Shown here piece by piece: positions 1 to 64,000 of a stretch of DNA of 64,000 nucleotides (positions are counted from its first letter, which is position 1; each line of letters begins with the position of its first letter). A program made the translations under genes and the position numbers. The notes beneath the pieces are model-generated. The model was not told where the DNA came from, did no database searches, and saw only the letters and a list, made by a program, of their open reading frames with translations. The DNA comes from Armatimonadota bacterium (GTDB lineage: Bacteria; Armatimonadota; Fimbriimonadia; Fimbriimonadales; Fimbriimonadaceae): assembly GCA_016125185.1 (NCBI GenBank), contig WGMG01000006.1:186001-250000 (forward strand), read 5' to 3'.

Positions 1-285
1 GGCAATCGACATGACTTCGTACTCCATATCGACGTTATTGCCGTCGGTGCGGAGAGAAGACTTTTCGCTGCGCATTCCCGCGATGCTTCGATTTGCGACG
101 AGCTGGTCGAAGTTGTCCATGCTGTCTTCCAGCATGATGTTGAAATCGCAGTCTTGGCGCTTGTAGCCGGGCGTGTTGACGTTGGCCAGATTCTTCATCA
201 AGAGCGACTGGCGCTCGGATGTGCGATCCAGCGACCGATTTAAGCGGTCGGAAGTCGGCCCAAATAGATTATCCAAATAAGACAC
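1..285 (-). CDS. flgB: Flagellar basal-body rod protein FlgB, N-terminal part
   Basis: This is the first 95 codons of a gene that runs off the left edge of the window. It starts at a GTG whose complement lies at 283-285, with an AGGA ribosome-binding motif about nine bases upstream. The translation begins VSYLDNLFGPTSDRL and contains LMKNLANVNTPGYK, the helix and Asn-rich motif shared by rod proteins FlgB, FlgC and FlgG. Its position near the N-terminus and the short preceding segment fit FlgB, which is about 130 residues. FlgB forms the proximal rod of the flagellum in the periplasm. The rest, and probably flgC and fliE, should lie to the left. Identification is from motif recognition; flgC is the main alternative. 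Confidence 0.85.
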   Translation of the reverse strand, partial: MSYLDNLFGPTSDRLNRSLDRTSERQSLLMKNLANVNTPGYKRQDCDFNIMLEDSMDNFDQLVANRSIAGMRSEKSSLRTDGNNVDMEYEVMSIA

Positions 286-396
286 GGTCGTTTTCCTACG
301 ATCCGCGCATCCTTGTGCTGGCTCGATCCGATCCTTGGACCGAGAGGCGTTCGACGCCTACCTTGGTTATCGGAGCAAATTTGAAAAAATGGAGCG

Positions 397-1209
397 TTAG
401 CCGCCGTTCAGTACCGACGGCGCGACTTTGCGGTCGAACCCAAAGAAGCGATTAGCCGCGATGTGCTTGGGGTTGGACGTCAGGAAGAACGCATAGTTGT
501 TGTCGTCCACCTTCGCCATCTCTTCACCGTATCGCGACGCGTACTGAGCCTTCAGTCGGCGCGCGACCTCGCTCAGTTCCTCCGTCTTATCGTCGCGAGT
601 CTGCGTATTCTCGACGGCGGCCAGGCGAACCTTTTGCGACTCGCTCAGTTTGCCGATGCCACGGTTGAGAACCTTGAACGGTCGGCGCAGGTAGGAACCG
701 GCAGTAAAAAGCGTTTCGAAGTTGCCGAATCGAACGATATTGATGAGCTCGAGCGCACGAATCGCATCTTCATTTGCTTGGGGATTGCCCTTCTCGACCT
801 CATGCTCGGCCAGTTCGGAAAGTCGGTTGGCCAACGATGCACAGGAGTTGAAGATGTCGCCCTTCGGACCTTCGATCAGTGACTCGCCGCAGTAGCCGGG
901 ATAGATTTGCTGGAGTCGACCGGATTTTGATCCCTCCACCCAACTTTCGGCAAGGTGACGAATTACAGCGTCGTCGGTATTGAGGTGTTCGACCGCGGAC
1001 TTTGTCTCGCCCACGATCTCCGTATAGGCGTCAGCCCTCGCATCGATCTTTTCATCGATGACGACCGGAAAGAAAGAGTCATGGCAGCGGATGCTGTCGA
1101 CGGCACCAACCGTTCCTCCAAATACTATAACCAGGACTCCCGCTTTGGGCAGGAGCGCGAATACACCCCGCATAAATACAATCATCGGCACGCGTTTGCC
1201 GGGTTCCAT
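397..1209 (-). CDS. Unknown protein with N-terminal membrane anchor
   Basis: I do not recognise this 270-residue protein. It has one hydrophobic segment at about residues 13-36, with basic residues before it, so it is probably anchored with the rest in the periplasm. The remainder is charged and helical, with a conserved-looking core around residues 150-200 (ELINIVRFGNFETLFTAG). It contains two lone cysteines but no zinc or catalytic motif that I can see. The start is uncertain: ATG codons at 1209, 1185 and 1173 are all in frame and none has a clear ribosome-binding site. It is divergent from the ECF sigma gene and lies upstream of flgB on the same strand with a 110-bp gap, so it could share flagellar-region transcription, but nothing shows that. 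Confidence 0.6.
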   Translation of the reverse strand: MEPGKRVPMIVFMRGVFALLPKAGVLVIVFGGTVGAVDSIRCHDSFFPVVIDEKIDARADAYTEIVGETKSAVEHLNTDDAVIRHLAESWVEGSKSGRLQQIYPGYCGESLIEGPKGDIFNSCASLANRLSELAEHEVEKGNPQANEDAIRALELINIVRFGNFETLFTAGSYLRRPFKVLNRGIGKLSESQKVRLAAVENTQTRDDKTEELSEVARRLKAQYASRYGEEMAKVDDNNYAFFLTSNPKHIAANRFFGFDRKVAPSVLNGG

Positions 1210-1277
1210 AGGGTTTTTACAAATAGGGGAAAAGTCCCGGTAATTTTCAGAAAATCTAAAAGACGCTTTAAGTTTTC

Positions 1278-1286
1278 TGATATAAT
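1278..1286 (+). promoter_or_regulatory. Extended -10 promoter for the ECF sigma gene
   Basis: The sequence TGATATAAT is a perfect extended -10 element (TGN followed by TATAAT). No good -35 box stands 17 bases upstream, which is typical of extended -10 promoters. Transcription would begin near 1293. This leaves a leader of about 40 bases before the ATG at 1335 and argues against the earlier in-frame ATG at 1299. Confidence 0.5.
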
Positions 1287-1334
1287 GATTGCAGGGTAAT
1301 GAAGATTACTCAAGGGAAATACGGAGAATCCGAA

Positions 1335-1889
1335 ATGAATACATATTGTCAGAGCTGGGAGTCCAACCTTGTCGAAGAAATTCGAAAAGGAGACGAGGTC
1401 GCCTTCGATCTCTTCATGGACACATACCGACCGATGCTAACGGGCCTCGCTCTGCGCAAGCTGCATAACACCGAGGACGCCAATGATGTTGTCCAAGAGA
1501 CGTTCGTCAAAGCGTTTCGAAGCCTGAAAGACTTCGACACCACTCGACCGCTGCGGCCCTGGCTCACACGAATCTGCCTTAACTGCATCGTGGATCTTGC
1601 CCGACAGCGCCGAACCAATATCGAATCGATCGAAAACGTGGAGTACTCGCTCTCCGATGGAGGAGCAGCGTCAGAATCCGCGGACGGAGCGCTCATTCGC
1701 GGCCAGGTGATGGAAGCGATCAAGCGATTGCCGTGGCGATACCGACAGATCATCATGATGCGACACTTCGACCATCTCGACGTAAGCGAGATTGCGACGC
1801 AGTTGCACAAGCCGGAAGGCACGATCAAGAGCTGGCTGTTCCGAGCGAGAGCCATGCTCCAGCGCGACCTTTCGCCGATCTTCGGCTAA
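1335..1889 (+). CDS. RNA polymerase sigma-70 factor, ECF subfamily
   Basis: This protein of about 184 residues recruits RNA polymerase to stress or envelope promoters. Sigma region 2 is seen near the N-terminus (LHNTEDANDVVQETFVKAFR, then RPWLTRICLN). Region 4 is at the C-terminus (LPWRYRQIIMMRHFDHLDVSEIA, with the helix-turn-helix ending in GTIKSWLFRARAMLQ). I chose the ATG at 1335 because GGAG lies just upstream and because the likely promoter would put the ATG at 1299 almost at the transcript start. No anti-sigma gene follows; a strong terminator comes immediately after the stop, so it is transcribed alone. Confidence 0.92.
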   Translation: MNTYCQSWESNLVEEIRKGDEVAFDLFMDTYRPMLTGLALRKLHNTEDANDVVQETFVKAFRSLKDFDTTRPLRPWLTRICLNCIVDLARQRRTNIESIENVEYSLSDGGAASESADGALIRGQVMEAIKRLPWRYRQIIMMRHFDHLDVSEIATQLHKPEGTIKSWLFRARAMLQRDLSPIFG

Positions 1890-1907
1890 TCGCCGATCTA
1901 GACGTCG

Positions 1908-1946
1908 AAGTGCCCCCAAGTACTTGGGGGCACTTAAATTTTTTTG
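1908..1946 (+). terminator. Rho-independent terminator of the sigma gene
   Basis: A 28-base perfect palindrome (1908-1935, core CCCCCAAGTACTTGGGGG) is followed by a run of seven T at 1939-1945. It begins 18 bases after the sigma stop codon. Confidence 0.9.
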
Positions 1947-1950
1947 GGTT

Positions 1951-1990
1951 AGAAAAATGAGAACGCCCGCTTTTAAAAGCGGGCGTTCTT
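1951..1990 (-). terminator. Rho-independent terminator of gyrA
   Basis: A 28-base perfect palindrome spans 1961-1988 (GAACGCCCGC arms around TTTTAAAA). Read on the minus strand it is followed by a T-rich tract (CATTTTTCT). It lies about 20 bases beyond the gyrA stop, so sigma and gyrA transcripts converge on two separate terminators. Confidence 0.85.
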
Positions 1991-2009
1991 GTTTTCGAAA
2001 GGCGAGAGC

Positions 2010-4529
2010 CTATTCTTCCGAATCTGCCGAATCGGTTTCGACTTCCGGCGCATCCAAATCGTCGCCTTCGCCGTCGTCCGTACCCTTCACTATTCGTGCG
2101 ATCGACGCCACTGCGTCTCCGCCAGACAAGTTGACGAGCTTCACACCTTGTGCCACGCGACCCGTCGCTCGGATTTCCTTGATCCGCATGCGGATGCCCT
2201 TGCCCTTGGTCGTCATGAGGAGGAGTTTGTCGTCTTCTTCGACTACTTCGGCGCCGACCACCAAGCCGGTCTTTTCCGTGCAGTTCATGGTCAAAATGCC
2301 CGAGCCGCCCCGGCTCTGCACGCGGTACTCGTCGAGCTTCGTGCGCTTGCCGTAGCCGTTTTCGGATACGACCAGCAGAGAAAGCTCGTCGTCCACCACC
2401 GCCGCCGTCACGACTTGGTCGTCCGGGTTGCCTTCCTTGAACTGGATGGCCCGCACACCGCCTGCTGCTCGGCTTCGCGAGGTCGCCTGAGTCTCGCTGA
2501 AGCGGATCGACTGACCCTCTCGCGTGACCAGAATCACGTCGTCCTTGCCCTTGGTGCGGAGCGCCCAACCGAGTTCGTCGCCCTCTTCGATGTCGAAGGC
2601 GATGAGGCCGTTGTTGCGGATGTTGGCAAACGCGGAAAGCGGCGTTCGCTTGATCTCCGCACTGTCCTTGGCGCCGGTACCCCGCGTGATCATCGTCAAG
2701 AAGCCTTCGCTGTTGAGGTCCTTCACGCTGACCGTCGCCGTGACGCGCTCGCCGCCAACGATGTTGATGTAGTTGATGACCGGCATGCCCTTGGCGTAGC
2801 GGCCAGTTTCGGGAATCTCGTAGCCCTTCAGCTTGTACACGCGGCCCCGGTCGGTAAAGAACAGGATCGTGTGATGCGTGCTCACCTGGAACAGGTGCGC
2901 TGGCTCGTCGTCTGCCTTCAGGGTGTTGTTCACGCCCTTGCCGCCGCGCTTCTGCTGTCGATAGGCGTCGATGCTCACGCGCTTGATGTAGCCGTCTCGC
3001 GAAATCGAGATGATCGCTTCCTCGTCGGGGATCAGGTCTTCTTCGGTAAATTCGCCCGCTTCGCGCTGTTGGATTCTGGTTCGTCGCTCGTCGCCGTGCT
3101 TGTCGCGCAGCACCGTAATTTCGTCCTTCAGAACCTCGCGCTTGCGGTCCTCGTTGTTCAGGATGTCCAGCAAGTCCTGCGTCTTGCGCAGAGCCGCCTT
3201 GTAAGTCTCTTCCAACTCCTGCTGAGCAAGCTGAGTCAACTGGCGAAGGGGCATGTTCAAAATTGCGTTGGCCTGCAGAGCCGACATATCGAACTCGCGC
3301 ACCAACTCGGCTCGCGCCACACCGGCGTCGGGAGATCGTCGGATCAAGGCGATGACCTCGTCCAGGAACCGTCGGGCAATCTGGAAGCCTTCCGAAAGGT
3401 GAACTTCTTCCAGCGCTCGATAGAGTTCGTAACGGGTGCGTCGCTCAATGACCTCGCGTCGATGCTTCAGATACTGGTCGAGCATCAACAGCAACGGTGC
3501 CGTACGCGGCGCGCCTTCCACCAGCGACAGCATGATGACGCCGAACGACGTTCGCAGGTTCGTGTGCTTCAGCAGGTAGTTCAGCGCCTTGTTCGGGTTG
3601 ACGTCGCGTCGAACCTCGATCTCGATGCGCATGCCGCGCTTGTCCGAGTAGTCCTGAACGTTGAGAATGCCGTCAAACTTGCGCTCCTTGGCCACCCGCG
3701 CAATGCTCTCGATCAGCGTTCGCTTGTTGACCTGGTACGGAATCTCCGTCACGACGATCACGGACTTGCCCGCATCGCCCGGCTCGATCATCGTCTTGGC
3801 TTGCATTACGATCGATCCGCGGCCGGTCTCATAAGCCTGGCGGATGCCCTTCGTGCCCATGATGATGCCGTAAGTGGGGAAGTCGGGACCCGGAAGGTAC
3901 TCCATCACCTCTTCCAGCGAGGAGGTGGGGTTGTCGATGCGGTATAACGCCGCGTTGCAAACTTCGGTCAGGTTGTGGGGCGGCAGGTTCGTGGCCATAC
4001 CGACCGCGATGCCCTGCGAGCCGTTGCAAAGCAGGTTCGGGAACTTACCGGGCAGAACCGTCGGTTCGTTGTCCGACTGCAGGTAGTTCAGCATGAAGTC
4101 GACCGTCTCACGGTCGAGGTCTTCCAGAAGCTCCATCGCCACCGGCGTCAGTCGGCATTCCGTATATCGCATGGCCGCCGCGCCGTCGCCGTCGATCGAA
4201 CCAAAGTTCCCCTGTCCGTCGATCAGCGGATATCGCAGAGCCCACGGCTGAGCCATTCGAACCATCGTGGGATACACGACTTCGTTACCGTGCGGGTGGT
4301 AGTTCGCCGTCGTCTCGCCCGTCACCTTCGCACACTTCGTATGCGGGTTGCTCGGCGTGAGGTTCAGCCCTCGCATTGCGAACAAAATTCGACGCTGAAC
4401 GGGCTTTAATCCGTCACGAACGTCCGGCAATGCGCGGGAGATAATGACGGACATTGCGTAGTTGACGTAACTACGACCCAGTTCCTCATCGACGTTAACA
4501 ATGGAAAGGTTCGGATTGTCTTCTGCCAC
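2010..4529 (-). CDS. gyrA: DNA gyrase subunit A
   Basis: This is the 839-residue breakage-reunion subunit of DNA gyrase, which introduces negative supercoils using ATP hydrolysed by GyrB. The N-terminal motif SVIISRALPDVRDGLKPVQR is present. The catalytic tyrosine is Tyr122 in AAAMRYTECR, the same number as in Escherichia coli. The C-terminal beta-pinwheel carries the GyrA box (QKRGGKG), and the protein ends in an acidic tail, as gyrases rather than topoisomerase IV do. The start is GTG at 4529. The quinolone-resistance region reads HPHGNEVVYP, giving Glu at position 83 and Pro at 87 in place of the usual Ser and Asp. gyrB is not adjacent. A 125-bp gap separates it from the McsB-like gene upstream. 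Confidence 0.98.
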   Translation of the reverse strand: MAEDNPNLSIVNVDEELGRSYVNYAMSVIISRALPDVRDGLKPVQRRILFAMRGLNLTPSNPHTKCAKVTGETTANYHPHGNEVVYPTMVRMAQPWALRYPLIDGQGNFGSIDGDGAAAMRYTECRLTPVAMELLEDLDRETVDFMLNYLQSDNEPTVLPGKFPNLLCNGSQGIAVGMATNLPPHNLTEVCNAALYRIDNPTSSLEEVMEYLPGPDFPTYGIIMGTKGIRQAYETGRGSIVMQAKTMIEPGDAGKSVIVVTEIPYQVNKRTLIESIARVAKERKFDGILNVQDYSDKRGMRIEIEVRRDVNPNKALNYLLKHTNLRTSFGVIMLSLVEGAPRTAPLLLMLDQYLKHRREVIERRTRYELYRALEEVHLSEGFQIARRFLDEVIALIRRSPDAGVARAELVREFDMSALQANAILNMPLRQLTQLAQQELEETYKAALRKTQDLLDILNNEDRKREVLKDEITVLRDKHGDERRTRIQQREAGEFTEEDLIPDEEAIISISRDGYIKRVSIDAYRQQKRGGKGVNNTLKADDEPAHLFQVSTHHTILFFTDRGRVYKLKGYEIPETGRYAKGMPVINYINIVGGERVTATVSVKDLNSEGFLTMITRGTGAKDSAEIKRTPLSAFANIRNNGLIAFDIEEGDELGWALRTKGKDDVILVTREGQSIRFSETQATSRSRAAGGVRAIQFKEGNPDDQVVTAAVVDDELSLLVVSENGYGKRTKLDEYRVQSRGGSGILTMNCTEKTGLVVGAEVVEEDDKLLLMTTKGKGIRMRIKEIRATGRVAQGVKLVNLSGGDAVASIARIVKGTDDGEGDDLDAPEVETDSADSEE

Positions 4530-4654
4530 GGGTGGAATTCCAGACGTTTAAGCGGACCTTTTAGCCTCACTTGAACCTAGATAGGATACCCGTTTGACTC
4601 TGAAGAATGCTGGGAAACGGGGCGACCCACACGAATAGTCCAAGATCAAAAGAA

Positions 4655-5608
4655 CTAGCTCAATAGCATCTTCCGCAGGCCATCGGCACGTTTGCCGTCG
4701 GCGTGCTCCTCAGTCTCGATTGAAAGCAGATTGACCGTCGCCAAAGCGCGATCCAGCTTGTCTACGCCGCCCGGAAAGCCCGGCAAGCCCGCGCTCGCCG
4801 CCCACCGGAGCGAACCCAACACCCGAAACGCATCCAGAAGCGAAATCTTGGGTGAACCGGTCAAAAACTGCAAAGCCTGCCGAGCCTTGTCTTCCAAGAC
4901 CGTCTGTCCCAATTCCCGCCGCGCCTTTCGCTCGCGCTCGATCAGGTACTCGCAAGTCCCTACGAACTTCGCCAGCGAAGCGCTTGTCGTCGAAACCTGG
5001 GCGTAAGCCCCGACTGGACGCGACCCCTCGCCATATAGACCCCGAATCGTGATGCCATCGTCCACCAGCGCTTGCAGAATTTCCGGCAGTTTATTGTCGT
5101 AGCCCAGGGCCACCAGGTGGAGCATCACCGAATGCCGGGTCCCCCGTCCGGTATTGAACAAACTGCTCGCAAGGTAGCCGAAGTCCTTTCGAAAGGCGAA
5201 CCGCAAATGCTCCGAAAGCTCGTGCAGAAAGCTCGATAACTTCCGCGCCATCTGATCCGAGCAGAACCCCGCACCGATCACTTGGACTCGAAGATGATCC
5301 TCTTCGTTGATCATTACGCTAAGGCCCTCATCCTTTGAGATGGTTACCGCCCGGCCCGGAAGCGTCCAGTGGTAGTTGGTCGAAATCAGCCGCTTCGCCA
5401 CCAACTGCTCGCGCTCGCGGAGCGTCATGCTCTTGTAGATTTCCGCCGTCGGCTCGACCTGCTGAACTGCACCAATCACCTCGTTCATGATCTCCAACAG
5501 TTCGTTGGTGGAGCAGAGATGAGGAAACTTCCGACCATCCAGATTGCGCATCGCTCTCGCCCGTGTCGAGATCGCGACATCGCTCAGTTCGGTTGTGGTC
5601 GGCATCAT
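4655..5608 (-). CDS. McsB-like protein arginine kinase, active site altered
   Basis: This 317-residue protein belongs to the ATP:guanido phosphotransferase family. McsB phosphorylates arginines on proteins and marks them for ClpCP. The family's ATP-binding motif is seen as STRARAMRNL (residues 14-23), the NEED-type loop as NEED at 101-104, and the RGLYGEGS loop at 189-196. The usual catalytic CPTN motif is replaced by SLFN (149-152), so the reactive cysteine is a serine. The QISNQ loop has become QVSTT. It starts six bases after sucC ends, so the two are co-transcribed. No mcsA, ctsR or clpC is nearby. It may be an inactive or re-purposed kinase; a slow active enzyme cannot be excluded. Confidence 0.8.
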   Translation of the reverse strand: MMPTTTELSDVAISTRARAMRNLDGRKFPHLCSTNELLEIMNEVIGAVQQVEPTAEIYKSMTLREREQLVAKRLISTNYHWTLPGRAVTISKDEGLSVMINEEDHLRVQVIGAGFCSDQMARKLSSFLHELSEHLRFAFRKDFGYLASSLFNTGRGTRHSVMLHLVALGYDNKLPEILQALVDDGITIRGLYGEGSRPVGAYAQVSTTSASLAKFVGTCEYLIERERKARRELGQTVLEDKARQALQFLTGSPKISLLDAFRVLGSLRWAASAGLPGFPGGVDKLDRALATVNLLSIETEEHADGKRADGLRKMLLS

Positions 5609-5614
5609 GGCTGC

Positions 5615-6766
5615 TTAAGCGTAAGCGAGTTCAACGATTTTCTTTGCGGCTTCTTCAACCGTCGCCGCCGGAATGATTCGCGAACCCTCGAGAATCTTTC
5701 GGCCTTCCTCGACGGCGGTGCCTTCGATGCGCGCCACAACGGGAATCTTCACGTCCAACTGGTCAAATGCTTCCAGCACACCCTTCGCGACTTCGTCTAC
5801 GCGGGTGATGCCGCCAAAGATGTTGATCAGCAGGCCCTTCACGTTCGGGTCCATCATGATCAGCTCGACACAGCTCTTCACACGCTCGGCCTTTGCACCA
5901 CCGCCTACGTCCAAGAAGTTTGCCGGCTTACCGCCCGCCGCATTCACTTCGTCCAGCGACTGCATGGTCAGGCCCGCGCCGTTGGCCATGATGCCAACTT
6001 CGCCGCCGAGATTCACATAGGCGATGCCTCGCCGCATGGCTTCGGCCTCGATGGGATCGTCCGCCGAATCCGAGGAAGTCTCTTCGTACTCCTTCTTTCG
6101 GAACAGCGCATTCTCGTCGATGGAAACCTTCGCATCTGCCGCGATCAGCTTGCCGTCCGGCGTGAGTGCGACCGGGTTGATTTCGATCAGGTCGGCGTCT
6201 TCTTCGATGTAAGCCTTCACCAGCTTCTTGATCATCGAAACCATCTGTCCTGCAGCTTCCTTGGGAATGTTCGCCTGCTTCACGGCATCGCGAATCTCAA
6301 AATCGCAAAGGCCCCATGCCGGATCTACGACCAGCTTGATGATCGCTTCCGGCTTCTCTTCCGCAACCTGCTCGATCTCCATCCCGCCTTCCTTCGAAAT
6401 CATCACGATGTTCTTCTGAAGGTTTCGATCCAGCAGAACGGAAAGGTAGTACTCCTGGGCGATGTCGATGGTCTTACCGACCAAGATCTTCTCGACGATC
6501 ATGCCCGCCGGGTTCTGGATACTCACCAGCCGTTTGCCGATGAGCTCCTTCGCAAAGGTCGCCGCGTCGTTCGCATTTTCGAACAGTTTCACGCCTCCGG
6601 CCTTACCACGCCCGCCCATCAGAACCTGAGCCTTGACGACGACATGGCCTCCCAGCTTCTCGGCGATCGCTCGGGCCCCTTCCGGGTTGTCGGTGACTTC
6701 GCCTTCGGGAACAGGAACGCCGTATTTGGCGAGAAGGTCTTTGGATTGGTACTCGTGAAGCTTCAT
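5615..6766 (-). CDS. sucC: Succinate--CoA ligase (ADP-forming) subunit beta
   Basis: The beta subunit of succinyl-CoA synthetase works in the citric acid cycle, making ATP or GTP from succinyl-CoA. The 383-residue length is normal. The start MKLHEYQSKDLLAKYGVP and the ATP-grasp lysine motif VVKAQVLMGGRGKAGGV are typical, and the C-terminal CoA-ligase domain contains NIFGGITRVDEVAKG. sucD normally follows directly but here the next gene is the McsB-like protein, so the alpha subunit must be encoded elsewhere. No clear ribosome-binding site precedes the ATG. A terminator separates it from the subtilase upstream. Confidence 0.97.
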   Translation of the reverse strand: MKLHEYQSKDLLAKYGVPVPEGEVTDNPEGARAIAEKLGGHVVVKAQVLMGGRGKAGGVKLFENANDAATFAKELIGKRLVSIQNPAGMIVEKILVGKTIDIAQEYYLSVLLDRNLQKNIVMISKEGGMEIEQVAEEKPEAIIKLVVDPAWGLCDFEIRDAVKQANIPKEAAGQMVSMIKKLVKAYIEEDADLIEINPVALTPDGKLIAADAKVSIDENALFRKKEYEETSSDSADDPIEAEAMRRGIAYVNLGGEVGIMANGAGLTMQSLDEVNAAGGKPANFLDVGGGAKAERVKSCVELIMMDPNVKGLLINIFGGITRVDEVAKGVLEAFDQLDVKIPVVARIEGTAVEEGRKILEGSRIIPAATVEEAAKKIVELAYA

Positions 6767-6783
6767 CAGCTAGCAAAAAGGGT

Positions 6784-6828
6784 ACCCAAAAACAAAGCCC
6801 CTCGCGGTGACGCAAGGGGCTTTGTTTT
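6784..6828 (-). terminator. Terminator of the subtilase gene
   Basis: The arms AAAACAAAGCCCCT (6789-6802) and AGGGGCTTTGTTTT (6815-6828) pair perfectly over 14 bases around a 12-base loop. On the minus strand the hairpin ends in TTTGTTTTTGGG. It stands between the subtilase stop and sucC. Confidence 0.88.
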
Positions 6829-6843
6829 GCCGGTCAGAGCCGA

Positions 6844-8496
6844 CTAGATCGAGGACTTGCTGGTGCCCGAAACGTTCAGTTGGTCGATGGACAGGGTGTA
6901 CGCCTGCGTTCCCATTCGAACCGATAGGACATTTCGAACCATGATGCGAATCATGTTGCTGCCGTTGAGGTAGTGCGGAAGCGCGCTCAACGGAATCGAG
7001 AAGCTCGATGCCTTCAGTTGTGAGGACATCGACATCGAACCGAACTGATCCCACGAACCGGTCGAGTTGTTGTACAAGAAGACGAGGGCGCTGGAGCGGT
7101 CCGCCGACTTGGCCGAAATGTTGATCGTGGCCGTCAAGAGGTCCGCCGCATCGGGAGCAACGTAAACGTAGGTGTCTACGCCCGCGGTCGCGCCGAGACG
7201 ATTTCGGCTCACCGACTTGACGTTGTACATCATGCCGTCCACCGACTTGACCGCCGCACCGGCCGCTGCCAGCGAGCCATAGCTGCCAAGCTGAGTACCT
7301 TCAGAGACGCCTCCGACCACTGCAACCTGGGCCGAAACCGGCGTTCCGTCGTAGGGAAGTGGCTGGCTGACCTGCTGGATGCAGCTATACGCGTTGACTC
7401 GGCCATGGATGACGAAGTCGCCGACGTAGTCGCAGGTCGAGAAGATGATATCGCGTACTTCCTGGTTCGTCAGCGACGGATTTCGACCGATCATCAGACC
7501 GGCGACGCTAGCCGCAAACGGACAGGCCATCGAGGTACCGCTCTCATACACATAGTCGGTCGAGCTGCCAAAGAACGTCGAAAGAATGTTTTCGCCTGGT
7601 GCCGCGATGTGAACCCAGTCGCCATAGGTCGAGAAGTCAGCTCGCTGGTCGGCAGAGTTAGTCGCCGCGACGGCGATGACGTTATCCAGAGCCGCCGGAT
7701 AGTGCTTCACCGTGTCGCCGTTATTGCCCGCCGCGGCAAAAAGGATGACTCCTTTGCCCCATGCGTAGTTGACCGCGTCCTGCTCCACCTGACTTGGGGC
7801 GCTGGAACCGTAAGACATCGAAATGACTCGGGCTCCCTTGTTGGCCGCGTCGATCATGGCGCTTGCCGAGGTCGAAGCGTACGCGTTCGGGAAAATCTTC
7901 ATGTGGAGAAGCTGGCCATTGAAGCACACGCTCGCCACACCTTTGCCGTTGTCTGTCGCCGCGACTGCGATACCCGAAGTGTGAGTGCCGTGGCCGCTGC
8001 CCGTATCGTCGGTGACATCGCCGTCATTATCCGACCAGTCGTAGCATCCGGGAGCGATCCGACCAACGAATTCTTCGTGGTCCAAGCGAACGCCCGTGTC
8101 GATGACGCACATGATCGTCGAGCTACTGCCCTTCGAAATGTCCCATGCCGCTCGGGCTTGAACTCGGTCCATGCCGTATTGCTCGCCGAGGCGCGGATCA
8201 TTCGGAACATAGTCCAACTGGCGGAGCGGGTTGCGCTCTGCATAAACGACGTTGTGGTCGGCTCGGAAAACCTGGATCGCTCTTTCCGGCGTCATGCCCG
8301 AAACGCGAATTCGTTCCACTTTGATTTCCTTCATCGTGGAGACGGTGGTTCCTCCCGTCACGATCTTCCTCATCAGAGGAACGCCGCCCGTCTTGTATTT
8401 CACAAGGATTTCATTGGGGGCGTACTGGGTGCCCGATGCGTAGCCGCATACGGGTAGAGCCGCCAAAATGAGTGCAATCGTACGTAGTTTCACCAT
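6844..8496 (-). CDS. Secreted subtilisin-like serine protease (S8)
   Basis: This 550-residue protease is predicted to be exported by the signal peptide at residues 1-21. An I9-type inhibitor propeptide follows at about 25-90 (NEILVKYK). The S8 catalytic domain spans about 105-350, with the triad Asp133 (VIDTG), His169 (GHGTH) and Ser322 (SGTSMACP); the oxyanion asparagine lies in AAGNNG. The C-terminal 190 residues form a beta-rich domain of unknown type, which may bind substrate or the cell surface. It stands alone on the minus strand, divergent from the ABC transporter across a 221-bp gap. Its substrate is unknown; degradation of external protein is the simplest role. Confidence 0.95.
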   Translation of the reverse strand: MVKLRTIALILAALPVCGYASGTQYAPNEILVKYKTGGVPLMRKIVTGGTTVSTMKEIKVERIRVSGMTPERAIQVFRADHNVVYAERNPLRQLDYVPNDPRLGEQYGMDRVQARAAWDISKGSSSTIMCVIDTGVRLDHEEFVGRIAPGCYDWSDNDGDVTDDTGSGHGTHTSGIAVAATDNGKGVASVCFNGQLLHMKIFPNAYASTSASAMIDAANKGARVISMSYGSSAPSQVEQDAVNYAWGKGVILFAAAGNNGDTVKHYPAALDNVIAVAATNSADQRADFSTYGDWVHIAAPGENILSTFFGSSTDYVYESGTSMACPFAASVAGLMIGRNPSLTNQEVRDIIFSTCDYVGDFVIHGRVNAYSCIQQVSQPLPYDGTPVSAQVAVVGGVSEGTQLGSYGSLAAAGAAVKSVDGMMYNVKSVSRNRLGATAGVDTYVYVAPDAADLLTATINISAKSADRSSALVFLYNNSTGSWDQFGSMSMSSQLKASSFSIPLSALPHYLNGSNMIRIMVRNVLSVRMGTQAYTLSIDQLNVSGTSKSSI

Positions 8497-8717
8497 TGGC
8501 TAGATAAGACCTCGCCCCAACTATACATCAAAATTGAATCTAAGCGGACCAAAACGGACCAGAAAATGCCAAACCTGGCTGGATTTTAGGGGGATCCGGT
8601 TCATCTTCGAACCGGAAAAGATAATCTCAAAAAGAGGTCATCCCATCGCCTTTATACCCTCATCTTTGGCCGAATTCCTCTAAAGAAAAAACCTGAAGTG
8701 CCGAATCAGATATTGGA

Positions 8718-9629
8718 ATGCAGTCTGCGATTGCGGTTGATGGGTTGTTCGTCCAGTATCGAACGAAACGGGGTGAAATGGTAGATGCCGTCAAGGACCT
8801 GACTTTTCAGGTTCAAGAAGGCGAGATTGTGGGATTCCTGGGCCCGAACGGAGCCGGGAAGTCTTCGACCCTCAAAGTCTTAATGGGATTTGTCACGCCC
8901 AAAAGTGGCCGTGCGACGATTTTCGGCGAACAGGCGGGAACGCCCGACTCGCGAAAGAACATCGGATACCTCCCCGAGGTCGCGATGTACTATCCCTTTC
9001 TCACTCCGCTCGAAACCCTCACCATGTACGGTGAACTCCAAGGCCTCGGCGGACCGTCCCTCAACAAAGAGATTTTAGAATTACTGGAGATGCTGGGCAT
9101 CGCCGGCGCGGCGAAAAAGCTGAATCGAAGCATGAGCAAAGGCATGCTCCAGCGTGTGGGTATTGCCCAAGCGCTCCTTGGCAAGCCTCGATTGCTCGTC
9201 CTCGATGAAGTCACCAGCGGCCTGGACCCTGTCGGTCGTAAGGAGCTTCGCAACCTCCTCATCCAACGCCAAAAGGAAGGCGCAACCCTCTTTTTCAGTA
9301 GTCACGAACTCGCCGAAGTCGACATGCTCTGCGATCGCATCCTTCTCATCAACAAAGGTGAATTCGTCGAAGAGCGAATCGTGTCCCAACTAAAGGACGA
9401 ACTCCGCAATTTCGCTCTGGTCTTCCAAGGTGCAACCTCGATGGTCGGCCTAAGCCAAGATATTCAGGAGCGAGGCAATGAAACCTTCGAAGCCAAATTC
9501 CACACCAAACCCGACTTGATCAAGGCGATCGAGAGGGTCCAACTAGGCGGCGGAGAAATCCTCGATGTCGTCTCCCAAGAGGGTTCCCTCGAAGAGTACT
9601 TCGTTGAGAAAGTGCAGGTGGCGGCATGA
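8718..9629 (+). CDS. ABC transporter ATP-binding protein
   Basis: This 303-residue ATPase powers an ABC-2 type exporter. Walker A is GPNGAGKSS (42-50), the signature-like loop is RSMSKGMLQRVGIAQ, and Walker B is LLVLDEVTSGLDP, with the switch histidine in FFSSHELAEVD. The C-terminal extension after about residue 215 is usual for the CcmA/DRA family. The stop overlaps the permease start by four bases (ATGA), so the two are translated together. The substrate is not evident. Confidence 0.95.
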   Translation: MQSAIAVDGLFVQYRTKRGEMVDAVKDLTFQVQEGEIVGFLGPNGAGKSSTLKVLMGFVTPKSGRATIFGEQAGTPDSRKNIGYLPEVAMYYPFLTPLETLTMYGELQGLGGPSLNKEILELLEMLGIAGAAKKLNRSMSKGMLQRVGIAQALLGKPRLLVLDEVTSGLDPVGRKELRNLLIQRQKEGATLFFSSHELAEVDMLCDRILLINKGEFVEERIVSQLKDELRNFALVFQGATSMVGLSQDIQERGNETFEAKFHTKPDLIKAIERVQLGGGEILDVVSQEGSLEEYFVEKVQVAA

Positions 9630-10402
9630 ATTTCGCCTGCTATCGAGCCCTCGCCCGCTCGGTCATCCTCGAATCTTTGCGTCGCAAAGACCTTTGGGTG
9701 GTGGCCATTCTCGGTTTCCTCATCATTCTCGCCGCCGGTACCCTCGGCTTCTTTGGTTTCGACGGCCTCGAAATCTTCGCCAAGGACCTCGCGGTAACCG
9801 TCCTCGGACTCTTTTCGACGATCATCGCCGTGCTCACGTCCTGCCGTCTGATCCCCGACGAAGTCAAAAACCGAACGCTTTATCCGCTGCTCTCGCGCCC
9901 CATCAGCCGCTTTGACCTCTTGGTCGGCAAGCTCATCGGTGCGGTGATCGTGACCTGGATCTCCTTCTTCATTCTGTGCCTCCTTACGTCGGTCGCCCTG
10001 TCGATCTTCCATGTGCAGTTCACCGCCATCATGCTCCAGTACGTCTTCGCCAAGATGCTGGGCCTCATGGTCGTTTGCGCGTTTTCGATGGCGCTCAGCG
10101 TCTATCTGACCCCGAGCGCCGCCGCAACCATGGCGTTCATTCTCGCCTTTGGTTCGCCGATGCTCACCCGTGGACTCACGATGTCGGCGGGTACCGTCAG
10201 CCCGGCCACCAAATCGCTTTACGCCGTCATCACCAGCGTCATGCCCCAAGTTCAGCTTTTCGATCTCGGTGGCCGCACCGTCTATCCGAACTGGACCACC
10301 GTTCCGATGTGGGTGCTGGCCTTCTTGCTCGGTTATGGCCTCTTCTACTCGTTCGCCATGCTCGGCATCGGGTGGCTGAAGTTCAGGAAGCAGGCGGTCT
10401 AA
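9626..10402 (+). CDS. ABC-2 type transporter permease
   Basis: This 258-residue membrane protein has about six hydrophobic segments (near residues 20-40, 55-75, 105-130, 140-165, 170-190 and 225-250). It carries the sequence LYPLLSRPISR, common in ABC-2 permeases that lie next to CcmA-like ATPases. It forms the membrane channel for the ATPase encoded just upstream. The following TPR gene begins two bases after its stop, completing a three-gene operon. Confidence 0.92.
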   Translation: MNFACYRALARSVILESLRRKDLWVVAILGFLIILAAGTLGFFGFDGLEIFAKDLAVTVLGLFSTIIAVLTSCRLIPDEVKNRTLYPLLSRPISRFDLLVGKLIGAVIVTWISFFILCLLTSVALSIFHVQFTAIMLQYVFAKMLGLMVVCAFSMALSVYLTPSAAATMAFILAFGSPMLTRGLTMSAGTVSPATKSLYAVITSVMPQVQLFDLGGRTVYPNWTTVPMWVLAFLLGYGLFYSFAMLGIGWLKFRKQAV

Positions 10403-10404
10403 CC

Positions 10405-11352
10405 ATGAAGGCCTGGATCATCGCGGGTTCCATGGCGGGAGCCGTGGCGTTTGGAACCCAAACCAACCAAATTCGCTCGATCGTCAATCCGTCGGTGCGC
10501 GCCACCGGCCTCGAAGTGCAGGACAGCCACGCCGCCGCCTCGCTCCTCGGCCAGTTTCGAACCAACATTTCCTCCTTCCTCTACGTTCGTACCGACCTCT
10601 ATCTGCATGGTGGCGTCGAGATGCGGCCCCTGACCAATGCGGAAGAAAAGGAAGGGAAGAAGGGCGTCGGCCACGCCGCCGACGAAACCGAACAGATTGC
10701 CGATGACGATCATATCGTCACCGTCATTCCGTCGGCAAAGGAAGACTTTCGGGGCATTCTCGGCGACATCGAACGTGCCACCGCCAGCTATAAGGATATG
10801 ACGGGTCACCACCACCAGTCACCAGGTCAAACCCTCCCACTCTTTCGGGTCATGACGTGGCTCGATCCTCAGTTTGTCGATGGCTGGACCACCGCTGGCT
10901 ATATTATCCTGTGGGATAAGAAGCCGGGTTGCGTCGAGAAATCGCTGGCTTTTCTTGAGTCAGGACTAGAGGAAAATCCCAACAGCGTCGATATCCTCGG
11001 GCAGATCGCCTATTGCTACCTTCGCGAAATTAAAGAGATCGGCTACGAGGGCCGTAACTACAAGCAAGCGTTGCCTTACCTCGAAAAGGCCCGCAAGATC
11101 GGCCTCGAAAACCGCGAGACCCTTTCGGATACGGAAAAGGAAGCCCTCGAAGAGAATTACCGACGCCTCTCGGTCTGTTATCGCGAACTCGGCGATTACC
11201 AAAAGATGGCTGAAGTCGCCGCCGAAGGTCTCCAGATGTTCGGGCAGGACGGTTCGCTCCGGCTCCACTTTAACGAGGCGCAGGCACTGATGAAGGGCAA
11301 GAAGGTTGATAAGTCCGCCCTCAATCTTCCTGATCCCGAAGTTGGGAAGTAA
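10405..11352 (+). CDS. TPR-containing exported protein of the ABC operon
   Basis: This protein of 315 residues starts at the ATG at 10405, two bases after the permease stop. The same frame is open farther upstream, but that part runs through the permease and is not coding. Residues 1-20 form a signal peptide or anchor (MKAWIIAGSMAGAVAFG). Residues about 150-300 have tetratricopeptide-like helical pairs (NPNSVDILGQIAYCYL, ALPYLEKARKIG, YRELGDYQKMAEVAAEG). A histidine-rich stretch lies near 130 (GHHHQS). Translational coupling suggests it assists the exporter, perhaps by binding substrate or assembling a partner outside the membrane. No enzymatic motif is visible. Confidence 0.75.
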   Translation: MKAWIIAGSMAGAVAFGTQTNQIRSIVNPSVRATGLEVQDSHAAASLLGQFRTNISSFLYVRTDLYLHGGVEMRPLTNAEEKEGKKGVGHAADETEQIADDDHIVTVIPSAKEDFRGILGDIERATASYKDMTGHHHQSPGQTLPLFRVMTWLDPQFVDGWTTAGYIILWDKKPGCVEKSLAFLESGLEENPNSVDILGQIAYCYLREIKEIGYEGRNYKQALPYLEKARKIGLENRETLSDTEKEALEENYRRLSVCYRELGDYQKMAEVAAEGLQMFGQDGSLRLHFNEAQALMKGKKVDKSALNLPDPEVGK

Positions 11353-11396
11353 CTCACCGCATCCTTCGCCTTCGCTAGACCGTATGCTAAGGCAAT

Positions 11397-13739
11397 ATGC
11401 TGCTGGCTTCGTCGTTCGTCTTTGCTTGGGTCGCCCAAGCCCAGTCCGTCGATACCGACATTTATTTTGCCGACGCCAAGGCGGGTTCGAACCACTACGA
11501 AGTCCATGCCGATCACTCGATCGATTCGACTTCGTCGCTGACCCTGCAAGGGCTCTTCATCGAGTCCCATCTGAAAATCAGCTTCGACAAAGATAAGCCA
11601 GTCACGCTCGACTTCCAGGAGTCGATGAAGCAGGGCGATAAGGTCCTGCGCTCCGGCAAGGAAATTGTCAAAGACGGCAAAGCGAGCGTTAGCACCAATA
11701 CCGACACCGAACCCCGTCAGGTCGATGTCGAGCTAAGTTGGCCGATGTTTGCCAACTTCCATCCTCAAGTCAGCCAGGACCTCTTCAAGTCCATCAAGTG
11801 GGACCAGCGCGTCAAGCAGAAAATCTCCGGCTTCATCGTCGAAGCCCTTCGGCCGTTCGACCTTGAAATCACCCCCACCGATACGTCGAAAATCGTCACC
11901 GCAGACGGTACGGTCGTCGTAAAGAAGGCCGATGTCGCGATCGGCACCACCAAGCTGATCATGGCTTTCACCGACAAGGGCGACTATATCGGCATGGACG
12001 TCCCGTCCCAAAAGCTGCGCATGGTGCGTCGAGGCTACGAAGCCGCCTTTGCCGATCCGCTCGCGAAATTCACCGAACTCAGCCCTGCTAAATACGAGCC
12101 CAAGTCCGTCGTCATCGACATACCCATGCGTGATGGTGTCGTCACCAAAGCAACCGCCATCGAGCCGACCGAAGCAGGGAAGTACCCGGTCATCCTGTCG
12201 CGAACCCCCTACAACCGAAAGATGTCCCTCGACGAAGGCTCCCACTACGCCAAGCGTGGCTATATCTATATCGTGCAGGACGTCCGCGGAACTGGCGAAA
12301 GTAAAGGCAAGTTTGACCCGATGGTGAACGAATGCAAAGACGGCTACGATACCATCGACTGGATCAGCAAGCAGGACTGGTGCGATGGCAATATCGGCAT
12401 GATCGGTGCAAGCTACGGCGGTTTTGTTCAGTGGGCGGCTGCTGTTGAACAGCATCCTGCTCTCAAGTGCATCGTTCCCCAGGTCTCGCCGCCGTCCAGC
12501 GCCATGTGGAACCTGCCGTACGAGAACGGTGTCTTTACCCTCCTTTCCGATCTCTGGTGGCTCCGTCTGGTCGATAATCCCGAAGGGCAGAATCTCCTGG
12601 GTGCCATGTCCGACATCACCAACATGAAGGCGCTCGAAACCTTGCCGCTCGACAAAGCTGACGACAAGCTGCTGGGCTTCAACTCGCCGATCTTCAGTAC
12701 CTGGCTCCAGCGCGATACCTCGACCAAATGGTCTGGGTGGAATTTTGACAACCTGATGCCCAAGGTCACCATCCCGGCCCTCCACATCTCGGGCTGGTAC
12801 GATGGCGATGAAATCGGCACGCAGCGCAACTGGCGCTTCGTAGTCGATGGCGGTAACAAAAACCAATGGCTGATCTATGGCCCGTGGACCCACTTCTTCA
12901 ACACCACCAGCAAGCTCGGCGACATGGACTTCGGCCCCGATGCCATCATCGAACTCGACTCGCTCTACCTCCGCTGGTTCGATACCTGGCTCAAGCACAA
13001 GGACGTCAGTCTGAATAAAGTTCCGAGGGTGCGCTACTTCGTTACGAATGAAAATAAGTGGCGAACGTCGAGCGCTTGGCCCCCCGCCGAGTCGAAGCCC
13101 GAAACGCTGGCTTTCCAATTCGGCAAGGTCAACACGGGACCTAAATCCGAAGCGAAGCTCGTTACTAAGGTCAAAAAGACGACGATGGCAAACTCGACCT
13201 ACGATCCCGCCAAGGACAAAATCAAGATCGAATCCTTGGAGGTGAACCCAACGGGCGGCGACGTCTACATCAAAGATTCCAAAATTACGAAAGACCAAAT
13301 CTTCCTCCGCAGCGAGCCCTTCAAGGAAGACCGGGTCATCACCGGACCCGCGACCGTCGAATTTGACTTCAAGTCCTCCGCACCCGACACCAGCTTCTTC
13401 GCCATCGCCTTTGATGATGACCCTGCCAAAGGAAATTTCTTCGTCTTCCGACCGGGCAAAATCAAAGCGTCCTATATCGGTGGCCTGGACAAACAGCGCT
13501 TCCTAACTCCCGGCAAGGTCTATCACGCCAAACTCCAGCTCTGGGACGGCGCAAACCTGTTCCGCAAGGGGCATCGCCTCACGGTCATGATCCTTCAATC
13601 CGAGTTCCCCGGCGTAGCCCGGAACCTCGGTACAAAGGAACCCATCGCGACCGGAACCAAGATGTCCGTTCAAAAGAACGTCATTATCTCCGATGCGAAA
13701 CATCCAGCTTTTATCCGCTTCTATTCCGCTAAAGCGTGA
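11397..13739 (+). CDS. Secreted CocE/NonD-family alpha/beta hydrolase
   Basis: This protein of 780 residues has a short signal peptide at 1-16. Residues about 20-225 form a beta-rich N-terminal domain I cannot name. The X-Pro dipeptidyl-peptidase (CocE/NonD) catalytic fold then begins at IPMRDGV. The nucleophile elbow is GASYGG, the acid is probably in SGWYDGDEIG and the histidine in YGPWTHF. The C-terminal third is the jelly-roll domain typical of this family. Members cleave proline dipeptides or acyl esters and amides, and the substrate cannot be told from sequence. It starts 44 bases after the ABC operon and may be read through from it. Confidence 0.88.
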   Translation: MLLASSFVFAWVAQAQSVDTDIYFADAKAGSNHYEVHADHSIDSTSSLTLQGLFIESHLKISFDKDKPVTLDFQESMKQGDKVLRSGKEIVKDGKASVSTNTDTEPRQVDVELSWPMFANFHPQVSQDLFKSIKWDQRVKQKISGFIVEALRPFDLEITPTDTSKIVTADGTVVVKKADVAIGTTKLIMAFTDKGDYIGMDVPSQKLRMVRRGYEAAFADPLAKFTELSPAKYEPKSVVIDIPMRDGVVTKATAIEPTEAGKYPVILSRTPYNRKMSLDEGSHYAKRGYIYIVQDVRGTGESKGKFDPMVNECKDGYDTIDWISKQDWCDGNIGMIGASYGGFVQWAAAVEQHPALKCIVPQVSPPSSAMWNLPYENGVFTLLSDLWWLRLVDNPEGQNLLGAMSDITNMKALETLPLDKADDKLLGFNSPIFSTWLQRDTSTKWSGWNFDNLMPKVTIPALHISGWYDGDEIGTQRNWRFVVDGGNKNQWLIYGPWTHFFNTTSKLGDMDFGPDAIIELDSLYLRWFDTWLKHKDVSLNKVPRVRYFVTNENKWRTSSAWPPAESKPETLAFQFGKVNTGPKSEAKLVTKVKKTTMANSTYDPAKDKIKIESLEVNPTGGDVYIKDSKITKDQIFLRSEPFKEDRVITGPATVEFDFKSSAPDTSFFAIAFDDDPAKGNFFVFRPGKIKASYIGGLDKQRFLTPGKVYHAKLQLWDGANLFRKGHRLTVMILQSEFPGVARNLGTKEPIATGTKMSVQKNVIISDAKHPAFIRFYSAKA

Positions 13740-13856
13740 AAGAATGACGATAAAGAGAGGACGACGAAGGACAATTTCGTGGTTGGACCCTGGCATTATT
13801 GCCAGTTTCAGGTACGAAAGTGGCGTTTCTTAACATCGAACCCTTAGACTGGAAGT

Positions 13857-13912
13857 GGGCCGATTATTTTGGTTTAGACATCCTTTCTCCTCCCATTTGG
13901 AGGAATCGGCCC
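13857..13912 (+). promoter_or_regulatory. Structured leader upstream of the PEP-CTERM gene
   Basis: The arms GGGCCGATT (13857-13865) and AATCGGCCC (13904-13912) pair over nine bases and enclose a second small hairpin, CCTCC/GGAGG. It ends 51 bases before the ATG of the next gene. It may be the terminator of the hydrolase gene (followed by the AT-rich CTTAATTACTTT) or a folded leader; the sequence alone does not decide. Confidence 0.3.
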
Positions 13913-13963
13913 GCTTAATTACTTTCGAACAAGGGCGATCGAGAGTTGGAGGATATCTCTGTT

Positions 13964-14851
13964 ATGAAATTGATCACTACTTTGGCTATTGGGGCACTTT
14001 CGGCCTCCTTTGCTTTCGCAAATCCGGTATTTCTCGATGCATCGGACTACAACGTCTTCGTGCGCGAAGGCTTCTCTGGTCAAAACTCGGACGTTCAGGG
14101 CCGAGTCGCGGTCGGAGGCACATTCAACGTCCAGAACTACAGCATCGGTTCTGGTCTCTCCGCCTTCAATGGCGTCTCGCTGATGTCGGGCGGTGACTTT
14201 ACCTACAACAACGGTCAGGTCTTCCACGGCAACGTCACCACGAGCGATACCACGCCGACCACGCCGGGCATGAACGTTGTCGAGGGCTCGCTTTACAGCA
14301 ATACGGCTCCGACGATCGTGATCCCCGAACTCATGACCGAACTGGTTGCCCGCTCCGGATACATCGGTTCGCAGGCCGCGACCGGTACCACGGACTACAG
14401 CTTTGGCTCGCTGACACTGTCCGGTGGCTCGGGCGACACTCGCTACTTCGACGTCACGGCCTCTCAACTCGCGTCCACGACAAACTTTGTGATCAACGCT
14501 CCGTCGAACGCCACCGTCGTCGTGAATGTGAACGGTGCCAATGCCTCGTTCCAAAACGCGGGCTACAGTCTCACCGGCGGCATCGACGCCAGCCACGTGT
14601 TGCTAAACTTCTGGAACGCGACTAGCCTCTCGATGTCGGGTGTCGGCGTCTCGGGTAGCGTTTTCGCTCCCCAGGCCGATGTCACGTTCAACAACGGGCA
14701 GCTCAACGGTCAATTGGTCGCTCATAGCTTCAATGGCACCGGCGAAATGCACATCGCTGATTTCACCGGAATCGTGCCGGTTCCCGAGCCCGCCGCACTC
14801 AGCGTCGTCGCCGTTGGACTCATCGGCCTCTTCCTTCGCCGACGAAAGTAG
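13964..14851 (+). CDS. Choice-of-anchor A family protein with PEP-CTERM tail
   Basis: This is a secreted protein of 295 residues with a signal peptide (residues 1-19) cut after FAFA. The central domain matches the choice-of-anchor A family, seen as DYNVFVREGFSGQNSDVQGR near the N-terminus and VSGSVFAPQADVTFNNGQLN near the C-terminus. The last 25 residues are a PEP-CTERM sorting signal: VPVPEP, a hydrophobic stretch, then RRRK. Such proteins are sorted by exosortase to the envelope or exopolysaccharide. I chose the ATG at 13964 because GGAGGAT lies ten bases upstream; a TTG six codons earlier overlaps that site. Confidence 0.92.
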   Translation: MKLITTLAIGALSASFAFANPVFLDASDYNVFVREGFSGQNSDVQGRVAVGGTFNVQNYSIGSGLSAFNGVSLMSGGDFTYNNGQVFHGNVTTSDTTPTTPGMNVVEGSLYSNTAPTIVIPELMTELVARSGYIGSQAATGTTDYSFGSLTLSGGSGDTRYFDVTASQLASTTNFVINAPSNATVVVNVNGANASFQNAGYSLTGGIDASHVLLNFWNATSLSMSGVGVSGSVFAPQADVTFNNGQLNGQLVAHSFNGTGEMHIADFTGIVPVPEPAALSVVAVGLIGLFLRRRK

Positions 14852-14873
14852 TCTTTCGCCGACCTGGACTCTG

Positions 14874-14903
14874 TGCCCCGCTCAGCCGAGCGGGGCATTT
14901 TTG
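14874..14903 (+). terminator. Terminator of the PEP-CTERM gene
   Basis: GCCCCGCTC and GAGCGGGGC pair perfectly around a four-base loop, followed by ATTTTTGTGTTTC. The hairpin begins 23 bases after the stop codon. Confidence 0.92.
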
Positions 14904-15066
14904 TGTTTCTTATCGCTCCCTTAGCGTCTCGTTCACGCCCCGTTAACCAAGCCCTGGTTCAATGACAAACGGAAACGGATATCCCTCCTTTTGCCAACGC
15001 CATCACCCTTTATTGCCATCACTTATCCTGCAATGCCCCGTCGCTCATCCGACGGGGCATTTTTTT
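14904..15066 (+). ncRNA. Possible small RNA, or second tandem terminator
   Basis: This interval has no convincing reading frame. It ends in a textbook terminator at 15033-15066: ATGCCCCGTCG and CGACGGGGCAT pair perfectly over 11 bases around a six-base loop, followed by six T. The upstream gene is already terminated at 14903, so the second hairpin either backs it up or ends an independent short transcript starting somewhere in 14910-15000. I cannot identify a promoter with confidence. Confidence 0.3.
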
Positions 15067-15206
15067 CACTGGGAGCCGCGAGCGTCTCGCTGTTTTGTTG
15101 GATTAGACGACCACGCGTCCAGATTGCAGGATTGGATATGGCCCTAATCGGCGGCAATACCAATAGTTGTAACGCCCTCCTCCCTGCCTTATTCCAATTT
15201 GAAGGC

Positions 15207-15375
15207 TGACCACGGAGTGGTCACAGACAATAGCCGGGTGGTCGGAGCGAGGTACGAGCGTAGACCCCGGACGATCTGGTTTCCGCAACAGTCCGAGGAG
15301 CGAAGTCGAAGACCCCGGCGAGCAGCGCGAGGGAAATGGAGCAAAGCGGAATCGGGGCGACCCCGCCATTATGGC
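15207..15375. repeat. REP-like intergenic repeat cluster
   Basis: This non-coding stretch is built of short imperfect palindromes. They include TGACCACGGAGTGGTCA (15207-15223), the CCGGGTGGTC/GACCCCGG pair just after it, and CCGCCATTATGGCGG near 15365. The style resembles dispersed repeats that fill intergenic regions in planctomycete-like and armatimonad genomes, but no second copy of this exact type was found in the window. The rest of the 625-bp gap before the MFS gene shows no gene. Confidence 0.45.
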
Positions 15376-15476
15376 GGCAACTTACGACGGACCTTATCTT
15401 CAGGAGAAGTGCGCGATGGTGACCAGGCAAAAGTCCCCAACGCATTTTTAACCCAAATAAGGGTTCAATTACTTCT

Positions 15477-16682
15477 GTGCGCCCCCGCTCGACCGACCTA
15501 GCCCTGCTAGCTGCCGTCTTCCTAGACATGGTCGGGTTCACCATGCTCATTCCCGACATCCAGCTTCGGGCTGAAGCCATGCTCGGCGGAATCGCCTTCA
15601 AGGGCCCCATTATCGGTGCGCTTCTCCAATCCACGTTCATCGTTCAGCTTTTCGCGTCCCCTCGTTGGGGACGTTGGGCCGACTCGACCGGACGTCGAAA
15701 AGTCTTCGTCTTCTGCCAGTGGATATCCTCCCTCGCGATGCTCGTCTATGGGGCAGCCGGGTCCGTTGCCCTCCTCTTCCTTAGTCGAATCCTCGCCGGA
15801 TTCGGCGGGGCGAACGTCTCGGTCGCCCAAGCCATGGCCGCCGTCGCCGCCGGCGACAACCGCAAAAAGATCCTCGGCTGGGTCAGCGCCACTCTCTCCG
15901 CCGGAATGATCTTTGGCCCGGCGGTCGGCGGGTTTGCCGCCGAAAAGTTCGGCTCCCACGCCATCGGCTATGTCGGCGCCATTATTTCTTTCGCCGGTGG
16001 GCTTGTCGTCCTCCTCTTCGTCCCTAAAGACCAAGGAAGTCATGAGGAACAGGAGCCTTCAAACCCCATCTTCGACCTCTCGATCTTCCGTTCCTATCCC
16101 CGCCTCTTGCCGTTTTTCTGGATCGCCGTCACCGCCTCGTTTGCCCTTGCCACGCTCGAAGGCACCTTCGGGCGACTCATCCACGCCATGCTTGGCTACG
16201 GTCAAAAGGAGTTCGGCCTCATCTTTAGCTATGAAGCCATCCTCGGCATCTTTGTCTCTGTCGTAGCCCTCAACTGGCTTGCCAAGAGGATGTGCGACAC
16301 GACCCTCCTTCGCACCGGCTACGTCGTGCAAGGGATCGGCCTCGGACTCAATCCGCTTGCCGGTTACCTCAGCCAGTACGCCTCGGGAATGGTCTGGCTT
16401 CTGGTTGCGTCCACCCTCTACTCATTCGGCTCCGGTGTCGTTGGTCCAACCCTCAGCACCCTCGCCAGCAACACCGTCCCCGAGAAGATTCAGGGCGAGC
16501 TTTTCGGCACGATGCAGTCGGCCCGCACCGTTGGCTTCATCGTCGGACCCATCTTGGGCGGCTTCCTCTTCGATATTTGGCATCCCGGTCCGTACGTCTT
16601 TGCCGCGATCGTTTGCTTGGTCGTCGCCATCGCGCTTCCCGCCATTTGCGCCTGCCATGGCCGCCCGGTTACTGCCGAGTGA
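15477..16682 (+). CDS. Major facilitator superfamily transporter
   Basis: This is a 401-residue integral membrane protein with about twelve hydrophobic helices. The MFS motif between helices 2 and 3 is seen as GRWADSTGRRKVF, and helix 5 contains GPAVGGFAAEKFG, which resembles drug/proton antiporters of the TetA-like group. The start is GTG at 15477; no strong ribosome-binding site is present. The substrate is unknown; efflux of a drug or metabolite is the family's most common role. It stands alone between a non-coding stretch and the zinc-ribbon/TPR operon. Confidence 0.92.
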   Translation: MRPRSTDLALLAAVFLDMVGFTMLIPDIQLRAEAMLGGIAFKGPIIGALLQSTFIVQLFASPRWGRWADSTGRRKVFVFCQWISSLAMLVYGAAGSVALLFLSRILAGFGGANVSVAQAMAAVAAGDNRKKILGWVSATLSAGMIFGPAVGGFAAEKFGSHAIGYVGAIISFAGGLVVLLFVPKDQGSHEEQEPSNPIFDLSIFRSYPRLLPFFWIAVTASFALATLEGTFGRLIHAMLGYGQKEFGLIFSYEAILGIFVSVVALNWLAKRMCDTTLLRTGYVVQGIGLGLNPLAGYLSQYASGMVWLLVASTLYSFGSGVVGPTLSTLASNTVPEKIQGELFGTMQSARTVGFIVGPILGGFLFDIWHPGPYVFAAIVCLVVAIALPAICACHGRPVTAE

Positions 16683-16772
16683 GCAAGCCAATTACCAGGT
16701 CATATTCCCGAAATCTTGCTGTAAACTGAATGCAGGAGTTCCCGTTTCCGTTAGGGGGAGACACACAGACTT

Positions 16773-17936
16773 ATGGTTGCATGTCCCAAGTGCGTGACAA
16801 ATAACACGCTCGATAGCACGTTTTGCAAAAAGTGCGGCGCAATTCTGCCGGTGGCCGTCATCGAGGAAGAGCAGGAAAAGCTGAAGGAAATCGTCGGCAA
16901 AGGAATGGAGAGCTATCAGGCCGGAAACTTGGACGAAGCGCTGTCCATCGCCGATCACTCCATTCTCACGAATCCGAGCTACGGCGAAGCCTACGCCCTG
17001 AAGGGCCTGATCCACGAGCGACGCGGCGAATACGCTGAAGCGCTTGACTCCTACGAGACCGTCGTAGCCCTCAACCCCGACTCCACCATCGACAAGATCA
17101 AGCTGAACCAGCTTCGAAACGCGTTCGCCCAGCGCCAAGCGGGCGAGCCTAAAGTCGATAAGAAAGGTGCGCTGGCCATCGCGGCATCCGCCACCCTCTT
17201 CTTCATCGCCATCGGCTTCATCGCCAACGGCATTATCCAGAATTCGAATACCACCAAGCAGGCCCAGGCGACCAACCAACCGGTTCAGAATCAGCCGCTA
17301 ACGAACGCGGCGAACCAGACCAACGTGCAGCCGAACCAATCGACGGCGAATCAGCCGCTGACCAATCCACAGCAGAACCAGCAGCGTGGACCTCAGCCCG
17401 GCGACGTGCCCAACCTTGGCAATCCGGACAACAATCCAACTGCGGACCGCAACCCGCATATGACCACCCGCTTCAAGCCGGATCGCAATAGCGGTTTTGA
17501 CGATGGCGGCGTAACGCCGATCATCATCGACAATCCGAATGGCAGCGGCCTTCCGACTGCCGATGGAGAGATCGGTGGACCGGCTACTAGGCCGAAGAAC
17601 CCTGACCCAGGCATTGACCCGAAACCAGATCCAGTCAACGCTTCAAACAAGACGACCCCAGAACCGCCCAAGGAAGCACCAGGCACCTACGACATCTCGG
17701 TCTCGACAAAGGCTGGCGCAGGCGGCGGGTCGACTGCCAAATCGAGCTCGGGTCGAAGCTACTACCAACAGGCCACTACCTTTGCCCGATCCGGCAAAAC
17801 CGCCCAGGCGCGAGAGGCCTATCAGCGGGCGATCGACGCCTACCAAAAGGATATCAACAGTGGCACTGGCGATAAGGAAGCCGCCCAAGCAGGCATCAAC
17901 ACCTGCAAGCAGGCTCTGAAAAACCTGAAAGATTAA
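16773..17936 (+). CDS. Zinc-ribbon and TPR membrane protein
   Basis: This protein of 387 residues starts with a double-CxxC zinc ribbon (CPKC and CKKC, residues 4-22), then a pair of cytoplasmic TPR units (about 40-105, with NPSYGEAYALKGLIHERRG). One membrane helix follows at about 130-150. The next 180 residues are a long Asn/Gln/Pro-rich linker, and a final TPR-like segment (residues 325-385, SYYQQATTFARSGKTAQARE) is probably periplasmic. The layout suggests a scaffold linking cytoplasm and periplasm. Its stop overlaps the next start by one base (TAATG). GGGGGAG lies upstream of the ATG as a ribosome-binding site. Confidence 0.8.
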   Translation: MVACPKCVTNNTLDSTFCKKCGAILPVAVIEEEQEKLKEIVGKGMESYQAGNLDEALSIADHSILTNPSYGEAYALKGLIHERRGEYAEALDSYETVVALNPDSTIDKIKLNQLRNAFAQRQAGEPKVDKKGALAIAASATLFFIAIGFIANGIIQNSNTTKQAQATNQPVQNQPLTNAANQTNVQPNQSTANQPLTNPQQNQQRGPQPGDVPNLGNPDNNPTADRNPHMTTRFKPDRNSGFDDGGVTPIIIDNPNGSGLPTADGEIGGPATRPKNPDPGIDPKPDPVNASNKTTPEPPKEAPGTYDISVSTKAGAGGGSTAKSSSGRSYYQQATTFARSGKTAQAREAYQRAIDAYQKDINSGTGDKEAAQAGINTCKQALKNLKD

Positions 17937-19456
17937 TGCGAATCGTCCTCACGTTTGGGCTCCTCTTCGGAGCGGCAATGGCGCGCGCCCAAGCTCCCCT
18001 CTGTTTGGTGGGCCAGCCGCCCGCAGTCAATGGATCGGCGATTCTCGACCTCGCCAACCCGATGGCGAACGAGATCGACGCCGTCGGTCAGCTTCACTGC
18101 TTAACCTATTCGGTTGAGGACCCGACCATTCGTGATGCTTTCCTTGCTGGCAAGATCACCAAGCCCGAAAAGTTCTATAAGCTGGACGACCTTCTCTCGG
18201 CCGCTCGCACGCTCAACGTTCCCTACGTCATCTGGATCGAAGGTCAAAACTCGTCCATGAAGGTCGGTAACGCGAGCCAAAAAGTGCTGTCTTGCCACGC
18301 AACGCTGTACCGTGGCGGACGAAAGATTTGGGACGAAACCGACAGCCAGTCGGTTTCGATTTCCGGCGATACCGTGACCGACGCCACTATCCGGGCCTGC
18401 GCCAGTTCGCTTACTGTCAAGATGCAAAACGGGCCGCTAAAGGGCTTCGATAAGTTTCCCAAGGGAACGGTCCCGACCGACAACATCGGCAAGGGCCAAG
18501 CGCCCATCATTCCCGAGTCGAGCGATGATGACCCGATCCTCAACGATTGGACCGTCATCAAAGAGAGCGTCAAGAACCTCATCTCCGACGGCAAACTCAC
18601 CGCCGCCGAAATGCTCCTTCGTGACGCCGTTGACGCTGCGCCAAACGACGTCGAACGTCGAAAAGCCCTCATTGACTTTTTGCAAGGTCACCAGCAGGTC
18701 GATGCCGCCGTCAAGGCGACCGTCGATGCCGCCGAAGCCCTTGGCGATCCTTCGATGATGGCTCAAGCCGCCAAGATTCTCATAGAAAGCGGCCAGGTTG
18801 ACCGCGCCAGCGAGATCATCAAGGACTCTATCGCGAGCGATCCCAACAACGCCGCCATGCAGATCATGGAGGCCGAATTGAGGATGCGGGCTGCCATGCC
18901 CGACCAGGCGATCACCCACCTCGAAGCTGCTCTCAAGGTCAAACCAACTGTCGAAGGCTATTACCTCCGTGCTATCTGCCGCGCCCTCCTCGGTTCCGAG
19001 GACGGCGTCCGCCTCGATCTCGAAAGGGTCGTCAAAGACGACGCGCGTATGCAGATCGACCAGTATGGTCGAATGGCCGCAATTTTGGATTCAGCGTGGA
19101 CCTACGAAGCCCCGGACTTACGCACTCTAGCCCAAAAGACTGAACTCAAACCCAAGGCTGAAGAGGTCGCCGACGGCATCGACGCCCAGGAAAGAATGGC
19201 CAGAGCTTGCATCGCTTTGCTCGGTGAAACGTGCCCCAATCCCACGTTTGAAAAATCCCACGGTATCCGCCTTTTGGCACTGAATTTGCTCATCCAGTCC
19301 CTTACAGAACTCCGCCATTACATCTCGTCGGGAGACAAACAGTCCCTCAACGACGCGAATTTCGACATCGGAGAAACCGTTCGAAATCTCGCAGACGCAA
19401 AGGCTCAGTTCGAAAAGGAAAGCAAGGATGCAGCAACTTCTCCTCCTCCTCGGTAG
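17936..19456 (+). CDS. Exported TPR-repeat protein
   Basis: This 506-residue protein has a signal peptide (residues 1-18, ending ARAQA). Residues 20-160 form an N-terminal domain similar in layout to periplasmic binding modules of unknown type. Residues about 185-400 are helical repeats of TPR style (LISDGKLTAAEMLLRDAVDA, AAMQIMEAELRMRAAMPDQA, HLEAALKVKPTVEGYYLRA). It overlaps the zinc-ribbon protein by one base and the PilZ protein by 29 bases, so the three are translationally coupled. I infer a periplasmic partner of the TPR region of the upstream protein. No catalytic motif is seen. Confidence 0.75.
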   Translation: MRIVLTFGLLFGAAMARAQAPLCLVGQPPAVNGSAILDLANPMANEIDAVGQLHCLTYSVEDPTIRDAFLAGKITKPEKFYKLDDLLSAARTLNVPYVIWIEGQNSSMKVGNASQKVLSCHATLYRGGRKIWDETDSQSVSISGDTVTDATIRACASSLTVKMQNGPLKGFDKFPKGTVPTDNIGKGQAPIIPESSDDDPILNDWTVIKESVKNLISDGKLTAAEMLLRDAVDAAPNDVERRKALIDFLQGHQQVDAAVKATVDAAEALGDPSMMAQAAKILIESGQVDRASEIIKDSIASDPNNAAMQIMEAELRMRAAMPDQAITHLEAALKVKPTVEGYYLRAICRALLGSEDGVRLDLERVVKDDARMQIDQYGRMAAILDSAWTYEAPDLRTLAQKTELKPKAEEVADGIDAQERMARACIALLGETCPNPTFEKSHGIRLLALNLLIQSLTELRHYISSGDKQSLNDANFDIGETVRNLADAKAQFEKESKDAATSPPPR

Positions 19457-20057
19457 CTTCGCGGTCGTCTTCTTCGCCGGATTCTACGCGTCGAAGATCT
19501 TCATCGGATCCAAATTCTCTTTCCGCAATCGGAAGTGGAAGCCGGTCGAAAATGCCCGAACAAAGATGAAGACCGGCTCCGCCCTGTACCGATGCCGTCT
19601 GCTCTCGTACAACGACACGGAGTGGGTTTTCTCTGCACCGATCCAGCGAGATGTCCACGTCCCCGTTCCCATCGGCGCCGATGTTACCTGCGAGGTCGTT
19701 GCCGAAGGTGGACTCCTCATTTTTCAGTCCCAGGTCATCGCCCGCCGGGCCGACCAAAAGGTGATTGTCGTTGCCGCGCCGATGAACGCCAGCCTCGAAG
19801 AGCGCCGTCAAGCCGACCGCCGTGACGATGTCCCGATGGAAGTTGTGGTTGGTGGCAAGAGCGGTTCGGTGATGGATCTTTCCCCCGGTGGTGCCCGAGT
19901 GCGAATCAAGGGATTCGAGCGAGAAGGCAACATTGTCCGCATCGATCTCCCGTCTGGCGAGTCTCGCGGCGCTACCGTCGTCGATTCTCAAAACGATGGA
20001 CTGGGAAGCACGATTCGACTCCGATTCGACGAGCAGATCACCATTCCTTCCGAATAA
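19428..20057 (+). CDS. Membrane-anchored PilZ-domain protein
   Basis: This 209-residue protein has an N-terminal membrane helix (residues 3-22), an intervening YcgR-like beta domain (about 45-118) and a PilZ domain. Both c-di-GMP contacts are present: RxxxR at Arg127-Arg131 and DxSxxG at Asp150-Gly155 (DLSPGG). It should therefore sense cyclic di-GMP, most likely to control motility, pili or export of surface material. It is the last gene of the zinc-ribbon/TPR operon and overlaps its neighbour by 29 bases. The ligand prediction is strong; the target is unknown. Confidence 0.88.
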   Translation: MQQLLLLLGSFAVVFFAGFYASKIFIGSKFSFRNRKWKPVENARTKMKTGSALYRCRLLSYNDTEWVFSAPIQRDVHVPVPIGADVTCEVVAEGGLLIFQSQVIARRADQKVIVVAAPMNASLEERRQADRRDDVPMEVVVGGKSGSVMDLSPGGARVRIKGFEREGNIVRIDLPSGESRGATVVDSQNDGLGSTIRLRFDEQITIPSE

Positions 20058-20167
20058 ACTGGGCAATCCGAACAAAGTCCCACCGACGGACGCATCCTTG
20101 CGGTGGGGCGTAGAAACGGAAAGATGGCCGGATCGTCAGATTCGGTGTTTTGTAAAAGGAGAGAAAT

Positions 20168-20827
20168 ATGAAGTTGCTGAGTTCGATCGTAATTTCGAGT
20201 CTGGCGTTGGCCGGAATCGCCAACGCCCAACAGGAAGTCCCCACTGCGAAGCAGGAACGAAACAGCCTTGGAGTCCTCGGAAAACTGGTTCGCACCAACC
20301 CCGAAGGCAATTATAAATTTGACGGCGCAACGACGTTCAGCCACAACGGAACCCGTGGCTATGTCACCCATTTCGCGCGCTTGCTTTCGTCTAAGCCGGG
20401 CGATGTCGCTTTGTACGAAGACGTCATGATGCAGGGCATCAAGTCGTGGGAAGATTTGAACCGGAGCAAAGGGTTTGTCGGGGACATCGCTGGGGCCTTC
20501 GCCCACTTCACGGTGATCAATCTGGGCATTGCCAAGCACACCGATTATAAGGATTACCTGGAACCCAACCTGGTGAGCCAGTACCGCAAGTCCCTTGCCT
20601 CGCGCGAACTTGGAACCATGTCCAACGCCAAGAAACAGAGCATTTACGACTATTTGCTCGCCGAGTCCGTTTACGCCCAAACTCTCGCCTCGATTGGTCG
20701 GGACATGGACGCGGCGAAGGCAGCCAAATTGCTCGGCGATGCTACAACCGGCCACCTTACGGCCACTTTCGGAACCAACCCATCCAACCTATCGATTTCC
20801 GAAACCGGCCTCCGCATTTCGATGTAA
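20168..20827 (+). CDS. Unknown secreted protein
   Basis: I do not recognise this 219-residue protein. A signal peptide is clear (residues 1-20, cut after IANA) and AAAAGGAGAG stands just before the ATG. The mature part is helical, without cysteines, and has the motif FVGDIAGAFAHFTVINLGIAKH near its middle. It may be a helical-bundle exported protein. It lies 110 bases after the PilZ gene and is followed by a repeat-rich gap. Confidence 0.6.
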   Translation: MKLLSSIVISSLALAGIANAQQEVPTAKQERNSLGVLGKLVRTNPEGNYKFDGATTFSHNGTRGYVTHFARLLSSKPGDVALYEDVMMQGIKSWEDLNRSKGFVGDIAGAFAHFTVINLGIAKHTDYKDYLEPNLVSQYRKSLASRELGTMSNAKKQSIYDYLLAESVYAQTLASIGRDMDAAKAAKLLGDATTGHLTATFGTNPSNLSISETGLRISM

Positions 20828-20867
20828 AGGCTCTGTGAGCGCCCTTCAAAAATGGGTGCCGATGATC

Positions 20868-21055
20868 CTTTCTCCAAATTCTCCGTAAGGAAATTTTTGG
20901 AGAAAGGAAAATCCGCTAGAGGGGCTGCAAAGCTCAAGTTTGCCAGCCGTATTTCCCTCTGGGAAGGTGGGCTTCCAGCCCACCAGGCGAAGCTGGGATT
21001 TACCAGCACTCTTGCTCGCGGGAAACCAATGGCCCTTCCTCCCGAGGGAGGAAGG
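20868..21055. repeat. Composite dispersed repeat, copy 1
   Basis: This non-coding block has three modules in order. The first is an inverted repeat whose arms CCTTTCTCCAAA and TTTGGAGAAAGG pair over 12 bases, with the sequence AAATCCGCTAGAGG just after it. The second is the hairpin GGTGGGCTTCCAGCCCACC. The third is the motif AAGCTGGGATTTACCAGC. The same modules in the same order and orientation recur at 34193-34512. A further tight hairpin, CCCTTCCTCCC/GGGAGGAAGGG (21032-21055), closes this copy. The remaining gap up to 21136 shows no gene. Confidence 0.7.
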
Positions 21056-21136
21056 GTGCAGGGATGGAGGGGAATGAGGAAATCGCGGTGACTCGTAGCC
21101 CGCGTGGCGTAGAAGGCTGACTAACGACGGAAAGCG

Positions 21137-22138
21137 CTACTGGTTCGGGTGCGACTTCGACCACTCGTCGTAAGCCGCAATACCTTCCTTCCAAGGTCCT
21201 AACTCGTCACGCGGATGAAAATCACCAGCCATAAACGACTTCACGTTTTGCCACACGATGATGTTGTTCTCTTTGTTGTGACCCTTGTCTTCCAGACCCT
21301 TGAGGAGAATCGGGATCGCCTCGGGTTTCCGTTGCCACGCTACCATCCGATAGCCCTGAATCCGAACCATCGGGTCCGAATTCTTCGCTAAAATCAGCCC
21401 ATCTTCCAGGAGCTTGGGGGCATCGACTCCCACCAAAACCGAACTCACGTCGATCAAAGTTTGGGATGAGTGGGACTTCAGCTTTGGTTCGACGAACGGG
21501 ATTGCCTTTGCTCCAAATCTTGACATCGCCTGAACAACATGATCGTCACCACCGATCTCGATGGGCACCGGACCTCGCGTCCAGTCCCCAAGGAAGGGAG
21601 CTAGTGCCGGCAGCGCTTCGGGTGCATGAAGGTAGCCAAGCGATAGCCCCGCCTGGAGGCGGACCATCTTTTGGGGGTCCTTGACCATCGATACGAGGAG
21701 GGGCCTCGCGTTGGGCACACCCCAGCGCAGAGCCTTTGCCACGACCGCTCGCACGAGAGGAGACCGGTCCGATCGCATCGAGATAAGGAGCGGATTTCGT
21801 TTGTTGGGTCCTCTTCCGACGATGATCTGGCCCAGAATCGTTGCCGCCATCACCCGCAGGTCTTCGGCCTTTTCCTTGGCCGCCAAGGGCAGGAGGTCCG
21901 AATAACTGCCCGGACTGCGATGCACCGCCGCCAAAATCCGCGACCGCACGCTCCCATTGGCATGCCGGTAGTCATAGATCACCCTTGGCATGTTCTTCCA
22001 GGCGATCGTACTGAGGGTCTCAATTTCCAACGGGTCTTTCGCCAAGCGCCGAACCACCGCGTCGATATCCTGGTCGACTACTTTCTGCTCCGGCTGTTGC
22101 AGAACGGCCGCCGTAGCCATCATCGCCCAGATTCCCAT
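21137..22138 (-). CDS. HEAT-repeat protein
   Basis: This 333-residue protein is made of helical HEAT/PBS-lyase-type repeats (for example RSPLVRAVVAKALRWGVP, VRLQAGLSLGYLHAPEALPAL, DPMVRIQGYRMVAWQRKPEA). The first 14 residues are hydrophobic and may act as a signal or anchor. Such proteins are usually binding scaffolds. The neighbours do not suggest a partner. The last 40 residues contain a short tryptophan-rich tail. Confidence 0.75.
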   Translation of the reverse strand: MGIWAMMATAAVLQQPEQKVVDQDIDAVVRRLAKDPLEIETLSTIAWKNMPRVIYDYRHANGSVRSRILAAVHRSPGSYSDLLPLAAKEKAEDLRVMAATILGQIIVGRGPNKRNPLLISMRSDRSPLVRAVVAKALRWGVPNARPLLVSMVKDPQKMVRLQAGLSLGYLHAPEALPALAPFLGDWTRGPVPIEIGGDDHVVQAMSRFGAKAIPFVEPKLKSHSSQTLIDVSSVLVGVDAPKLLEDGLILAKNSDPMVRIQGYRMVAWQRKPEAIPILLKGLEDKGHNKENNIIVWQNVKSFMAGDFHPRDELGPWKEGIAAYDEWSKSHPNQ

Positions 22139-22238
22139 ATTGTCAGTAACGATACAGGTAGCAGAGCGGTTCCGACCAGCAGAAGTTCAATTTTTGAACG
22201 GCAAATCGAAACTTAACTGCCGGTTGAGGAGCGATTGG

Positions 22239-22868
22239 CTACCAACGTTGAGCCCAAACTGGCGTTGGTATTCCTTCAAAGTACTCAAAGGAAAACTCAA
22301 GGATTACCGCCTCATCACCACCACCGTCGCGGACAACGATCTTTTTTCCAATGCCAATTAGGCTTCGTTCATGAACAAAATCGTAGGCTTCATAACTGGT
22401 TAGACTGGTCAAAGCCGAATCTCTGTTAATGGTAAGCGGGCAGTCCGGGCAAATGAAATCGTCGATAGTTGGCGACCCAGCTGCCTGGACAACAATGGTA
22501 TGTTCGCTCGAAAAGTTGATCCCCGTCATTGACTCGGCGTCCGTGGGAAAGAATGCAAGAGCCGTAAAGTAGGGCGGCCTAGCGATGCAAGCGTAGCGCT
22601 GTGGTCGCTTATGAACTTCTCCCTGCGAACAGTACGCAGGTCGATAATAATTGAAAGCTATATAGCTGAAGTAGCGCCCGTCGTCGGAAATATCCTGAAG
22701 CGTAGCGTCCCCCTTAAGAAACTGTCCAGGCATGATTGCGTTCGTCTCAATGTCCCAAAAGAACAGTCGGCTCAGACCCTTCTTCATCACCACTGATACC
22801 ACTCCGATCGGAGCATTCTTGGCGATCACCAAGGACGTTCGAAGAGGGGTTGGTACCTGTGAAGCCAA
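22239..22868 (-). CDS. Unknown protein, paralogue of the 23.8-24.0 kb mini-protein
   Basis: I do not recognise this 209-residue protein. It begins at a TTG, with a stop in frame just upstream. Residues 10-50 (KNAPIGVVSVVMKKGLSRLF, then FWDIETN) are clearly related to the start of the small protein at 23782-24000, and both end in a similar tryptophan motif (PVWAQRW here, PNWANTW there). The middle has two CxxC-like cysteine pairs (CSQG, CPDCP). It may have lost an N-terminal signal peptide. Confidence 0.5.
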   Translation of the reverse strand: MASQVPTPLRTSLVIAKNAPIGVVSVVMKKGLSRLFFWDIETNAIMPGQFLKGDATLQDISDDGRYFSYIAFNYYRPAYCSQGEVHKRPQRYACIARPPYFTALAFFPTDAESMTGINFSSEHTIVVQAAGSPTIDDFICPDCPLTINRDSALTSLTSYEAYDFVHERSLIGIGKKIVVRDGGGDEAVILEFSFEYFEGIPTPVWAQRW

Positions 22869-22933
22869 GAGGGCTCACAGTCTACCGATTCAAAAGTTGC
22901 TCCGTAGTCTTGAGATAGATTAGATCCGGCAAA

Positions 22934-23731
22934 CTACTTTTGAACCACGAGAAACCGCTCATCGTGACTGGTTTGTCGCTGAGTCCACACGGTGTGATAA
23001 TCCGCCTCGACGACGATTCCATCCGAAGCATCGATCGTAATCCTATCTAGCTCATGAATGTCCATCACGTAGTGGTCATTCACGGGCCAAGCAAATCCCT
23101 TTAGTTTCTTATCCACCTTCCGTTCGACATCGACCAAGGTCCGCCTTCCCACTCGGCGAATATCCAACACCCGAAAGTGATAGTCCACCGTTTGATGGTC
23201 TTCGGTTTCAATCATTTCTCCGTTCGGCACATAGCTTTGGCCAGCGACAGTGACGATCCAACTGGAGATTTTGACCAATGGTATGGAGGGATAGTTCATT
23301 CCCATAAAGTCAATGCGATTCAACGGGTCATCGTAAAGCCCAGCAAATCCGCTGTTCGGTTCACCGGCTACCTTGACATTGAGGTCTCCAACTCGCTTGC
23401 CGTTTGCCAGATACTTGGCCCCAAAGACGACGTCCTGGAGTGGATCAGTCGCTGGTGATGTGCTCTCAAAAGTTTGAGTGGATCGATTGCCGCCGCTTCG
23501 TCCATGGAGGGTGAATCCTGACTTATTCTTCCCAAATCTCAAGGATGTGACGGTTTTTGTTGTGGTCGTCTCAGTACGCAAGGGTTTGTCCGAGTCGTTG
23601 ACGCTTGAGTGGGGCGCCGCAAAAGACTCTCTTGTGCTCTTGATCTCAAATGTGTATACATGGGAAAGATTTGGTTTGAAGCTGATCCTGACATTTTGAA
23701 TGCCCACAAGACAAAGAACGGATAGGATCAT
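22934..23731 (-). CDS. Unknown exported protein
   Basis: This protein of about 265 residues is not one I recognise. The reading frame is open farther upstream, but that part overlaps the neighbouring gene; the ATG at 23731 gives a short signal peptide or anchor (MILSVLCLVGIQNV). The rest is beta-rich, with the conserved-looking stretch DHQTVDYHFRVLDIRRVGRR. It is in the same orientation as the two small paralogues on either side and lies 50 bases after the shorter one. Confidence 0.55.
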   Translation of the reverse strand: MILSVLCLVGIQNVRISFKPNLSHVYTFEIKSTRESFAAPHSSVNDSDKPLRTETTTTKTVTSLRFGKNKSGFTLHGRSGGNRSTQTFESTSPATDPLQDVVFGAKYLANGKRVGDLNVKVAGEPNSGFAGLYDDPLNRIDFMGMNYPSIPLVKISSWIVTVAGQSYVPNGEMIETEDHQTVDYHFRVLDIRRVGRRTLVDVERKVDKKLKGFAWPVNDHYVMDIHELDRITIDASDGIVVEADYHTVWTQRQTSHDERFLVVQK

Positions 23732-23781
23732 TGTCAAGTACAAGACATTCTTGGGCTCAAAGAGTTCCAAGTCGCAATGGC

Positions 23782-24000
23782 TCACCAGGTATTTGCCCAG
23801 TTGGGGGAGGCAATAGAGATAAAGGGTTCTCGCAAGAATTCGGCGAGGAGCTTTTGCTCTCGAGGTGAAAATGTGTCGGTTGAAAGGTCCCACCTATAAG
23901 TCCGACTCAAGCGAGAATTGAATGCAGCAATAACGACTCCGACCGGCCCGTTCTTTGAAAATGTCACGGTGGTGTTCTTCCCAGAGTCGACTTGAGTCAT
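23782..24000 (-). CDS. Mini-protein paralogue with internal deletion
   Basis: This 72-residue protein resembles both ends of the 209-residue protein at 22239-22868. Residues 10-40 (FSKNGPVGVVIAAFNSRLSR, then TYRWDLSTD) match its start, and the end (EFLREPFISIASPNWANTW) matches its end, with the middle missing. The two are separated by one gene. It may be a functional short form or a remnant. The ATG at 24000 follows TTGAG with no strong ribosome-binding site. Confidence 0.45.
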   Translation of the reverse strand: MTQVDSGKNTTVTFSKNGPVGVVIAAFNSRLSRTYRWDLSTDTFSPREQKLLAEFLREPFISIASPNWANTW

Positions 24001-24101
24001 CTCAAATTGCTGAGATCAGGGGCTTTAGGACCCTGCCCGCAGACACCCAATTGAAGAGCGAGCGAACTGAAGGAGTTAAACTTCGAACACTGCTGACTAA
24101 A

Positions 24102-24710
24102 ATGGCACAGGAATCCCTCCGAGAGCTTCTCGAATTCTATCGAGATCATGTTCATCAAGTTCGTCAGGACTGGTACCTTGCGTGCTCGCGATGGGCGGAC
24201 AAACTTGGGCACGGAGCATTGGATGAGGCGAGGAAGAGAGCGTCAGACGATATCGCTCAACTGCATCCCGAATACCTTCGAAAAGCCGATCTTTTAGACT
24301 CCAAGACGCCAAATTTACTGGAGCTTCGCAACGGTGCTCCAAGAGATATTGATCGAGCCCTCGACCTCTGCGAAATCGACATCGTGGCTTTTCGAATCGG
24401 CTACAAAAAGGCCGCAATCTACCAAATCCTGAAGACGCTTGACCTTTCCGAATCGCAGAAGAGGCGAATTCAAATGTTGGGGATTTCCTATGTGACTTGG
24501 CCGGGTCAGAGGCGAGAAATGCGGGAACTCGGGAGATTGCTCATCGTCGTAGCAGACCAAGAATTTGTCCTTAGACTTGTAGACATCTCCGAGAATCCAT
24601 TGGATTTGAACCAGCGAAGAAAGGCCGACATCCTGCTCTATAAAATACTGAATTCAAGAACGGACTTGAGGAACCGTTTTGAGCTTCCCAAACTGCCAAA
24701 GAGATACTAA
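24102..24710 (+). CDS. Unknown helical protein
   Basis: This cytoplasmic-looking protein of about 202 residues is highly charged and helical and has no signal peptide. I do not recognise it. The frame is open back to 23955, but that would overlap the divergent mini-protein, so the ATG at 24102 is preferred; AAGGAG lies about 27 bases upstream, too far to be decisive. The mid-region KKAAIYQILKTLDLSESQKR and the C-terminal RRKADILLYKILN look like helix pairs. Confidence 0.5.
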   Translation: MAQESLRELLEFYRDHVHQVRQDWYLACSRWADKLGHGALDEARKRASDDIAQLHPEYLRKADLLDSKTPNLLELRNGAPRDIDRALDLCEIDIVAFRIGYKKAAIYQILKTLDLSESQKRRIQMLGISYVTWPGQRREMRELGRLLIVVADQEFVLRLVDISENPLDLNQRRKADILLYKILNSRTDLRNRFELPKLPKRY

Positions 24711-24712
24711 AA

Positions 24713-24740
24713 AAGCCCCGGTCTTTAGACCGAGGCTGTT
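24713..24740 (-). terminator. Terminator of the pyruvate phosphate dikinase gene
   Basis: On the minus strand GCCTCGGTC and GACCGGGGC pair around TAAA and are followed by six T. It starts about 30 bases after the dikinase stop and also lies just beyond the convergent plus-strand gene. Confidence 0.88.
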
Positions 24741-24770
24741 TCTAGAAGCTAGTAGCTCGAAGCTAATTGC

Positions 24771-27443
24771 TTACTTGTCGCGCTCGGCGCCGCCCTTGGA
24801 CGCCATAATCGCCGCCTGAGCCGCCGCCAATCGAGCGATTGGCACGCGGAACGGCGAACACGAAACGTAGTTCAGACCGATCTTGTTGCAGAACGCAATC
24901 GATCGAGGCTCGCCACCGTGCTCGCCACAGATGCCGAGCTTCAGTTTCGGCTTGACACTTCGGCCCTTCTCAACTGCGATTTCCATGAGCATGCCGACGC
25001 CAGTCTGGTCAATCGACTCGAATGGATCGCCCGGCAGAATCTTGTTCGCCACGTACGGCTTCAGGAACTTGTCGGAGTCGTCTCGCGAGAAACCAAAGGT
25101 CATCTGCGTGAGGTCGTTGGTACCGAAGCTGAAGAAGCTCGTTTCGGCGGCAATTTCGTCAGCCGTGAGCGCACCTCGCGGGACTTCGATCATCGTGCCG
25201 AACTCGTACGGAATCTCGATCCCCTGTTCAGCAACAACCTTCTTCGCGGTTGCTTCCAGTCGGTCGCGGACGAACTTGAGTTCGTTAACATGGCCGACGA
25301 GCGGAATCATGATTTCCGGCTTAGCTTGGCCGCCAGACTTGATAACCTTGGCTGCACCTTCGAGAATTGCACGGGTCTGCATTTCCACGATTTGCGGGAA
25401 CACGATCGAGAGTCGGCAGCCGCGGAGGCCCATCATCGGGTTGATCTCGTGCATCGACTCAACCGTCTTGAGGAGCTCTTCTTTGGCGGGATCAGACTCG
25501 CCCTTCGAGCGGCTAACGGCCACTTCTTCGATCAACGTGTTGAGGGAAGGAAGGAACTCGTGAAGCGGCGGGTCGATCAATCGGATCGTCGCCGGTAGAC
25601 CCTTGAGAGCCGTAAAGATTCCGACGAAGTCCTCGCGTTGGAAGACGAGAAGTTCGTCGAGAGCGGCTTGTCGCTCGGCATCGTCATCCGAAAGAATCAT
25701 TCGCTGAACGACCGGTCGTCGCTCACCCTCAAAGAACATGTGCTCGGTTCGGCAGAGGCCGATTCCTTCGGCGCCAAACTTGATGGCAAGCTCGGTGTCG
25801 TCAGGCGTGTCCGCATTGGTGCGAATTCCAAGGGTTCGAGCTTCGTCAGCCCAGCCAAGGAACGTACCAAACTCGCCGGTCATTTGCGGTTCTTCAACCG
25901 GAACGCCACCTTCGATAACTTCACCCAAAGTTCCGTTTAGGGAGATGAGATCGCCTTCCTTAATGACTCCACCCGCATAAGTGAATTGCTTACCGTGGCC
26001 ATCGACCGAGATATCCGAACAACCTGCGACCGTCGGGATACCGAAGCCGCGTGCAACGAGAGCGGCGTGAGAGGTCATTCCACCCTTTTCGGTCAGAACG
26101 CCTTGCGCGGCCAACATACCCTTGAGGTCATCCGGCGAGGTTTCGGCTCGGACAAGAATCACGTTTTGGTTCTTTCCACCCTTTCCAAGTTCGGCTGCCT
26201 TTTCGGAATCGAAGATTGCGATACCGGTCGCAGCACCAGGTCCAGCAGGAAGGCCCTTAGCAATCGTTTTGTACTTGGTGCCCGGAGCGATAACCGGAAG
26301 CAGGCAGTGGTTCAGGAGCTCAGGATCGACTCGAAGAAGAGCCTGATCCGTCGTGATGAGACCTTCGTTCACCTGGTCAACCGCAATCTTAATGGCGGCT
26401 TGTCCGGTTCGCTTACCATTTCGGCATTGCAGGATAAACAGTTTGCCGTGTTCGATGGTGAACTCGATGTCCTGCATGTCCTTGTAGTGCGCTTCCAGTT
26501 TCTTACAGGTGTCATCGAACTCCTTGTAGATTGCCGGGTTCTGCTGTTCAAGTTCGGAAATCGGGACCGGAGTTCGCACACCAGCAACGACGTCCTCACC
26601 CTGAGCGTTCATCAGGTACTCGCCAAAAACGTGGTTTTCGCCCGTCGAGGCGTTTCGCGTGAAGGCCACGCCAGTTCCGCAGTCGTCGCCTCGGTTACCA
26701 AAGACCATCGACTGAACGTTGACGGCGGTTCCAATCTCATCAGGAATCTTCTCGCGTCGTCGGTAAACGATCGCGCGGTCGTTATTCCAAGATCGGAAAA
26801 CGGCTTCGATGGCCGCCTTCAGCTGATCGACCGGATCTTGCGGGAATTCTTTCCCAGTCTGAGCAATCACGTGAGCCTTGTATCTTTCGCAAAGATCCTT
26901 CAGGCCAGCGGCATCGACCTCAAGGTCCTCCGTGACGCCAAGTTCCTTCTTCAGGTGAGCAAAGATGTGCTCGAAGTCATGCTTGGAAATGTTGTCAAAT
27001 TTGTCGGAGAAAGCAACGTCCGACAGCATCATGATGAAGCGGCGGTAGCTGTCGTAAACAAATCGCGGATCAACGACTTTGACGAGGTCTTCGACGATGG
27101 CATCGTTCAGGCCGAGGTTGAGAACCGTGTCCATCATTCCTGGCATCGAGAACTTTGCACCAGATCGGACAGAAAGAAGCAGCGGGTTATTGGGGTCGCC
27201 AAACTTCTTGCCCAGGGCGCTTTCAACGTGCGCAAGGGCGGTCATAACTTCGTCAAGAAGACCGTCGGGGAGCTTTTGTCCTCCCTCGTTGTAAGCGGTA
27301 CAGACTTCGGTAGTGATGGTAAAGCCGGGAGGGACAGGGAGGCCGATGTTGGTCATTTCGGCGAGGTTCGCACCCTTTCCGCCGAGAAGGTCACGCATGG
27401 TAGCGTTACCCTCATGAAACAGCCAAACGCGTTTGTTGCTCAT
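24771..27443 (-). CDS. ppdK: Pyruvate, phosphate dikinase
   Basis: This enzyme of about 890 residues interconverts pyruvate, ATP and phosphate with phosphoenolpyruvate, AMP and pyrophosphate, linking glycolysis and gluconeogenesis. The N-terminal ATP-binding domain begins with LLGGKGANLAEM. The phosphohistidine domain has GGMTSHAALVARG with the catalytic histidine. The C-terminal PEP-binding barrel contains LTQMTFGFSRDD and the cysteine motif GICGEHGGEP. The length is normal. I prefer the ATG at 27443, which gives a start typical of the family; a GTG ten codons upstream (27473) is also in frame. Confidence 0.97.
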   Translation of the reverse strand: MSNKRVWLFHEGNATMRDLLGGKGANLAEMTNIGLPVPPGFTITTEVCTAYNEGGQKLPDGLLDEVMTALAHVESALGKKFGDPNNPLLLSVRSGAKFSMPGMMDTVLNLGLNDAIVEDLVKVVDPRFVYDSYRRFIMMLSDVAFSDKFDNISKHDFEHIFAHLKKELGVTEDLEVDAAGLKDLCERYKAHVIAQTGKEFPQDPVDQLKAAIEAVFRSWNNDRAIVYRRREKIPDEIGTAVNVQSMVFGNRGDDCGTGVAFTRNASTGENHVFGEYLMNAQGEDVVAGVRTPVPISELEQQNPAIYKEFDDTCKKLEAHYKDMQDIEFTIEHGKLFILQCRNGKRTGQAAIKIAVDQVNEGLITTDQALLRVDPELLNHCLLPVIAPGTKYKTIAKGLPAGPGAATGIAIFDSEKAAELGKGGKNQNVILVRAETSPDDLKGMLAAQGVLTEKGGMTSHAALVARGFGIPTVAGCSDISVDGHGKQFTYAGGVIKEGDLISLNGTLGEVIEGGVPVEEPQMTGEFGTFLGWADEARTLGIRTNADTPDDTELAIKFGAEGIGLCRTEHMFFEGERRPVVQRMILSDDDAERQAALDELLVFQREDFVGIFTALKGLPATIRLIDPPLHEFLPSLNTLIEEVAVSRSKGESDPAKEELLKTVESMHEINPMMGLRGCRLSIVFPQIVEMQTRAILEGAAKVIKSGGQAKPEIMIPLVGHVNELKFVRDRLEATAKKVVAEQGIEIPYEFGTMIEVPRGALTADEIAAETSFFSFGTNDLTQMTFGFSRDDSDKFLKPYVANKILPGDPFESIDQTGVGMLMEIAVEKGRSVKPKLKLGICGEHGGEPRSIAFCNKIGLNYVSCSPFRVPIARLAAAQAAIMASKGGAERDK

Positions 27444-27746
27444 AAGGTGAATGTTTTTCTCCGTAATGTTCACAACCAGGCGACGTCGTTGGCGTCTGGA
27501 CAGATCAATTTCGAAACGACAGTTTACCCGTGAGAACTATAACGATAGCTCCCTTATCCTTGCCTTAACCACCGGCCGGTCAGACGTCGTCGATATGGTC
27601 AAAGTCATGCTGGCAAATCCAACATACTTTGTCGAACGAGGTTCGCGAAAATTGATGCTACGCACTCCAAGATGCCAATTTGGCTAGAGAAGCCGGTGAG
27701 CAAGCTTGTGAGCGAACCGGGTGAGTCGCAAAACAGAAGCAGACTC

Positions 27747-28904
27747 TTACTTCACCATGTCTTCCAACGTGAACGTAAAGTCCATCACCTGCCCGCCGCG
27801 ATCGACCTTCACCGTCACTTTGGAGCCCGCCGCTTGACGCAGGTCCAGCGTAAACACGAGAGGCTCGACCTCCGACGACTTCTTTCCATTGATCTCCAAG
27901 ACCACGTCGCCCGTCTTCACCCCCGCCTTGCCGCCCGGAGCATCGGCGACTACTCCAACGACGGTCTCTTTGCCGTCTACCGAATCGATTCGCAGACCGG
28001 ATCGGTCCACCACCAGCGGAGAGTCGAACGCTTTCGATTTCCCAAAGAACGCCTTGCCCGCCTCGTAGTCCAGGGTCATTCGCAGTCGACGAAGATGCTC
28101 CGCCCCCACGTTGGCCAGAATCTCAGGGTCGGCAAACGCCTCGACACCGCTCGCGTCCAAGGTGATCTGCCCCTTCGGCATCGAGACGCCCGAAACGTCG
28201 AACCCGGGCGAAATCGCCACGTATCCCTTCACTTCGCCGCCGACGCCCTTGCCAACTACCCGCTCGCTCGAGGTTGGCCAGTTCTTCACCAGGTTCTCCT
28301 TCGTCACCAGCCACTTGTAAACATTGGTCGTGCCGTTGTTGCCGGTGTCGATCACCATCCAACCCTGCTCACCGGCAATGCGTCCCTGCACCGTCGGATG
28401 ATTGGCCCGAACCTTCATGTCACCCGACACCTCGTCCTTCGCCGGCTTGTACGAGCCGCTTTTTCGAACGGTCAAAGTGTTCGCGTCGTAGTCAAACGTC
28501 GTCGCGAAATGCTTCAAGAACGAGTAGCCAACCAGTCCGTCACAGTGGAGAACTTCAGGAAGCGTCAGCACGACCGCTGCCTCGCCTTTCACCACCGCGT
28601 CGCCGACCTGAAATTCCTTCACCGTTACGATCTTCGCTGGGGTCTTGTTCGCTCCGGCGCCGCCCGCCTGGGTGTCGAATCCGCCTTCGATGCCCGCCGC
28701 CTTGGCCGCATCCCAGGTCAACACGTTCAGTCCCGCGCCGGTATCGACAATCAGATGCATCGGCTTTCCGTTGACGGTGGCGGTGACGCGCAGATAGTTA
28801 CCCATTCGCTCTGCGGGAATCACAACCTGGTCTTTGCCCGACAGCGACACCTGAACCTGGGGTGGGGCAAATGCCAAAAGCGCAAAAAGAGAAGCTGGAA
28901 TCAT
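27747..28904 (-). CDS. Exported retropepsin-like aspartic protease with PDZ domain
   Basis: This protein of 385 residues has a signal peptide (residues 1-14). Two retropepsin-like lobes follow, each with an aspartate motif: LIVDTGAGLNVL near residue 51 and MVIDTGNNGT near 180. A PDZ domain closes the protein (about 300-385, VVADAPGGKAGVKTGDVVLEING). One chain with two aspartate lobes could form a complete active site, as in pepsins. The start at 28904 was chosen because upstream codons give an unlikely N-terminus before the signal peptide. It lies alone 270 bases upstream of ppdK on the same strand. Confidence 0.85.
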   Translation of the reverse strand: MIPASLFALLAFAPPQVQVSLSGKDQVVIPAERMGNYLRVTATVNGKPMHLIVDTGAGLNVLTWDAAKAAGIEGGFDTQAGGAGANKTPAKIVTVKEFQVGDAVVKGEAAVVLTLPEVLHCDGLVGYSFLKHFATTFDYDANTLTVRKSGSYKPAKDEVSGDMKVRANHPTVQGRIAGEQGWMVIDTGNNGTTNVYKWLVTKENLVKNWPTSSERVVGKGVGGEVKGYVAISPGFDVSGVSMPKGQITLDASGVEAFADPEILANVGAEHLRRLRMTLDYEAGKAFFGKSKAFDSPLVVDRSGLRIDSVDGKETVVGVVADAPGGKAGVKTGDVVLEINGKKSSEVEPLVFTLDLRQAAGSKVTVKVDRGGQVMDFTFTLEDMVK

Positions 28905-28995
28905 TTCGCTAGCATACGCGAGATTCCGGCCACAGGTTCCAGTCGAAAAAGACACAGGAACGGTATGGCTAAGGGACGAATACTTTCAATTAAGG

Positions 28996-29160
28996 CTAAA
29001 TAATCTCTGTCCAGCCAAGGGCTGAAAGCCCGTTGTAGCCTAGCCCGGGTCGTAGTCTCGAGGAGACGAAGGCCCGGGTAGGCAATCGAGACAAAAACAG
29101 TCCAAGGAGTCCCGAGAATCGGGATGACCCGGCGCTTAGCGCCGCCTTTCAGCAAGCGAA
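28996..29160. repeat. REP-like intergenic repeat cluster
   Basis: This non-coding stretch contains several palindromes: AAGGGCTGAAAGCCC, a CCCGGG...CCCGGG stem (about 29045-29080) enclosing GTCTCGAGGAGAC, TCCCGAGAATCGGGA and GGCGCTTAGCGCC. The pattern of short GC-rich hairpins between genes is like that at 15207-15375. No gene is seen between 28905 and 29188. Confidence 0.5.
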
Positions 29161-29188
29161 TAACGCGCGCAACCAGTAAAATAACCCC

Positions 29189-29518
29189 ATGCTGACTTGG
29201 GAAAACACCGACCAATTCGGAAATCTCAAGGTCGCCCAATCCAAGGCGACAAGCCTCGACGATCTCGACCCCGATCTGCGCGACCTCGTCCAGGCGGTCC
29301 TCACCGATCATCCCGATAACCCAACGTTCAGCGTCGACGTCGCCTACGCCGAAATTGCCGCCCCGCGCGGCGACCAGGTGTCGCACATTCTTAATCTGCC
29401 ATTCGTTTCGCAGTTGCTCACGTCTGGAGTAGCCAAAAACGATCTCCAACAAGCGATCATCGACAAACTCAAAGACACCGTCGGCGACAAGGCAACCGTC
29501 ATCGGCCCATGGGACTGA
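29189..29518 (+). CDS. Unknown small protein
   Basis: This 109-residue acidic cytoplasmic protein is not one I recognise. It has no signal, membrane helix or cysteine pair. The middle (YAEIAAPRGDQVSHILNLPF) may be a beta-alpha unit. It lies 57 bases before the ThuA fusion gene on the same strand and may be co-transcribed. Confidence 0.5.
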   Translation: MLTWENTDQFGNLKVAQSKATSLDDLDPDLRDLVQAVLTDHPDNPTFSVDVAYAEIAAPRGDQVSHILNLPFVSQLLTSGVAKNDLQQAIIDKLKDTVGDKATVIGPWD

Positions 29519-29575
29519 GATATTCGATTGGAAGCAGGTTTGCGTCCGCCACCCCATTCCGGCTAAAGTAACGCT

Positions 29576-30844
29576 ATGCTCTGTTTGCTGGCCGCCGCCG
29601 CAATGCCGACCGCGTGGGTCATTCCCAATCCGCACGTCCTGGTTTTCACCAAGACCACCGGCTTCCGGCATGACAACATTCCGTCTGCCATTGCCGCGAT
29701 CAAGAAGATGGGCCAGGAGCACGATTTCCAGGTTGACGCCACCGAAGACGCTTCCGTATTCAACGACGAAAATCTCAAAAAGTACGACCTCGTCTGCTTC
29801 GCCTCCACCACCGGCGACATTCTCGACGACAACCAGCAAAAAGCCCTCGAACGCTTTGTCGAAGGAGGAAAAGGCTGGATGGGAATCCACTCTGCCTCCG
29901 ACACGGAATACGACTGGCCGTGGTACGGCCAACTCGTGGGAGCCTACTTCCGCACTCACCCGCCCGGAGGCCAGCACGTCTTCGTCCAAATCGAGAACCG
30001 CGGCAACCCCAGCACCAACGAGATGCCCCGTTTCTGGGTTCGTCCCGACGAGTGGTACGAGTGGCGAGAAAATCCGCGCGGAAAGGTCATCGTCCTGGCT
30101 TCTCTCGACGAAAGTTTCTATAAGCCAAACCCCCAGGATCACCCGATCGCCTGGTGCCACTGGCAAGGAAAGGGGAGGGCTTGGTACACCGAGATGGGCC
30201 ACTTCAAAGAAGCGTACGAAGAACCGACTTACTTGAAGCACCTCTATGGTGGCCTCATGTGGGCCGCCCAAGGGAGCCGACGCCTAACCGGATCGGAAGA
30301 CGTCGTTTTCAAGGGTGAAGACAACCCCGACAAGCAGTTCAAGGCCATCTCGACCGGAAACTACACCTTGCTTAGCTTGGTTTCCACCAAGTCTTTCGGC
30401 GACTGCCATCTGCACATCGAATTCAAAGCTGGAAAAGGCGCTAGCGCCGGGCTCCAACTTCAAGGGCGCTATGAACTCGAAGTCAAAGACTCAGTCGGTG
30501 CGGCCTGGAACCATATGGCGGCAACCGATTGTGGAAGCATCCTCCCATCCCAGGGCACATCAGGTGCACCCGCGTCCACCAACGCCTACGACGGCACGGA
30601 TAATTGGAACTCTTACGACATCGTGTTTCGCGCCCCCCGCTTCCGCGATGGCCATAAGGTCGAAAACGCCCGCTTTGTCGAAGTTCGCCTCAATGGCGTC
30701 GTGGTCCAAAAGAACCAAGAGGTCTCGGGCTCGACCGAGAAGGCTCTCTATACCAATGAGTCCGGCCAAGGGCCTTTCGTCATTCACTTCGGTGGCGGCC
30801 AGGTCGACTTCCGTGACGTTTGGATGAAGAAGCTATCGCTCTAG
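29576..30844 (+). CDS. ThuA domain fused to 3-keto-disaccharide hydrolase (DUF1080)
   Basis: This protein of 422 residues has two domains. The first, residues about 18-240, is ThuA-like, a type-1 glutamine-amidotransferase-like fold used in trehalose and other disaccharide use (FTKTTGFRHDNIP, GKGWMGIHSASDTEYDWPWY, GHFKEAYEEP). The second, about 245-422, is a 3-keto-glycoside hydrolase domain (DUF1080), with FGDCHLHIEFKAG, GASAGLQLQGRYELEV and the C-terminal GGGQVDFRDVWMKKL. The N-terminal 14 residues look like a signal peptide. Both domains act on 3-keto sugars, so one chain may process oxidised disaccharides outside or in the periplasm. Confidence 0.92.
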   Translation: MLCLLAAAAMPTAWVIPNPHVLVFTKTTGFRHDNIPSAIAAIKKMGQEHDFQVDATEDASVFNDENLKKYDLVCFASTTGDILDDNQQKALERFVEGGKGWMGIHSASDTEYDWPWYGQLVGAYFRTHPPGGQHVFVQIENRGNPSTNEMPRFWVRPDEWYEWRENPRGKVIVLASLDESFYKPNPQDHPIAWCHWQGKGRAWYTEMGHFKEAYEEPTYLKHLYGGLMWAAQGSRRLTGSEDVVFKGEDNPDKQFKAISTGNYTLLSLVSTKSFGDCHLHIEFKAGKGASAGLQLQGRYELEVKDSVGAAWNHMAATDCGSILPSQGTSGAPASTNAYDGTDNWNSYDIVFRAPRFRDGHKVENARFVEVRLNGVVVQKNQEVSGSTEKALYTNESGQGPFVIHFGGGQVDFRDVWMKKLSL

Positions 30845-30878
30845 AAACAACTGACCCCCCAAGACGTCCTATAAGAAT

Positions 30879-32048
30879 ATGATTCCGCTTACTTTAGCCT
30901 TTGTTCTCGCGAGTCCAGACCCGGCCACAAAATCCATGAGTGACCTGGCAAAAACTGTATCGACTCTATCCAAGCGCTCTGCGATCGCGATCTTTCCCAC
31001 CTACGCCGCGGTCCCGATTCCCGAAGACGCCAAAGAGGTTGACGATATCGTCGATCCGATCAAAAAGCAGGGTTACAATGCGCTCATCTCCGATGTTGCC
31101 GTCGTGTATCAGCAAGGCATCCCTCAGTCGCACTGGGGCATCCTGCGCGGCCTGGTCGATGCCCCCGCGGCCGACAAATCGACTTTCAAACCCGTCACGA
31201 TTCCTGCTTCGGCTGTGAAGGACAACACGATCACCTTCGAGACCAAAGACGACGAGATCGTCAAAATTGGCACCCTGATGAGCTTGGACATGCCACGCCG
31301 GATTATGGTCTCGCCCTACTTCAACTTCAATAACTCGAACGACTTTCCCCTAGCGCTCTCGGCGAAGGACATGAACGGTGGCGATTTCGCCCGTGCCTTG
31401 GCGAAAGGCCTGGGTGGCAAACTCCAGATCGACAGTAAGACCTACACCATCGCCTTCGATGCCGCCAGCTTCCGAACCAACGTCAGCAAGCTGATCACCA
31501 AGGCCATCGATGGTGTGAAGTCTGGCAAGCATCCGTCTCAAGGAGGCGGTGAGTACAACGGAGGCTCTTACCAGGATTATCAGCAGTATCAGGAAGCCAG
31601 CCAACCCGCCCAGTCGAACACCAAAGAAGGTCTGACGGCGGCGCTTAATCTCCTCGGTCAAACCATCAATCAGATGAGCGATCAACTGCTAGAGCAGACT
31701 TTCGCCTATCGTGGGACCTCGACCCGACTGAACCTGGCCACATTCACGAATCTGCAGAATCCTGCAATCCAGTACCTGCGAGCCGCTAGCTCAGTGGCGA
31801 CCAACAATGAAGCGGGCGCCGACGTTCACCGTGGCCAGCAACCCGGTCAAAACGCCCTTGACCTCAATAATGTCATCCGCCGGGTCGACCCGAGAAGTCC
31901 AGGTCATCTGATCATCACAACCGATTTCCGACTCTCCCTGGAACTGAACATGGCCCAGAACAACCGCCGACAACGCGGAGCCGGACAATTTAATGGTCCG
32001 CCTCAGTCGGCCAACGAAGAGACCACCGTCACGATTCAGATCTTGTAA
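30879..32048 (+). CDS. Unknown exported protein with Gln-rich middle
   Basis: I do not recognise this 389-residue protein. Residues 1-12 are hydrophobic and could be a weak signal peptide. A Tyr/Gln-rich, low-complexity stretch is at about residues 220-245 (QDYQQYQEASQPAQS). No catalytic motif is seen. It runs in the same direction as the ThuA fusion (34-base gap) and overlaps the convergent mutY by 13 bases. Confidence 0.6.
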   Translation: MIPLTLAFVLASPDPATKSMSDLAKTVSTLSKRSAIAIFPTYAAVPIPEDAKEVDDIVDPIKKQGYNALISDVAVVYQQGIPQSHWGILRGLVDAPAADKSTFKPVTIPASAVKDNTITFETKDDEIVKIGTLMSLDMPRRIMVSPYFNFNNSNDFPLALSAKDMNGGDFARALAKGLGGKLQIDSKTYTIAFDAASFRTNVSKLITKAIDGVKSGKHPSQGGGEYNGGSYQDYQQYQEASQPAQSNTKEGLTAALNLLGQTINQMSDQLLEQTFAYRGTSTRLNLATFTNLQNPAIQYLRAASSVATNNEAGADVHRGQQPGQNALDLNNVIRRVDPRSPGHLIITTDFRLSLELNMAQNNRRQRGAGQFNGPPQSANEETTVTIQIL

Positions 32049-33007
32049 TAAAGATTCAACGCCTTTCGATGGGGCGCCGGTAGCGGCGTCTCATTGAGTT
32101 CTTCTCGGCTGAGCCATGTTAGCCCATCGACGAACTCTTCGACGCGAAAAAAGCTGACCAAGGCCGTAATCTGGTGGTTAGTCACCGTATAGCGAATCTC
32201 GCCCAAACTCTCCTTCCAACTCGCGTCCCCGAGGTTTGGAAAAGTAGAGGATAATGGCAATAGACTCATACCTTTCCACCAAGCCAGATGGTGCTCGGCC
32301 TGGACGCCGATCTTCTCTCCCCACACGGCAATAAAGATTTCTTCCTCGTACCGAACTGTCTTTGGCTTGGTCTTCGGAACAGGAAATTCTCCCGTGCGAT
32401 TGGTCTGGTACGCCACGCATTCACGCGAGATCGGGCATTGGTGGCAAAGTGGTTGGGCTGGTCGGCAAACGGTCGCGCCAAGCTCCATCACCGCCTGGTT
32501 CCATTCCCCGGGTTCGGCCCGATAGAGATGTCTTTCCGCCCACTCCCACGCTCGTGACTTCAACTGAGATCCGTTGTTCGGGTCGCATGTCAGGCGAGCA
32601 AAGACACGTTCCACATTTCCGTCCACCACCGCGCAAGTCTCGCCATAGCAAATGCTGGAAATGGCGGATGCCGTGTACGCCCCGACACCCGGAATTGCCA
32701 GCCATTCCGCCTTGCCAGAAGGGAATCCATGCTCGACTACGTACCGTGCTCCCTCCTGGAGCATCCGGCACCGACGGTAGTAACCCAAGCCCTGCCAGAA
32801 CGAAAGCGCCTGCTGCTCGGCAGCCTCGGCCAGTGCGTAAACGTCGGGAAACCTTGCCATCCATCGCTCGTAGTAGGGAAGCGCCGTGGCGATCTGTGTC
32901 TGCTGAAGCATGACCTCGCTGACCCAAATCGCGTAGGGGTCTCGAGTGCGCCGCCAAGGCAGGTCGCGCTTGTTTCGCTGGTACCAGTCGAGCAGTTCGT
33001 GTTGGAT
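32036..33007 (-). CDS. mutY: Adenine DNA glycosylase MutY, no canonical start codon
   Basis: MutY removes adenine mispaired with 8-oxoguanine. The catalytic glutamate lies in VSEVMLQQTQ, the aspartate in VVDGNVERVFAR, the helix-hairpin-helix in AIPGVGAYTA, and the iron-sulphur cluster in CRPAQPLCHQCPISREC. The first ATG in frame (32911) comes after the catalytic glutamate, so translation must begin upstream. Between the glycosyltransferase stop (33011-33013) and the conserved segment LLDWYQRNKRDLPWRR there is no ATG, GTG or TTG. The candidates are ATC at 33005-33007, used here, and CTG at 32993-32995. Coupled restart after the glycosyltransferase is likely. A sequencing error is the alternative. 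Confidence 0.85.
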   Translation of the reverse strand: MQHELLDWYQRNKRDLPWRRTRDPYAIWVSEVMLQQTQIATALPYYERWMARFPDVYALAEAAEQQALSFWQGLGYYRRCRMLQEGARYVVEHGFPSGKAEWLAIPGVGAYTASAISSICYGETCAVVDGNVERVFARLTCDPNNGSQLKSRAWEWAERHLYRAEPGEWNQAVMELGATVCRPAQPLCHQCPISRECVAYQTNRTGEFPVPKTKPKTVRYEEEIFIAVWGEKIGVQAEHHLAWWKGMSLLPLSSTFPNLGDASWKESLGEIRYTVTNHQITALVSFFRVEEFVDGLTWLSREELNETPLPAPHRKALNLYYKI

Positions 33008-33010
33008 GGA

Positions 33011-34066
33011 TTATTGTAGCCGCAGGAGCCGACGATACACGTCGTTCGTGTTTCGGTACATGCTCTCCACGCTGAAGGTCGCCTTCGCCCGTTGCCGAGC
33101 ATTACGCGAGTAAGCCTCGCGGTCGCCGGTAGCGATTCGAATCGCCTCCCGCGCCATCGCTTCCGCATCGTTGGGCGGGACCAAGGCTCCGACCTCCGAC
33201 GTAATGACCTCCGGCAATCCGCCCACGTTGGTCGAGACCACCGGCAGACCAACCGCCAGCGCCTCCGCAACCGAAATTCCCATCGCTTCCTTCAGGCTGG
33301 GGAATAAGAACATATCCATCGCCGAAAGTGGCTCAAAAACGTTGCTGTGGTACCCAAGGAATCGCACGCGATCTCCCAGTCCCAGACTCTCGGTCAGGGC
33401 CCGATATTCGTTGGCCGAATCCCCGTCTCCAACCAAAAGGTAGATCGAATTTGGGATCGATTTCTGGATGAGATCAAACGCGCGGATCGACGTCTCAATA
33501 CCCTTTTGCGGAGTCAGCCGGGCCACGGTTCCAAAGACCGTTGCATCGAGCGGCACATCAAAAGTCGCCCTCGCTTCCTCTTTGCTGGGCAGGTCCTTGG
33601 GCAGGTCCACGCCGTTATAAACCGCAGTAATTCGGTCGGCTCGCACACCCTGCTGGATCAGGTGCTGACGCACACCTTCGGAGACTCCGATGAGGTGATC
33701 GGCGAAGACGAAGCTCAGCTTCCCGCTCATCCCGTGGACGGTGGCAACGCTTGGAATTCGTGCAAGTTTTGCGGCAAAACATCCATTGATCGAAGATGTC
33801 GAAAGATGCGCATGAACGACATCGATCTTCTCCTGTCGAAAGTATCGCGCCATTCGCAGGCAGGCAAAGGGGTCCAACTTGGCTCGCACACGGAATGGCC
33901 GGTTCTTCCAACCAAGGCGGTTCAGGTCCTCGATGAACGGCTTACCCTCGAAGGGGACAAACTGAACCTCATGGCCCGCCTCTCGCTGGGCTTTGGCCAA
34001 AGTTAGCATGCTGTGGACCGCGCCGTACACGTTGTTCGTTGCGCTCGTCACATGAACAATTCTCAC
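33011..34066 (-). CDS. Glycosyltransferase, GT4-type
   Basis: This 351-residue enzyme has the GT-B fold of family 4. The N-terminal half contains a GAVHSMLTLAKA segment, and the C-terminal half has VGDGDSANEYR and the E-x7-E nucleotide-sugar motif within KEAMGISVAEALAVGLPVV. It transfers a sugar from a nucleotide or lipid donor to an unknown acceptor, probably a cell-surface glycan. It is followed with no spacing by mutY. Confidence 0.92.
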   Translation of the reverse strand: MRIVHVTSATNNVYGAVHSMLTLAKAQREAGHEVQFVPFEGKPFIEDLNRLGWKNRPFRVRAKLDPFACLRMARYFRQEKIDVVHAHLSTSSINGCFAAKLARIPSVATVHGMSGKLSFVFADHLIGVSEGVRQHLIQQGVRADRITAVYNGVDLPKDLPSKEEARATFDVPLDATVFGTVARLTPQKGIETSIRAFDLIQKSIPNSIYLLVGDGDSANEYRALTESLGLGDRVRFLGYHSNVFEPLSAMDMFLFPSLKEAMGISVAEALAVGLPVVSTNVGGLPEVITSEVGALVPPNDAEAMAREAIRIATGDREAYSRNARQRAKATFSVESMYRNTNDVYRRLLRLQ

Positions 34067-34192
34067 GTGATTTCTTCCACCACAAATATTCTACTTACCC
34101 AGCCATTCCCAGTACTATCGTCTCCGATCAGACCTTTCTTCCACGGCTCGATTCCGAAGGATGGTACTCCTTGCATCAAGGGATGTAACTGG

Positions 34193-34512
34193 CTTTCTCC
34201 AAATTCTCCGACAGGAAACTTGGAGAGAGTGTCGTTCTGTGCGGAATCTAACGGAACGACGAGAGAGGGAAATCCGCTAGAGGAGCCTAGGATGAACTTC
34301 CAGTTAAGTTCGGTGTGGAGAGGACACTCTATACGATAGAGCCTGATTCGCAGACCCTGGGAAGGTGGGCATCTTGCCCACCAAACTAAACGAGATCGCG
34401 TGACTTCAGGCACACCATACGCGAACCGAAGCCGAAGATTCAGGCTCTAGAAGAGTCCAACTGTGGCACTGGTAAAAGTCCAAGCTGGGATTTGCCGGCG
34501 CTCTCATCAAAC
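34193..34512. repeat. Composite dispersed repeat, copy 2
   Basis: This copy repeats the modules of 20868-21055 in the same order and orientation: CTTTCTCCAAATTCTCCG with a partial mirror arm TTGGAGAGAG (34194-34227), AAATCCGCTAGAGG near 34270, the hairpin GGTGGGCATCTTGCCCACC near 34364-34382, and AAGCTGGGATTTGCCGGC near 34482. Compared with copy 1 it has extra sequence between modules. The surrounding gap, 34067-34570, holds no gene. Confidence 0.7.
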
Positions 34513-34570
34513 AATGGCTTGAGCCAATTCTCAAATACATGAGGAGCTAACAGGTCGGGATCTAAGGAAC

Positions 34571-35683
34571 TCATTCGTAAACCAATAGCCGAGAATCGAT
34601 CGCCTGCAATACCCGCGCGGCAAATACAGACAAGTGCGGATGATCTTTCGACATCCTCCGATTGCTCAAAAGCACGATTCCAATCCGTTCTTCCGGGCAG
34701 AAAGCAATGTAACTGCTAAACCCCGGCAAGTTTCCATCCTGAAAAATGAACCGCTGCCCTTTGTTCGAAAAGACCTGCCAGTTTAGCCCAACGTAAAACG
34801 TGTCGTTGGCAGACCACTGGGTCGTTCCAGCCTTGCGATGGGCCAGCCGAACAGCAGCGGAGGATTCAGCGAGATTCCACTTCAGGTAGCGAAGCATGTC
34901 CTGGCACGAAGCCTGAAGCGACCCCGCAGCAGCAAGCTCCCTGGGAATTGCAGGCAGAAAGTCTTCCGTACGACAGTGAGCCCTTGGCACAAGGGCGGAA
35001 TCACGCTGGAGAACCCCTGTCCTGGTCATCCCCAGGGGTTCGGTAATTCGGTCCTTCACTAGAACCAAGTAGGATTTCCCATAGACCTTCTCTAGAATAA
35101 GGCCCATCAGTTGGGCCCCCGCATTGGAGTAGCTGAACTTCGTCCCTGGCTTTCGATCAAGGGTAACTTTCTTCAAATCGGCAAAGAAGTCTTGCCGGGA
35201 ATAGCCGTCGAATAAGCTCTGCTCTCGCCTAGCACCGGCCGCATAGTCCGCGGTCGGATCTCGATCTGGTTCGAAACTAAGTGGCAAATTCTGGGGCAGC
35301 GCCGAGGTGTGATTGAGCAACTCCCAAAGACGTATGGGTTCTCTATCAAACTGCAGATTGGCGTAGTCGCCAGGGAGATACTTGCGAACATCGTCGTCCA
35401 GCTTGACCTTCTTTTCGAGAACGGCTTGTGCGAGAAGAAGTCCTGTGAAAGTCTTCGTGATCGAAGCGATAGGATAAGGTGTTCGTCCGGTCGCACTTGT
35501 TTTTTTGTTTAAGATCAGCGCTCCAAAATTGTATTGATAAGTATGACCGCGAAGGCATATGCCGACCGACAAACCAATGGTATTCCCGTCGTCCAGACTC
35601 CGATGAAATTCCTTGTGAACAATCTGCCAGATGTCAGGTTTGCCGAGAAGAGCGCTCATGGCGAGACTAGCCAAAATCATCAT
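34571..35683 (-). CDS. Serine hydrolase of the beta-lactamase/PBP family
   Basis: This protein of about 370 residues has the class C beta-lactamase fold. SxxK is seen in IASITKTFTG and YxN in KFSYSNAGAQL. No KTG box is obvious; GNLPGFSSY may stand in for it. A hydrophobic N-terminus (residues 1-14) suggests export. I set the start at the ATG at 35683; the open frame extends farther but would run into the AraC gene. It lies 26 bases after the AraC regulator and is probably controlled by it. Members include esterases, peptidases and lactamases, so no drug target is implied. Confidence 0.85.
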   Translation of the reverse strand: MMILASLAMSALLGKPDIWQIVHKEFHRSLDDGNTIGLSVGICLRGHTYQYNFGALILNKKTSATGRTPYPIASITKTFTGLLLAQAVLEKKVKLDDDVRKYLPGDYANLQFDREPIRLWELLNHTSALPQNLPLSFEPDRDPTADYAAGARREQSLFDGYSRQDFFADLKKVTLDRKPGTKFSYSNAGAQLMGLILEKVYGKSYLVLVKDRITEPLGMTRTGVLQRDSALVPRAHCRTEDFLPAIPRELAAAGSLQASCQDMLRYLKWNLAESSAAVRLAHRKAGTTQWSANDTFYVGLNWQVFSNKGQRFIFQDGNLPGFSSYIAFCPEERIGIVLLSNRRMSKDHPHLSVFAARVLQAIDSRLLVYE

Positions 35684-35709
35684 TCCTAAAGCATAAAGTC
35701 CTCGCAAAC

Positions 35710-36765
35710 TCAAGCGATAGGACGATATTGCAAAGCCACATAAGCGCCAGGTGTCAACCCGATGTGATTCGAAAAGAGACGCCCCATATGGGCCTGATCG
35801 AAGAATCCACACTCGACTGCGGTCTCCCCAATTGCTGTCCCTTCCCGCAAAAGTTCTTTAGCCCGGTCGAGACGATACAGAACTTGGTATTCGTGGGGCG
35901 AGAGACCAAAAACGGAGCGAAAGGTTCTGAGAACTCCGAAGCGACTAAGGCCCACGTGATGTCCCATCGTTTCAAGATCGATCGTCTCGAACCAGCGTTC
36001 ATCGATGTACTTGCGCACGGCCTCTGCCAGTGGTCGCTTCGATAGGTGAGGATGAACCTCTGAATCAGACGTCCACGGATATCCTTTCATGGTGTGCCAC
36101 TGACGTTCACGTACAACCGAATGATTGACGCCGCTAACCGAGCCCAGAAGCGGCCAGTCATTCGGCCCTACCGGCACCCGGAGGACTGGATGAATGGGCT
36201 TTGACGCCACGATAGTCCTGTGTTCAAAGTCGTCAGGCAAGTCCGACCGACGAAAAACGTAAACGCTTCCTTTCGTCCAGGGTGCGCTTGGCAAAGCCTG
36301 ATAGTCGAGACCAAAATAGAATCGGTTGGGAGTCGTTCCCCCTTGGTCGGACATTGCAATCGTCGATTGCCCACCGCGTCCAAGTTGACTGAGCTTCGCT
36401 ACGTCGAGGATAGCTCGGTAAATTGCCTCAGCACTAGTCGAAAAGGCGAAGTGCCGACGCTCAGTCCATCCACGAAGGTTGGCCGACAATTTGACGGTTG
36501 GCAGGAAATCGATGGCACATGAGTCGTTGGCTCCGAACAGAACACAGCCCTCATAGCAAACCAGATACTCCAGAAACACCCATTTGGGCAGGTCGCAAAA
36601 TTCAGCATGCGGCACCGCGCCCTTGGACCGCTCGAACAGGTGACGGCATTTGGCTAGGAGCGACGTACTCCACACGGGCCGAGCATACAGATTCAAACTT
36701 TCGCGATCAAAATCGTGTTCGACCTCACCAGGCTCAAATACACGAAACGGAACTGGTTGCAACAT
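35710..36765 (-). CDS. AraC-family transcription regulator
   Basis: This protein has 351 residues. The C-terminal 100 are an AraC DNA-binding domain with two helix-turn-helices (LETMGHHVGLSRFGVLRTFR and AVECGFFDQAHMGRLFSNHI). The N-terminal 240 residues are not a recognised cupin and probably sense a ligand; they contain several cysteines (CRHLF, EFCDLP, CYEGC). It reads into the downstream serine hydrolase with a 26-base gap, so it likely controls that gene. Confidence 0.9.
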   Translation of the reverse strand: MLQPVPFRVFEPGEVEHDFDRESLNLYARPVWSTSLLAKCRHLFERSKGAVPHAEFCDLPKWVFLEYLVCYEGCVLFGANDSCAIDFLPTVKLSANLRGWTERRHFAFSTSAEAIYRAILDVAKLSQLGRGGQSTIAMSDQGGTTPNRFYFGLDYQALPSAPWTKGSVYVFRRSDLPDDFEHRTIVASKPIHPVLRVPVGPNDWPLLGSVSGVNHSVVRERQWHTMKGYPWTSDSEVHPHLSKRPLAEAVRKYIDERWFETIDLETMGHHVGLSRFGVLRTFRSVFGLSPHEYQVLYRLDRAKELLREGTAIGETAVECGFFDQAHMGRLFSNHIGLTPGAYVALQYRPIA

Positions 36766-36803
36766 CGTTGACTACCGAATCGGAAATCAAAAGGTTCCGA
36801 CCG

Positions 36804-37514
36804 CTACCGCCCGAAACGAAACGCCCGCCACAGCTTATAGATAAAAACCGGAAGCGAAGTGTCGTTCCGAATCGCGATCCGCTTCAAGAGAAGCGGGTCC
36901 TCGCTCCCATCGTTCAATCCCTTCTCGCAGCTTGTCGCAAATTTGTAACCCGCCTCGCGCGCCCAGGCGACGCTCGACTCGTTATAGCCCCCATATGGGT
37001 AGCAGAATGTGTCGATAGAAAGTCCCAAGTCCAACTCCAGCAAGCGTCGACTCCCCACAATCTCGTCTTCCTGCTCTTGCCCCGATATCTCTGTTAGTCG
37101 CCGATGCCGACGCGTGTGCGAACCAAACTCGACTCCTTGCCCAGCCAGTTTCCGAATCGAGTCGGCTGACATCAGCGGATATCCGACGTCGCCGATTGCG
37201 ACGTCCCATCCGTTGTCCTTGCCGATGAAGTCCGAAACCAAAAACACCGTTCCATTCATGCCGAACTTCTGCATCAGCGGAAATGCTGCGTCCTCAAAGT
37301 CCTGAAAGCCGTCGTCGAATGTCAGAACAATCGGTTGAGAAGGCATGGAAACCGAAAAAAGGGAATCCAAGCGGATGGTCTGATAACCCTTGCGAGACAA
37401 ATAACGCAGGTGCTTTTCGAACAACGCTGGCGGAACGAACGTGCCCGGGTAGATCGATTTCGAATTGACCGGCGAAATCTTATGATAGGTTAAGATGGGA
37501 ACCTTCGCGGCCAC
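36804..37514 (-). CDS. Polysaccharide deacetylase
   Basis: This protein of about 236 residues has the NodB homology domain. The metal-binding aspartates lie in LTFDDGFQD and the histidines in GSHTRRHRRL; the C-terminal CYPYGGYNESS is the third motif. It removes acetyl or similar groups from surface polysaccharides or peptidoglycan. The start at GTG 37514 leaves 72 bases to the divergent sigma gene; an upstream GTG at 37568 would leave only 18, too little for a promoter region. Confidence 0.88.
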   Translation of the reverse strand: MAAKVPILTYHKISPVNSKSIYPGTFVPPALFEKHLRYLSRKGYQTIRLDSLFSVSMPSQPIVLTFDDGFQDFEDAAFPLMQKFGMNGTVFLVSDFIGKDNGWDVAIGDVGYPLMSADSIRKLAGQGVEFGSHTRRHRRLTEISGQEQEDEIVGSRRLLELDLGLSIDTFCYPYGGYNESSVAWAREAGYKFATSCEKGLNDGSEDPLLLKRIAIRNDTSLPVFIYKLWRAFRFGR

Positions 37515-37586
37515 AAGAAATAGTGTATTCGATTTACATCCGCCAACTTTTCGCCGCCCTCGACACACTCACTCTTTCAAACAGCG

Positions 37587-38123
37587 ATGAACAGTCCCCG
37601 ATCGTCACCGTTCCAATTTGAGGAGCTCTTTGCCGAGTACGGCACGACGCTTTACCGGTTCTGTTATCGCCTCACCGGTAACCGGACCGAGGCAGAGGAC
37701 CTGACCCAGGATGTCTTCGTTGTCGCCCTACGGGATGCGCATCGCTTTCGAGGCGAGGCTAACGTCCGCACGTGGCTGTACCAAATTGCCGTCTACCAAG
37801 CTCGCTCGTGGCGGGCCAAACGACGACGGGAACAGACGATCAGACGGGAGCAGGTCGCCCGACCCGACACGGCTGAAGAGCGGTTGGATATCGAGCAAGC
37901 GATCAATGCCTTGCCCGCCAAACTCCGACACGCTTTCCTCCTCGTTAAGGTCGAAGGTTTTACTTCCCAGGAAGCGGCCGAAATCCTCGGCTTGCCCGAC
38001 GGAACCGTCAAGTTCCATGTGTACGAAGCCATCAAGCGAATGAAAGCCCAACTCGAATCCGGCGCCTATCCCGCCACCAAGGCTCAAACCGAAACCGAGC
38101 CGGGAGTCAACCATGCAGTGTGA
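37587..38123 (+). CDS. ECF sigma factor
   Basis: This 178-residue sigma-70 family regulator has region 2 (LTGNRTEAEDLTQDVFVVAL, VRTWLYQIAVYQAR) and region 4 (LPAKLRHAFLLVKVEGFTSQ, with GTVKFHVYEAIKRMK). It overlaps the following gene, a probable anti-sigma factor, by 11 bases, so the pair forms a module. Its targets are unknown, but the divergent deacetylase and other envelope genes are candidates. Confidence 0.93.
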   Translation: MNSPRSSPFQFEELFAEYGTTLYRFCYRLTGNRTEAEDLTQDVFVVALRDAHRFRGEANVRTWLYQIAVYQARSWRAKRRREQTIRREQVARPDTAEERLDIEQAINALPAKLRHAFLLVKVEGFTSQEAAEILGLPDGTVKFHVYEAIKRMKAQLESGAYPATKAQTETEPGVNHAV

Positions 38124-38934
38124 ACAAATCCAAATCGAAATGAGCTCCGCCAAAACCCTATCCCCATCCGTGAAACAACACATCGAGACCTGCACCGACT
38201 GTCAAGAATTCAGTCGATTCAATCAAGAAATAGCACAAAAAATGCAACAGATCAACATTCCGAATCCGTCCGCCGAACTCTTTGATCGCATCCGTTCTGC
38301 CCGTCCAAATCGACGCCTGACCCTACGCGCTTCGACCAAATTGGTAGCTGGCTTTGCCGCCGCAACCGCCCTCACGGTTGCGGCCTTTACCCTCTCCGGC
38401 GGCTCGGCCGAAGCCGCTTATCGGCAGATGGCAAACAGCCTGACCCGTGCCAAAACGGTTCATTTTTCGCTCTTTTCCAAGGACGCCAAGAAGGTCTACG
38501 AACTGTGGTGGCGACCCGGTGCATGGCGCGAATCCGCCGCACCCGATCTCGGTGGCGAGCGACTCAAACTCACCGCCAATGGTGGAGTCGAGTTCTATCG
38601 CTACCAAGACGGCGCGGTCCAGAAGATGAAGGAAATGGCTCCTCAGCCCACCGAATTCACGCTCGAAGCCATCGCTGATCGCCTCATGGACCCGCCCGCC
38701 AAGTTCGAATCGCAAGTGGTCGACGCTCAGACTGAAACCATCACCGCTACGAACAAAGGTGGCTGGAGCCGGATCATCTTCCGGGTTGACCGAGTAACTC
38801 ACATGCCGCTTCACGGCCAGCATCAGAGCCTTGGAAATGGAGTCTGGACTAACGACGGGTCGTTCGATTTCGAGTTCGATAAACCAATCTCGGACGACAA
38901 ATTCGATCCGAAATCCCTCGTCCCTCGACCATAA
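38113..38934 (+). CDS. Probable anti-sigma factor with periplasmic sensor domain
   Basis: This protein of 273 residues starts inside the sigma gene's end (11-base overlap). The N-terminal zinc-binding motif is HxxxCxxC (HIETCTDC, residues 17-24), as in ZAS anti-sigma factors. One membrane helix is at about 77-95. The rest is periplasmic and resembles LolA/RseB-type beta-barrel folds (TRAKTVHFSLFSKDAKKVYE). It should hold the sigma factor at the membrane until an envelope signal arrives. The sensor assignment is from fold-like appearance only. Confidence 0.85.
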   Translation: MQCEQIQIEMSSAKTLSPSVKQHIETCTDCQEFSRFNQEIAQKMQQINIPNPSAELFDRIRSARPNRRLTLRASTKLVAGFAAATALTVAAFTLSGGSAEAAYRQMANSLTRAKTVHFSLFSKDAKKVYELWWRPGAWRESAAPDLGGERLKLTANGGVEFYRYQDGAVQKMKEMAPQPTEFTLEAIADRLMDPPAKFESQVVDAQTETITATNKGGWSRIIFRVDRVTHMPLHGQHQSLGNGVWTNDGSFDFEFDKPISDDKFDPKSLVPRP

Positions 38935-38938
38935 ACAG

Positions 38939-38954
38939 GGCCCCGAAAGGGGCC
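38939..38954. terminator. Short hairpin between sigma/anti-sigma and the small membrane gene
   Basis: GGCCCCGAAAGGGGCC is a six-base-pair stem with a GAAA tetraloop, two bases after the anti-sigma stop. It has no T-run on the plus strand, so it may aid RNA stability or give weak termination. Confidence 0.4.
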
Positions 38955-38956
38955 AA

Positions 38957-39148
38957 TCAACTTGGCCGATTCGTAGATTCGGGGTGATCCTCGCGGTACT
39001 GCTTCCGCGCCGCCGAATCCTTATCCATGATCCGCTTCGCGTATAGCGACCCCACGACCATAAGCGCCACAAACAAAAAGATCAGCGCACTGACCAGCAG
39101 GTAGCCGAGGAATTTGTTTTGGAAGATGACGTCGTAGCCACGAACCAT
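38957..39148 (-). CDS. Small single-helix membrane protein
   Basis: This 63-residue protein has one hydrophobic helix (residues 14-36) and a charged cytoplasmic tail rich in Lys, Asp and Arg. It may be a small assembly factor or regulator. It starts eight bases from the SPOUT gene on the other strand. I do not know its function. Confidence 0.5.
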   Translation of the reverse strand: MVRGYDVIFQNKFLGYLLVSALIFLFVALMVVGSLYAKRIMDKDSAARKQYREDHPESTNRPS

Positions 39149-39155
39149 GTGTTGA

Positions 39156-39722
39156 GTGTACTATCACTCTGGATTTAAGGCGGCGGCGTTGAAACAGATT
39201 CGTACAAAAGTGGGTATCCGAAAGGTCTTCAAGGAATTCGCCGACCAGCGCAACCCCATTCAACTCGCGATCCTCATGCAGGATTGGTCGGATGCCTACA
39301 ATGTCGGCGGGATGTTTCGAGTCGCCGACGCTTGCGGAGTCTCCGAGCTCATCATGACCGGCAAAACGCCCGTCGTCGGCGATTCACCTCAAATCGCCGT
39401 CACCTCGATGGGAGCCCATCGCCGCATGCCCTGGCGGCACTTCGACCGTCATGACGACGCCTGCGCTGCCCTCAAAGCCGAAGGATATTCGCTGGTCGCG
39501 ATCGAAGTGGCGGAGGGCGCTTGCCACTACATGCACTACGAATATCCCTCCAAGTGCTGTCTGGTCCTTGGCAACGAAGGCGCCGGGGTCTACGGAAACG
39601 TGATGAAGCAGTGTGATGGGGCCGTTTTTATACCCATGGCTGGCAAGGGGCGGTCCATGAACGTCCACGTCGCCGGAGCGATCGTTGCGTTCGAGGCGAT
39701 TTTGCGAACCCCCGAACCTTAG
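39156..39722 (+). CDS. TrmH/SpoU-family RNA 2'-O-methyltransferase
   Basis: This 188-residue SPOUT enzyme methylates a ribose in tRNA or rRNA using S-adenosylmethionine. The three motifs are seen: NVGGMFRVADACGV, LVLGNEGAGV and IPMAGKGRSMNVHVAGAIVAF; the trefoil knot ends the protein. The start is GTG at 39156. A TTG at 39189 with AAGG upstream is an alternative and would free space for promoters on both strands. Confidence 0.9.
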   Translation: MYYHSGFKAAALKQIRTKVGIRKVFKEFADQRNPIQLAILMQDWSDAYNVGGMFRVADACGVSELIMTGKTPVVGDSPQIAVTSMGAHRRMPWRHFDRHDDACAALKAEGYSLVAIEVAEGACHYMHYEYPSKCCLVLGNEGAGVYGNVMKQCDGAVFIPMAGKGRSMNVHVAGAIVAFEAILRTPEP

Positions 39723-39743
39723 AAAGTAAGTAATCTTTCTTGG

Positions 39744-41063
39744 ATGCGATCGCAAGGGCAAACTCAAATAGTTGAACACGCTACCGCCCTATTGCGACGA
39801 TTGGTGAAACACGATGGCCCTGGAGTTGCCGTTCTGATCAGATGCGGTAGCGAAGTGCTTTTTCGAGAATCGTATGGTCGAGCCGATATTGAACTCGACG
39901 TTCCGTTGTCGCCGAATCACGTTTTTCGAATCGCCTCCATCACCAAGATGATGACGGCAGCAGAGATTCTCAAGTTGAGCGAGGAAGGCAAGCTAACACT
40001 TGACGATCATGCAGACAAGTACCTTCCGGAGATTCCAGTGGCAAAATTCGTGACCGTTCGTGAGTTGCTTTCGCATACGGCTGGGATTTCTGATCAACCC
40101 ACATTCGTCTCGCCTGACTTTGGAAAGAATGACCGCACGACGGAGGAGCTTCTCAAGGACATTGCTCTGCGGCCATCGGACTTTGACCCCGGAACCCGAT
40201 GGTCCTACTCCAACGCGGGCTACGTTCTGCTGGGAGCGATTATTGAAAGGGTGACCGGAGCATCATGGAAGGACGCTTTTCACGAAGACATTTTTCTGCC
40301 GCTCGGTATGGCAAGAACCGGATGTTTTGGTAACGAGGTTATCATTCCAGGGCGGGTCCGGGGGTACACGACCGAGACACCGGATCGTTCTCCAAAGAAT
40401 GCCGAGGAGTTTAGCCTTTCGGTTCCCATGGCATCGGGGGGCCTGCTCTCGACCCTCGACGACTTAGCCATTTGGGCCCAATCGTTGGCTTCGGGGAAGT
40501 TGATCAGCCTAGAGAGTTTCCGGCAAATGATCGAGCCGACAAAGACCTTACCGGGAATGCCAACGCGGCATGGGTATGGCTTCGGCACCATCCTGACTCG
40601 AGTGCGTGGCGAGTCAGCGATCGGTCATACGGGACAAATCCCAGGCTACACTTCGTGCCTAACCCACTTTCCAAGCCTTGATGTTACGGTTGTCGTCCTC
40701 AGCAATGACCACTACTTCGACGCCCGAGGAGCGGGGCGACGCTTTTCGGCTATTGCTCTCGGGCAACCCTATACCGAACCGGAGTTGTCAACGTGGAGCA
40801 AAGTCGAAGTGGAATCTGTTTTGGGCACGTATCAGGTGGATACGGAAACCACATGGACCCTATCGCAAGAAGACGGAAGACTCTTTTGTCAGCGGTCAAA
40901 TCGAAATCGGGTCCCGATCCAATCTTGCGTCAATAGTGAACTCCATCTAGCTTTCGAACTAGACTTTTGGGTTCCGGTCAAAAATTCTGAAGGTGAGGTC
41001 GTCGGCATGAATCATTTCGAAGACGGAGAGGCACCGCCGCGATTTGTTTCAAGGATCGAATAG
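39744..41063 (+). CDS. Serine hydrolase of the beta-lactamase/PBP family, no signal peptide
   Basis: This 439-residue protein has SxxK in IASITKMMTA, YxN in RWSYSNAGYV and an HTG box in IGHTGQIPGY. The last 100 residues are a C-terminal beta domain (DUF3471-like position) found in several family members. The N-terminus is not hydrophobic, so it is probably cytoplasmic or exported another way. It is a distant relative of the serine hydrolase at 34571-35683. Confidence 0.87.
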   Translation: MRSQGQTQIVEHATALLRRLVKHDGPGVAVLIRCGSEVLFRESYGRADIELDVPLSPNHVFRIASITKMMTAAEILKLSEEGKLTLDDHADKYLPEIPVAKFVTVRELLSHTAGISDQPTFVSPDFGKNDRTTEELLKDIALRPSDFDPGTRWSYSNAGYVLLGAIIERVTGASWKDAFHEDIFLPLGMARTGCFGNEVIIPGRVRGYTTETPDRSPKNAEEFSLSVPMASGGLLSTLDDLAIWAQSLASGKLISLESFRQMIEPTKTLPGMPTRHGYGFGTILTRVRGESAIGHTGQIPGYTSCLTHFPSLDVTVVVLSNDHYFDARGAGRRFSAIALGQPYTEPELSTWSKVEVESVLGTYQVDTETTWTLSQEDGRLFCQRSNRNRVPIQSCVNSELHLAFELDFWVPVKNSEGEVVGMNHFEDGEAPPRFVSRIE

Positions 41064-41065
41064 GC

Positions 41066-42205
41066 TTACTTCAGACGAACCAGGATAACGGCTTTGCCGC
41101 TCATATCGCCTGACAATCGAGTCGCCGCAACCGCTCTTGTCTCAAAGTCGATCGCTTCATTGATCTGCTTGACTGGCTGAGCATCTTCGAGGAACTGAAC
41201 TAAGAGGTCCTTCCGTCGATCCTGAAGCTTACTAAGCCGAGTCGAAAATGCCGACTGGAGTTCCGATTGCCGATCGGTCGCCGGACCGTTGTAAACGCTG
41301 TCGATCGACGCGCCGCCTAGGGCTTCGATTCTCTTCTGAGCTTCCGCGAACTTCGCTGCCGGAACGATCACTAGCACGCCCTGAGCTTCGACGGTTGAGT
41401 CGAGTTTCATGTGCGTAAAGGTCCGCGCGGTTCCGCCAAGGGAGGACGCGATGCCGCTAATCTGCTCCTGTCCCTTCACGGGCTCAGGACCGTTCATCGA
41501 AATCGAAAGGTAGTGCTCGTTACCTGTGGCCGTGGGCTTCGCATTGGCGTCGGGCTGACCACCCGGAACCGGATCTGAAGGCAAATCGATTGCGTCGTGC
41601 CTACCGACCTCTGGCAATGGCCCGATGTCGCCCGGATCGAGCGGGACGATGTGTCCGCCAATCGATGGTGGAGCCGGTGAGAAATTCGGTTTTGCGTTCG
41701 TAGCCGGCGCGGTCGAAGCCACGACGGTGGATCGCTCGATGACCTTCGCCTGCGTTTCCTTTGGCGGAAGTGGGAGACCTTTATCGAGCGGTTGCCACGG
41801 GTCGAAATCGTTCAAGTTGTCAATGGCATGAAAAGTCGCATCGACCGACTTGGGTGCTTCCGTGGGGGTTGTGGGCGAGCTGTTCGCCACCACCGGTGCT
41901 GGTTGAGGCACTACTTTGGTCTCAGTCTTGGGTGACGACGTTGCTATTCGTCCTGCGAGTGCGCCGCCGATCAGGCAGATGGCCGCAATGAAAGCTCGGT
42001 TCTTATAGACCGGAATCTCTGGTTCAACTGACTTGGCGGGTTTTCCTTGTTGTGCCATCACGGAATCGAACGCACTAGGCTCGGCTTCGACGATATCCAC
42101 CGGTTCCTGGGCATCGCCCTCGACGACCTGCAAGATCGGCTCAGACGCCTCATGCTCGTGGCTAATTTCGCGATCAGATTCCATCAGACGTATTGTCCCC
42201 TTCAT
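41066..42205 (-). CDS. Single-helix membrane protein with long periplasmic linker
   Basis: This protein of about 379 residues has one membrane helix (about 70-88), an acidic cytoplasmic segment before it, and a Pro/Thr-rich linker after it. The last 170 residues form a helical domain with paired coiled coils (ATDRQSELQSAFSTRLSKL, RRKDLLVQFLEDAQPVKQIN), like DUF4349-type proteins. I place the start at the first ATG (42205); a TTG ten codons earlier and an ATG seven codons later are alternatives. Confidence 0.65.
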   Translation of the reverse strand: MKGTIRLMESDREISHEHEASEPILQVVEGDAQEPVDIVEAEPSAFDSVMAQQGKPAKSVEPEIPVYKNRAFIAAICLIGGALAGRIATSSPKTETKVVPQPAPVVANSSPTTPTEAPKSVDATFHAIDNLNDFDPWQPLDKGLPLPPKETQAKVIERSTVVASTAPATNAKPNFSPAPPSIGGHIVPLDPGDIGPLPEVGRHDAIDLPSDPVPGGQPDANAKPTATGNEHYLSISMNGPEPVKGQEQISGIASSLGGTARTFTHMKLDSTVEAQGVLVIVPAAKFAEAQKRIEALGGASIDSVYNGPATDRQSELQSAFSTRLSKLQDRRKDLLVQFLEDAQPVKQINEAIDFETRAVAATRLSGDMSGKAVILVRLK

Positions 42206-42320
42206 TTTATCGGGAAAAACCGCGCAGTTCTCCAACTCTTTCCGGTTCGATAACCTTGGAGCCTATAGGTGAGGACCAGTCTAACACCTGTAGAGTTCCC
42301 AAGACGGCATTGGACCCAAT

Positions 42321-42351
42321 TTGACAAAGAGAACGGAACCAGTGGTACCAT
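42321..42351 (+). promoter_or_regulatory. Candidate promoter for the ankyrin gene
   Basis: TTGACA (42321-42326) is followed 19 bases later by TACCAT (42346-42351). Transcription would start near 42358 and give a leader of about 115 bases containing the hairpin GGTGCGCGAGGGGCGCACC (42354-42372). Confidence 0.4.
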
Positions 42352-42475
42352 GACGGTGCGCGAGGGGCGCACCCGGATCCGCGGAAAGGGCAGAGTCCAC
42401 CCATCGAAAACGTGCTTCAAATACAAACCGAAGCGCCGCCAGTTTGCGGATCACTGGCTACGGCACCGAGGTTAT

Positions 42476-43558
42476 ATGACAAATCAAGCAGATCCGCACC
42501 CCTATTTGGTGCAGCTTCGCAAGCAGGCGAAGGAACTCAAATCGTCCCGTGGTTTAGCCAAGCTAACCGACGCTCAATTCGAACTTGCGAAGTCACTCGG
42601 CCATCCCAGTTGGCCGAAGCTCGTTCGATCCATCCAGCAAAAGGACCTCCAGGCGTCCATTCGTGATGGCGACCAAGCTCGCTTCGAACGAATCCTCGAT
42701 GCGACCCCACGACTAGCGACTGCGCCGTTCGATGACGGCGGGACGCCGCTCATCATGGCCATCGAGTTCGATGACCCCAATATGATTTCGATCATCAAGA
42801 GTAAGGGCGCATCGATGAAGGATCATTACGAGGGATCGGCTCATTCGCCGCTCTCGTGGGCCCTCACGTACGGTTCGATGCATGCGGCGGTTCGCCTCGT
42901 CGAACTGGGCGAGATACCCGACCTATTTTGCGCCGGAGGTTTGGGGAGCGTCGATCTACTGAGCCGATTCTGGCCCAATGGTGAACTCATTCCCAACGCC
43001 AGCCGAACAGGCTCGTCGCGCTACGATGCGGAAGGGAAACGATTGCCTTGCCCACCACCCGATCCCAAAGATCAAGTGTCCGACGCCCTCTATCTCGCCT
43101 GTCGATGCGGTCGGCTCGACGCTTCCCGATGGCTTTTGGACCATGGCGCTGACCCCAACTGGTCTGCCTTTGCGGGAGGAACACCGCTCCATTGGGCGGA
43201 ATTTTCGAACGCGCCCGGCTTGCCCGAACTGCTGGTCTCAAAGGGTGGGGATGAATCACGGATAGACCCTACTTTTCTGGCGACGCCGCACGTTTTTGGC
43301 TTTTTCGTCCTGATCGGCTGGGGCTTCCCGGCATGGCGGATCAAGGTTCGGCTGGATCAAGAACCGACGCTTGCCAATGCTCGCGGTGGACACGGAACCG
43401 CCCTACATGTGGCGATCTTCAACGATCGAAAGGACGTGGTCGAACTCCTCTTGGCGGCTGGAGCCGACAAAGAGGCTTTGAATGCCGAAGGAAAAACTCC
43501 ATACGAACAAGCGCAGATTCTGGGTAAGACCGACTTGGCGGAGTTGGTACATCCTTAA
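42476..43558 (+). CDS. Ankyrin-repeat protein
   Basis: This protein has about 360 residues. It starts at the ATG at 42476 (GAGG just upstream); the same frame is open earlier, but the codons there translate the promoter and leader. Residues about 75-350 form ankyrin repeats, clearest at GGTPLHWAEFSNAPGLPELL and GTALHVAIFNDRKDVVELLL followed by AAGADKEALNAEGKTPYEQA. The N-terminal 50 residues (SLGHPSWPKLVRSIQQ) are common in bacterial ankyrin proteins. It should bind a protein partner; none is evident. Confidence 0.85.
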   Translation: MTNQADPHPYLVQLRKQAKELKSSRGLAKLTDAQFELAKSLGHPSWPKLVRSIQQKDLQASIRDGDQARFERILDATPRLATAPFDDGGTPLIMAIEFDDPNMISIIKSKGASMKDHYEGSAHSPLSWALTYGSMHAAVRLVELGEIPDLFCAGGLGSVDLLSRFWPNGELIPNASRTGSSRYDAEGKRLPCPPPDPKDQVSDALYLACRCGRLDASRWLLDHGADPNWSAFAGGTPLHWAEFSNAPGLPELLVSKGGDESRIDPTFLATPHVFGFFVLIGWGFPAWRIKVRLDQEPTLANARGGHGTALHVAIFNDRKDVVELLLAAGADKEALNAEGKTPYEQAQILGKTDLAELVHP

Positions 43559-43684
43559 GCTGTAGTTCGGCGAATCGCTAGCAATCTCGAATAATGGTCT
43601 CAGACTCCCCGGAAACACATTTGGAACCCGGGGACACCCCTTGCCGTTCATTTTCATATCGAAGACCGCTCTTCTCAGTTTCAT

Positions 43685-44143
43685 GTCCGGTATCGAAAAT
43701 GGCCCTGGAGGGCCCTACTGATAGTCCTTGTTCTTTGCGCAGGGTGCCATCGCGGCTGTTCGGAGCTTTCAGCGTGGGACGGTATCGAAGATATTTTCTA
43801 TGACCTTGGTGAAAGCGATCCAGAAAGGAGCTTTAACCTCCTTCATGCCGAATGGACGTCGGCGCATCCGATTCTTTTTCCCAACACACATAGTATGCGA
43901 ACACAGCGGACTCTAAGCGGGTGTTGTCTATTGCTTCGCTTCTATGATCGCTTGTCGGGAAGCGATCGAAACCAGATAGTGGACGAATCCCGCGCAGAAG
44001 TGAATGACGATGACTACGTCACTGAGTTGAAAGCACTTATGCGTATCAAGATTCAAATTCAATCCAAGGGTGCTTTATCGCTTACATCTAAACAGAAGAA
44101 GCTTTGGGATGAGGAAAGCATCCATTTTGGGAACAAACAGTAA
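43685..44143 (+). CDS. Probable lipoprotein lacking a canonical start codon
   Basis: In frame with the ATG at 43895, the codons upstream translate as RYRKWPWRALLIVLVLCAGC, a convincing lipoprotein signal peptide ending in a cysteine. It then continues through a 130-residue charged domain to the stop at 44141-44143. No ATG, GTG or TTG is in frame between the upstream stop (about 43592) and the signal peptide. Options are GTC at 43685, CTG at 43718 (GGAGG seven bases before), or a one-base deletion beside the ATG at 43683, which is in the wrong frame but would give a good start. The function is unknown. Confidence 0.55.
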   Translation, partial: VRYRKWPWRALLIVLVLCAGCHRGCSELSAWDGIEDIFYDLGESDPERSFNLLHAEWTSAHPILFPNTHSMRTQRTLSGCCLLLRFYDRLSGSDRNQIVDESRAEVNDDDYVTELKALMRIKIQIQSKGALSLTSKQKKLWDEESIHFGNKQ

Positions 44144-44171
44144 AGGCACATCAGCTGATGTGCCTTTACTG
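44138..44171. terminator. 34-base perfect palindrome, bidirectional terminator candidate
   Basis: The two halves CAGTAAAGGCACATCAG and CTGATGTGCCTTTACTG are exact reverse complements with no loop. The first half contains the lipoprotein's stop codon. The U-rich TTTACTG end on each strand could terminate both this gene and the convergent gene at 44212. A protein-binding site is also possible. Confidence 0.55.
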
Positions 44172-44211
44172 TAAAGAACCTCATTGGGAAACTGGAAGTT
44201 AAACAGTTGGA

Positions 44212-44844
44212 TTAGTCGCTCAGCGTCGCTTTCCACTGGTCGTTCAGTTCATCGAGCGTGCTGCCGGTGTAGTCCTTCCAAAGGCTTTCCTTATAGAAGT
44301 CATCGTGCAGAGCCTTGTTCAGTTGAACCACGATGTCCTTGTCCTTGTTGCGAACGACCCAATCCAGGAACGCGCCCGTGGTTCGGTAGCTGGCGCGAGC
44401 ATCGGCTTTGGACTTTTTCACAATCGGTCGCTTATTGACCGGCTCAAACGCAAACCAGCGGACATAGTCGGCGATACCCTCGACGAGCCAGACCGGATCG
44501 TATTTGGGATAGTGCTGGGCCACGTGGCAAAGCTCGTGGACGACGAGACCGGTGTCGTCGGGGTGCTGAGAGGCGTACTTGGCGGCGACGTGGATCGTCA
44601 GACCGTCCGCATAAGCAACGCCGTCGGCGTTGAAGTCGATGATGATTTTGACGTCAGCGAGGCTGCTTCGCGGGATGCCGAGCACATCGGCAGTCTTCGG
44701 ATACTCCTTCTTGGCAAGCGCTTCAGCGTCTTTGGTGAACTTAGCCAGGTTTTCGAGTTGCTTCGTGTCGAAGTCGATCTTAGGGCCGTCGGTCTTCGGA
44801 CCCTGCAGAGCCAGCGCACAGATGAGAGTGAGGCCAGGGAGCAT
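44212..44844 (-). CDS. Basic secretory protein (BSP) family metallopeptidase
   Basis: This exported protein of 210 residues has a signal peptide (residues 1-14). The zinc motif is HExxH in VVHELCHVAQHYP. WLVEGIADYVRW follows, as in BSP-family proteins, which are gluzincin-like. A C-terminal helical part completes the fold. It probably cleaves peptides in the periplasm or outside. It converges with the lipoprotein gene at the palindrome and lies downstream of a PEP-CTERM gene on the same strand. Confidence 0.85.
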   Translation of the reverse strand: MLPGLTLICALALQGPKTDGPKIDFDTKQLENLAKFTKDAEALAKKEYPKTADVLGIPRSSLADVKIIIDFNADGVAYADGLTIHVAAKYASQHPDDTGLVVHELCHVAQHYPKYDPVWLVEGIADYVRWFAFEPVNKRPIVKKSKADARASYRTTGAFLDWVVRNKDKDIVVQLNKALHDDFYKESLWKDYTGSTLDELNDQWKATLSD

Positions 44845-44899
44845 AACCGGAGTATATCAACTCCACTCCCTGGCCCGCCATTAGCTCACCGTAGGAAAG

Positions 44900-45532
44900 T
44901 TACTTCTTCCGCCGTCGAGCCAGCGCCAGGACGCCAATGCCCAGAACCGCCAGCGAGGCCGGCTCCGGAACCGGAGCGAACGTGGAATAGAGGCCGCTGA
45001 TCTCGGTTTGTCCAACGTTCGTCAGGTCGTACTCGGCGACGCGGGCGTAAGACGTTGCGTCGGTATCCAGGTAGAAGAACTTCGACGAGGTGCGAGGATC
45101 GAGACCACCACCACCGGCATCGTCGAGGAAGTTGAAGTTGACGAATCCTCCCGGAGTATTGAAGAGGAGAGCCTTGGTCGGACTCGTGTCCCCAAGGCTG
45201 GTCGGATCCCAATCACCATCGTAAGTCGAGGTGATGAAATTGCCGAGCCGAAGGTCGGAGATTTTCCCCGCCGAGTTGGCATCGTTAAACACTCGCCAAG
45301 CGAAGAAGTACGTGCCGTCGGCCTTCAGAACCACCCGATTCTGAACTTGACCAGAAACCGTGCCGCCGTACGCCGAGAACGAGAAGGGAACCAGGTCGTC
45401 TTCGACGACGGTTCCGCCAGGTGTCTGGGTTCCAGGAAGTGGCGTCCATACGCCAGGTGTGAGAATGACAGCGTTTGCCGAAGCAGCCGCGACGAGCACG
45501 AGGCCCGCCAATAACATGCGATTTGTTTTCAT
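44900..45532 (-). CDS. PEP-CTERM anchored protein
   Basis: This secreted protein of 210 residues has a signal peptide (residues 1-21, ending ASANA). Its C-terminus is a classic PEP-CTERM signal: VPEPASLAVLGIGVLALARR then RKK. The middle is a beta-rich domain of unknown function with several Asp and Gly turns. The ATG at 45532 follows GGGGACAAACAC, so the longer open frame upstream is not used. An exosortase elsewhere in the genome should sort it. Confidence 0.9.
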   Translation of the reverse strand: MKTNRMLLAGLVLVAAASANAVILTPGVWTPLPGTQTPGGTVVEDDLVPFSFSAYGGTVSGQVQNRVVLKADGTYFFAWRVFNDANSAGKISDLRLGNFITSTYDGDWDPTSLGDTSPTKALLFNTPGGFVNFNFLDDAGGGGLDPRTSSKFFYLDTDATSYARVAEYDLTNVGQTEISGLYSTFAPVPEPASLAVLGIGVLALARRRKK

Positions 45533-45676
45533 GTGTTTGTCCCCAAATGTATTTGAAGCGGAGGCGGTCAATCGACCGACCAATCCAGGCATTATTATCC
45601 ACAGGAAGTCCTTGTAAATCTGCAGGGGAATCGCTTATGCAGGTCCTTAGTCCGTCGTACTTTTGGCCGACAAGGG

Positions 45677-45964
45677 CTATGGATGAAGCCAAGTCCAGCC
45701 CGGAAGCAGGTTTGGATTGAGCTTCATCACGACCCAAAACGTCAGCACCAAGATCCAGAACCCGGCGGCAATAAGTGGGTAGCGAAGGTAGCACTTCGTG
45801 TCTCGCTTGCCCCGAACATAACCCACGATGAACAGGGTGGCAGATAAGAGCGCGGCCAGCGGCAAGGCGAATTTGCCGGCGATCAATGAGAACGTGGCGA
45901 TCTTGCAATAGGCGAAGGCAAGTCGTCCGGCCTTATCCTTCGTGGCTTCTTGTTCAGTACTCAT
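45677..45964 (-). CDS. Two-helix membrane mini-protein, last gene of the zinc-ribbon operon
   Basis: This 95-residue protein has two hydrophobic segments (about 30-50 and 65-85), with a short charged loop (YVRGKRDTKCYLRYP). It has no zinc ribbon, unlike its six neighbours, but its ATG overlaps the stop of the previous gene by four bases (ATGA), so it is part of the same operon. A longer open frame upstream is a shadow. Confidence 0.65.
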   Translation of the reverse strand: MSTEQEATKDKAGRLAFAYCKIATFSLIAGKFALPLAALLSATLFIVGYVRGKRDTKCYLRYPLIAAGFWILVLTFWVVMKLNPNLLPGWTWLHP

Positions 45965-46290
45965 TGCTTCCTCATGTAGGCAACGTTTAGAACGTACAGA
46001 ACGATGCCGACCAGGATGGACGCTGGGCAGCCAAGTGAGGCAACCAGAAACCAGACATTCGAGGCCGTCGTTGGAGAATCTAGAGAGAAGTTCAGCCAGC
46101 AACCGCCGAAAGCGACAAGGGGCAAAATCAGGATGAACATCGCAATGATCCAGGGCGAGAACCGATGGGAAGACACCTTTCCATACGGATGTCTTTCGTT
46201 GATCAGCGACGCTCCGCAATAGGGGCACCATTGTGCGCCGTGCAGAATCGGCTTCGAGCAATGGGGACATTTCTGTTCGGGAATAGACAT
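45961..46290 (-). CDS. Zinc-ribbon membrane mini-protein (ribbon 6)
   Basis: This 109-residue protein has an N-terminal ribbon, CPHC...CPYC (residues 8-25), then about two membrane helices (residues 49-69 and 78-102). It follows ribbon 5 with one base between and overlaps the last mini-protein by four bases. The ribbon side should be cytoplasmic. Confidence 0.75.
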   Translation of the reverse strand: MSIPEQKCPHCSKPILHGAQWCPYCGASLINERHPYGKVSSHRFSPWIIAMFILILPLVAFGGCWLNFSLDSPTTASNVWFLVASLGCPASILVGIVLYVLNVAYMRKQ

Positions 46291-46291
46291 A

Positions 46292-46549
46292 TCAAGGTGG
46301 TCCGGTGAGAAAGTGAATCAGGCTAAGAACGGCAGTACAGACGCCGCCAAAGAAGGCGATGGAAAGAAGGTTGGGGGATTCTAATGAGAGGTACCCCGTA
46401 GCGCCGGTGAAGAGGAAGCAGGCGGTGACGACCCAGCCCGATACCAACGGCTTAGTGCGAGGGACGGGTTTCTTTCGTCGAGTGCGACAATGCGGGCAGT
46501 AATCACGGCCTATCAGGATTGGGTGCTCGCAGGTTGGACACGGCTCCAT
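46292..46549 (-). CDS. Zinc-ribbon membrane mini-protein (ribbon 5)
   Basis: This 85-residue protein has a ribbon CPTC...CPHC (residues 4-21) and two hydrophobic segments (about 37-55 and 61-82). The ATG at 46549 lies 20 bases after the stop of ribbon 4; AAGGAAGG is upstream but rather far. The longer open frame is not used because it overlaps ribbon 4. Confidence 0.7.
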   Translation of the reverse strand: MEPCPTCEHPILIGRDYCPHCRTRRKKPVPRTKPLVSGWVVTACFLFTGATGYLSLESPNLLSIAFFGGVCTAVLSLIHFLTGPP

Positions 46550-46569
46550 GAGTTGATCGACACCTTCCT

Positions 46570-46863
46570 TCACTTTTTCTGCCTTGGCATAAAAGCCAGA
46601 ATGAGGAACACAACGAGGCCAACGGCGGGCAACGTTAGGTAAATCCATCCGTTCGGATTAGTGATGGCGATCGGGCAAGCACCGCAGCATTCCAGAGGAC
46701 ACATCAGCAAAGCGAGAAGAATCCAGAGGAACTGGAAGTTTGATTTGGGCTTCGCATCGGGCGGTTTTGCCGCCCACCCACAGCTCGCACAGTAGTCGTT
46801 CCCAGACGGGATCTCTTTGCCGCAGTTCGGGCAAGGAACGGTGTTCGGCTTGTGCTGACTCAT
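46570..46863 (-). CDS. Zinc-ribbon membrane mini-protein (ribbon 4)
   Basis: This 97-residue protein has a ribbon CPNC...CASC (residues 11-29) and two hydrophobic segments with a Cys-rich turn (MCPLECCGACP). Residues 1-31 nearly repeat those of ribbon 2 (KPNTVPCPNCG and GNDYC are shared), and the DNA is also very similar over about 85 bases, but the membrane parts differ. The start overlaps the stop of ribbon 3 by four bases. Confidence 0.75.
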   Translation of the reverse strand: MSQHKPNTVPCPNCGKEIPSGNDYCASCGWAAKPPDAKPKSNFQFLWILLALLMCPLECCGACPIAITNPNGWIYLTLPAVGLVVFLILAFMPRQKK

Positions 46864-47063
46864 CCCCACACCTTCATTAAGAATATGATCAGAATCGCTC
46901 CGAGAGCAATGGAGAAGATCATCGCTAGGGCGGTCGGAGCCACGGCGTCATTGGGCAATTTAGAACCACAAGCCGGATAGCATCTGGCTCCTTTTGAGAT
47001 GATATCTCGGCAGTCGGGGCACCTCATGATCTCGACCAATGGCGGTGCCTTTGGTTGGATCAT
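46860..47063 (-). CDS. Zinc-ribbon membrane mini-protein (ribbon 3)
   Basis: This 67-residue protein has a ribbon with altered spacing (CPDC then CYPAC, residues 15-33) and one membrane helix (about 42-64). It overlaps the stop of ribbon 2 and the start of ribbon 4 by four bases each (ATGA). It is the shortest of the group, and the second half of the ribbon may bind metal weakly. Confidence 0.7.
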   Translation of the reverse strand: MIQPKAPPLVEIMRCPDCRDIISKGARCYPACGSKLPNDAVAPTALAMIFSIALGAILIIFLMKVWG

Positions 47064-47347
47064 TTAGGCTTTCTCTTCCAAAACGCTAAACCAACTAGGA
47101 GCACAAACAGGATCCCAGTCACCGACCAAATTCGCCAGGGTTTCCCGAAAAGGAACAGTCCCAACAAAAAGCCAATCGCGAGGATAAAGAGGCTAAGAAT
47201 GCCCAAAATCGCTTGTCGGATTTTGAATGCCTGTTCACGTTTGCGTTCCTCAGAAGCCCAGCCGCAATATGGGCAGTAGTCGTTCCCGGCGGGAATATCT
47301 TGGCCACAGTTCGGGCAAGGAACGGTATTCGGCTTTTGCTGGCTCAT
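47060..47347 (-). CDS. Zinc-ribbon membrane mini-protein (ribbon 2)
   Basis: This 95-residue protein has a ribbon CPNC...CPYC (residues 11-29), a basic linker (ERKREQAFKIRQ) and two membrane helices (about 45-67 and 72-90). Its N-terminus is nearly the same as that of ribbon 4. It starts seven bases after ribbon 1 ends. Confidence 0.75.
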   Translation of the reverse strand: MSQQKPNTVPCPNCGQDIPAGNDYCPYCGWASEERKREQAFKIRQAILGILSLFILAIGFLLGLFLFGKPWRIWSVTGILFVLLVGLAFWKRKPK

Positions 47348-47354
47348 GATTGTT

Positions 47355-47624
47355 CTACGGTTTTGCCTGAGTCGGAGCCGGTGGCTGTCCGTTCGACGTC
47401 ATGGCGTTGTTAATGTAGAGGAATGCAAAGCACCCTCCACAGCAAATGAATGGCAAAACGAGGAGGACGATCAGCACGATCGCCCAAATCGGCATTCTTC
47501 GCGAGCCCTTCGCGCTGTTGTAGCCAGGTGCTCCGGCACCACAGCGGGAGCAGTATCCGCCTCCATTGGGAAGCTGGGCTCCGCAGTTGGGGCAGTTATG
47601 AGTGATTGGTGGCTCGTTGTTCAT
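47355..47624 (-). CDS. Zinc-ribbon membrane mini-protein (ribbon 1)
   Basis: This 89-residue protein starts at the ATG at 47624 and has a ribbon CPNC...CSRC (residues 11-29). One membrane helix follows (about 45-67) with a CCGGC turn, and the tail is Pro/Gln-rich. It overlaps the end of the Lgt-like gene by 29 bases, so translation is coupled. Confidence 0.75.
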   Translation of the reverse strand: MNNEPPITHNCPNCGAQLPNGGGYCSRCGAGAPGYNSAKGSRRMPIWAIVLIVLLVLPFICCGGCFAFLYINNAMTSNGQPPAPTQAKP

Positions 47625-48300
47625 GGCTGGCCTCCTTTGCATAAAGATATACACCCAGGGCAAGAATGGCTAGGCATCCTTTTTGGGCGAGCGACAAGCC
47701 GACGTGCGGCTCGACAGGTTGACGAAAGAATTCGATAATGAATCGACCAAGCGACCACAGCACCAAATAAATGGGGAAGATCGGTGCACGGTCGCGCAGT
47801 TTCCAGACTACGGCGAAGATCGCTAGGGCCGCTACAGCCATGTAGATCTGGGTCGGATGCCGAAGCGCTCCGTGCTGGTAGATCGCCCACGGCAAATCGC
47901 ACTCTTTCCCAAAGCAACAACCATTGAAGTAGCATCCGATGCGGCCGAAGAATTCTCCCGCCGGGAGCGCGAGAGCCCACAGCGGCCCGGTCGAGGTGCG
48001 AATCCCCATCCGGCGTTTGGCGACCTCGACCGCCAGCCAGCCGCCAACGACTCCGCCCAGGATTGTGCGTCCGCCCGAGGTCGGATCGAACGTGCCAACC
48101 AGGTTGGCCCCTTCGACCAAACGTTCGATGAGCCTGGCAATCAGAACGCCTCCAATGGCCCCAAAAAGAAGGATTCGGGTCATCCCTTCGGTAGCGAGAT
48201 TTCGGCGTCGGGCTTCGAGCCAATACACGATGACACCGACCACGAACCCGAGACCCGTAAACGCCGGTCCAACAAGGCTTTGCGGGTCGAGAAGATTCAT
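47596..48300 (-). CDS. Lgt-like prolipoprotein diacylglyceryl transferase, variant
   Basis: Canonical Lgt moves diacylglycerol from phosphatidylglycerol to the lipobox cysteine. This 234-residue relative has seven or so membrane helices and family motifs: GGRTILGGVVGG (76-87), the arginine-containing GRIGCYFNGCCFG (119-131), RHPTQIYMA (147-155) and GRFIIEFFR (185-193). Two differences stand out. The usual histidine before the double glycine (H103 of Escherichia coli) is replaced by hydrophobic residues, and the N-x-E signature has Cys-Cys instead of Glu. The ATG at 48300 overlaps the radical SAM stop by four bases. It may transfer lipid to a different acceptor than normal Lgt. Confidence 0.85.
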   Translation of the reverse strand: MNLLDPQSLVGPAFTGLGFVVGVIVYWLEARRRNLATEGMTRILLFGAIGGVLIARLIERLVEGANLVGTFDPTSGGRTILGGVVGGWLAVEVAKRRMGIRTSTGPLWALALPAGEFFGRIGCYFNGCCFGKECDLPWAIYQHGALRHPTQIYMAVAALAIFAVVWKLRDRAPIFPIYLVLWSLGRFIIEFFRQPVEPHVGLSLAQKGCLAILALGVYLYAKEASHEQRATNHS

Positions 48301-49820
48301 AGGACTCTCAGCGTCGACACCCGATCGGGGAAGTCTTGGGCGTCGGCAAAGAGCCACCGCCAGCAGAACGAATACCGACGCGGATCCTCCTCGAAGGTGC
48401 CCACGTGGACGCAACACTGGCGAATCCGCGCTTCATGGAACGTGTGCGCATCCATGAACATTTTGACCGTCACGCGGAACGTTCGCATCGCCATCCGTTC
48501 AAGGAGTCTATCTTCGCCGCCGAAGGCTTTCCAAATTCCACCCATCAGGTCGGTCAGGCCGGGCACGCAATCGCACATCCGAAACAGGTCGCTAGCTACC
48601 TGAAGCGACGATGCCCGTTGCTGTTCGCTGAGCAGACGCTGAAGCGTGCCGTCCTGAATCATGAGGCGAAGCGAGTCTCGCACGTTCTCGAAGGAGATGG
48701 AATTGCTTGCCAAGTGAACCCATTTCTTCAGCTCGTCTCGACCAACGAGCGACACCAGGGAGTTCCATTCGCCCTTCTCGTTCTGCACAAAGTAGGCGAT
48801 GTCGCAACAGTCCTTGTGCGAGCAGGGAAGCGGAATGAAGTCGGTCGCCCGATCCAGAGCTCGGAGCACACCGGTCGGCGTCGTCCGCTTCATCGGGTCG
48901 ATGCCGCTGTTCCGCCCCGAACCGAACACAGGCTGGATTGCCAACCCGGAGCAGTAGGGCGTATTCAGACCAAGCTCCAGCAAGGCTTGCATTTCGCTCT
49001 CATTAACGCCTCGTTTGACCGTCGCTACCAGAGTCGTAAAGATTCGTTCTTGGTTCAAGAGTTCGAGGGTCTTTCGCTTTTCGTCGGCAAGCGCCTCGCC
49101 GCGGAGGTCCAGATAGACCCGATCGGAGAGCCCGTCGAACTGGAGATACACCTCGACGCGGTCGCGATGCGATGCCAGGAAGCGAAGAAACGCCTTGTCT
49201 TTCAGGATTCGCCGTCCGTTGGTGTTAACCAGAATTCGGGTGATCTTGCGTTCTAGAAGCTCTTCGACTAAGGTTTCGAAATCGCGTCGTAGGGTTGGCT
49301 CGCCGCCACTGAGCATCACCACGCTCAGCTTTCCACCTTCCCGCTCGATAACCGTATCGACGGTATGAAGAAGCTCGCTGAGGGTCGGTTTTTCCTCGGC
49401 TAACGCGGGTGTTCCAGGCTCCAGTGCGGTGGCGTAACAAGTAGGGCACTTGTAGTTGCAATGCTCGGTTAGGTTCAAAAGCAGGATGCACGAATGCTGT
49501 CCGTGCCCGGCGGGCAACCCGTCTCGATAACCGGCAGGGAATCCCCGAAAGTTGTCGGCCCGGTCTGGAACCACCGACAGCGTCGGTGTCTGCCACCCGG
49601 CGCGCGACCGCCAGAGGTTGGCGTCTTCCTCGTACAGGCTCTCCGTTTCACCATGTTCTCGGCAGAACCGCCGCATCCAAATAGAACCCGAATGCGAAAC
49701 GAGCATGGCGTCGACGAACACGTCGGGATCATCCGAGCGGACGCCGCCACGAGCGAGGCAATGCGGGCACACAGATCGCGTGTATTCCTCGATTGTGTAA
49801 GGGCGGGAAGCGACGGCCAT
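48297..49820 (-). CDS. Radical SAM enzyme of the tetraether-synthase-like family (COG1964)
   Basis: This 507-residue enzyme has the radical SAM motif CxxxCxxC at Cys121, Cys125 and Cys128 (EHCNYKCPTCYA). N-terminal cysteines (CPHC at 18-21, CREHG at 53-57) look like a rubredoxin-type metal site. The C-terminal half carries extra cysteine clusters (CSHKDCCD, CDC, CCVHV and YSFC) for auxiliary iron-sulphur clusters. This pattern, including MDAHTFHEARIRQCC near the end, matches the MJ0619/Tes family, whose archaeal member joins lipid tails into tetraethers. It heads a coupled operon with an Lgt-like enzyme. I infer a lipid or lipoprotein substrate; the reaction is unknown. Confidence 0.85.
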   Translation of the reverse strand: MAVASRPYTIEEYTRSVCPHCLARGGVRSDDPDVFVDAMLVSHSGSIWMRRFCREHGETESLYEEDANLWRSRAGWQTPTLSVVPDRADNFRGFPAGYRDGLPAGHGQHSCILLLNLTEHCNYKCPTCYATALEPGTPALAEEKPTLSELLHTVDTVIEREGGKLSVVMLSGGEPTLRRDFETLVEELLERKITRILVNTNGRRILKDKAFLRFLASHRDRVEVYLQFDGLSDRVYLDLRGEALADEKRKTLELLNQERIFTTLVATVKRGVNESEMQALLELGLNTPYCSGLAIQPVFGSGRNSGIDPMKRTTPTGVLRALDRATDFIPLPCSHKDCCDIAYFVQNEKGEWNSLVSLVGRDELKKWVHLASNSISFENVRDSLRLMIQDGTLQRLLSEQQRASSLQVASDLFRMCDCVPGLTDLMGGIWKAFGGEDRLLERMAMRTFRVTVKMFMDAHTFHEARIRQCCVHVGTFEEDPRRYSFCWRWLFADAQDFPDRVSTLRVL

Positions 49821-49904
49821 CTGTAAGCATGTTAACCCGGACGAAGGCGAGCGAAATCCAAAGAGAGCAAGAACACGGTCTCAATTTTCTTGGACCGCAT
49901 TGGG

Positions 49905-50762
49905 TTAGTGCGGTAAATGCTCATCGTATTCCACGACTTTATCGCCTCGAAAATCCACCTCGCAGAAGTATGGCCAGTCCCAGTTATTTTCCTTTAGGAT
50001 TTCTGCCAATGGCTTCTTCTCAATCGGCCATCCGTACACCCAGGCCACATCGAGATGGGTCATTCCTGGCACCGGATGCCAAAGATTCTTCTTCAGCCAC
50101 TTTTGCGCCGATGCCGGAGGAGGCGTCAGCGAGAAAACCTGCTCTAGCTTCCATTCTCCAACGTAGACGGCAAAAGGCGGACCGTAGTGCGATGCGACGG
50201 ATTGCGATGAAAAACTTAGCTGTCTGAGTTTGTCGGAATCCTGAAAAACAACGAGGATGGGAAAGTCTGCCCCGTAGTTCTTGGCTTCACGGAACCCAGA
50301 GTCCACAAGGTTGCCGTGTTGGGAATGATGCTCGCCGACCTCAATGTCTTGCTTGGCGAGTTGGTAAATGCCCGTGATCACGATCGGCTGGCCAGCAAAG
50401 AGAGTTAGATCGCGAGAATTCGACTGACCCAGTCCCTCCGAAAGCAGAGTCTGCCTTCCATAGGCCCAAACCGTCTTGCCCGCATAACGTTGCCAAAGGG
50501 CTCGCTGGTGAGCATCGTTGATCACTGGAATCAGTCCGTCGCGTCGGTAGATGTTGGTCGATGTGGTGTGAACTGCTAGCTTTCCATCGAGCAAAAAGTC
50601 GGTTCGGCTCTCTGGGTTTTGCTGGACAAACGTCAGTTCGTGAAACATGACTTTCAGTCGATCCACAACCTGGCCGCTGTCGTCGACAAACCAGGTCGAA
50701 CTGGGCATGGCAATAAAGGTTTGCGCAGTCGTGCTCGAAAGGGCCACAAAGATTGCCAGCAT
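49905..50762 (-). CDS. Unknown exported protein
   Basis: This protein of about 285 residues has a likely signal peptide (residues 1-14, MLAIFVALSSTTAQ). The rest is beta-rich with aromatic patches (HGNLVDSGFREAKNYGADFP, WVYGWPIEKKPLAEILKENN). I do not recognise it. The ATG at 50762 gives the best signal peptide; the open frame begins eight codons earlier. It is divergent from the SPFH gene across a gap of about 195 bases. Confidence 0.55.
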   Translation of the reverse strand: MLAIFVALSSTTAQTFIAMPSSTWFVDDSGQVVDRLKVMFHELTFVQQNPESRTDFLLDGKLAVHTTSTNIYRRDGLIPVINDAHQRALWQRYAGKTVWAYGRQTLLSEGLGQSNSRDLTLFAGQPIVITGIYQLAKQDIEVGEHHSQHGNLVDSGFREAKNYGADFPILVVFQDSDKLRQLSFSSQSVASHYGPPFAVYVGEWKLEQVFSLTPPPASAQKWLKKNLWHPVPGMTHLDVAWVYGWPIEKKPLAEILKENNWDWPYFCEVDFRGDKVVEYDEHLPH

Positions 50763-50956
50763 ATGGTGAGAAACAGTTCGGACCAACGATCAGTGCCAAA
50801 TCTGCTAGATGTTGGCGACCAGCTAGCTCCAACCCTGGCGATTCTCGCAACCCCGGCGATATTCCATAAGTACTTATTATCGTGGATGCAAGAAGCAGAC
50901 ACACCCTCAATGCAATGGTGCATGAAGTGGAGTCCAAGGGCTTCTTGCACTGAAGC

Positions 50957-52900
50957 ATGTTTTACCTACAACTGAATAATCCGTCGGATCAGATGATCCG
51001 ATTTTGGTGGGTGCTCATTCCCATCCTCTGCGTCGTGTTCTTCAAACCGATCCTCCGCCTCTTCCTGGGAATGGTTATCGTTCCCGAAAACCGAATCGGT
51101 TTGGTCACGAAGAAATTCGTCATCTTCGGCGCACACCGCCAGTTGCCGGACGGACGCATTCTTGCGACTCATGGCGAAGCTGGAATCCAGGCCGAAACCC
51201 TAGCCCCTGGCCTTTACTGGACCATGTGGCCGTGGCAATACGCCGTCACCATGGCGCCGTTTACGGTCGTGCCGGAAGGCAAGGTCGGCCTCGTGCTGTC
51301 CAACGACGGTTTCGAACTCCCGGCGGGCAACATCTTGGCCCGCAAGGTCGAGTGCGACAACTTCCAGGACGCCGTGGCGTTCTTGCATAACCAAGGTCAA
51401 AAGGGCCGACAGACGCACGTGCTGACCTCCGGTACTTACCGAATCAACACGCTGGCGTTTGCCATCAGCCTGACTGACATCACGATCATCCATGAGAACA
51501 TGGTGGGCATTGTCACCGCGCTCGACGGCAAGCCGATCAAGCAGGGACAGATCGCGGGTGAGACGGTGGAAGGTCATAACAACTTCCAGAACGTCGACCG
51601 ATTCCTGGAGAATGGCGGCAACCGAGGTCTGCAACCGCAGGTCATCCTGGCCGGTAGCTACTTCATCAATCCGTGGGCGATCCAGATCGAGGAGACCCCG
51701 ATGACGGAGGTGCCGATCGGCCATGTGGGCGTCGTCATTTCGTTCATCGGCGAGGACGGCAAGGACCTGACCGGCGAGTCGTTCAAGCACGGCAACATCG
51801 TGTCGATGGGCTACCGAGGCGTCTGGATGGAGCCGTTGGGACCGGGTAAATACCCGATCAACAAGTACACCATGAAGGTGGAGCTGGTGCCGACGACCAA
51901 CCTGGTGCTGAACTGGGCCAACGCCCGGTCCGAAGCGCACGCGCTGGATAAGAACCTCTGCACAATCACGGTTCGTAGTAAGGACGGATTCCCGTTCAAC
52001 CTCGACGTGTCGCAGATCATTCACATTCCGGCGACCGAGGCTCCGAAGGTCATCGCCCGTTTTGGCAGTATGACGAACCTGGTTTCGCAGGTGCTGGAGC
52101 CGACGATCGGCAACTACTTCCGCAATAGCGCGCAGGATAGCGACGTCATCAGCTTCCTCAGCACCCGAAAGGAGCGCCAGGCTTCGGCCAAGGAGCATAT
52201 CAAGGAAGTGCTGGACGAGTACAACGTGAACGCGGTTGATACGCTGATCGGCGACATCGTTCCGCCCGAAGCGCTGATGAAGACGCTGACGGATCGAAAG
52301 ATCGCCGAAGAGGCTGAGAAGACGTACGAAACCCAGCGCATGGCGCAGGAGAAGCGACAAACCCTCGAAAAGGAAACCGCGATTGCCGACATGCAGGGCG
52401 AGATCGTCAAGGCTCAGCAGAGCGTTGAAATCGCCCAGCGAACCGCCGATGCGACGGTCAAGAAGGCCGAAGGTGACGCCGCAAGCCTGAAACTGCAAGT
52501 GAACGCCGAAGCCGAAGCGACCAAGATGCGCGCTAGCGCCGAGGCGGAAGCCACCAAGGCCAAGGGTGCGGCTCAGGCCGAATTCACCAAGCTGAACGCG
52601 GTCGCCGACGCCGAGCGCATCGCCAAGACCGGTGTGGCCGAGGCCGAGAAGATCATGGCGATCGGTAAGTCGCAGGCGGAATCCTACGAACTCCAGGTCA
52701 AGGCCATGGGTGAAGAGAACTTCACCCGGTTCAAGATCACCGAGGAGATCGCCAAGGGCAACATCAAGATCATTCCGGACCTGATCGTGAGCGGAAATGG
52801 AAGCTCGAGTGACGGAAGCCTGAGTGGCCTGATGGGACTCCAGCTCTTGCAGATGCTGAAGGAGAAAGAAGCCGTTGGCGGTGGCAACAAGGCCAAGTAG
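50957..52900 (+). CDS. SPFH/flotillin-like membrane protein with four N-terminal repeats
   Basis: This 647-residue protein has a membrane helix (about 14-40). Next come four tandem repeats of about 65-73 residues (41-103, 104-176, 177-249, 250-313), each with a VPEG/IPxGHVGxV start and ending near GxYxIN. An SPFH (band 7) domain follows at about 320-450. A long Ala/Glu coiled coil (about 450-590) contains the flotillin-type pattern AEAEATKMRASAEAEATKAK. A Gly/Ser tail closes it. It should form membrane-linked oligomers. The gene has no clear partner in the window. Confidence 0.9.
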   Translation: MFYLQLNNPSDQMIRFWWVLIPILCVVFFKPILRLFLGMVIVPENRIGLVTKKFVIFGAHRQLPDGRILATHGEAGIQAETLAPGLYWTMWPWQYAVTMAPFTVVPEGKVGLVLSNDGFELPAGNILARKVECDNFQDAVAFLHNQGQKGRQTHVLTSGTYRINTLAFAISLTDITIIHENMVGIVTALDGKPIKQGQIAGETVEGHNNFQNVDRFLENGGNRGLQPQVILAGSYFINPWAIQIEETPMTEVPIGHVGVVISFIGEDGKDLTGESFKHGNIVSMGYRGVWMEPLGPGKYPINKYTMKVELVPTTNLVLNWANARSEAHALDKNLCTITVRSKDGFPFNLDVSQIIHIPATEAPKVIARFGSMTNLVSQVLEPTIGNYFRNSAQDSDVISFLSTRKERQASAKEHIKEVLDEYNVNAVDTLIGDIVPPEALMKTLTDRKIAEEAEKTYETQRMAQEKRQTLEKETAIADMQGEIVKAQQSVEIAQRTADATVKKAEGDAASLKLQVNAEAEATKMRASAEAEATKAKGAAQAEFTKLNAVADAERIAKTGVAEAEKIMAIGKSQAESYELQVKAMGEENFTRFKITEEIAKGNIKIIPDLIVSGNGSSSDGSLSGLMGLQLLQMLKEKEAVGGGNKAK

Positions 52901-52958
52901 CGGCACGATTCCCGGCTCAGAAATGGGCCGGGAACCGGTCTCCCTGCTATCATGGATT

Positions 52959-53519
52959 ATGGGACCGATCCTCAAAACCGAAAGGCTGGTGTTGCGACCG
53001 TTGTGTCGCGACGACGGGCCGCGAATCCAGGCGGTTTTTCCCAACATTGAGGTCACCCGCTATCTCGCCGCCGCCGTCCCTTGGCCCTATCCCGAGACCG
53101 GCGCGGAAGACTTTTTGAATTTCGTTCTGCCCGAGGTGGAAGCAGGCAAACGGTTCCTCTGGGCCATCACCGAAAAGGACGGAAACGGCGAGCTGATCGG
53201 CCTCATCGACCTCGCGCTCGAAGGGCCGTTCCATCGCGGTTTTTGGCTGATTCCCGAACACCATCGCAAGGGATACATGACCGAGGCCGTGGCCGCCGTC
53301 AACGACTTTGCGTTCGAAGTTGTGGGCCTGCCAAAGCTACGCCTCAGCAACGCCGAACCCAACATCGGATCGAGCAAACTGAAATCGAACTCGGGGGCCG
53401 AAAGGGTGGAAGTCATCGAGGACGTCGCGTTCGTGGGCGGACGGTTCCGGGAGGAAGTGTGGGAACTCACGGCTGACCAGTGGCGTCGAAATCGCATCCG
53501 ATTCTTGAACCGAAACTGA
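52959..53519 (+). CDS. GNAT acetyltransferase, tandem copy 1
   Basis: This enzyme of 186 residues has the RimJ-like GNAT fold (LKTERLVLRPLCRDD at the start, HHRKGYMTEAVAAVNDFAF for acetyl-CoA binding). It is followed after one base by a close relative, and the two share VPWPYP, WELTA and other segments, so they arose by tandem duplication. The ATG at 52959 gives the family's normal start; the open frame upstream overlaps the SPFH gene. The substrate is not evident. Confidence 0.9.
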   Translation: MGPILKTERLVLRPLCRDDGPRIQAVFPNIEVTRYLAAAVPWPYPETGAEDFLNFVLPEVEAGKRFLWAITEKDGNGELIGLIDLALEGPFHRGFWLIPEHHRKGYMTEAVAAVNDFAFEVVGLPKLRLSNAEPNIGSSKLKSNSGAERVEVIEDVAFVGGRFREEVWELTADQWRRNRIRFLNRN

Positions 53520-53520
53520 C

Positions 53521-54099
53521 ATGAGCCAGATACCGACCCTCGAAACCGAACGACTGATTCTGCGCCCTTTGCGTCGCGAGGATGCCCCGCGCATCCAAGA
53601 GCTGTTCCCGGATTTCGAGGTCGTTCGATACCTGTATTCGTTTGTTCCGTGGCCGTATCCCGACAACGGAGCCAATGAATTCCTCGATATGTGCCTGCCG
53701 CAGATCGAAAGGGGTGAGCGGATCATCTGGGCGATGACGCTTCGCGAGGCGGCCGACGACCTGCTGATCGGCGTGGTTTACATGAATCCCGGTGGGCCGC
53801 ACCATCGGTCCTTTTGGCTTGCGCCACGATACCACCGACTCGGGCTGATGACGGAAGCGGTCGCCGCCTTCAACGACTACTTCTTCGATGTCCTGGGCAA
53901 CCCGGTGATCCGAAGCGGTAACGCCGTTCCCAACCTCGGTTCTCGGCGGATCAAGGAGAAGACCGGGGCGAAGTTAGTTGATGTAAAGCCCGACGCATCG
54001 TTCGTCGAAGGGGTTTTTGACGAGGAGATTTGGGAGTTAACGGCTGAGGATTGGCGGGCGAATCGGACGCGATTTGTGGCCAAAAGAGAAGGGGCTTGA
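53521..54099 (+). CDS. GNAT acetyltransferase, tandem copy 2
   Basis: This 192-residue protein is a paralogue of the gene just upstream. It has LETERLILRPLRREDAPRIQ at its start and the acetyl-CoA loop YHRLGLMTEAVAAFNDYFF. The conserved WELTAEDWRANRTRF closes it. Divergence from copy 1 is moderate (roughly half identical in shared blocks), so the two may differ in target. It begins one base after copy 1 ends. Confidence 0.9.
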   Translation: MSQIPTLETERLILRPLRREDAPRIQELFPDFEVVRYLYSFVPWPYPDNGANEFLDMCLPQIERGERIIWAMTLREAADDLLIGVVYMNPGGPHHRSFWLAPRYHRLGLMTEAVAAFNDYFFDVLGNPVIRSGNAVPNLGSRRIKEKTGAKLVDVKPDASFVEGVFDEEIWELTAEDWRANRTRFVAKREGA

Positions 54100-54118
54100 C
54101 CATCGTCAAGCCTCTTCA
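54090..54118. terminator. Bidirectional terminator after the GNAT pair
   Basis: The stem GAAGGGGCTTGA / TCAAGCCTCTTC has one mismatch and encloses CCATCG. It overlaps the stop of GNAT copy 2 and lies about 20 bases from the convergent thioredoxin stop, so it may serve both. There is no long T-run. Confidence 0.5.
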
Positions 54119-54138
54119 AACCGAATCCTGAAGCCTAT

Positions 54139-54621
54139 TTAGATCGCCCAGGTCTTGAGGAACCTCATGACCTTCGCCGGATCGTGATGGTCGCCGTTTT
54201 CGAGCAGTCCCGTGTTCTGCGAGTGCAGAAGTTTGCCGTTCTTCTCCAGCACAAAGATGTGCGGGTATCCGGGAATCTTCGGGTATTGCGAAAGCAGTTC
54301 CTTGTTCTCGTTTTCCTTGCTGAAGTTCACCTTCACTACGATGTAGTGCTCTTTCAACTCGCTGGCGATGTCCTGATTCGACTTGAAAAGGTTATCCAGC
54401 AGGTGGCACCACGGGCACCAGTTTCCGCCCACGTCCAGCAGGATTCGCTTGTTCTGCTTCATCGCCAGCTTGACGGCATCGGAGATGTCCTTGGCGCTGT
54501 TGCGGCTCGGATCGAAAATCTTCTCCGACATGTCGATCGGCTTGGCTTCGGTTTGGGCGAGGGCGCTCGCACCGGCCATCGTCATGGCCGCGAGGATGAA
54601 AACAAGGGAGAAACGCTTCAT
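54139..54621 (-). CDS. Secreted thioredoxin-like protein
   Basis: This 160-residue exported protein has a signal peptide (residues 1-22, ending ALAQ). The thioredoxin fold has the redox motif WCPWC in LLDVGGNWCPWCHLLDN and the cis-proline loop IPGYPHIFVLEKNG. It likely reduces or oxidises disulphides in the periplasm. It stands alone, convergent with the GNAT pair. Confidence 0.92.
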   Translation of the reverse strand: MKRFSLVFILAAMTMAGASALAQTEAKPIDMSEKIFDPSRNSAKDISDAVKLAMKQNKRILLDVGGNWCPWCHLLDNLFKSNQDIASELKEHYIVVKVNFSKENENKELLSQYPKIPGYPHIFVLEKNGKLLHSQNTGLLENGDHHDPAKVMRFLKTWAI

Positions 54622-54691
54622 GATCCTATGTTACTATTCGAACGCGCCGGAGGTCTGCCGCGGTTTCGGAATTCTCGGCTAAACTAGCCGA

Positions 54692-55588
54692 ATGTCCGCC
54701 CACGACCCTTCGAAGCTGAATCGTCGCGACTTCCTTGTCGGAACGATGGCCGCCGGTGCCACCCTTGCCGCTGGACGCGTAGCCGCCCTCGAGCCCGACA
54801 AGCCGTGGTTCCAAATTTCCTTGGCCGAATGGTCCCTTCACCGATCCATCTCCGGCGGGCAGATGACCAATCTCGATTTTCCGAAGGTCGCGCGCCGAAC
54901 CTACGGCATCGATGCCGTCGAGTACGTGAACCAGTTTTGGAAGGACAAAGCCACCGACGACAAATACCTCGCCGAGTTGAAAAGCATCTGTGAGGGCGAG
55001 GGGGTCAAGAGCGTCCTCATCATGTGCGACGGCGAGGGCTCGATGGGCGACCCGGACGCCGCCGCCCGGTACAAAACCGTCGAAAACCATTACCGCTGGC
55101 TTTGGGCCGCGAAGTACCTGGGTTGCCATAGTATCCGCGTGAACGCCTACTCGAAGGGCACGCCCGAGGAGCAAGCAAAGCTCTGTGCCGATGGCCTCGC
55201 CCAGCTTGGACAATACGCGGCGACGCTGAAGTTGGGTGTCATCGTCGAGAATCACGGCGGCATCAGCAGTCATGGCGATTGGCTTGCGGGCGTGATGCGA
55301 AAGGTGGGAATGAAGAACGTCGGCACCTTGCCTGACCTCGGCAATTTCTACGAGTACGACCGCTACCAAGGGGTCACCGACATGATGCCGTTCGCAAAAG
55401 GCGTGAGCGCGAAGTCACACGACTTCGATGCGCAAGGGAACGAGACCGGAATCGACTACAAACGAATGCTGGACATCATCAAAAAGGCTGGATATCGCGG
55501 TCGGCTTGGCATCGAATACGAAGGAGACCGCATGAGCGAGCCGGACGGGATTCGCGCCACCAAAGCTTTGCTGGAACGCCTTCGTTAG
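54692..55588 (+). CDS. Tat-exported sugar phosphate isomerase/epimerase-like protein
   Basis: This 298-residue protein starts with a twin-arginine signal (NRRDFLVGTMAAGATLAAG). It continues as a TIM barrel of the xylose isomerase-like (AP endonuclease family 2) type: FQISLAEWSLHRS, GIDAVEYVNQFW, HSIRVNAYSKG, GVIVENHGG and LGIEYEGDRM. Metal-binding Glu and His residues sit at the usual places. It probably acts on a sugar or inositol in the periplasm, and its Tat export suggests it folds with its metal in the cytoplasm. The neighbours do not name a pathway. Confidence 0.9.
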   Translation: MSAHDPSKLNRRDFLVGTMAAGATLAAGRVAALEPDKPWFQISLAEWSLHRSISGGQMTNLDFPKVARRTYGIDAVEYVNQFWKDKATDDKYLAELKSICEGEGVKSVLIMCDGEGSMGDPDAAARYKTVENHYRWLWAAKYLGCHSIRVNAYSKGTPEEQAKLCADGLAQLGQYAATLKLGVIVENHGGISSHGDWLAGVMRKVGMKNVGTLPDLGNFYEYDRYQGVTDMMPFAKGVSAKSHDFDAQGNETGIDYKRMLDIIKKAGYRGRLGIEYEGDRMSEPDGIRATKALLERLR

Positions 55589-55593
55589 GCGTC

Positions 55594-55950
55594 CTACTGG
55601 ACGGTAATGTCGATGGTCTTGAGGTGCGTGTGTTCGGCGTCTTCGACGAAGCCCGCTTCCACATGGTAGGTGCCGGGCGTCGAGGGAGCGGTGTAGTAAG
55701 CGCGGTTCGGATAGAGCGGATTGACGTTGAGATAGCCTCCGTCGGCGCCTTCGACCAGCCGGAAGCTGTACGAATCGACATGATAGCCTTGCGAGACAAC
55801 CTGAATTTCAAACGATCCTCCGGTTGCGACCGCCGCGAATTCGGGCCGAACCGAAAAGTCGGCCTTGAGGTTAACGCCAGGCACGGCGACGCCTCCGCAC
55901 GCCAGCGCAGTTGTGGCCAAGCCAACCCAGCAAAGGCTCCGAACCGTCAT
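55594..55950 (-). CDS. Small lipoprotein
   Basis: This 118-residue protein has a signal peptide ending in a lipobox (TALAC, residues about 14-18). The mature part is a single beta-sandwich-like domain (GGSFEIQVVSQGYHVDSYSF, TPGTYHVEAGFVED), possibly Ig-like. The ATG at 55950 gives a normal signal; the open frame extends eight codons farther. It lies just after the GH16 gene on the same strand and could be co-transcribed with it. Confidence 0.75.
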   Translation of the reverse strand: MTVRSLCWVGLATTALACGGVAVPGVNLKADFSVRPEFAAVATGGSFEIQVVSQGYHVDSYSFRLVEGADGGYLNVNPLYPNRAYYTAPSTPGTYHVEAGFVEDAEHTHLKTIDITVQ

Positions 55951-55983
55951 ATCCTTCCAACAGTGTAGACGCAAAACGGCGGT

Positions 55984-57321
55984 CTAACGGAAGAAGCGGA
56001 TCGAAAGGAGGTTGCCAATTGAGCCGGTGGCCCCGTTCTTGTCCATGCGGACCTTCAGCGTGTGCTTGCCTGCATAGAGCCGTGCGTCGCCAAGCGAGAT
56101 CGTCTTCCAAGTCGTCCATCCGCCGGTTTTGGACACCACCACCGAGTCGCCGATCGGTTGACCGTCGACTTCCAAGTGGAACTCGCCGCCGTCGCCCTCG
56201 CTGGCTACCGTCGCTTCGATCTTGAAGGTCCCGCCCTGTTCGACGTTGAGGTCGTAGGCCAGCCACTCGCCCGCCTTGGTCCAACCGACATTGTCCTTTG
56301 GCGTGGTCCCCGAAGCGCCAATATCGACTCCTTCGCGTGGGCGATAAGCTCCGCCCTGATTCTCGGGATCGGCGTCATGGTAGCCCTTGCCTTCGCCACC
56401 AAGATTGAAGTCGATGGCGTTGATGGTCCCGGGAATCTTGAAGGGTCCTGGCCATTCGTATTTGGGTCCGTGCGCCTTTCGATAGTCGTCACGCTGGCGA
56501 ATGCCCGCCTCGTCAACCTTCAGGTTTTCGTCCTTGTAGGCCCGAATGTAGTCGATCACGAATCGCTGAGGAAACTTGGTGCTGGCGTCGGGATAACCTG
56601 GCCATCCGCCGCCAACTGCGAGGTTAAGAATGATGAAGAAGGGGTGGTCATAGGCCCAGTCATTGACGCCAATGTCGTTGGGCGTCACCTTGGCAAATTG
56701 CTTTCCGTCGAACGTGAAACGAATCTCCTCCGGCTCCCATTCCATGCCGTACACGTGGAAATCTTGGTCGAGGGGGAGCTTGGTGTCGAGCGAGTTGGAG
56801 ACTCCGCCGCCACCCGAGTAACCCGGGCCGTGGATAGTGCCGTGGGTCAGGCTCGTCTGGTGGCCCAGGTATTCCATGATGTCGATTTCGCCGCATCGCG
56901 GCCACCCGACCGACCCGGAATTGTCTCCGAGCATCCAAAAGGCGGGCCACATGCCCTTGCCGACCGGCATCTTCATCCTCGCCTCGAACTTGCCGTACTT
57001 TTGGGTGAAGGATGCGTTCGTCTTTAGCCTTGCCGAACTGTAGTCGCGCTGGATGCCGTCGTCACCTTTGGTCGGCTCCTTGCGGGCTTCGATCACCAAG
57101 TTGCCGTCGCCGTCGAGGAAGGCATTCTTGTTGCCGTCCGTGTAGCTTTGCCATTCGCCGTTGCCGTATCCGCCGCCCCCGAGATCACGCGACCAGACTT
57201 TTGGGTCGGGTGCCTGCCCTTTTGGACCATCGAATTCTTGGTCGAAGGTCAGCGTCCACTTGGGCGCGATTTTGGCTTCGAGGTGGGGCAGAAAGGCGGA
57301 GAGCAAGAGGGAAGTCAACAT
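55984..57321 (-). CDS. Secreted GH16 beta-glucanase with CBM6 domain
   Basis: This protein of 445 residues has a short signal peptide (residues 1-15). The GH16 domain covers about 20-265, with the catalytic ExDxxE motif in GEIDIMEY and the substrate-binding MWPAFWMLGD. The remainder, about 290-445, is a CBM6-like carbohydrate-binding domain (GEWLAYDLNVEQGGTFKIEA, then WTTWKTISL). It should cleave beta-1,3 or beta-1,3/1,4 glucans such as laminarin. Its upstream region carries two LacI-type operators, so it is probably induced by a sugar. Confidence 0.95.
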   Translation of the reverse strand: MLTSLLLSAFLPHLEAKIAPKWTLTFDQEFDGPKGQAPDPKVWSRDLGGGGYGNGEWQSYTDGNKNAFLDGDGNLVIEARKEPTKGDDGIQRDYSSARLKTNASFTQKYGKFEARMKMPVGKGMWPAFWMLGDNSGSVGWPRCGEIDIMEYLGHQTSLTHGTIHGPGYSGGGGVSNSLDTKLPLDQDFHVYGMEWEPEEIRFTFDGKQFAKVTPNDIGVNDWAYDHPFFIILNLAVGGGWPGYPDASTKFPQRFVIDYIRAYKDENLKVDEAGIRQRDDYRKAHGPKYEWPGPFKIPGTINAIDFNLGGEGKGYHDADPENQGGAYRPREGVDIGASGTTPKDNVGWTKAGEWLAYDLNVEQGGTFKIEATVASEGDGGEFHLEVDGQPIGDSVVVSKTGGWTTWKTISLGDARLYAGKHTLKVRMDKNGATGSIGNLLSIRFFR

Positions 57322-57332
57322 CGGCTTTCACC

Positions 57333-57358
57333 GAACTTGCGAAACGTTTCGCAAGTTC
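57333..57358. promoter_or_regulatory. LacI-family operator O1 upstream of the GH16 gene
   Basis: A 26-base perfect palindrome is centred on 57345/57346, core TTGCGAAACGTTTCGCAA. It has the central CG pair and GAAACGTTTC core typical of LacI/GalR-family operators. It lies 12-37 bases upstream of the GH16 start, so a bound repressor would block transcription. Confidence 0.9.
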
Positions 57359-57390
57359 AAAATCTATCTTATCTCATCCGATGTTCGAGT

Positions 57391-57408
57391 TTGCGAAACG
57401 TTTCGCAC
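57391..57408. promoter_or_regulatory. LacI-family operator O2 upstream of the GH16 gene
   Basis: TGCGAAACGTTTCGCA is a perfect 16-base palindrome with the same core as O1. The centres are 54 bases apart, about five helical turns, so both sites face the same side of the DNA and can be bridged. A probable -10 (TAAGAT) lies between them on the minus strand, with O2 over the likely -35. No lacI-type gene is in the window. Confidence 0.88.
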
Positions 57409-57416
57409 ATTGGGGG

Positions 57417-57617
57417 CTACATGCCCCATTTTCGATGCGGGCGATCGAGGTCTAAACGGTTGTTCGGGCTGTCGCTCTTCGGTGCATCCGGATACTTCAC
57501 TCGGATGCGCTGCCGATCGATCATGTCGGAAAGATATGCTTCGACCGACATTTGCTCCTTTTGAGACTGCTCCAGCAGGAAGCGAAAGTCTTCTTCGATG
57601 AGTTCAATCGATGGCAT
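57417..57617 (-). CDS. Small helical protein, possible DNA-binding or antitoxin-like
   Basis: This 66-residue protein is charged and helical (IEEDFRFLLEQSQKEQMSVE), like ribbon-helix-helix or small antitoxin proteins, but I cannot assign it. It lies directly upstream of the LacI operators and ahead of the GH16 gene. Its coding status is not certain. Confidence 0.4.
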   Translation of the reverse strand: MPSIELIEEDFRFLLEQSQKEQMSVEAYLSDMIDRQRIRVKYPDAPKSDSPNNRLDLDRPHRKWGM

Positions 57618-57718
57618 GATTCATTGTAGCGTTTGGCAACTCTTTTCACGTTTAGCCGAGAAGGGACTCCCTTGCAATTCATGGACTCCATTGCGACTAT
57701 ACGTGCCACCCCAAAACT

Positions 57719-57753
57719 AAAGAATCCCCAGTGTAAATATCTGGGGATTCTTT
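57719..57753 (-). terminator. Terminator of icd
   Basis: AAAGAATCCCCAG and CTGGGGATTCTTT pair perfectly over 13 bases around a nine-base loop, about 30 bases after the icd stop. On the minus strand the hairpin ends in TTCTTTAGTTTT. Confidence 0.85.
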
Positions 57754-57779
57754 GTCAACTGCCGACTGCTAACTGCAGA

Positions 57780-59066
57780 CTACATATGCGAAATGATCGC
57801 ATCGCCGAATTCGGAGCATTTCAGCTTCGTTGCGCCTTCCATCAATCGGTGGAAGTCGTACGTGACCGTCTTCGCCCCGATGGCGCCTTCGACGCCCTTG
57901 ACGATCAGGTCGGCAACTTCGGTCCAGCCGAGGTAGCGGAACATCATTTCGCCGCTCAGGATGACTGACGATGGGTTCACTACGTCCTGGTTCGCGTACT
58001 TCGGTGCGGTTCCGTGGGTAGCTTCGAAGATCGCGTGACCGCTGATGTAGTTGATATTCGCGCCTGGAGCGATGCCAATTCCACCGACCTGGGCCGCAAG
58101 CGCGTCCGACAGGTAGTCGCCATTCAGGTTCAGGGTCGCGATGACGTCAAAGTCGGTCGGGCGAGTCAGAACCTGCTGGAGAGCGATGTCGGCAATGGCA
58201 TCCTTGATGACAATTCCCGCACCCGGCTTACCCTCTGGAATCTGGCACCAGGGGCCGCCGTCGATCTCGACCGCGCCGAACAGGTCTTTCGCGAGTTGGT
58301 AGCCCCAATCACGGAACGCGCCTTCGGTGAACTTCATAATGTTGCCCTTGTGGACTAGCGTCACGCTCTTTCGATTGTTGTCGATGGCAAACTGGATAGC
58401 GCTGTAGATCAGGCGCTGAGAGCCCTGCTTGGAAACCGGCTTGATGCCGACGCCGACGAGAACATCGGAATCCGGTCCATCATGAACGGCCTTCTTCCAA
58501 GCTTTCGTCTTCTCTTCGGTGCCAAATCGAATCTTGCCGAAAGCCTTGGGGAACGTGTGTTCGATGAACTGAAGTATCTTTGCTGAATCGTCGGACCCGG
58601 CAGGGAATTCGATGCCGGCGTAGATGTCCTCGGTGTTCTCGCGGAAGATGACCATGTCCACATCCTGCGGCTTCTTGACCGGGCTTGGAACTCCGGTAAA
58701 CCAGCGAACCGGGCGAAGGCAGACGTAGAGGTCGAGAATCTGTCGAAGGGCAACGTTGAGCGAGGTGATACCTCCGCCGACCGGAGTCGTGAGCGGACCC
58801 TTGATACCGATCAGGTATTTCTTGAAATCTTCGAGCGTCTCGTCCGGGAGCCAACTGCCGGTGGCGTTGAATGCCTTCTCGCCGGCCAGGACTTCTTTCC
58901 ATTCGACCTTCTTGGACCCGCCGTACGCTTTTGCGACGGCCGCATCGAAAACTCGGACGCTGGCGGCCCAGATATCGGGGCCGGTACCATCGCCTTCAAT
59001 AAAAGGAATGATCGGATCGTTAGGGACGTTCAGACCGTTATCGGTCATCGTAATCGCGGTTGCCAT
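57780..59066 (-). CDS. icd: Isocitrate dehydrogenase (NADP-dependent)
   Basis: This 428-residue enzyme oxidises isocitrate to 2-oxoglutarate in the citric acid cycle. The substrate serine region is [16 protein letters not shown] and the family motif [14 protein letters not shown] is present. The cofactor and metal region has [17 protein letters not shown]. The length matches bacterial type I Icd. No kinase/phosphatase gene is nearby. It is divergent from the TPR membrane protein. Confidence 0.97.
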
Positions 59067-59087
59067 TAGGCGACATTTTACCGAGAT

Positions 59088-59115
59088 TTGACGCTGAGAC
59101 GCCGATTGGTACCCT
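59088..59115 (+). promoter_or_regulatory. Candidate promoter for the TPR/zincin pair
   Basis: TTGACG (59088-59093) and TACCCT (59110-59115) are 16 bases apart. The start of the next gene is about 45 bases beyond. Confidence 0.4.
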
Positions 59116-59159
59116 TGCGAGTGGCAATTTAACGTTACTTGCGTCTACAGTATTCCGAA

Positions 59160-59615
59160 GTGAACGTTCCGCCCGTTATTCCGCCTTCGGCAACGGCGCC
59201 ACCATCGACACCTCCTCTTGTTCCATTAGAAAAGATTCCGTATCCGCCTTACGTGCTCGTCTTGGCCGCGCTAACGGCTATTGCGTTTGTCATTGGGCTG
59301 GTCCGTTTACCCGGCTCGATCAAGTCGGGTATCGACCTCGAAATGGCTTCGCACTACCTCGAAATCAACCAGCCGAAGCGCGCGGCCGAACTCCTGAAGC
59401 CGCTTGTGATGCGGTACCCGGAAGCGAAAGACGCTCGCGTCAACCTTGCGAAAGCTTACATTCTTAGCGGCCAGCTCAAGGAAGGGGTGATGGAGTTGAA
59501 CTACTTCGAAGGTCAGCAGGTCGACGAAGACTTCGGTCACAAGCTCGACGAGGTTGCGGGGCTTCTCGATGAAAAGATAAAGGCGCTCCCAGAAGAAAAA
59601 GGAGCGACGAATTGA
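59160..59615 (+). CDS. TPR-like membrane protein
   Basis: This protein of about 151 residues starts with a Pro-rich segment (PPVIPPSATAPPSTPPLVP), then one membrane helix (about 30-50). A tetratricopeptide-like pair follows (MASHYLEINQPKRAAELLKP, ARVNLAKAYILSGQLKEGV). A TTG seven codons earlier is an alternative start. Its stop overlaps the zincin start, so the two are coupled and may act together. Confidence 0.75.
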   Translation: MNVPPVIPPSATAPPSTPPLVPLEKIPYPPYVLVLAALTAIAFVIGLVRLPGSIKSGIDLEMASHYLEINQPKRAAELLKPLVMRYPEAKDARVNLAKAYILSGQLKEGVMELNYFEGQQVDEDFGHKLDEVAGLLDEKIKALPEEKGATN

Positions 59616-60157
59616 TCATTCCAGGCTTTTTGATTTCTTGGCTCACTTTTCCGGGCGTGATCGTCCACGAACTCGCCCACGCCATTTTCTGCCGACTTTA
59701 CGGCGTAGCCATCTACGAGGTCAAGTTCTTCCGCTTTGCGGTTGGGTTGCGTCAGCCCGTCGGTTATGTTATCCATGAGGGAGCGAAGAAGGCCAGCCAG
59801 AACCTGATGATCAGCATCGGGCCGTTCTTTGTAAACACGATCATCGGCGGCATCATTGGGGCTCCGGCCGCCATTCCCGTCTTCAAACTTGGTAGTTTTG
59901 ACCCGCTCGATCTTCTGCTGATCTGGCTCGGCGTCTCGATTGCGATGCACGCCTTTCCCAGCACCGGCGATGCGGCGTCGATCCGCAAGGCTCTGAAGCA
60001 CCCAGATACTCCGACTGCGACGAAGATTTGGGCGACGCCGATCGTTGGGCTGATCTACCTAGGCGCGCTAGGTTCGATGTTTTGGCTCGACGTGCTTTAT
60101 GGAGTTGCGGTGGTGGGTCTCATCCCGCTCGGAATCGTCTATCTGTTCTCGCACTAG
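59612..60157 (+). CDS. Membrane metalloprotease-like protein (HExxH)
   Basis: This 181-residue protein has four or so membrane helices. A zinc motif sits in the first (VHELAHAIFC). The later segment SIGPFFVNTIIGGIIG resembles the second half-site of site-2 proteases, but the usual NxxPxxxxDG motif is absent. It starts at TTG, overlapping the TPR-like gene's stop. It may cut membrane proteins or be a non-catalytic relative. Confidence 0.75.
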   Translation: MIIPGFLISWLTFPGVIVHELAHAIFCRLYGVAIYEVKFFRFAVGLRQPVGYVIHEGAKKASQNLMISIGPFFVNTIIGGIIGAPAAIPVFKLGSFDPLDLLLIWLGVSIAMHAFPSTGDAASIRKALKHPDTPTATKIWATPIVGLIYLGALGSMFWLDVLYGVAVVGLIPLGIVYLFSH

Positions 60158-60313
60158 ATGCCGTCGTAGGCGTGCTTGCGACGCCACGGGCGGCCGTCGA
60201 CGAGGAGTCCCAGGACAGTTGGGGCCGGTTTGTTACACAAGAGTTCGATGCGAAGATGACGGGCGAAATCGTAGGAAGCTGTATGGAGAAAGTCTTGATG
60301 CGTACTAAAGATA

Positions 60314-61465
60314 TTAATCTCCCTGTTCTCCTTCTTTTTGAAGTTGGGCGGACCGTTGTTCAATGAACTTTCTCTCTTTCTCCTCAGCAATCCTCATGAG
60401 CTCACCAAGTCTCTCTCTTATTAGATCAATTGATGTTAAGTCCTTACGACCTTCTTTTGTGTTGGTTTGCTTAAAGTTGCTTCGAACGAGTGAACGTATC
60501 TCCTCATTGCTGAAGGTTTCGACTTTGAACCCACTACCATTGCTTGGCCTGAACGTTCGCGAAATGTTTTGTAGTTCCGCTTTGAATTGATTTCCTGAAA
60601 GAAATAAGGTTCCGTCAAGTACTCCGGTTTCTGCCATCCGTTTGTGAAACCGGTCATTCGAAACAAAGATGTGGGTAAAAGGACAGTATTCAAGGTAATT
60701 CAAATCCAGGACGTGGGTTGGTTGAGATGAACTGTGCTTGCTTCTAACTAATATCAAGTAGCTGAGGTGTAATTTCAAAACGAAATAGGCATATGGGCTA
60801 AGGATCCTGATCGAATAACCAGCGTGGTCAGCGAACCTTTCTAAGATGACGGATACTTGCTCACGATTACCTCCAGCGATTGTCAAAAGATATGCGAGCC
60901 AAGTACTCTTAAGTGATGGCTTATTTGCATACTGCTCTGCTACACCATGAATCTTTCTCTTATCCTTTACGAACTCTATTATGATCCGTTCTTTACGAAC
61001 AAGCTCTTCTAGGGCGAGAGCTTGTTCGTCCTGGAACGTAATCCTCCACAGTTTGGATAGTTCTTGCTCAGATTTTAGAAACTGGCCCTGTTCCCAGTAC
61101 AGTAAGGCAAGCTCGATAGGGTGTCCACCAACAAAGTCGCCTCTAACACCATCTTCGTCGTAGTAGGTTTGCTGATGATCTACGACTGGACGCCTGCTTC
61201 CACTATAGTCCCGTCCCATTAGGGAGTTTAGGATCAGGCCCCTTGATTCTGCGTTATAGATGCCATGCAGTGATTGAAGTTTTTCACAAAGACTACCCAT
61301 TGAGATAGTCTTTTCACCTCCCAGCTTATCAAGGTCTGCAAGGATTTCGGCTGGTAGTATAGGGCAGACAATGGGGCTGAAGCAACAGCTACAAACAAAA
61401 ACCTCGTCTTTCGAAAGCATTTGGAATGCCGATTTGTCGAGCACCACAAACAGACCGTTGAACAT
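60314..61465 (-). CDS. Unknown protein with PIN-like features, low GC
   Basis: This protein of 383 residues is coded by DNA with visibly lower GC content than its neighbours. The N-terminus (MFNGLFVVLDKSAFQMLSKD, then CPILPAEILADLDK) and residues about 260-290 (DLNYLEYCPFTHIFVSNDRF) resemble the ends of PIN-like nuclease domains. Acidic residues are at plausible catalytic positions. The C-terminal 80 residues are charged helices. The gap 60158-60313 on its downstream side holds a stretch of coding-like but broken sequence. I suggest a horizontally acquired nuclease-like gene of unknown role. Confidence 0.6.
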   Translation of the reverse strand: MFNGLFVVLDKSAFQMLSKDEVFVCSCCFSPIVCPILPAEILADLDKLGGEKTISMGSLCEKLQSLHGIYNAESRGLILNSLMGRDYSGSRRPVVDHQQTYYDEDGVRGDFVGGHPIELALLYWEQGQFLKSEQELSKLWRITFQDEQALALEELVRKERIIIEFVKDKRKIHGVAEQYANKPSLKSTWLAYLLTIAGGNREQVSVILERFADHAGYSIRILSPYAYFVLKLHLSYLILVRSKHSSSQPTHVLDLNYLEYCPFTHIFVSNDRFHKRMAETGVLDGTLFLSGNQFKAELQNISRTFRPSNGSGFKVETFSNEEIRSLVRSNFKQTNTKEGRKDLTSIDLIRERLGELMRIAEEKERKFIEQRSAQLQKEGEQGD

Positions 61466-61486
61466 TTGACTACGTTATTAGGATAT

Positions 61487-62698
61487 TCAATACAATTCGC
61501 ACGGCATTCCAAGTTCTTCAATGTGCGAAATTAGCGCGTCGGCGTGTTCCTTATCTCGGGTCTCGGCCACGCATGAGATCGTGACTCGGCTGAAGTTGGG
61601 TTTGCCAAACGTTCGCTCGTGACTGATCTGCTTCACGCTCGCCTTCATCTCGGCGATGGCGTGCGTTAGCTTCTCAAGGCCGCCTGGACGGTCCGAAATC
61701 TCGCACCGAAAACGCACCAAACGCCAGTCGCACCGCAGGCCGTAGTTGATGACTCGGCCGAGCACGGACGGGTCGATGTTGCCGCCACAAAGAACCAGCA
61801 CGACCTTCTTACCCTTCAGATCGTCGAGCTTGCCGGCGATCATCGCCGCAAGTGGCGCGGCGCCTGCACCCTCTACAACGCCCTTTTCAACTTCGACGGC
61901 GCGCAGAATCGCGAGGGCAATATCCCGCTCGGTCACCGTCACCACGCGGTCGATGTGCTGGCGTGCCAACTCGAAGGCGTTCGAGCCGACACACGGAACG
62001 GCCAGACCGTCACCCAGTGTGTCTTCCATCTCGATAAGGATTGGCTGTCCGTACTGCACGGCTGCGGAATAGGAAGCGGCGTATTCCGGCTCGACACCGA
62101 TGACCTGGACCTCGGGCTTTCGCGTCTTGACTGCCAAAGACAGACCGGCGATGAGTCCTGCACCGCCGATCGGTAAGACGATAGCGTCGACATCCGGGAT
62201 TTGGTCGAGGATTTCCAGACCCAACGTTCCGGCTCCGGCGATGACGTCGATCCCGTCGAAGCCGTGTACATAGGTCATGCCGTCGCGTTCGACATACTCG
62301 TCGGCCCTTTGCTTAGCCTCGGCGATGTTGTTGCCAAAAAGCTCGACTTGCGCGCCAAATTGTCGACACCGCTCTTGCTTCACCATCGGGGCGGTGACGG
62401 GCATTACCACCCGAATCGGGATGCCCAACTGTTGGCCGTGGAAGGCGATTGCCAGAGCGTGATTACCGGCCGATGCAGCCACCGCGCCCCGCTTTCGCTG
62501 GTCGTCGCTCAGGAGCATCAGCGCATTGCGTCCGCCTCGCTCCTTGAACGAACCCGTCTCCTGTAGGTACTCCATTTTGTTATAGATTTCGCATCCAAAC
62601 ATCGAACTAAGAATGCGAGAATGGCGACACGGAGTGACGGTGATTCCCGGAAAGATCCGCTCCTTTGCGGCAAGAATTTCCTCGAAAGTTGGCCTCAT
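61487..62698 (-). CDS. ilvA: Threonine ammonia-lyase
   Basis: This enzyme of 403 residues turns threonine into 2-oxobutanoate. The PLP lysine is in GSFKERGGRNAL, the phosphate loop is GGAGLIAG and the C-terminal serine-type motif is VLCGGNID. The last 80 residues are an ACT domain (RFRCEISDRPGGLEKLTHAI) that probably gives allosteric control. Both biosynthetic and catabolic types have this length. The start is the ATG at 62698; the frame is open farther upstream only as a shadow of the rhamnosidase gene. Confidence 0.95.
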   Translation of the reverse strand: MRPTFEEILAAKERIFPGITVTPCRHSRILSSMFGCEIYNKMEYLQETGSFKERGGRNALMLLSDDQRKRGAVAASAGNHALAIAFHGQQLGIPIRVVMPVTAPMVKQERCRQFGAQVELFGNNIAEAKQRADEYVERDGMTYVHGFDGIDVIAGAGTLGLEILDQIPDVDAIVLPIGGAGLIAGLSLAVKTRKPEVQVIGVEPEYAASYSAAVQYGQPILIEMEDTLGDGLAVPCVGSNAFELARQHIDRVVTVTERDIALAILRAVEVEKGVVEGAGAAPLAAMIAGKLDDLKGKKVVLVLCGGNIDPSVLGRVINYGLRCDWRLVRFRCEISDRPGGLEKLTHAIAEMKASVKQISHERTFGKPNFSRVTISCVAETRDKEHADALISHIEELGMPCELY

Positions 62699-62734
62699 GG
62701 CAATTCGTAAGAGTTTACAGGTTAAGCTAGCGGA

Positions 62735-64000
62735 ATGTCGCAGGTAACCCGGGTCGTCTTGTCGGAAGACCCTTTTTCTGCCAGCCGGACCGATTCGCCG
62801 TGGAATCGCGGGCGACTCGATGCCAAGTTCATCGCCCACCCTGCCTCGGCGAACCGCCCATTCTTTGCGATTTACACACTCGCTCTCGACCTGAAGGAGG
62901 ACTTGAAGACTCGGATCCACGTCACCGCCGATGAACGGTACCAACTCTTCCTCGATGGCGATCTCGTGGCGCGTGGGAGCGAGCGCGGCGACAATGAGCA
63001 TTGGTTTTACGAGAGCTATGACCTGGACCTGTCGGCTGGTGACCACCATCTTTCGGCCCTCGTGTGGTCCCTTGGAAACGATCATGCGCCTCTCGCGCAG
63101 GCAATGGTTGAGCACGGCTTTCTCTGTGTGGCCGACGACACAAACCTCAAGGCACAGTTGACCACCGGTCATGCCGCCTGGAAATGTGCTGAGGTCAAAG
63201 GGATCGAGATTGTGCCGCATTCGACGACTTATGGGGTTGGCGACCGCTTTCGATTCCTGGGCGGCCAGTTCTCGCTTTCGGCCTTGGAGGGCCGCGGCGA
63301 GCTTGTCGAACCGACGAAGTCCGAGACTCCGACACTTCCTGAAGCTGTCGATCTAAACCCCATCCGAATTCTTCGTCCGGCCTCGCTTCCGGCGATGTTC
63401 TATCGCGACTGGAAGACCTTCAAGATTCGCCACATAGGCTACTGCGAAAGCGCCGATACCGCCAGCGTCACGATCAAGAAGGAGAACGATTCTCCCAGTC
63501 AGTACCCGCGATGGCAAGATCTTCTTGATGGAAAGGACCTTACGATTCCACCGAACCAGAAGGTTCGATGCATCGTCGATCTGGATAACTATGCGTGCGC
63601 ATATTGGTATTTAACGACATCAGGAGGACAGGGCTCCAAGGTTCGGATTCATTTCCAGGAAGCACTGATCAAGAACTTTGACGATGGCGATCGCGGCAAT
63701 CGAGACGAGGTTGAGGGCGGCCATTTTGTGATGATGTGGTCACGCGCGCTCGGGTTCGGCGACGAGATCGTGCCCGGTGGCGGCAAAGAAGAGAAGTATT
63801 CGACGTTCTGGTGGGTGTCCGGCCGCTACATGGAGATCTATGTGGAGACCGGCGACCATCCGCTGATTCTGTCCGGCTTCCGCTTGGAAGAGACTCACTA
63901 CCCGGTGATCCCGCCAACTCCGCCGTTCCATTGTTCGGATGAGAAGCTGAATAAGATCGTGGACATCTGCATTCGGACCCTGCAGATGGATGCGCATGAG
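62735..64000 (+). CDS. GH78 alpha-L-rhamnosidase, N-terminal part
   Basis: The first 422 codons of a plus-strand gene run to the right edge of the window. The start is the ATG at 62735, following AGCGGA. The translation contains a beta-sandwich N-terminal domain (TADERYQLFLDGDLVARGSE), then a middle domain with GQGSKVRIHFQEALIKN, and it ends in CSDEKLNKIVDICIRTLQMD, just before the catalytic barrel of family GH78. It should release rhamnose from plant or bacterial polysaccharides. There is no signal peptide, so it may act in the cytoplasm on imported oligosaccharides. Confidence 0.88.
   Translation, partial: MSQVTRVVLSEDPFSASRTDSPWNRGRLDAKFIAHPASANRPFFAIYTLALDLKEDLKTRIHVTADERYQLFLDGDLVARGSERGDNEHWFYESYDLDLSAGDHHLSALVWSLGNDHAPLAQAMVEHGFLCVADDTNLKAQLTTGHAAWKCAEVKGIEIVPHSTTYGVGDRFRFLGGQFSLSALEGRGELVEPTKSETPTLPEAVDLNPIRILRPASLPAMFYRDWKTFKIRHIGYCESADTASVTIKKENDSPSQYPRWQDLLDGKDLTIPPNQKVRCIVDLDNYACAYWYLTTSGGQGSKVRIHFQEALIKNFDDGDRGNRDEVEGGHFVMMWSRALGFGDEIVPGGGKEEKYSTFWWVSGRYMEIYVETGDHPLILSGFRLEETHYPVIPPTPPFHCSDEKLNKIVDICIRTLQMDAHE

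Follow-up and report, generated by a model that had tools for sequence, protein, structure and literature searches.

We found that a radical SAM enzyme (rSAM) that folds like archaeal tetraether synthase (Tes), a dedicated paralog of prolipoprotein diacylglyceryl transferase (Lgt) and small membrane proteins carrying a G-x-C motif travel together across bacterial phyla, accompanied in most members by a conserved two-cysteine membrane protein, m7. Our preferred reading, to which we assign a probability of roughly 40%, is that these genes form a conserved multi-gene system making modified, lipid-anchored small membrane proteins. It looks like an undescribed route to modify membrane lipids or lipid-anchored proteins. 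Our search of openly accessible papers returned none joining tetraether, radical SAM and prolipoprotein diacylglyceryl transferase; four combine radical SAM with diacylglyceryl transferase, one of which treats them in unrelated contexts.

Such a system would bring the lipoprotein machinery of bacteria together with a class of radical enzymes known from the hardest step in making archaeal membrane lipids, and would give a role to otherwise puzzling second copies of Lgt. The function of bacterial Tes homologs matters because geological lipid proxies have been ascribed to them. The Lgt-linked branch, with its visible protein candidates and hosts that include the common cultured bacteria Mycolicibacterium, Microbacterium and Flavobacterium, makes this question directly testable. 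It also urges caution, in that not every bacterial "Tes homolog" should be taken as evidence for membrane-spanning lipids.

The nine-gene operon

The window, i.e. the whole 64,000-nt stretch of DNA analysed, contains the operon at 45677–49820 (Table 1). The sequence-only reading had proposed nine minus-strand genes here, mostly joined by ATGA overlaps, and all nine frames are open at the claimed place. The description of the junctions was about right: four are exact ATGA overlaps (rSAM/Lgt, 48300–48297; z2/z3, 47063–47060; z3/z4, 46863–46860; z6/m7, 45964–45961), the z4/z5 junction at 46573 is a possible GTGA overlap, the Lgt and z1 genes overlap by about 29 bases, and gaps of a few bases separate z1 from z2 and z5 from z6. 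Two starts were corrected, that of the Lgt paralog from 48417 to ATG 48300 and that of m7 to ATG 45964, which gives about 95 instead of 197 residues. Alternative starts exist for z1 (ATG 47624 or 47642) and z5 (GTG 46573 or ATG 46549). Among the operon proteins, the Radical_SAM domain, the HMPTM N-terminal zinc ribbon and LGT exceeded their Pfam cut-offs. The six zinc-ribbon mini-proteins also stood as described, with CxxC pairs in all six, in the form CxxC/CxxxC in z3. Scans for promoters and terminators gave no more matches than chance.

Table 1 Genes of the operon, in order of transcription
Gene	Product	Position	Strand	Remarks
rSAM	Tes-family radical SAM enzyme, first gene, 507 aa	48297..49820	−	
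Lgt	Lgt paralog, second gene, 234 aa	47596..48300	−	ATG 48300 overlaps rSAM stop
z1	zinc-ribbon membrane mini-protein, ..LPFICCGGC	47355..47624	−	G-x-C Cys codon 47430–47432
z2	zinc-ribbon membrane mini-protein, z4 paralog without G-x-C cysteine	47060..47347	−	
z3	small membrane protein, zinc-ribbon-like, no G-x-C	46860..47063	−	
z4	zinc-ribbon membrane mini-protein, ..PLECCGAC	46570..46863	−	G-x-C Cys codon 46675–46677
z5	zinc-ribbon membrane mini-protein	46292..46573	−	FFGGVC in second helix, not the usual place
z6	zinc-ribbon membrane mini-protein, ..LPLVAFGGC	45961..46290	−	G-x-C Cys codon 46099–46101
m7	two-cysteine membrane protein, 95 aa, ..FAYCK..KRDTKCYLR..	45677..45964	−	no Pfam family

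The radical SAM enzyme and its linked Lgt paralog

The rSAM matches Tes (GDGT-MAS, MJ0619; PDB 7tol/7tom) over its whole chain, by profile (E 1.7e-77), by Foldseek (E 1.3e-31) and by VIA (Z 39.9 over 404 residues to 7tom, with the next fold at 19.8), while the RiPP maturase SkfB is a distant match (E 5e-11). Structurally it belongs with Tes and not with the families that modify peptides or nucleotides. The curated models draw a narrower line: the protein scores 159 bits against the NCBIfam Tes equivalog NF045702, whose cut-off of 450 is not reached, and ten other members score 131–352 bits. It lies nearer to TrsS (NF045646; 217 bits), which is the top-scoring NCBIfam model in all 11 members tested (184–382 bits), yet always under its cut-off of 490; in the searched literature TrsS is named in a review that gives no function for it. 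A bacterial membrane-spanning lipid synthase, Mss, has been described as sharing the catalytic architecture of Tes (PMC13274423), and we liken it to the present enzyme by that description only.

The cysteine layout, previously read as that of the MJ0619/Tes family, matches M. jannaschii Tes except for its N-terminal auxiliary cluster. The rubredoxin-like site (C18/C21/C53/H56, CxxC..CxxH) and the radical SAM cluster (C121/C125/C128, CX3CX2C), with ligand roles assigned after Tes (PMC9433317), are present, and Tes residues C338, C455, C456 and C470 align with C338, C469, C470 and C486, the putative ligands of the C-terminal auxiliary cluster [4Fe-4S]C. In contrast, the Tes [4Fe-4S]N ligands C73, C77 and C80 are replaced by A96, D100 and P103, and Met439 is also replaced. 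The N-terminal cluster is gone in about 90 members and its ligands are retained only in an eight-member group comprising Flavobacterium, Lewinella, Ktedonosporobacter, Vicinamibacteria and L021-L022. The bacterial enzyme further differs from Tes in its link to an Lgt paralog and in extra conserved cysteines. Two of these are C111 and C333, and a CxC (C416/C418) is specific to its clade.

The second gene had been called diacylglyceryl-transferase-like, rightly so, since its product scores above the Pfam LGT cut-off and the Lgt fold (PDB 5azb) is its sole significant PDB match (E 1.5e-7). The equivalents of E. coli R143, R239, E243 and R246 are kept in the window, and across 90 linked paralogs those of the phospholipid-site arginines R143 and R239, as well as the key glycines (G145, G154), are invariant. 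Unlike E. coli Lgt, the paralog has no large periplasmic head, and the H103 position of the HGGL motif is Leu in the window and mostly Leu/Ile across the linked paralogs, although H103 is not universal even among true Lgts (PMC13251419). The N146 position is Cys in the window; N146C was rejected as a hallmark of the paralogs because housekeeping Lgts of Armatimonadota share this Cys. Y26H and N146C, reported for the M. smegmatis Lgt paralog MSMEG_5408, are shared by the linked paralog at Mycolicibacterium loci, L030 among them, a likeness by these residues only. In a tree with 18 housekeeping Lgts, which includes shared species history, the linked paralogs form one side (support 0.963) and do not group with the housekeeping Lgt of their own phylum. 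They are second copies, as another, higher-scoring Lgt was present in 8/8 named genomes checked.

The pairing of the two genes is kept in related genomes and far beyond. Among the 34 Armatimonadota genomes with the rSAM it is found in 30, the exceptions being two truncated loci and two real ones, and the untruncated loci examined in Armatimonadota, Actinomycetota, Chloroflexota, Bacteroidota, Acidobacteriota and other phyla contain it practically without exception. It comes in both gene orders over several phyla. Local coincidence was therefore rejected as an explanation. Distances between rSAMs and between Lgts correlate at 0.92, a value that includes shared species history. The sequence-only reading had named two findings that would refute it, an rSAM grouping with peptide- or nucleotide-modifying families and an Lgt pairing not conserved in related genomes, and on both counts the outcome favoured it. 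Its lipid- or lipoprotein-modifying pathway is thus partly supported, with the score far below the Tes equivalog cut-off and the loss of the [4Fe-4S]N ligands and Met439 on the other side.

The G-x-C proteins and m7

What the mini-proteins have in common across phyla is a hydrophobic helix capped at its outer face by G-x-C. The zinc ribbon was rejected for this role because most other phyla lack it on the same helix and have proline-rich, helical or no heads instead. This helix had escaped the first reading. The motif occurs in 88/203 neighbouring membrane ORFs, 0/71 distant ones and 4/155 on the opposite strand, counts in which loci of the same genus are not independent and the first of which includes the loci where the motif was first noticed. 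Three of the seven membrane proteins inside the operon carry it, as do none of 36 elsewhere in the window and none of 15 zinc-ribbon proteins elsewhere in the genome; z2, z3 and z5 are without it at the usual place. The pattern used gave no match in 31 of 101 loci, part of them truncated, and the Armatimonadota families L163-L166, L168 and L173 may truly be without it. In Flavobacterium, conversely, the cassette is reduced to Lgt, rSAM and two peptides with the motif.

In the G-x-C proteins the net charge is +2.0 before the helix and +0.06 after the cysteine, and an outward orientation is predicted for 76 of the 88. Ala, Gly or Ser stands at −1 in 22/88, and a Prosite-type lipobox pattern fits 13/88, so that these partners of the Lgt paralog are mostly without a canonical lipobox. 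The site resembles an uncleavable lipobox.

The third cross-phylum component is m7, a conserved membrane-protein family with two invariant cysteines, which co-occurs with the rSAM in 24 of 26 genomes (Fisher p 3e-21). The first reading had listed it merely as an "other membrane mini-protein", overlooking the family. The DUF4395 proteins of loci L119 and L121 were rejected as its relatives, showing no significant similarity.

A proposed route and its alternatives

In the lipid-anchored protein system that we prefer, the Lgt paralog would transfer a diacylglyceryl group from a phospholipid to the G-x-C thiol. Signal peptidase II requires a small residue at −1; because most sites are without one, the lipidated protein would remain anchored by its own helix. 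Working on the cytosolic side, the rSAM would attack acyl chains, either those of the donor lipid or those of the completed lipoprotein. Its Tes-like chemistry would make C-C (or C-S) bonds and so remodel the lipid tails, which may be membrane-spanning. m7 may serve the rSAM at the membrane in docking or in thiol/electron transfer, and the zinc ribbons would be variable cytosolic heads of the substrates. A more specific version, which we consider improbable, is a new class of bacterial protein lipidation in which a dedicated rSAM and Lgt pair produces uncleaved transmembrane lipoproteins with Cys-linked diacylglyceryl and radically remodelled, possibly membrane-spanning or cross-linked chains.

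Tes being the nearest fold and whole-chain match, the rSAM might instead, along the lines of the sequence-only reading, make membrane-spanning or macrocyclic lipids by joining fatty-acyl tails, with the Lgt paralog moving diacylglycerol between lipids and the mini-proteins as accessories. Branched membrane-spanning lipids have been proposed for bacterial Tes homologs (PMC8941075), an activity that is unproven (PMC11868695). We regard this as unlikely, given the low Tes score and the lost N-terminal cluster, and it leaves the strict tie to the Lgt paralog and the G-x-C proteins unexplained; the shared membrane cysteine points no less to lipidated membrane proteins than to free membrane-spanning lipids. 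In addition, many hosts are ordinary aerobic Actinomycetota, for which we know of no membrane-spanning or macrocyclic lipids.

The rSAM could also modify the small proteins themselves in a RiPP-like manner. Either ahead of lipidation or in its place, it would introduce a C-S or C-C link at the cysteines of G-x-C or m7. Small conserved-cysteine proteins do adjoin the rSAM, most starkly in Flavobacterium with its two peptides of 57 and 65 aa; the invariant m7 cysteines would offer further sites, and the extra rSAM cysteines could hold another cluster. This too we think doubtful: the fold is that of the lipid enzyme, with RiPP maturases distant, no Pfam or NCBIfam model for a SPASM or RiPP-recognition domain matched the rSAM, and the predictions place G-x-C at the outer face and the rSAM in the cytosol.

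Finally, a membrane complex linked by metal or disulfides, and perhaps responsive to zinc, may contain the cysteine proteins as subunits with a structural or assembly role, the Lgt paralog being a scaffold devoid of transferase activity. This quite improbable arrangement would suit the zinc ribbons and the presumed low Lgt activity of MSMEG_5408 (PMC13251419), but the ribbon is missing from most other phyla, and invariant phospholipid-site arginines and key glycines are unlikely in a dead scaffold.

Radical SAM enzyme and its linked Lgt paralog

The first operon gene encodes a radical SAM protein with Radical_SAM and HMPTM zinc ribbon Pfam domains, to which the sequence-only reading had attributed the cysteine layout of the archaeal tetraether synthase (Tes) family. 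This kinship was upheld at the level of fold, M. jannaschii Tes being the sole whole-chain match among solved structures (Foldseek 1.3e-31, runner-up SkfB 5e-11; VIA Z 39.9, runner-up 19.8) and also a sequence match (phmmer E 6e-30; profile E 1.7e-77), but not as Tes membership. Specifically, the top NCBIfam models were TrsS (217 bits, cut-off 490) and Tes (159 bits, cut-off 450), so that by the curators' criteria the protein is neither; ten diverse relatives also fall under both cut-offs. Compared with the ligands reported for Tes (PMC9433317), the enzyme retains the rubredoxin-like and radical-cluster sites together with the cysteines of the C-terminal cluster; the N-terminal cluster ligands are lost and Met439, dispensable in Tes (PMC9433317), is replaced by Lys. 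The clade has gained C416-x-C418, and C111, C333 and C339 are additionally present. In the tree, rooted on one Tes sequence, a large group of 92 members has this Lys and lacks an intact N-terminal cluster; eight sequences keep the cluster (Flavobacterium, Lewinella, Vicinamibacteria, Ktedonosporobacter and two Armatimonadota), and their grouping has weak support.

The pairing was followed in the best 80 of 570 named loci (from 85,000 species) plus 20 Armatimonadota loci, a sample confined to the closer Tes homologs. In every locus complete on the relevant side, an Lgt paralog is encoded on the strand of the radical SAM gene, at most ~3 kb before or after it. The radical enzyme is present in 34 of 205 Armatimonadota genomes, and Lgt adjacency was confirmed in 30 of these; the remaining four comprise two incomplete loci and two genuine exceptions (G141 and G174). 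Over 90 loci, pairwise distances among the radical enzymes are correlated with those among the Lgt paralogs (0.92), for which shared ancestry accounts in part.

The paralog exceeds the Pfam LGT cut-off, and for its predicted model (pLDDT 91) E. coli Lgt was the single match (E 1.5e-7, TM 0.71). Arg is invariant at the R143 and R239 equivalents across 90 linked paralogs, and Leu or Ile mostly occupies the position of H103. One branch (support 0.963) separates 18 Armatimonadota housekeeping Lgts from linked paralogs, and all eight named genomes checked carry a further Lgt with a higher Pfam score. His and Cys occupy positions 26 and 146 in the linked paralog from the Mycolicibacterium locus L030, as they do in MSMEG_5408, the second M. 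smegmatis Lgt homolog (Y26H, N146C; presumed low Lgt activity; PMC13251419). N146C was ruled out as a stand-alone diagnostic, since Cys also occurs in housekeeping Lgts of this set. The hypothetical gene MSMEG_5406, two locus tags from MSMEG_5408, is reported to change ~9-fold upon zinc depletion (PMC7174638). A Flavobacterium genome (G105, locus L099) has five or six LGT-family genes, two in tandem.

Within the open literature, which the search covered, we found no paper linking prolipoprotein diacylglyceryl transferase with both radical SAM and tetraether, and nothing on the gene linkage. Both enzymes are new variants within known families, and the whole system appears undescribed.

The G-x-C mini-proteins and a proposed function

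Across phyla, the mini-proteins share a hydrophobic helix with a terminal G-x-C rather than the zinc ribbon. Armatimonadota members carry zinc-ribbon heads, Rubrobacter and Chloroflexota relatives helical ones and Actinomycetota Pro-rich ones; those of Flavobacterium have no head, and the loci there contain, beside Lgt and the radical enzyme, only two peptides (57 and 65 aa, G-F-G-T-C). By a single fixed rule applied to membrane ORFs, G-x-C occurs in 88/203 neighbouring same-strand ORFs, versus 0/71 distant (Fisher 5e-15) and 4/155 opposite-strand ones (Fisher 1e-21). Within the window the counts are 3/7 in the operon and 0/36 outside it; none of the genome's 15 other zinc-ribbon proteins has the motif, which recurs in Armatimonadota loci retrieved separately. 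Three of the six window mini-proteins lack it at the usual place, and some families yielded no G-x-C protein. Positive charge lies before the helix, not in the tail, in 76/88 G-x-C proteins, so the cysteine should face outward; the outer face is where Lgt acts. Position -1 is A, G or S in only 22/88, and most sites are thus not standard lipoboxes.

Lgt moves diacylglyceryl onto a thiol, and Tes activates inert chain carbons and bonds them via cluster sulfur. Co-inheritance, folds, retained catalytic residues and outward cysteine geometry are shown by the analysis. The simplest joint reading, with chemistry taken from family knowledge (probability about 0.4), is that the Lgt paralog would attach lipid to the cysteine of G-x-C and that chains of the donor lipid or of the lipidated product would be modified by the radical enzyme. 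Among the rival readings, free membrane-spanning lipids are unlikely as the product, and peptide modification by the radical enzyme is equally improbable; a non-catalytic complex is slightly less likely still.

The m7 protein and the operon surroundings

The two-cysteine membrane protein m7, encoded by the last operon gene and the third component of the system, matched no Pfam model; its family has two invariant cysteines, one in [FY]CK.AT or LC..AT and the other in ..[KR]C.L. It was detected in 60/101 loci. Among 101 relatives, m7 is present in 19 genomes, the radical enzyme in 20 and both in 17 (Fisher 2e-14); among 205 phylum genomes the numbers are 26, 34 and 24 (Fisher 3e-21), and genomes with m7 alone include contig-end cases (G053, G109). 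m7 was not found with the eight radical enzymes keeping the N-terminal cluster; the two Armatimonadota loci among them carry a DUF4395 protein (CPVSR motif) in its place, whose relationship to m7 was not demonstrable by comparison. In genome G183 the set is divided between two contigs, C60 (L178) and C19 (L177): one has m7 with a G-x-C zinc-ribbon protein, the other the radical enzyme and Lgt, which makes them co-present, but either unlinked or separated by assembly.

The assignment of the window to Armatimonadota rests on the sequence-only reading and on the closest named relatives. All nine minus-strand genes proposed from sequence proved to be open frames. ATGA overlaps are exact at rSAM/Lgt, z2/z3, z3/z4 and z6/m7, with short overlaps or gaps elsewhere; z4/z5 may share a GTGA overlap. 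The adjacent PEP-CTERM protein, part of exosortase-type sorting, is not a conserved neighbour.

Coordinates of the features (unprefixed positions are in the window, C6:186001-250000 of a 4.5 Mb assembly)
Feature	Position	Strand	Remark
Nine-gene operon	45677-49820	-	
Lgt paralog, corrected start	48300	-	ATG
m7, corrected start	45964	-	ATG
PEP-CTERM protein	44900-45592	-	immediately downstream of operon
SPFH/flotillin-type membrane protein (resemblance)	50957-52900	+	647 aa; upstream, divergent
Tandem LGT-family genes, G105	C25:16589-18151		
DUF4395 protein	L119:5891-6400		
DUF4395 protein	L121:5389-5844
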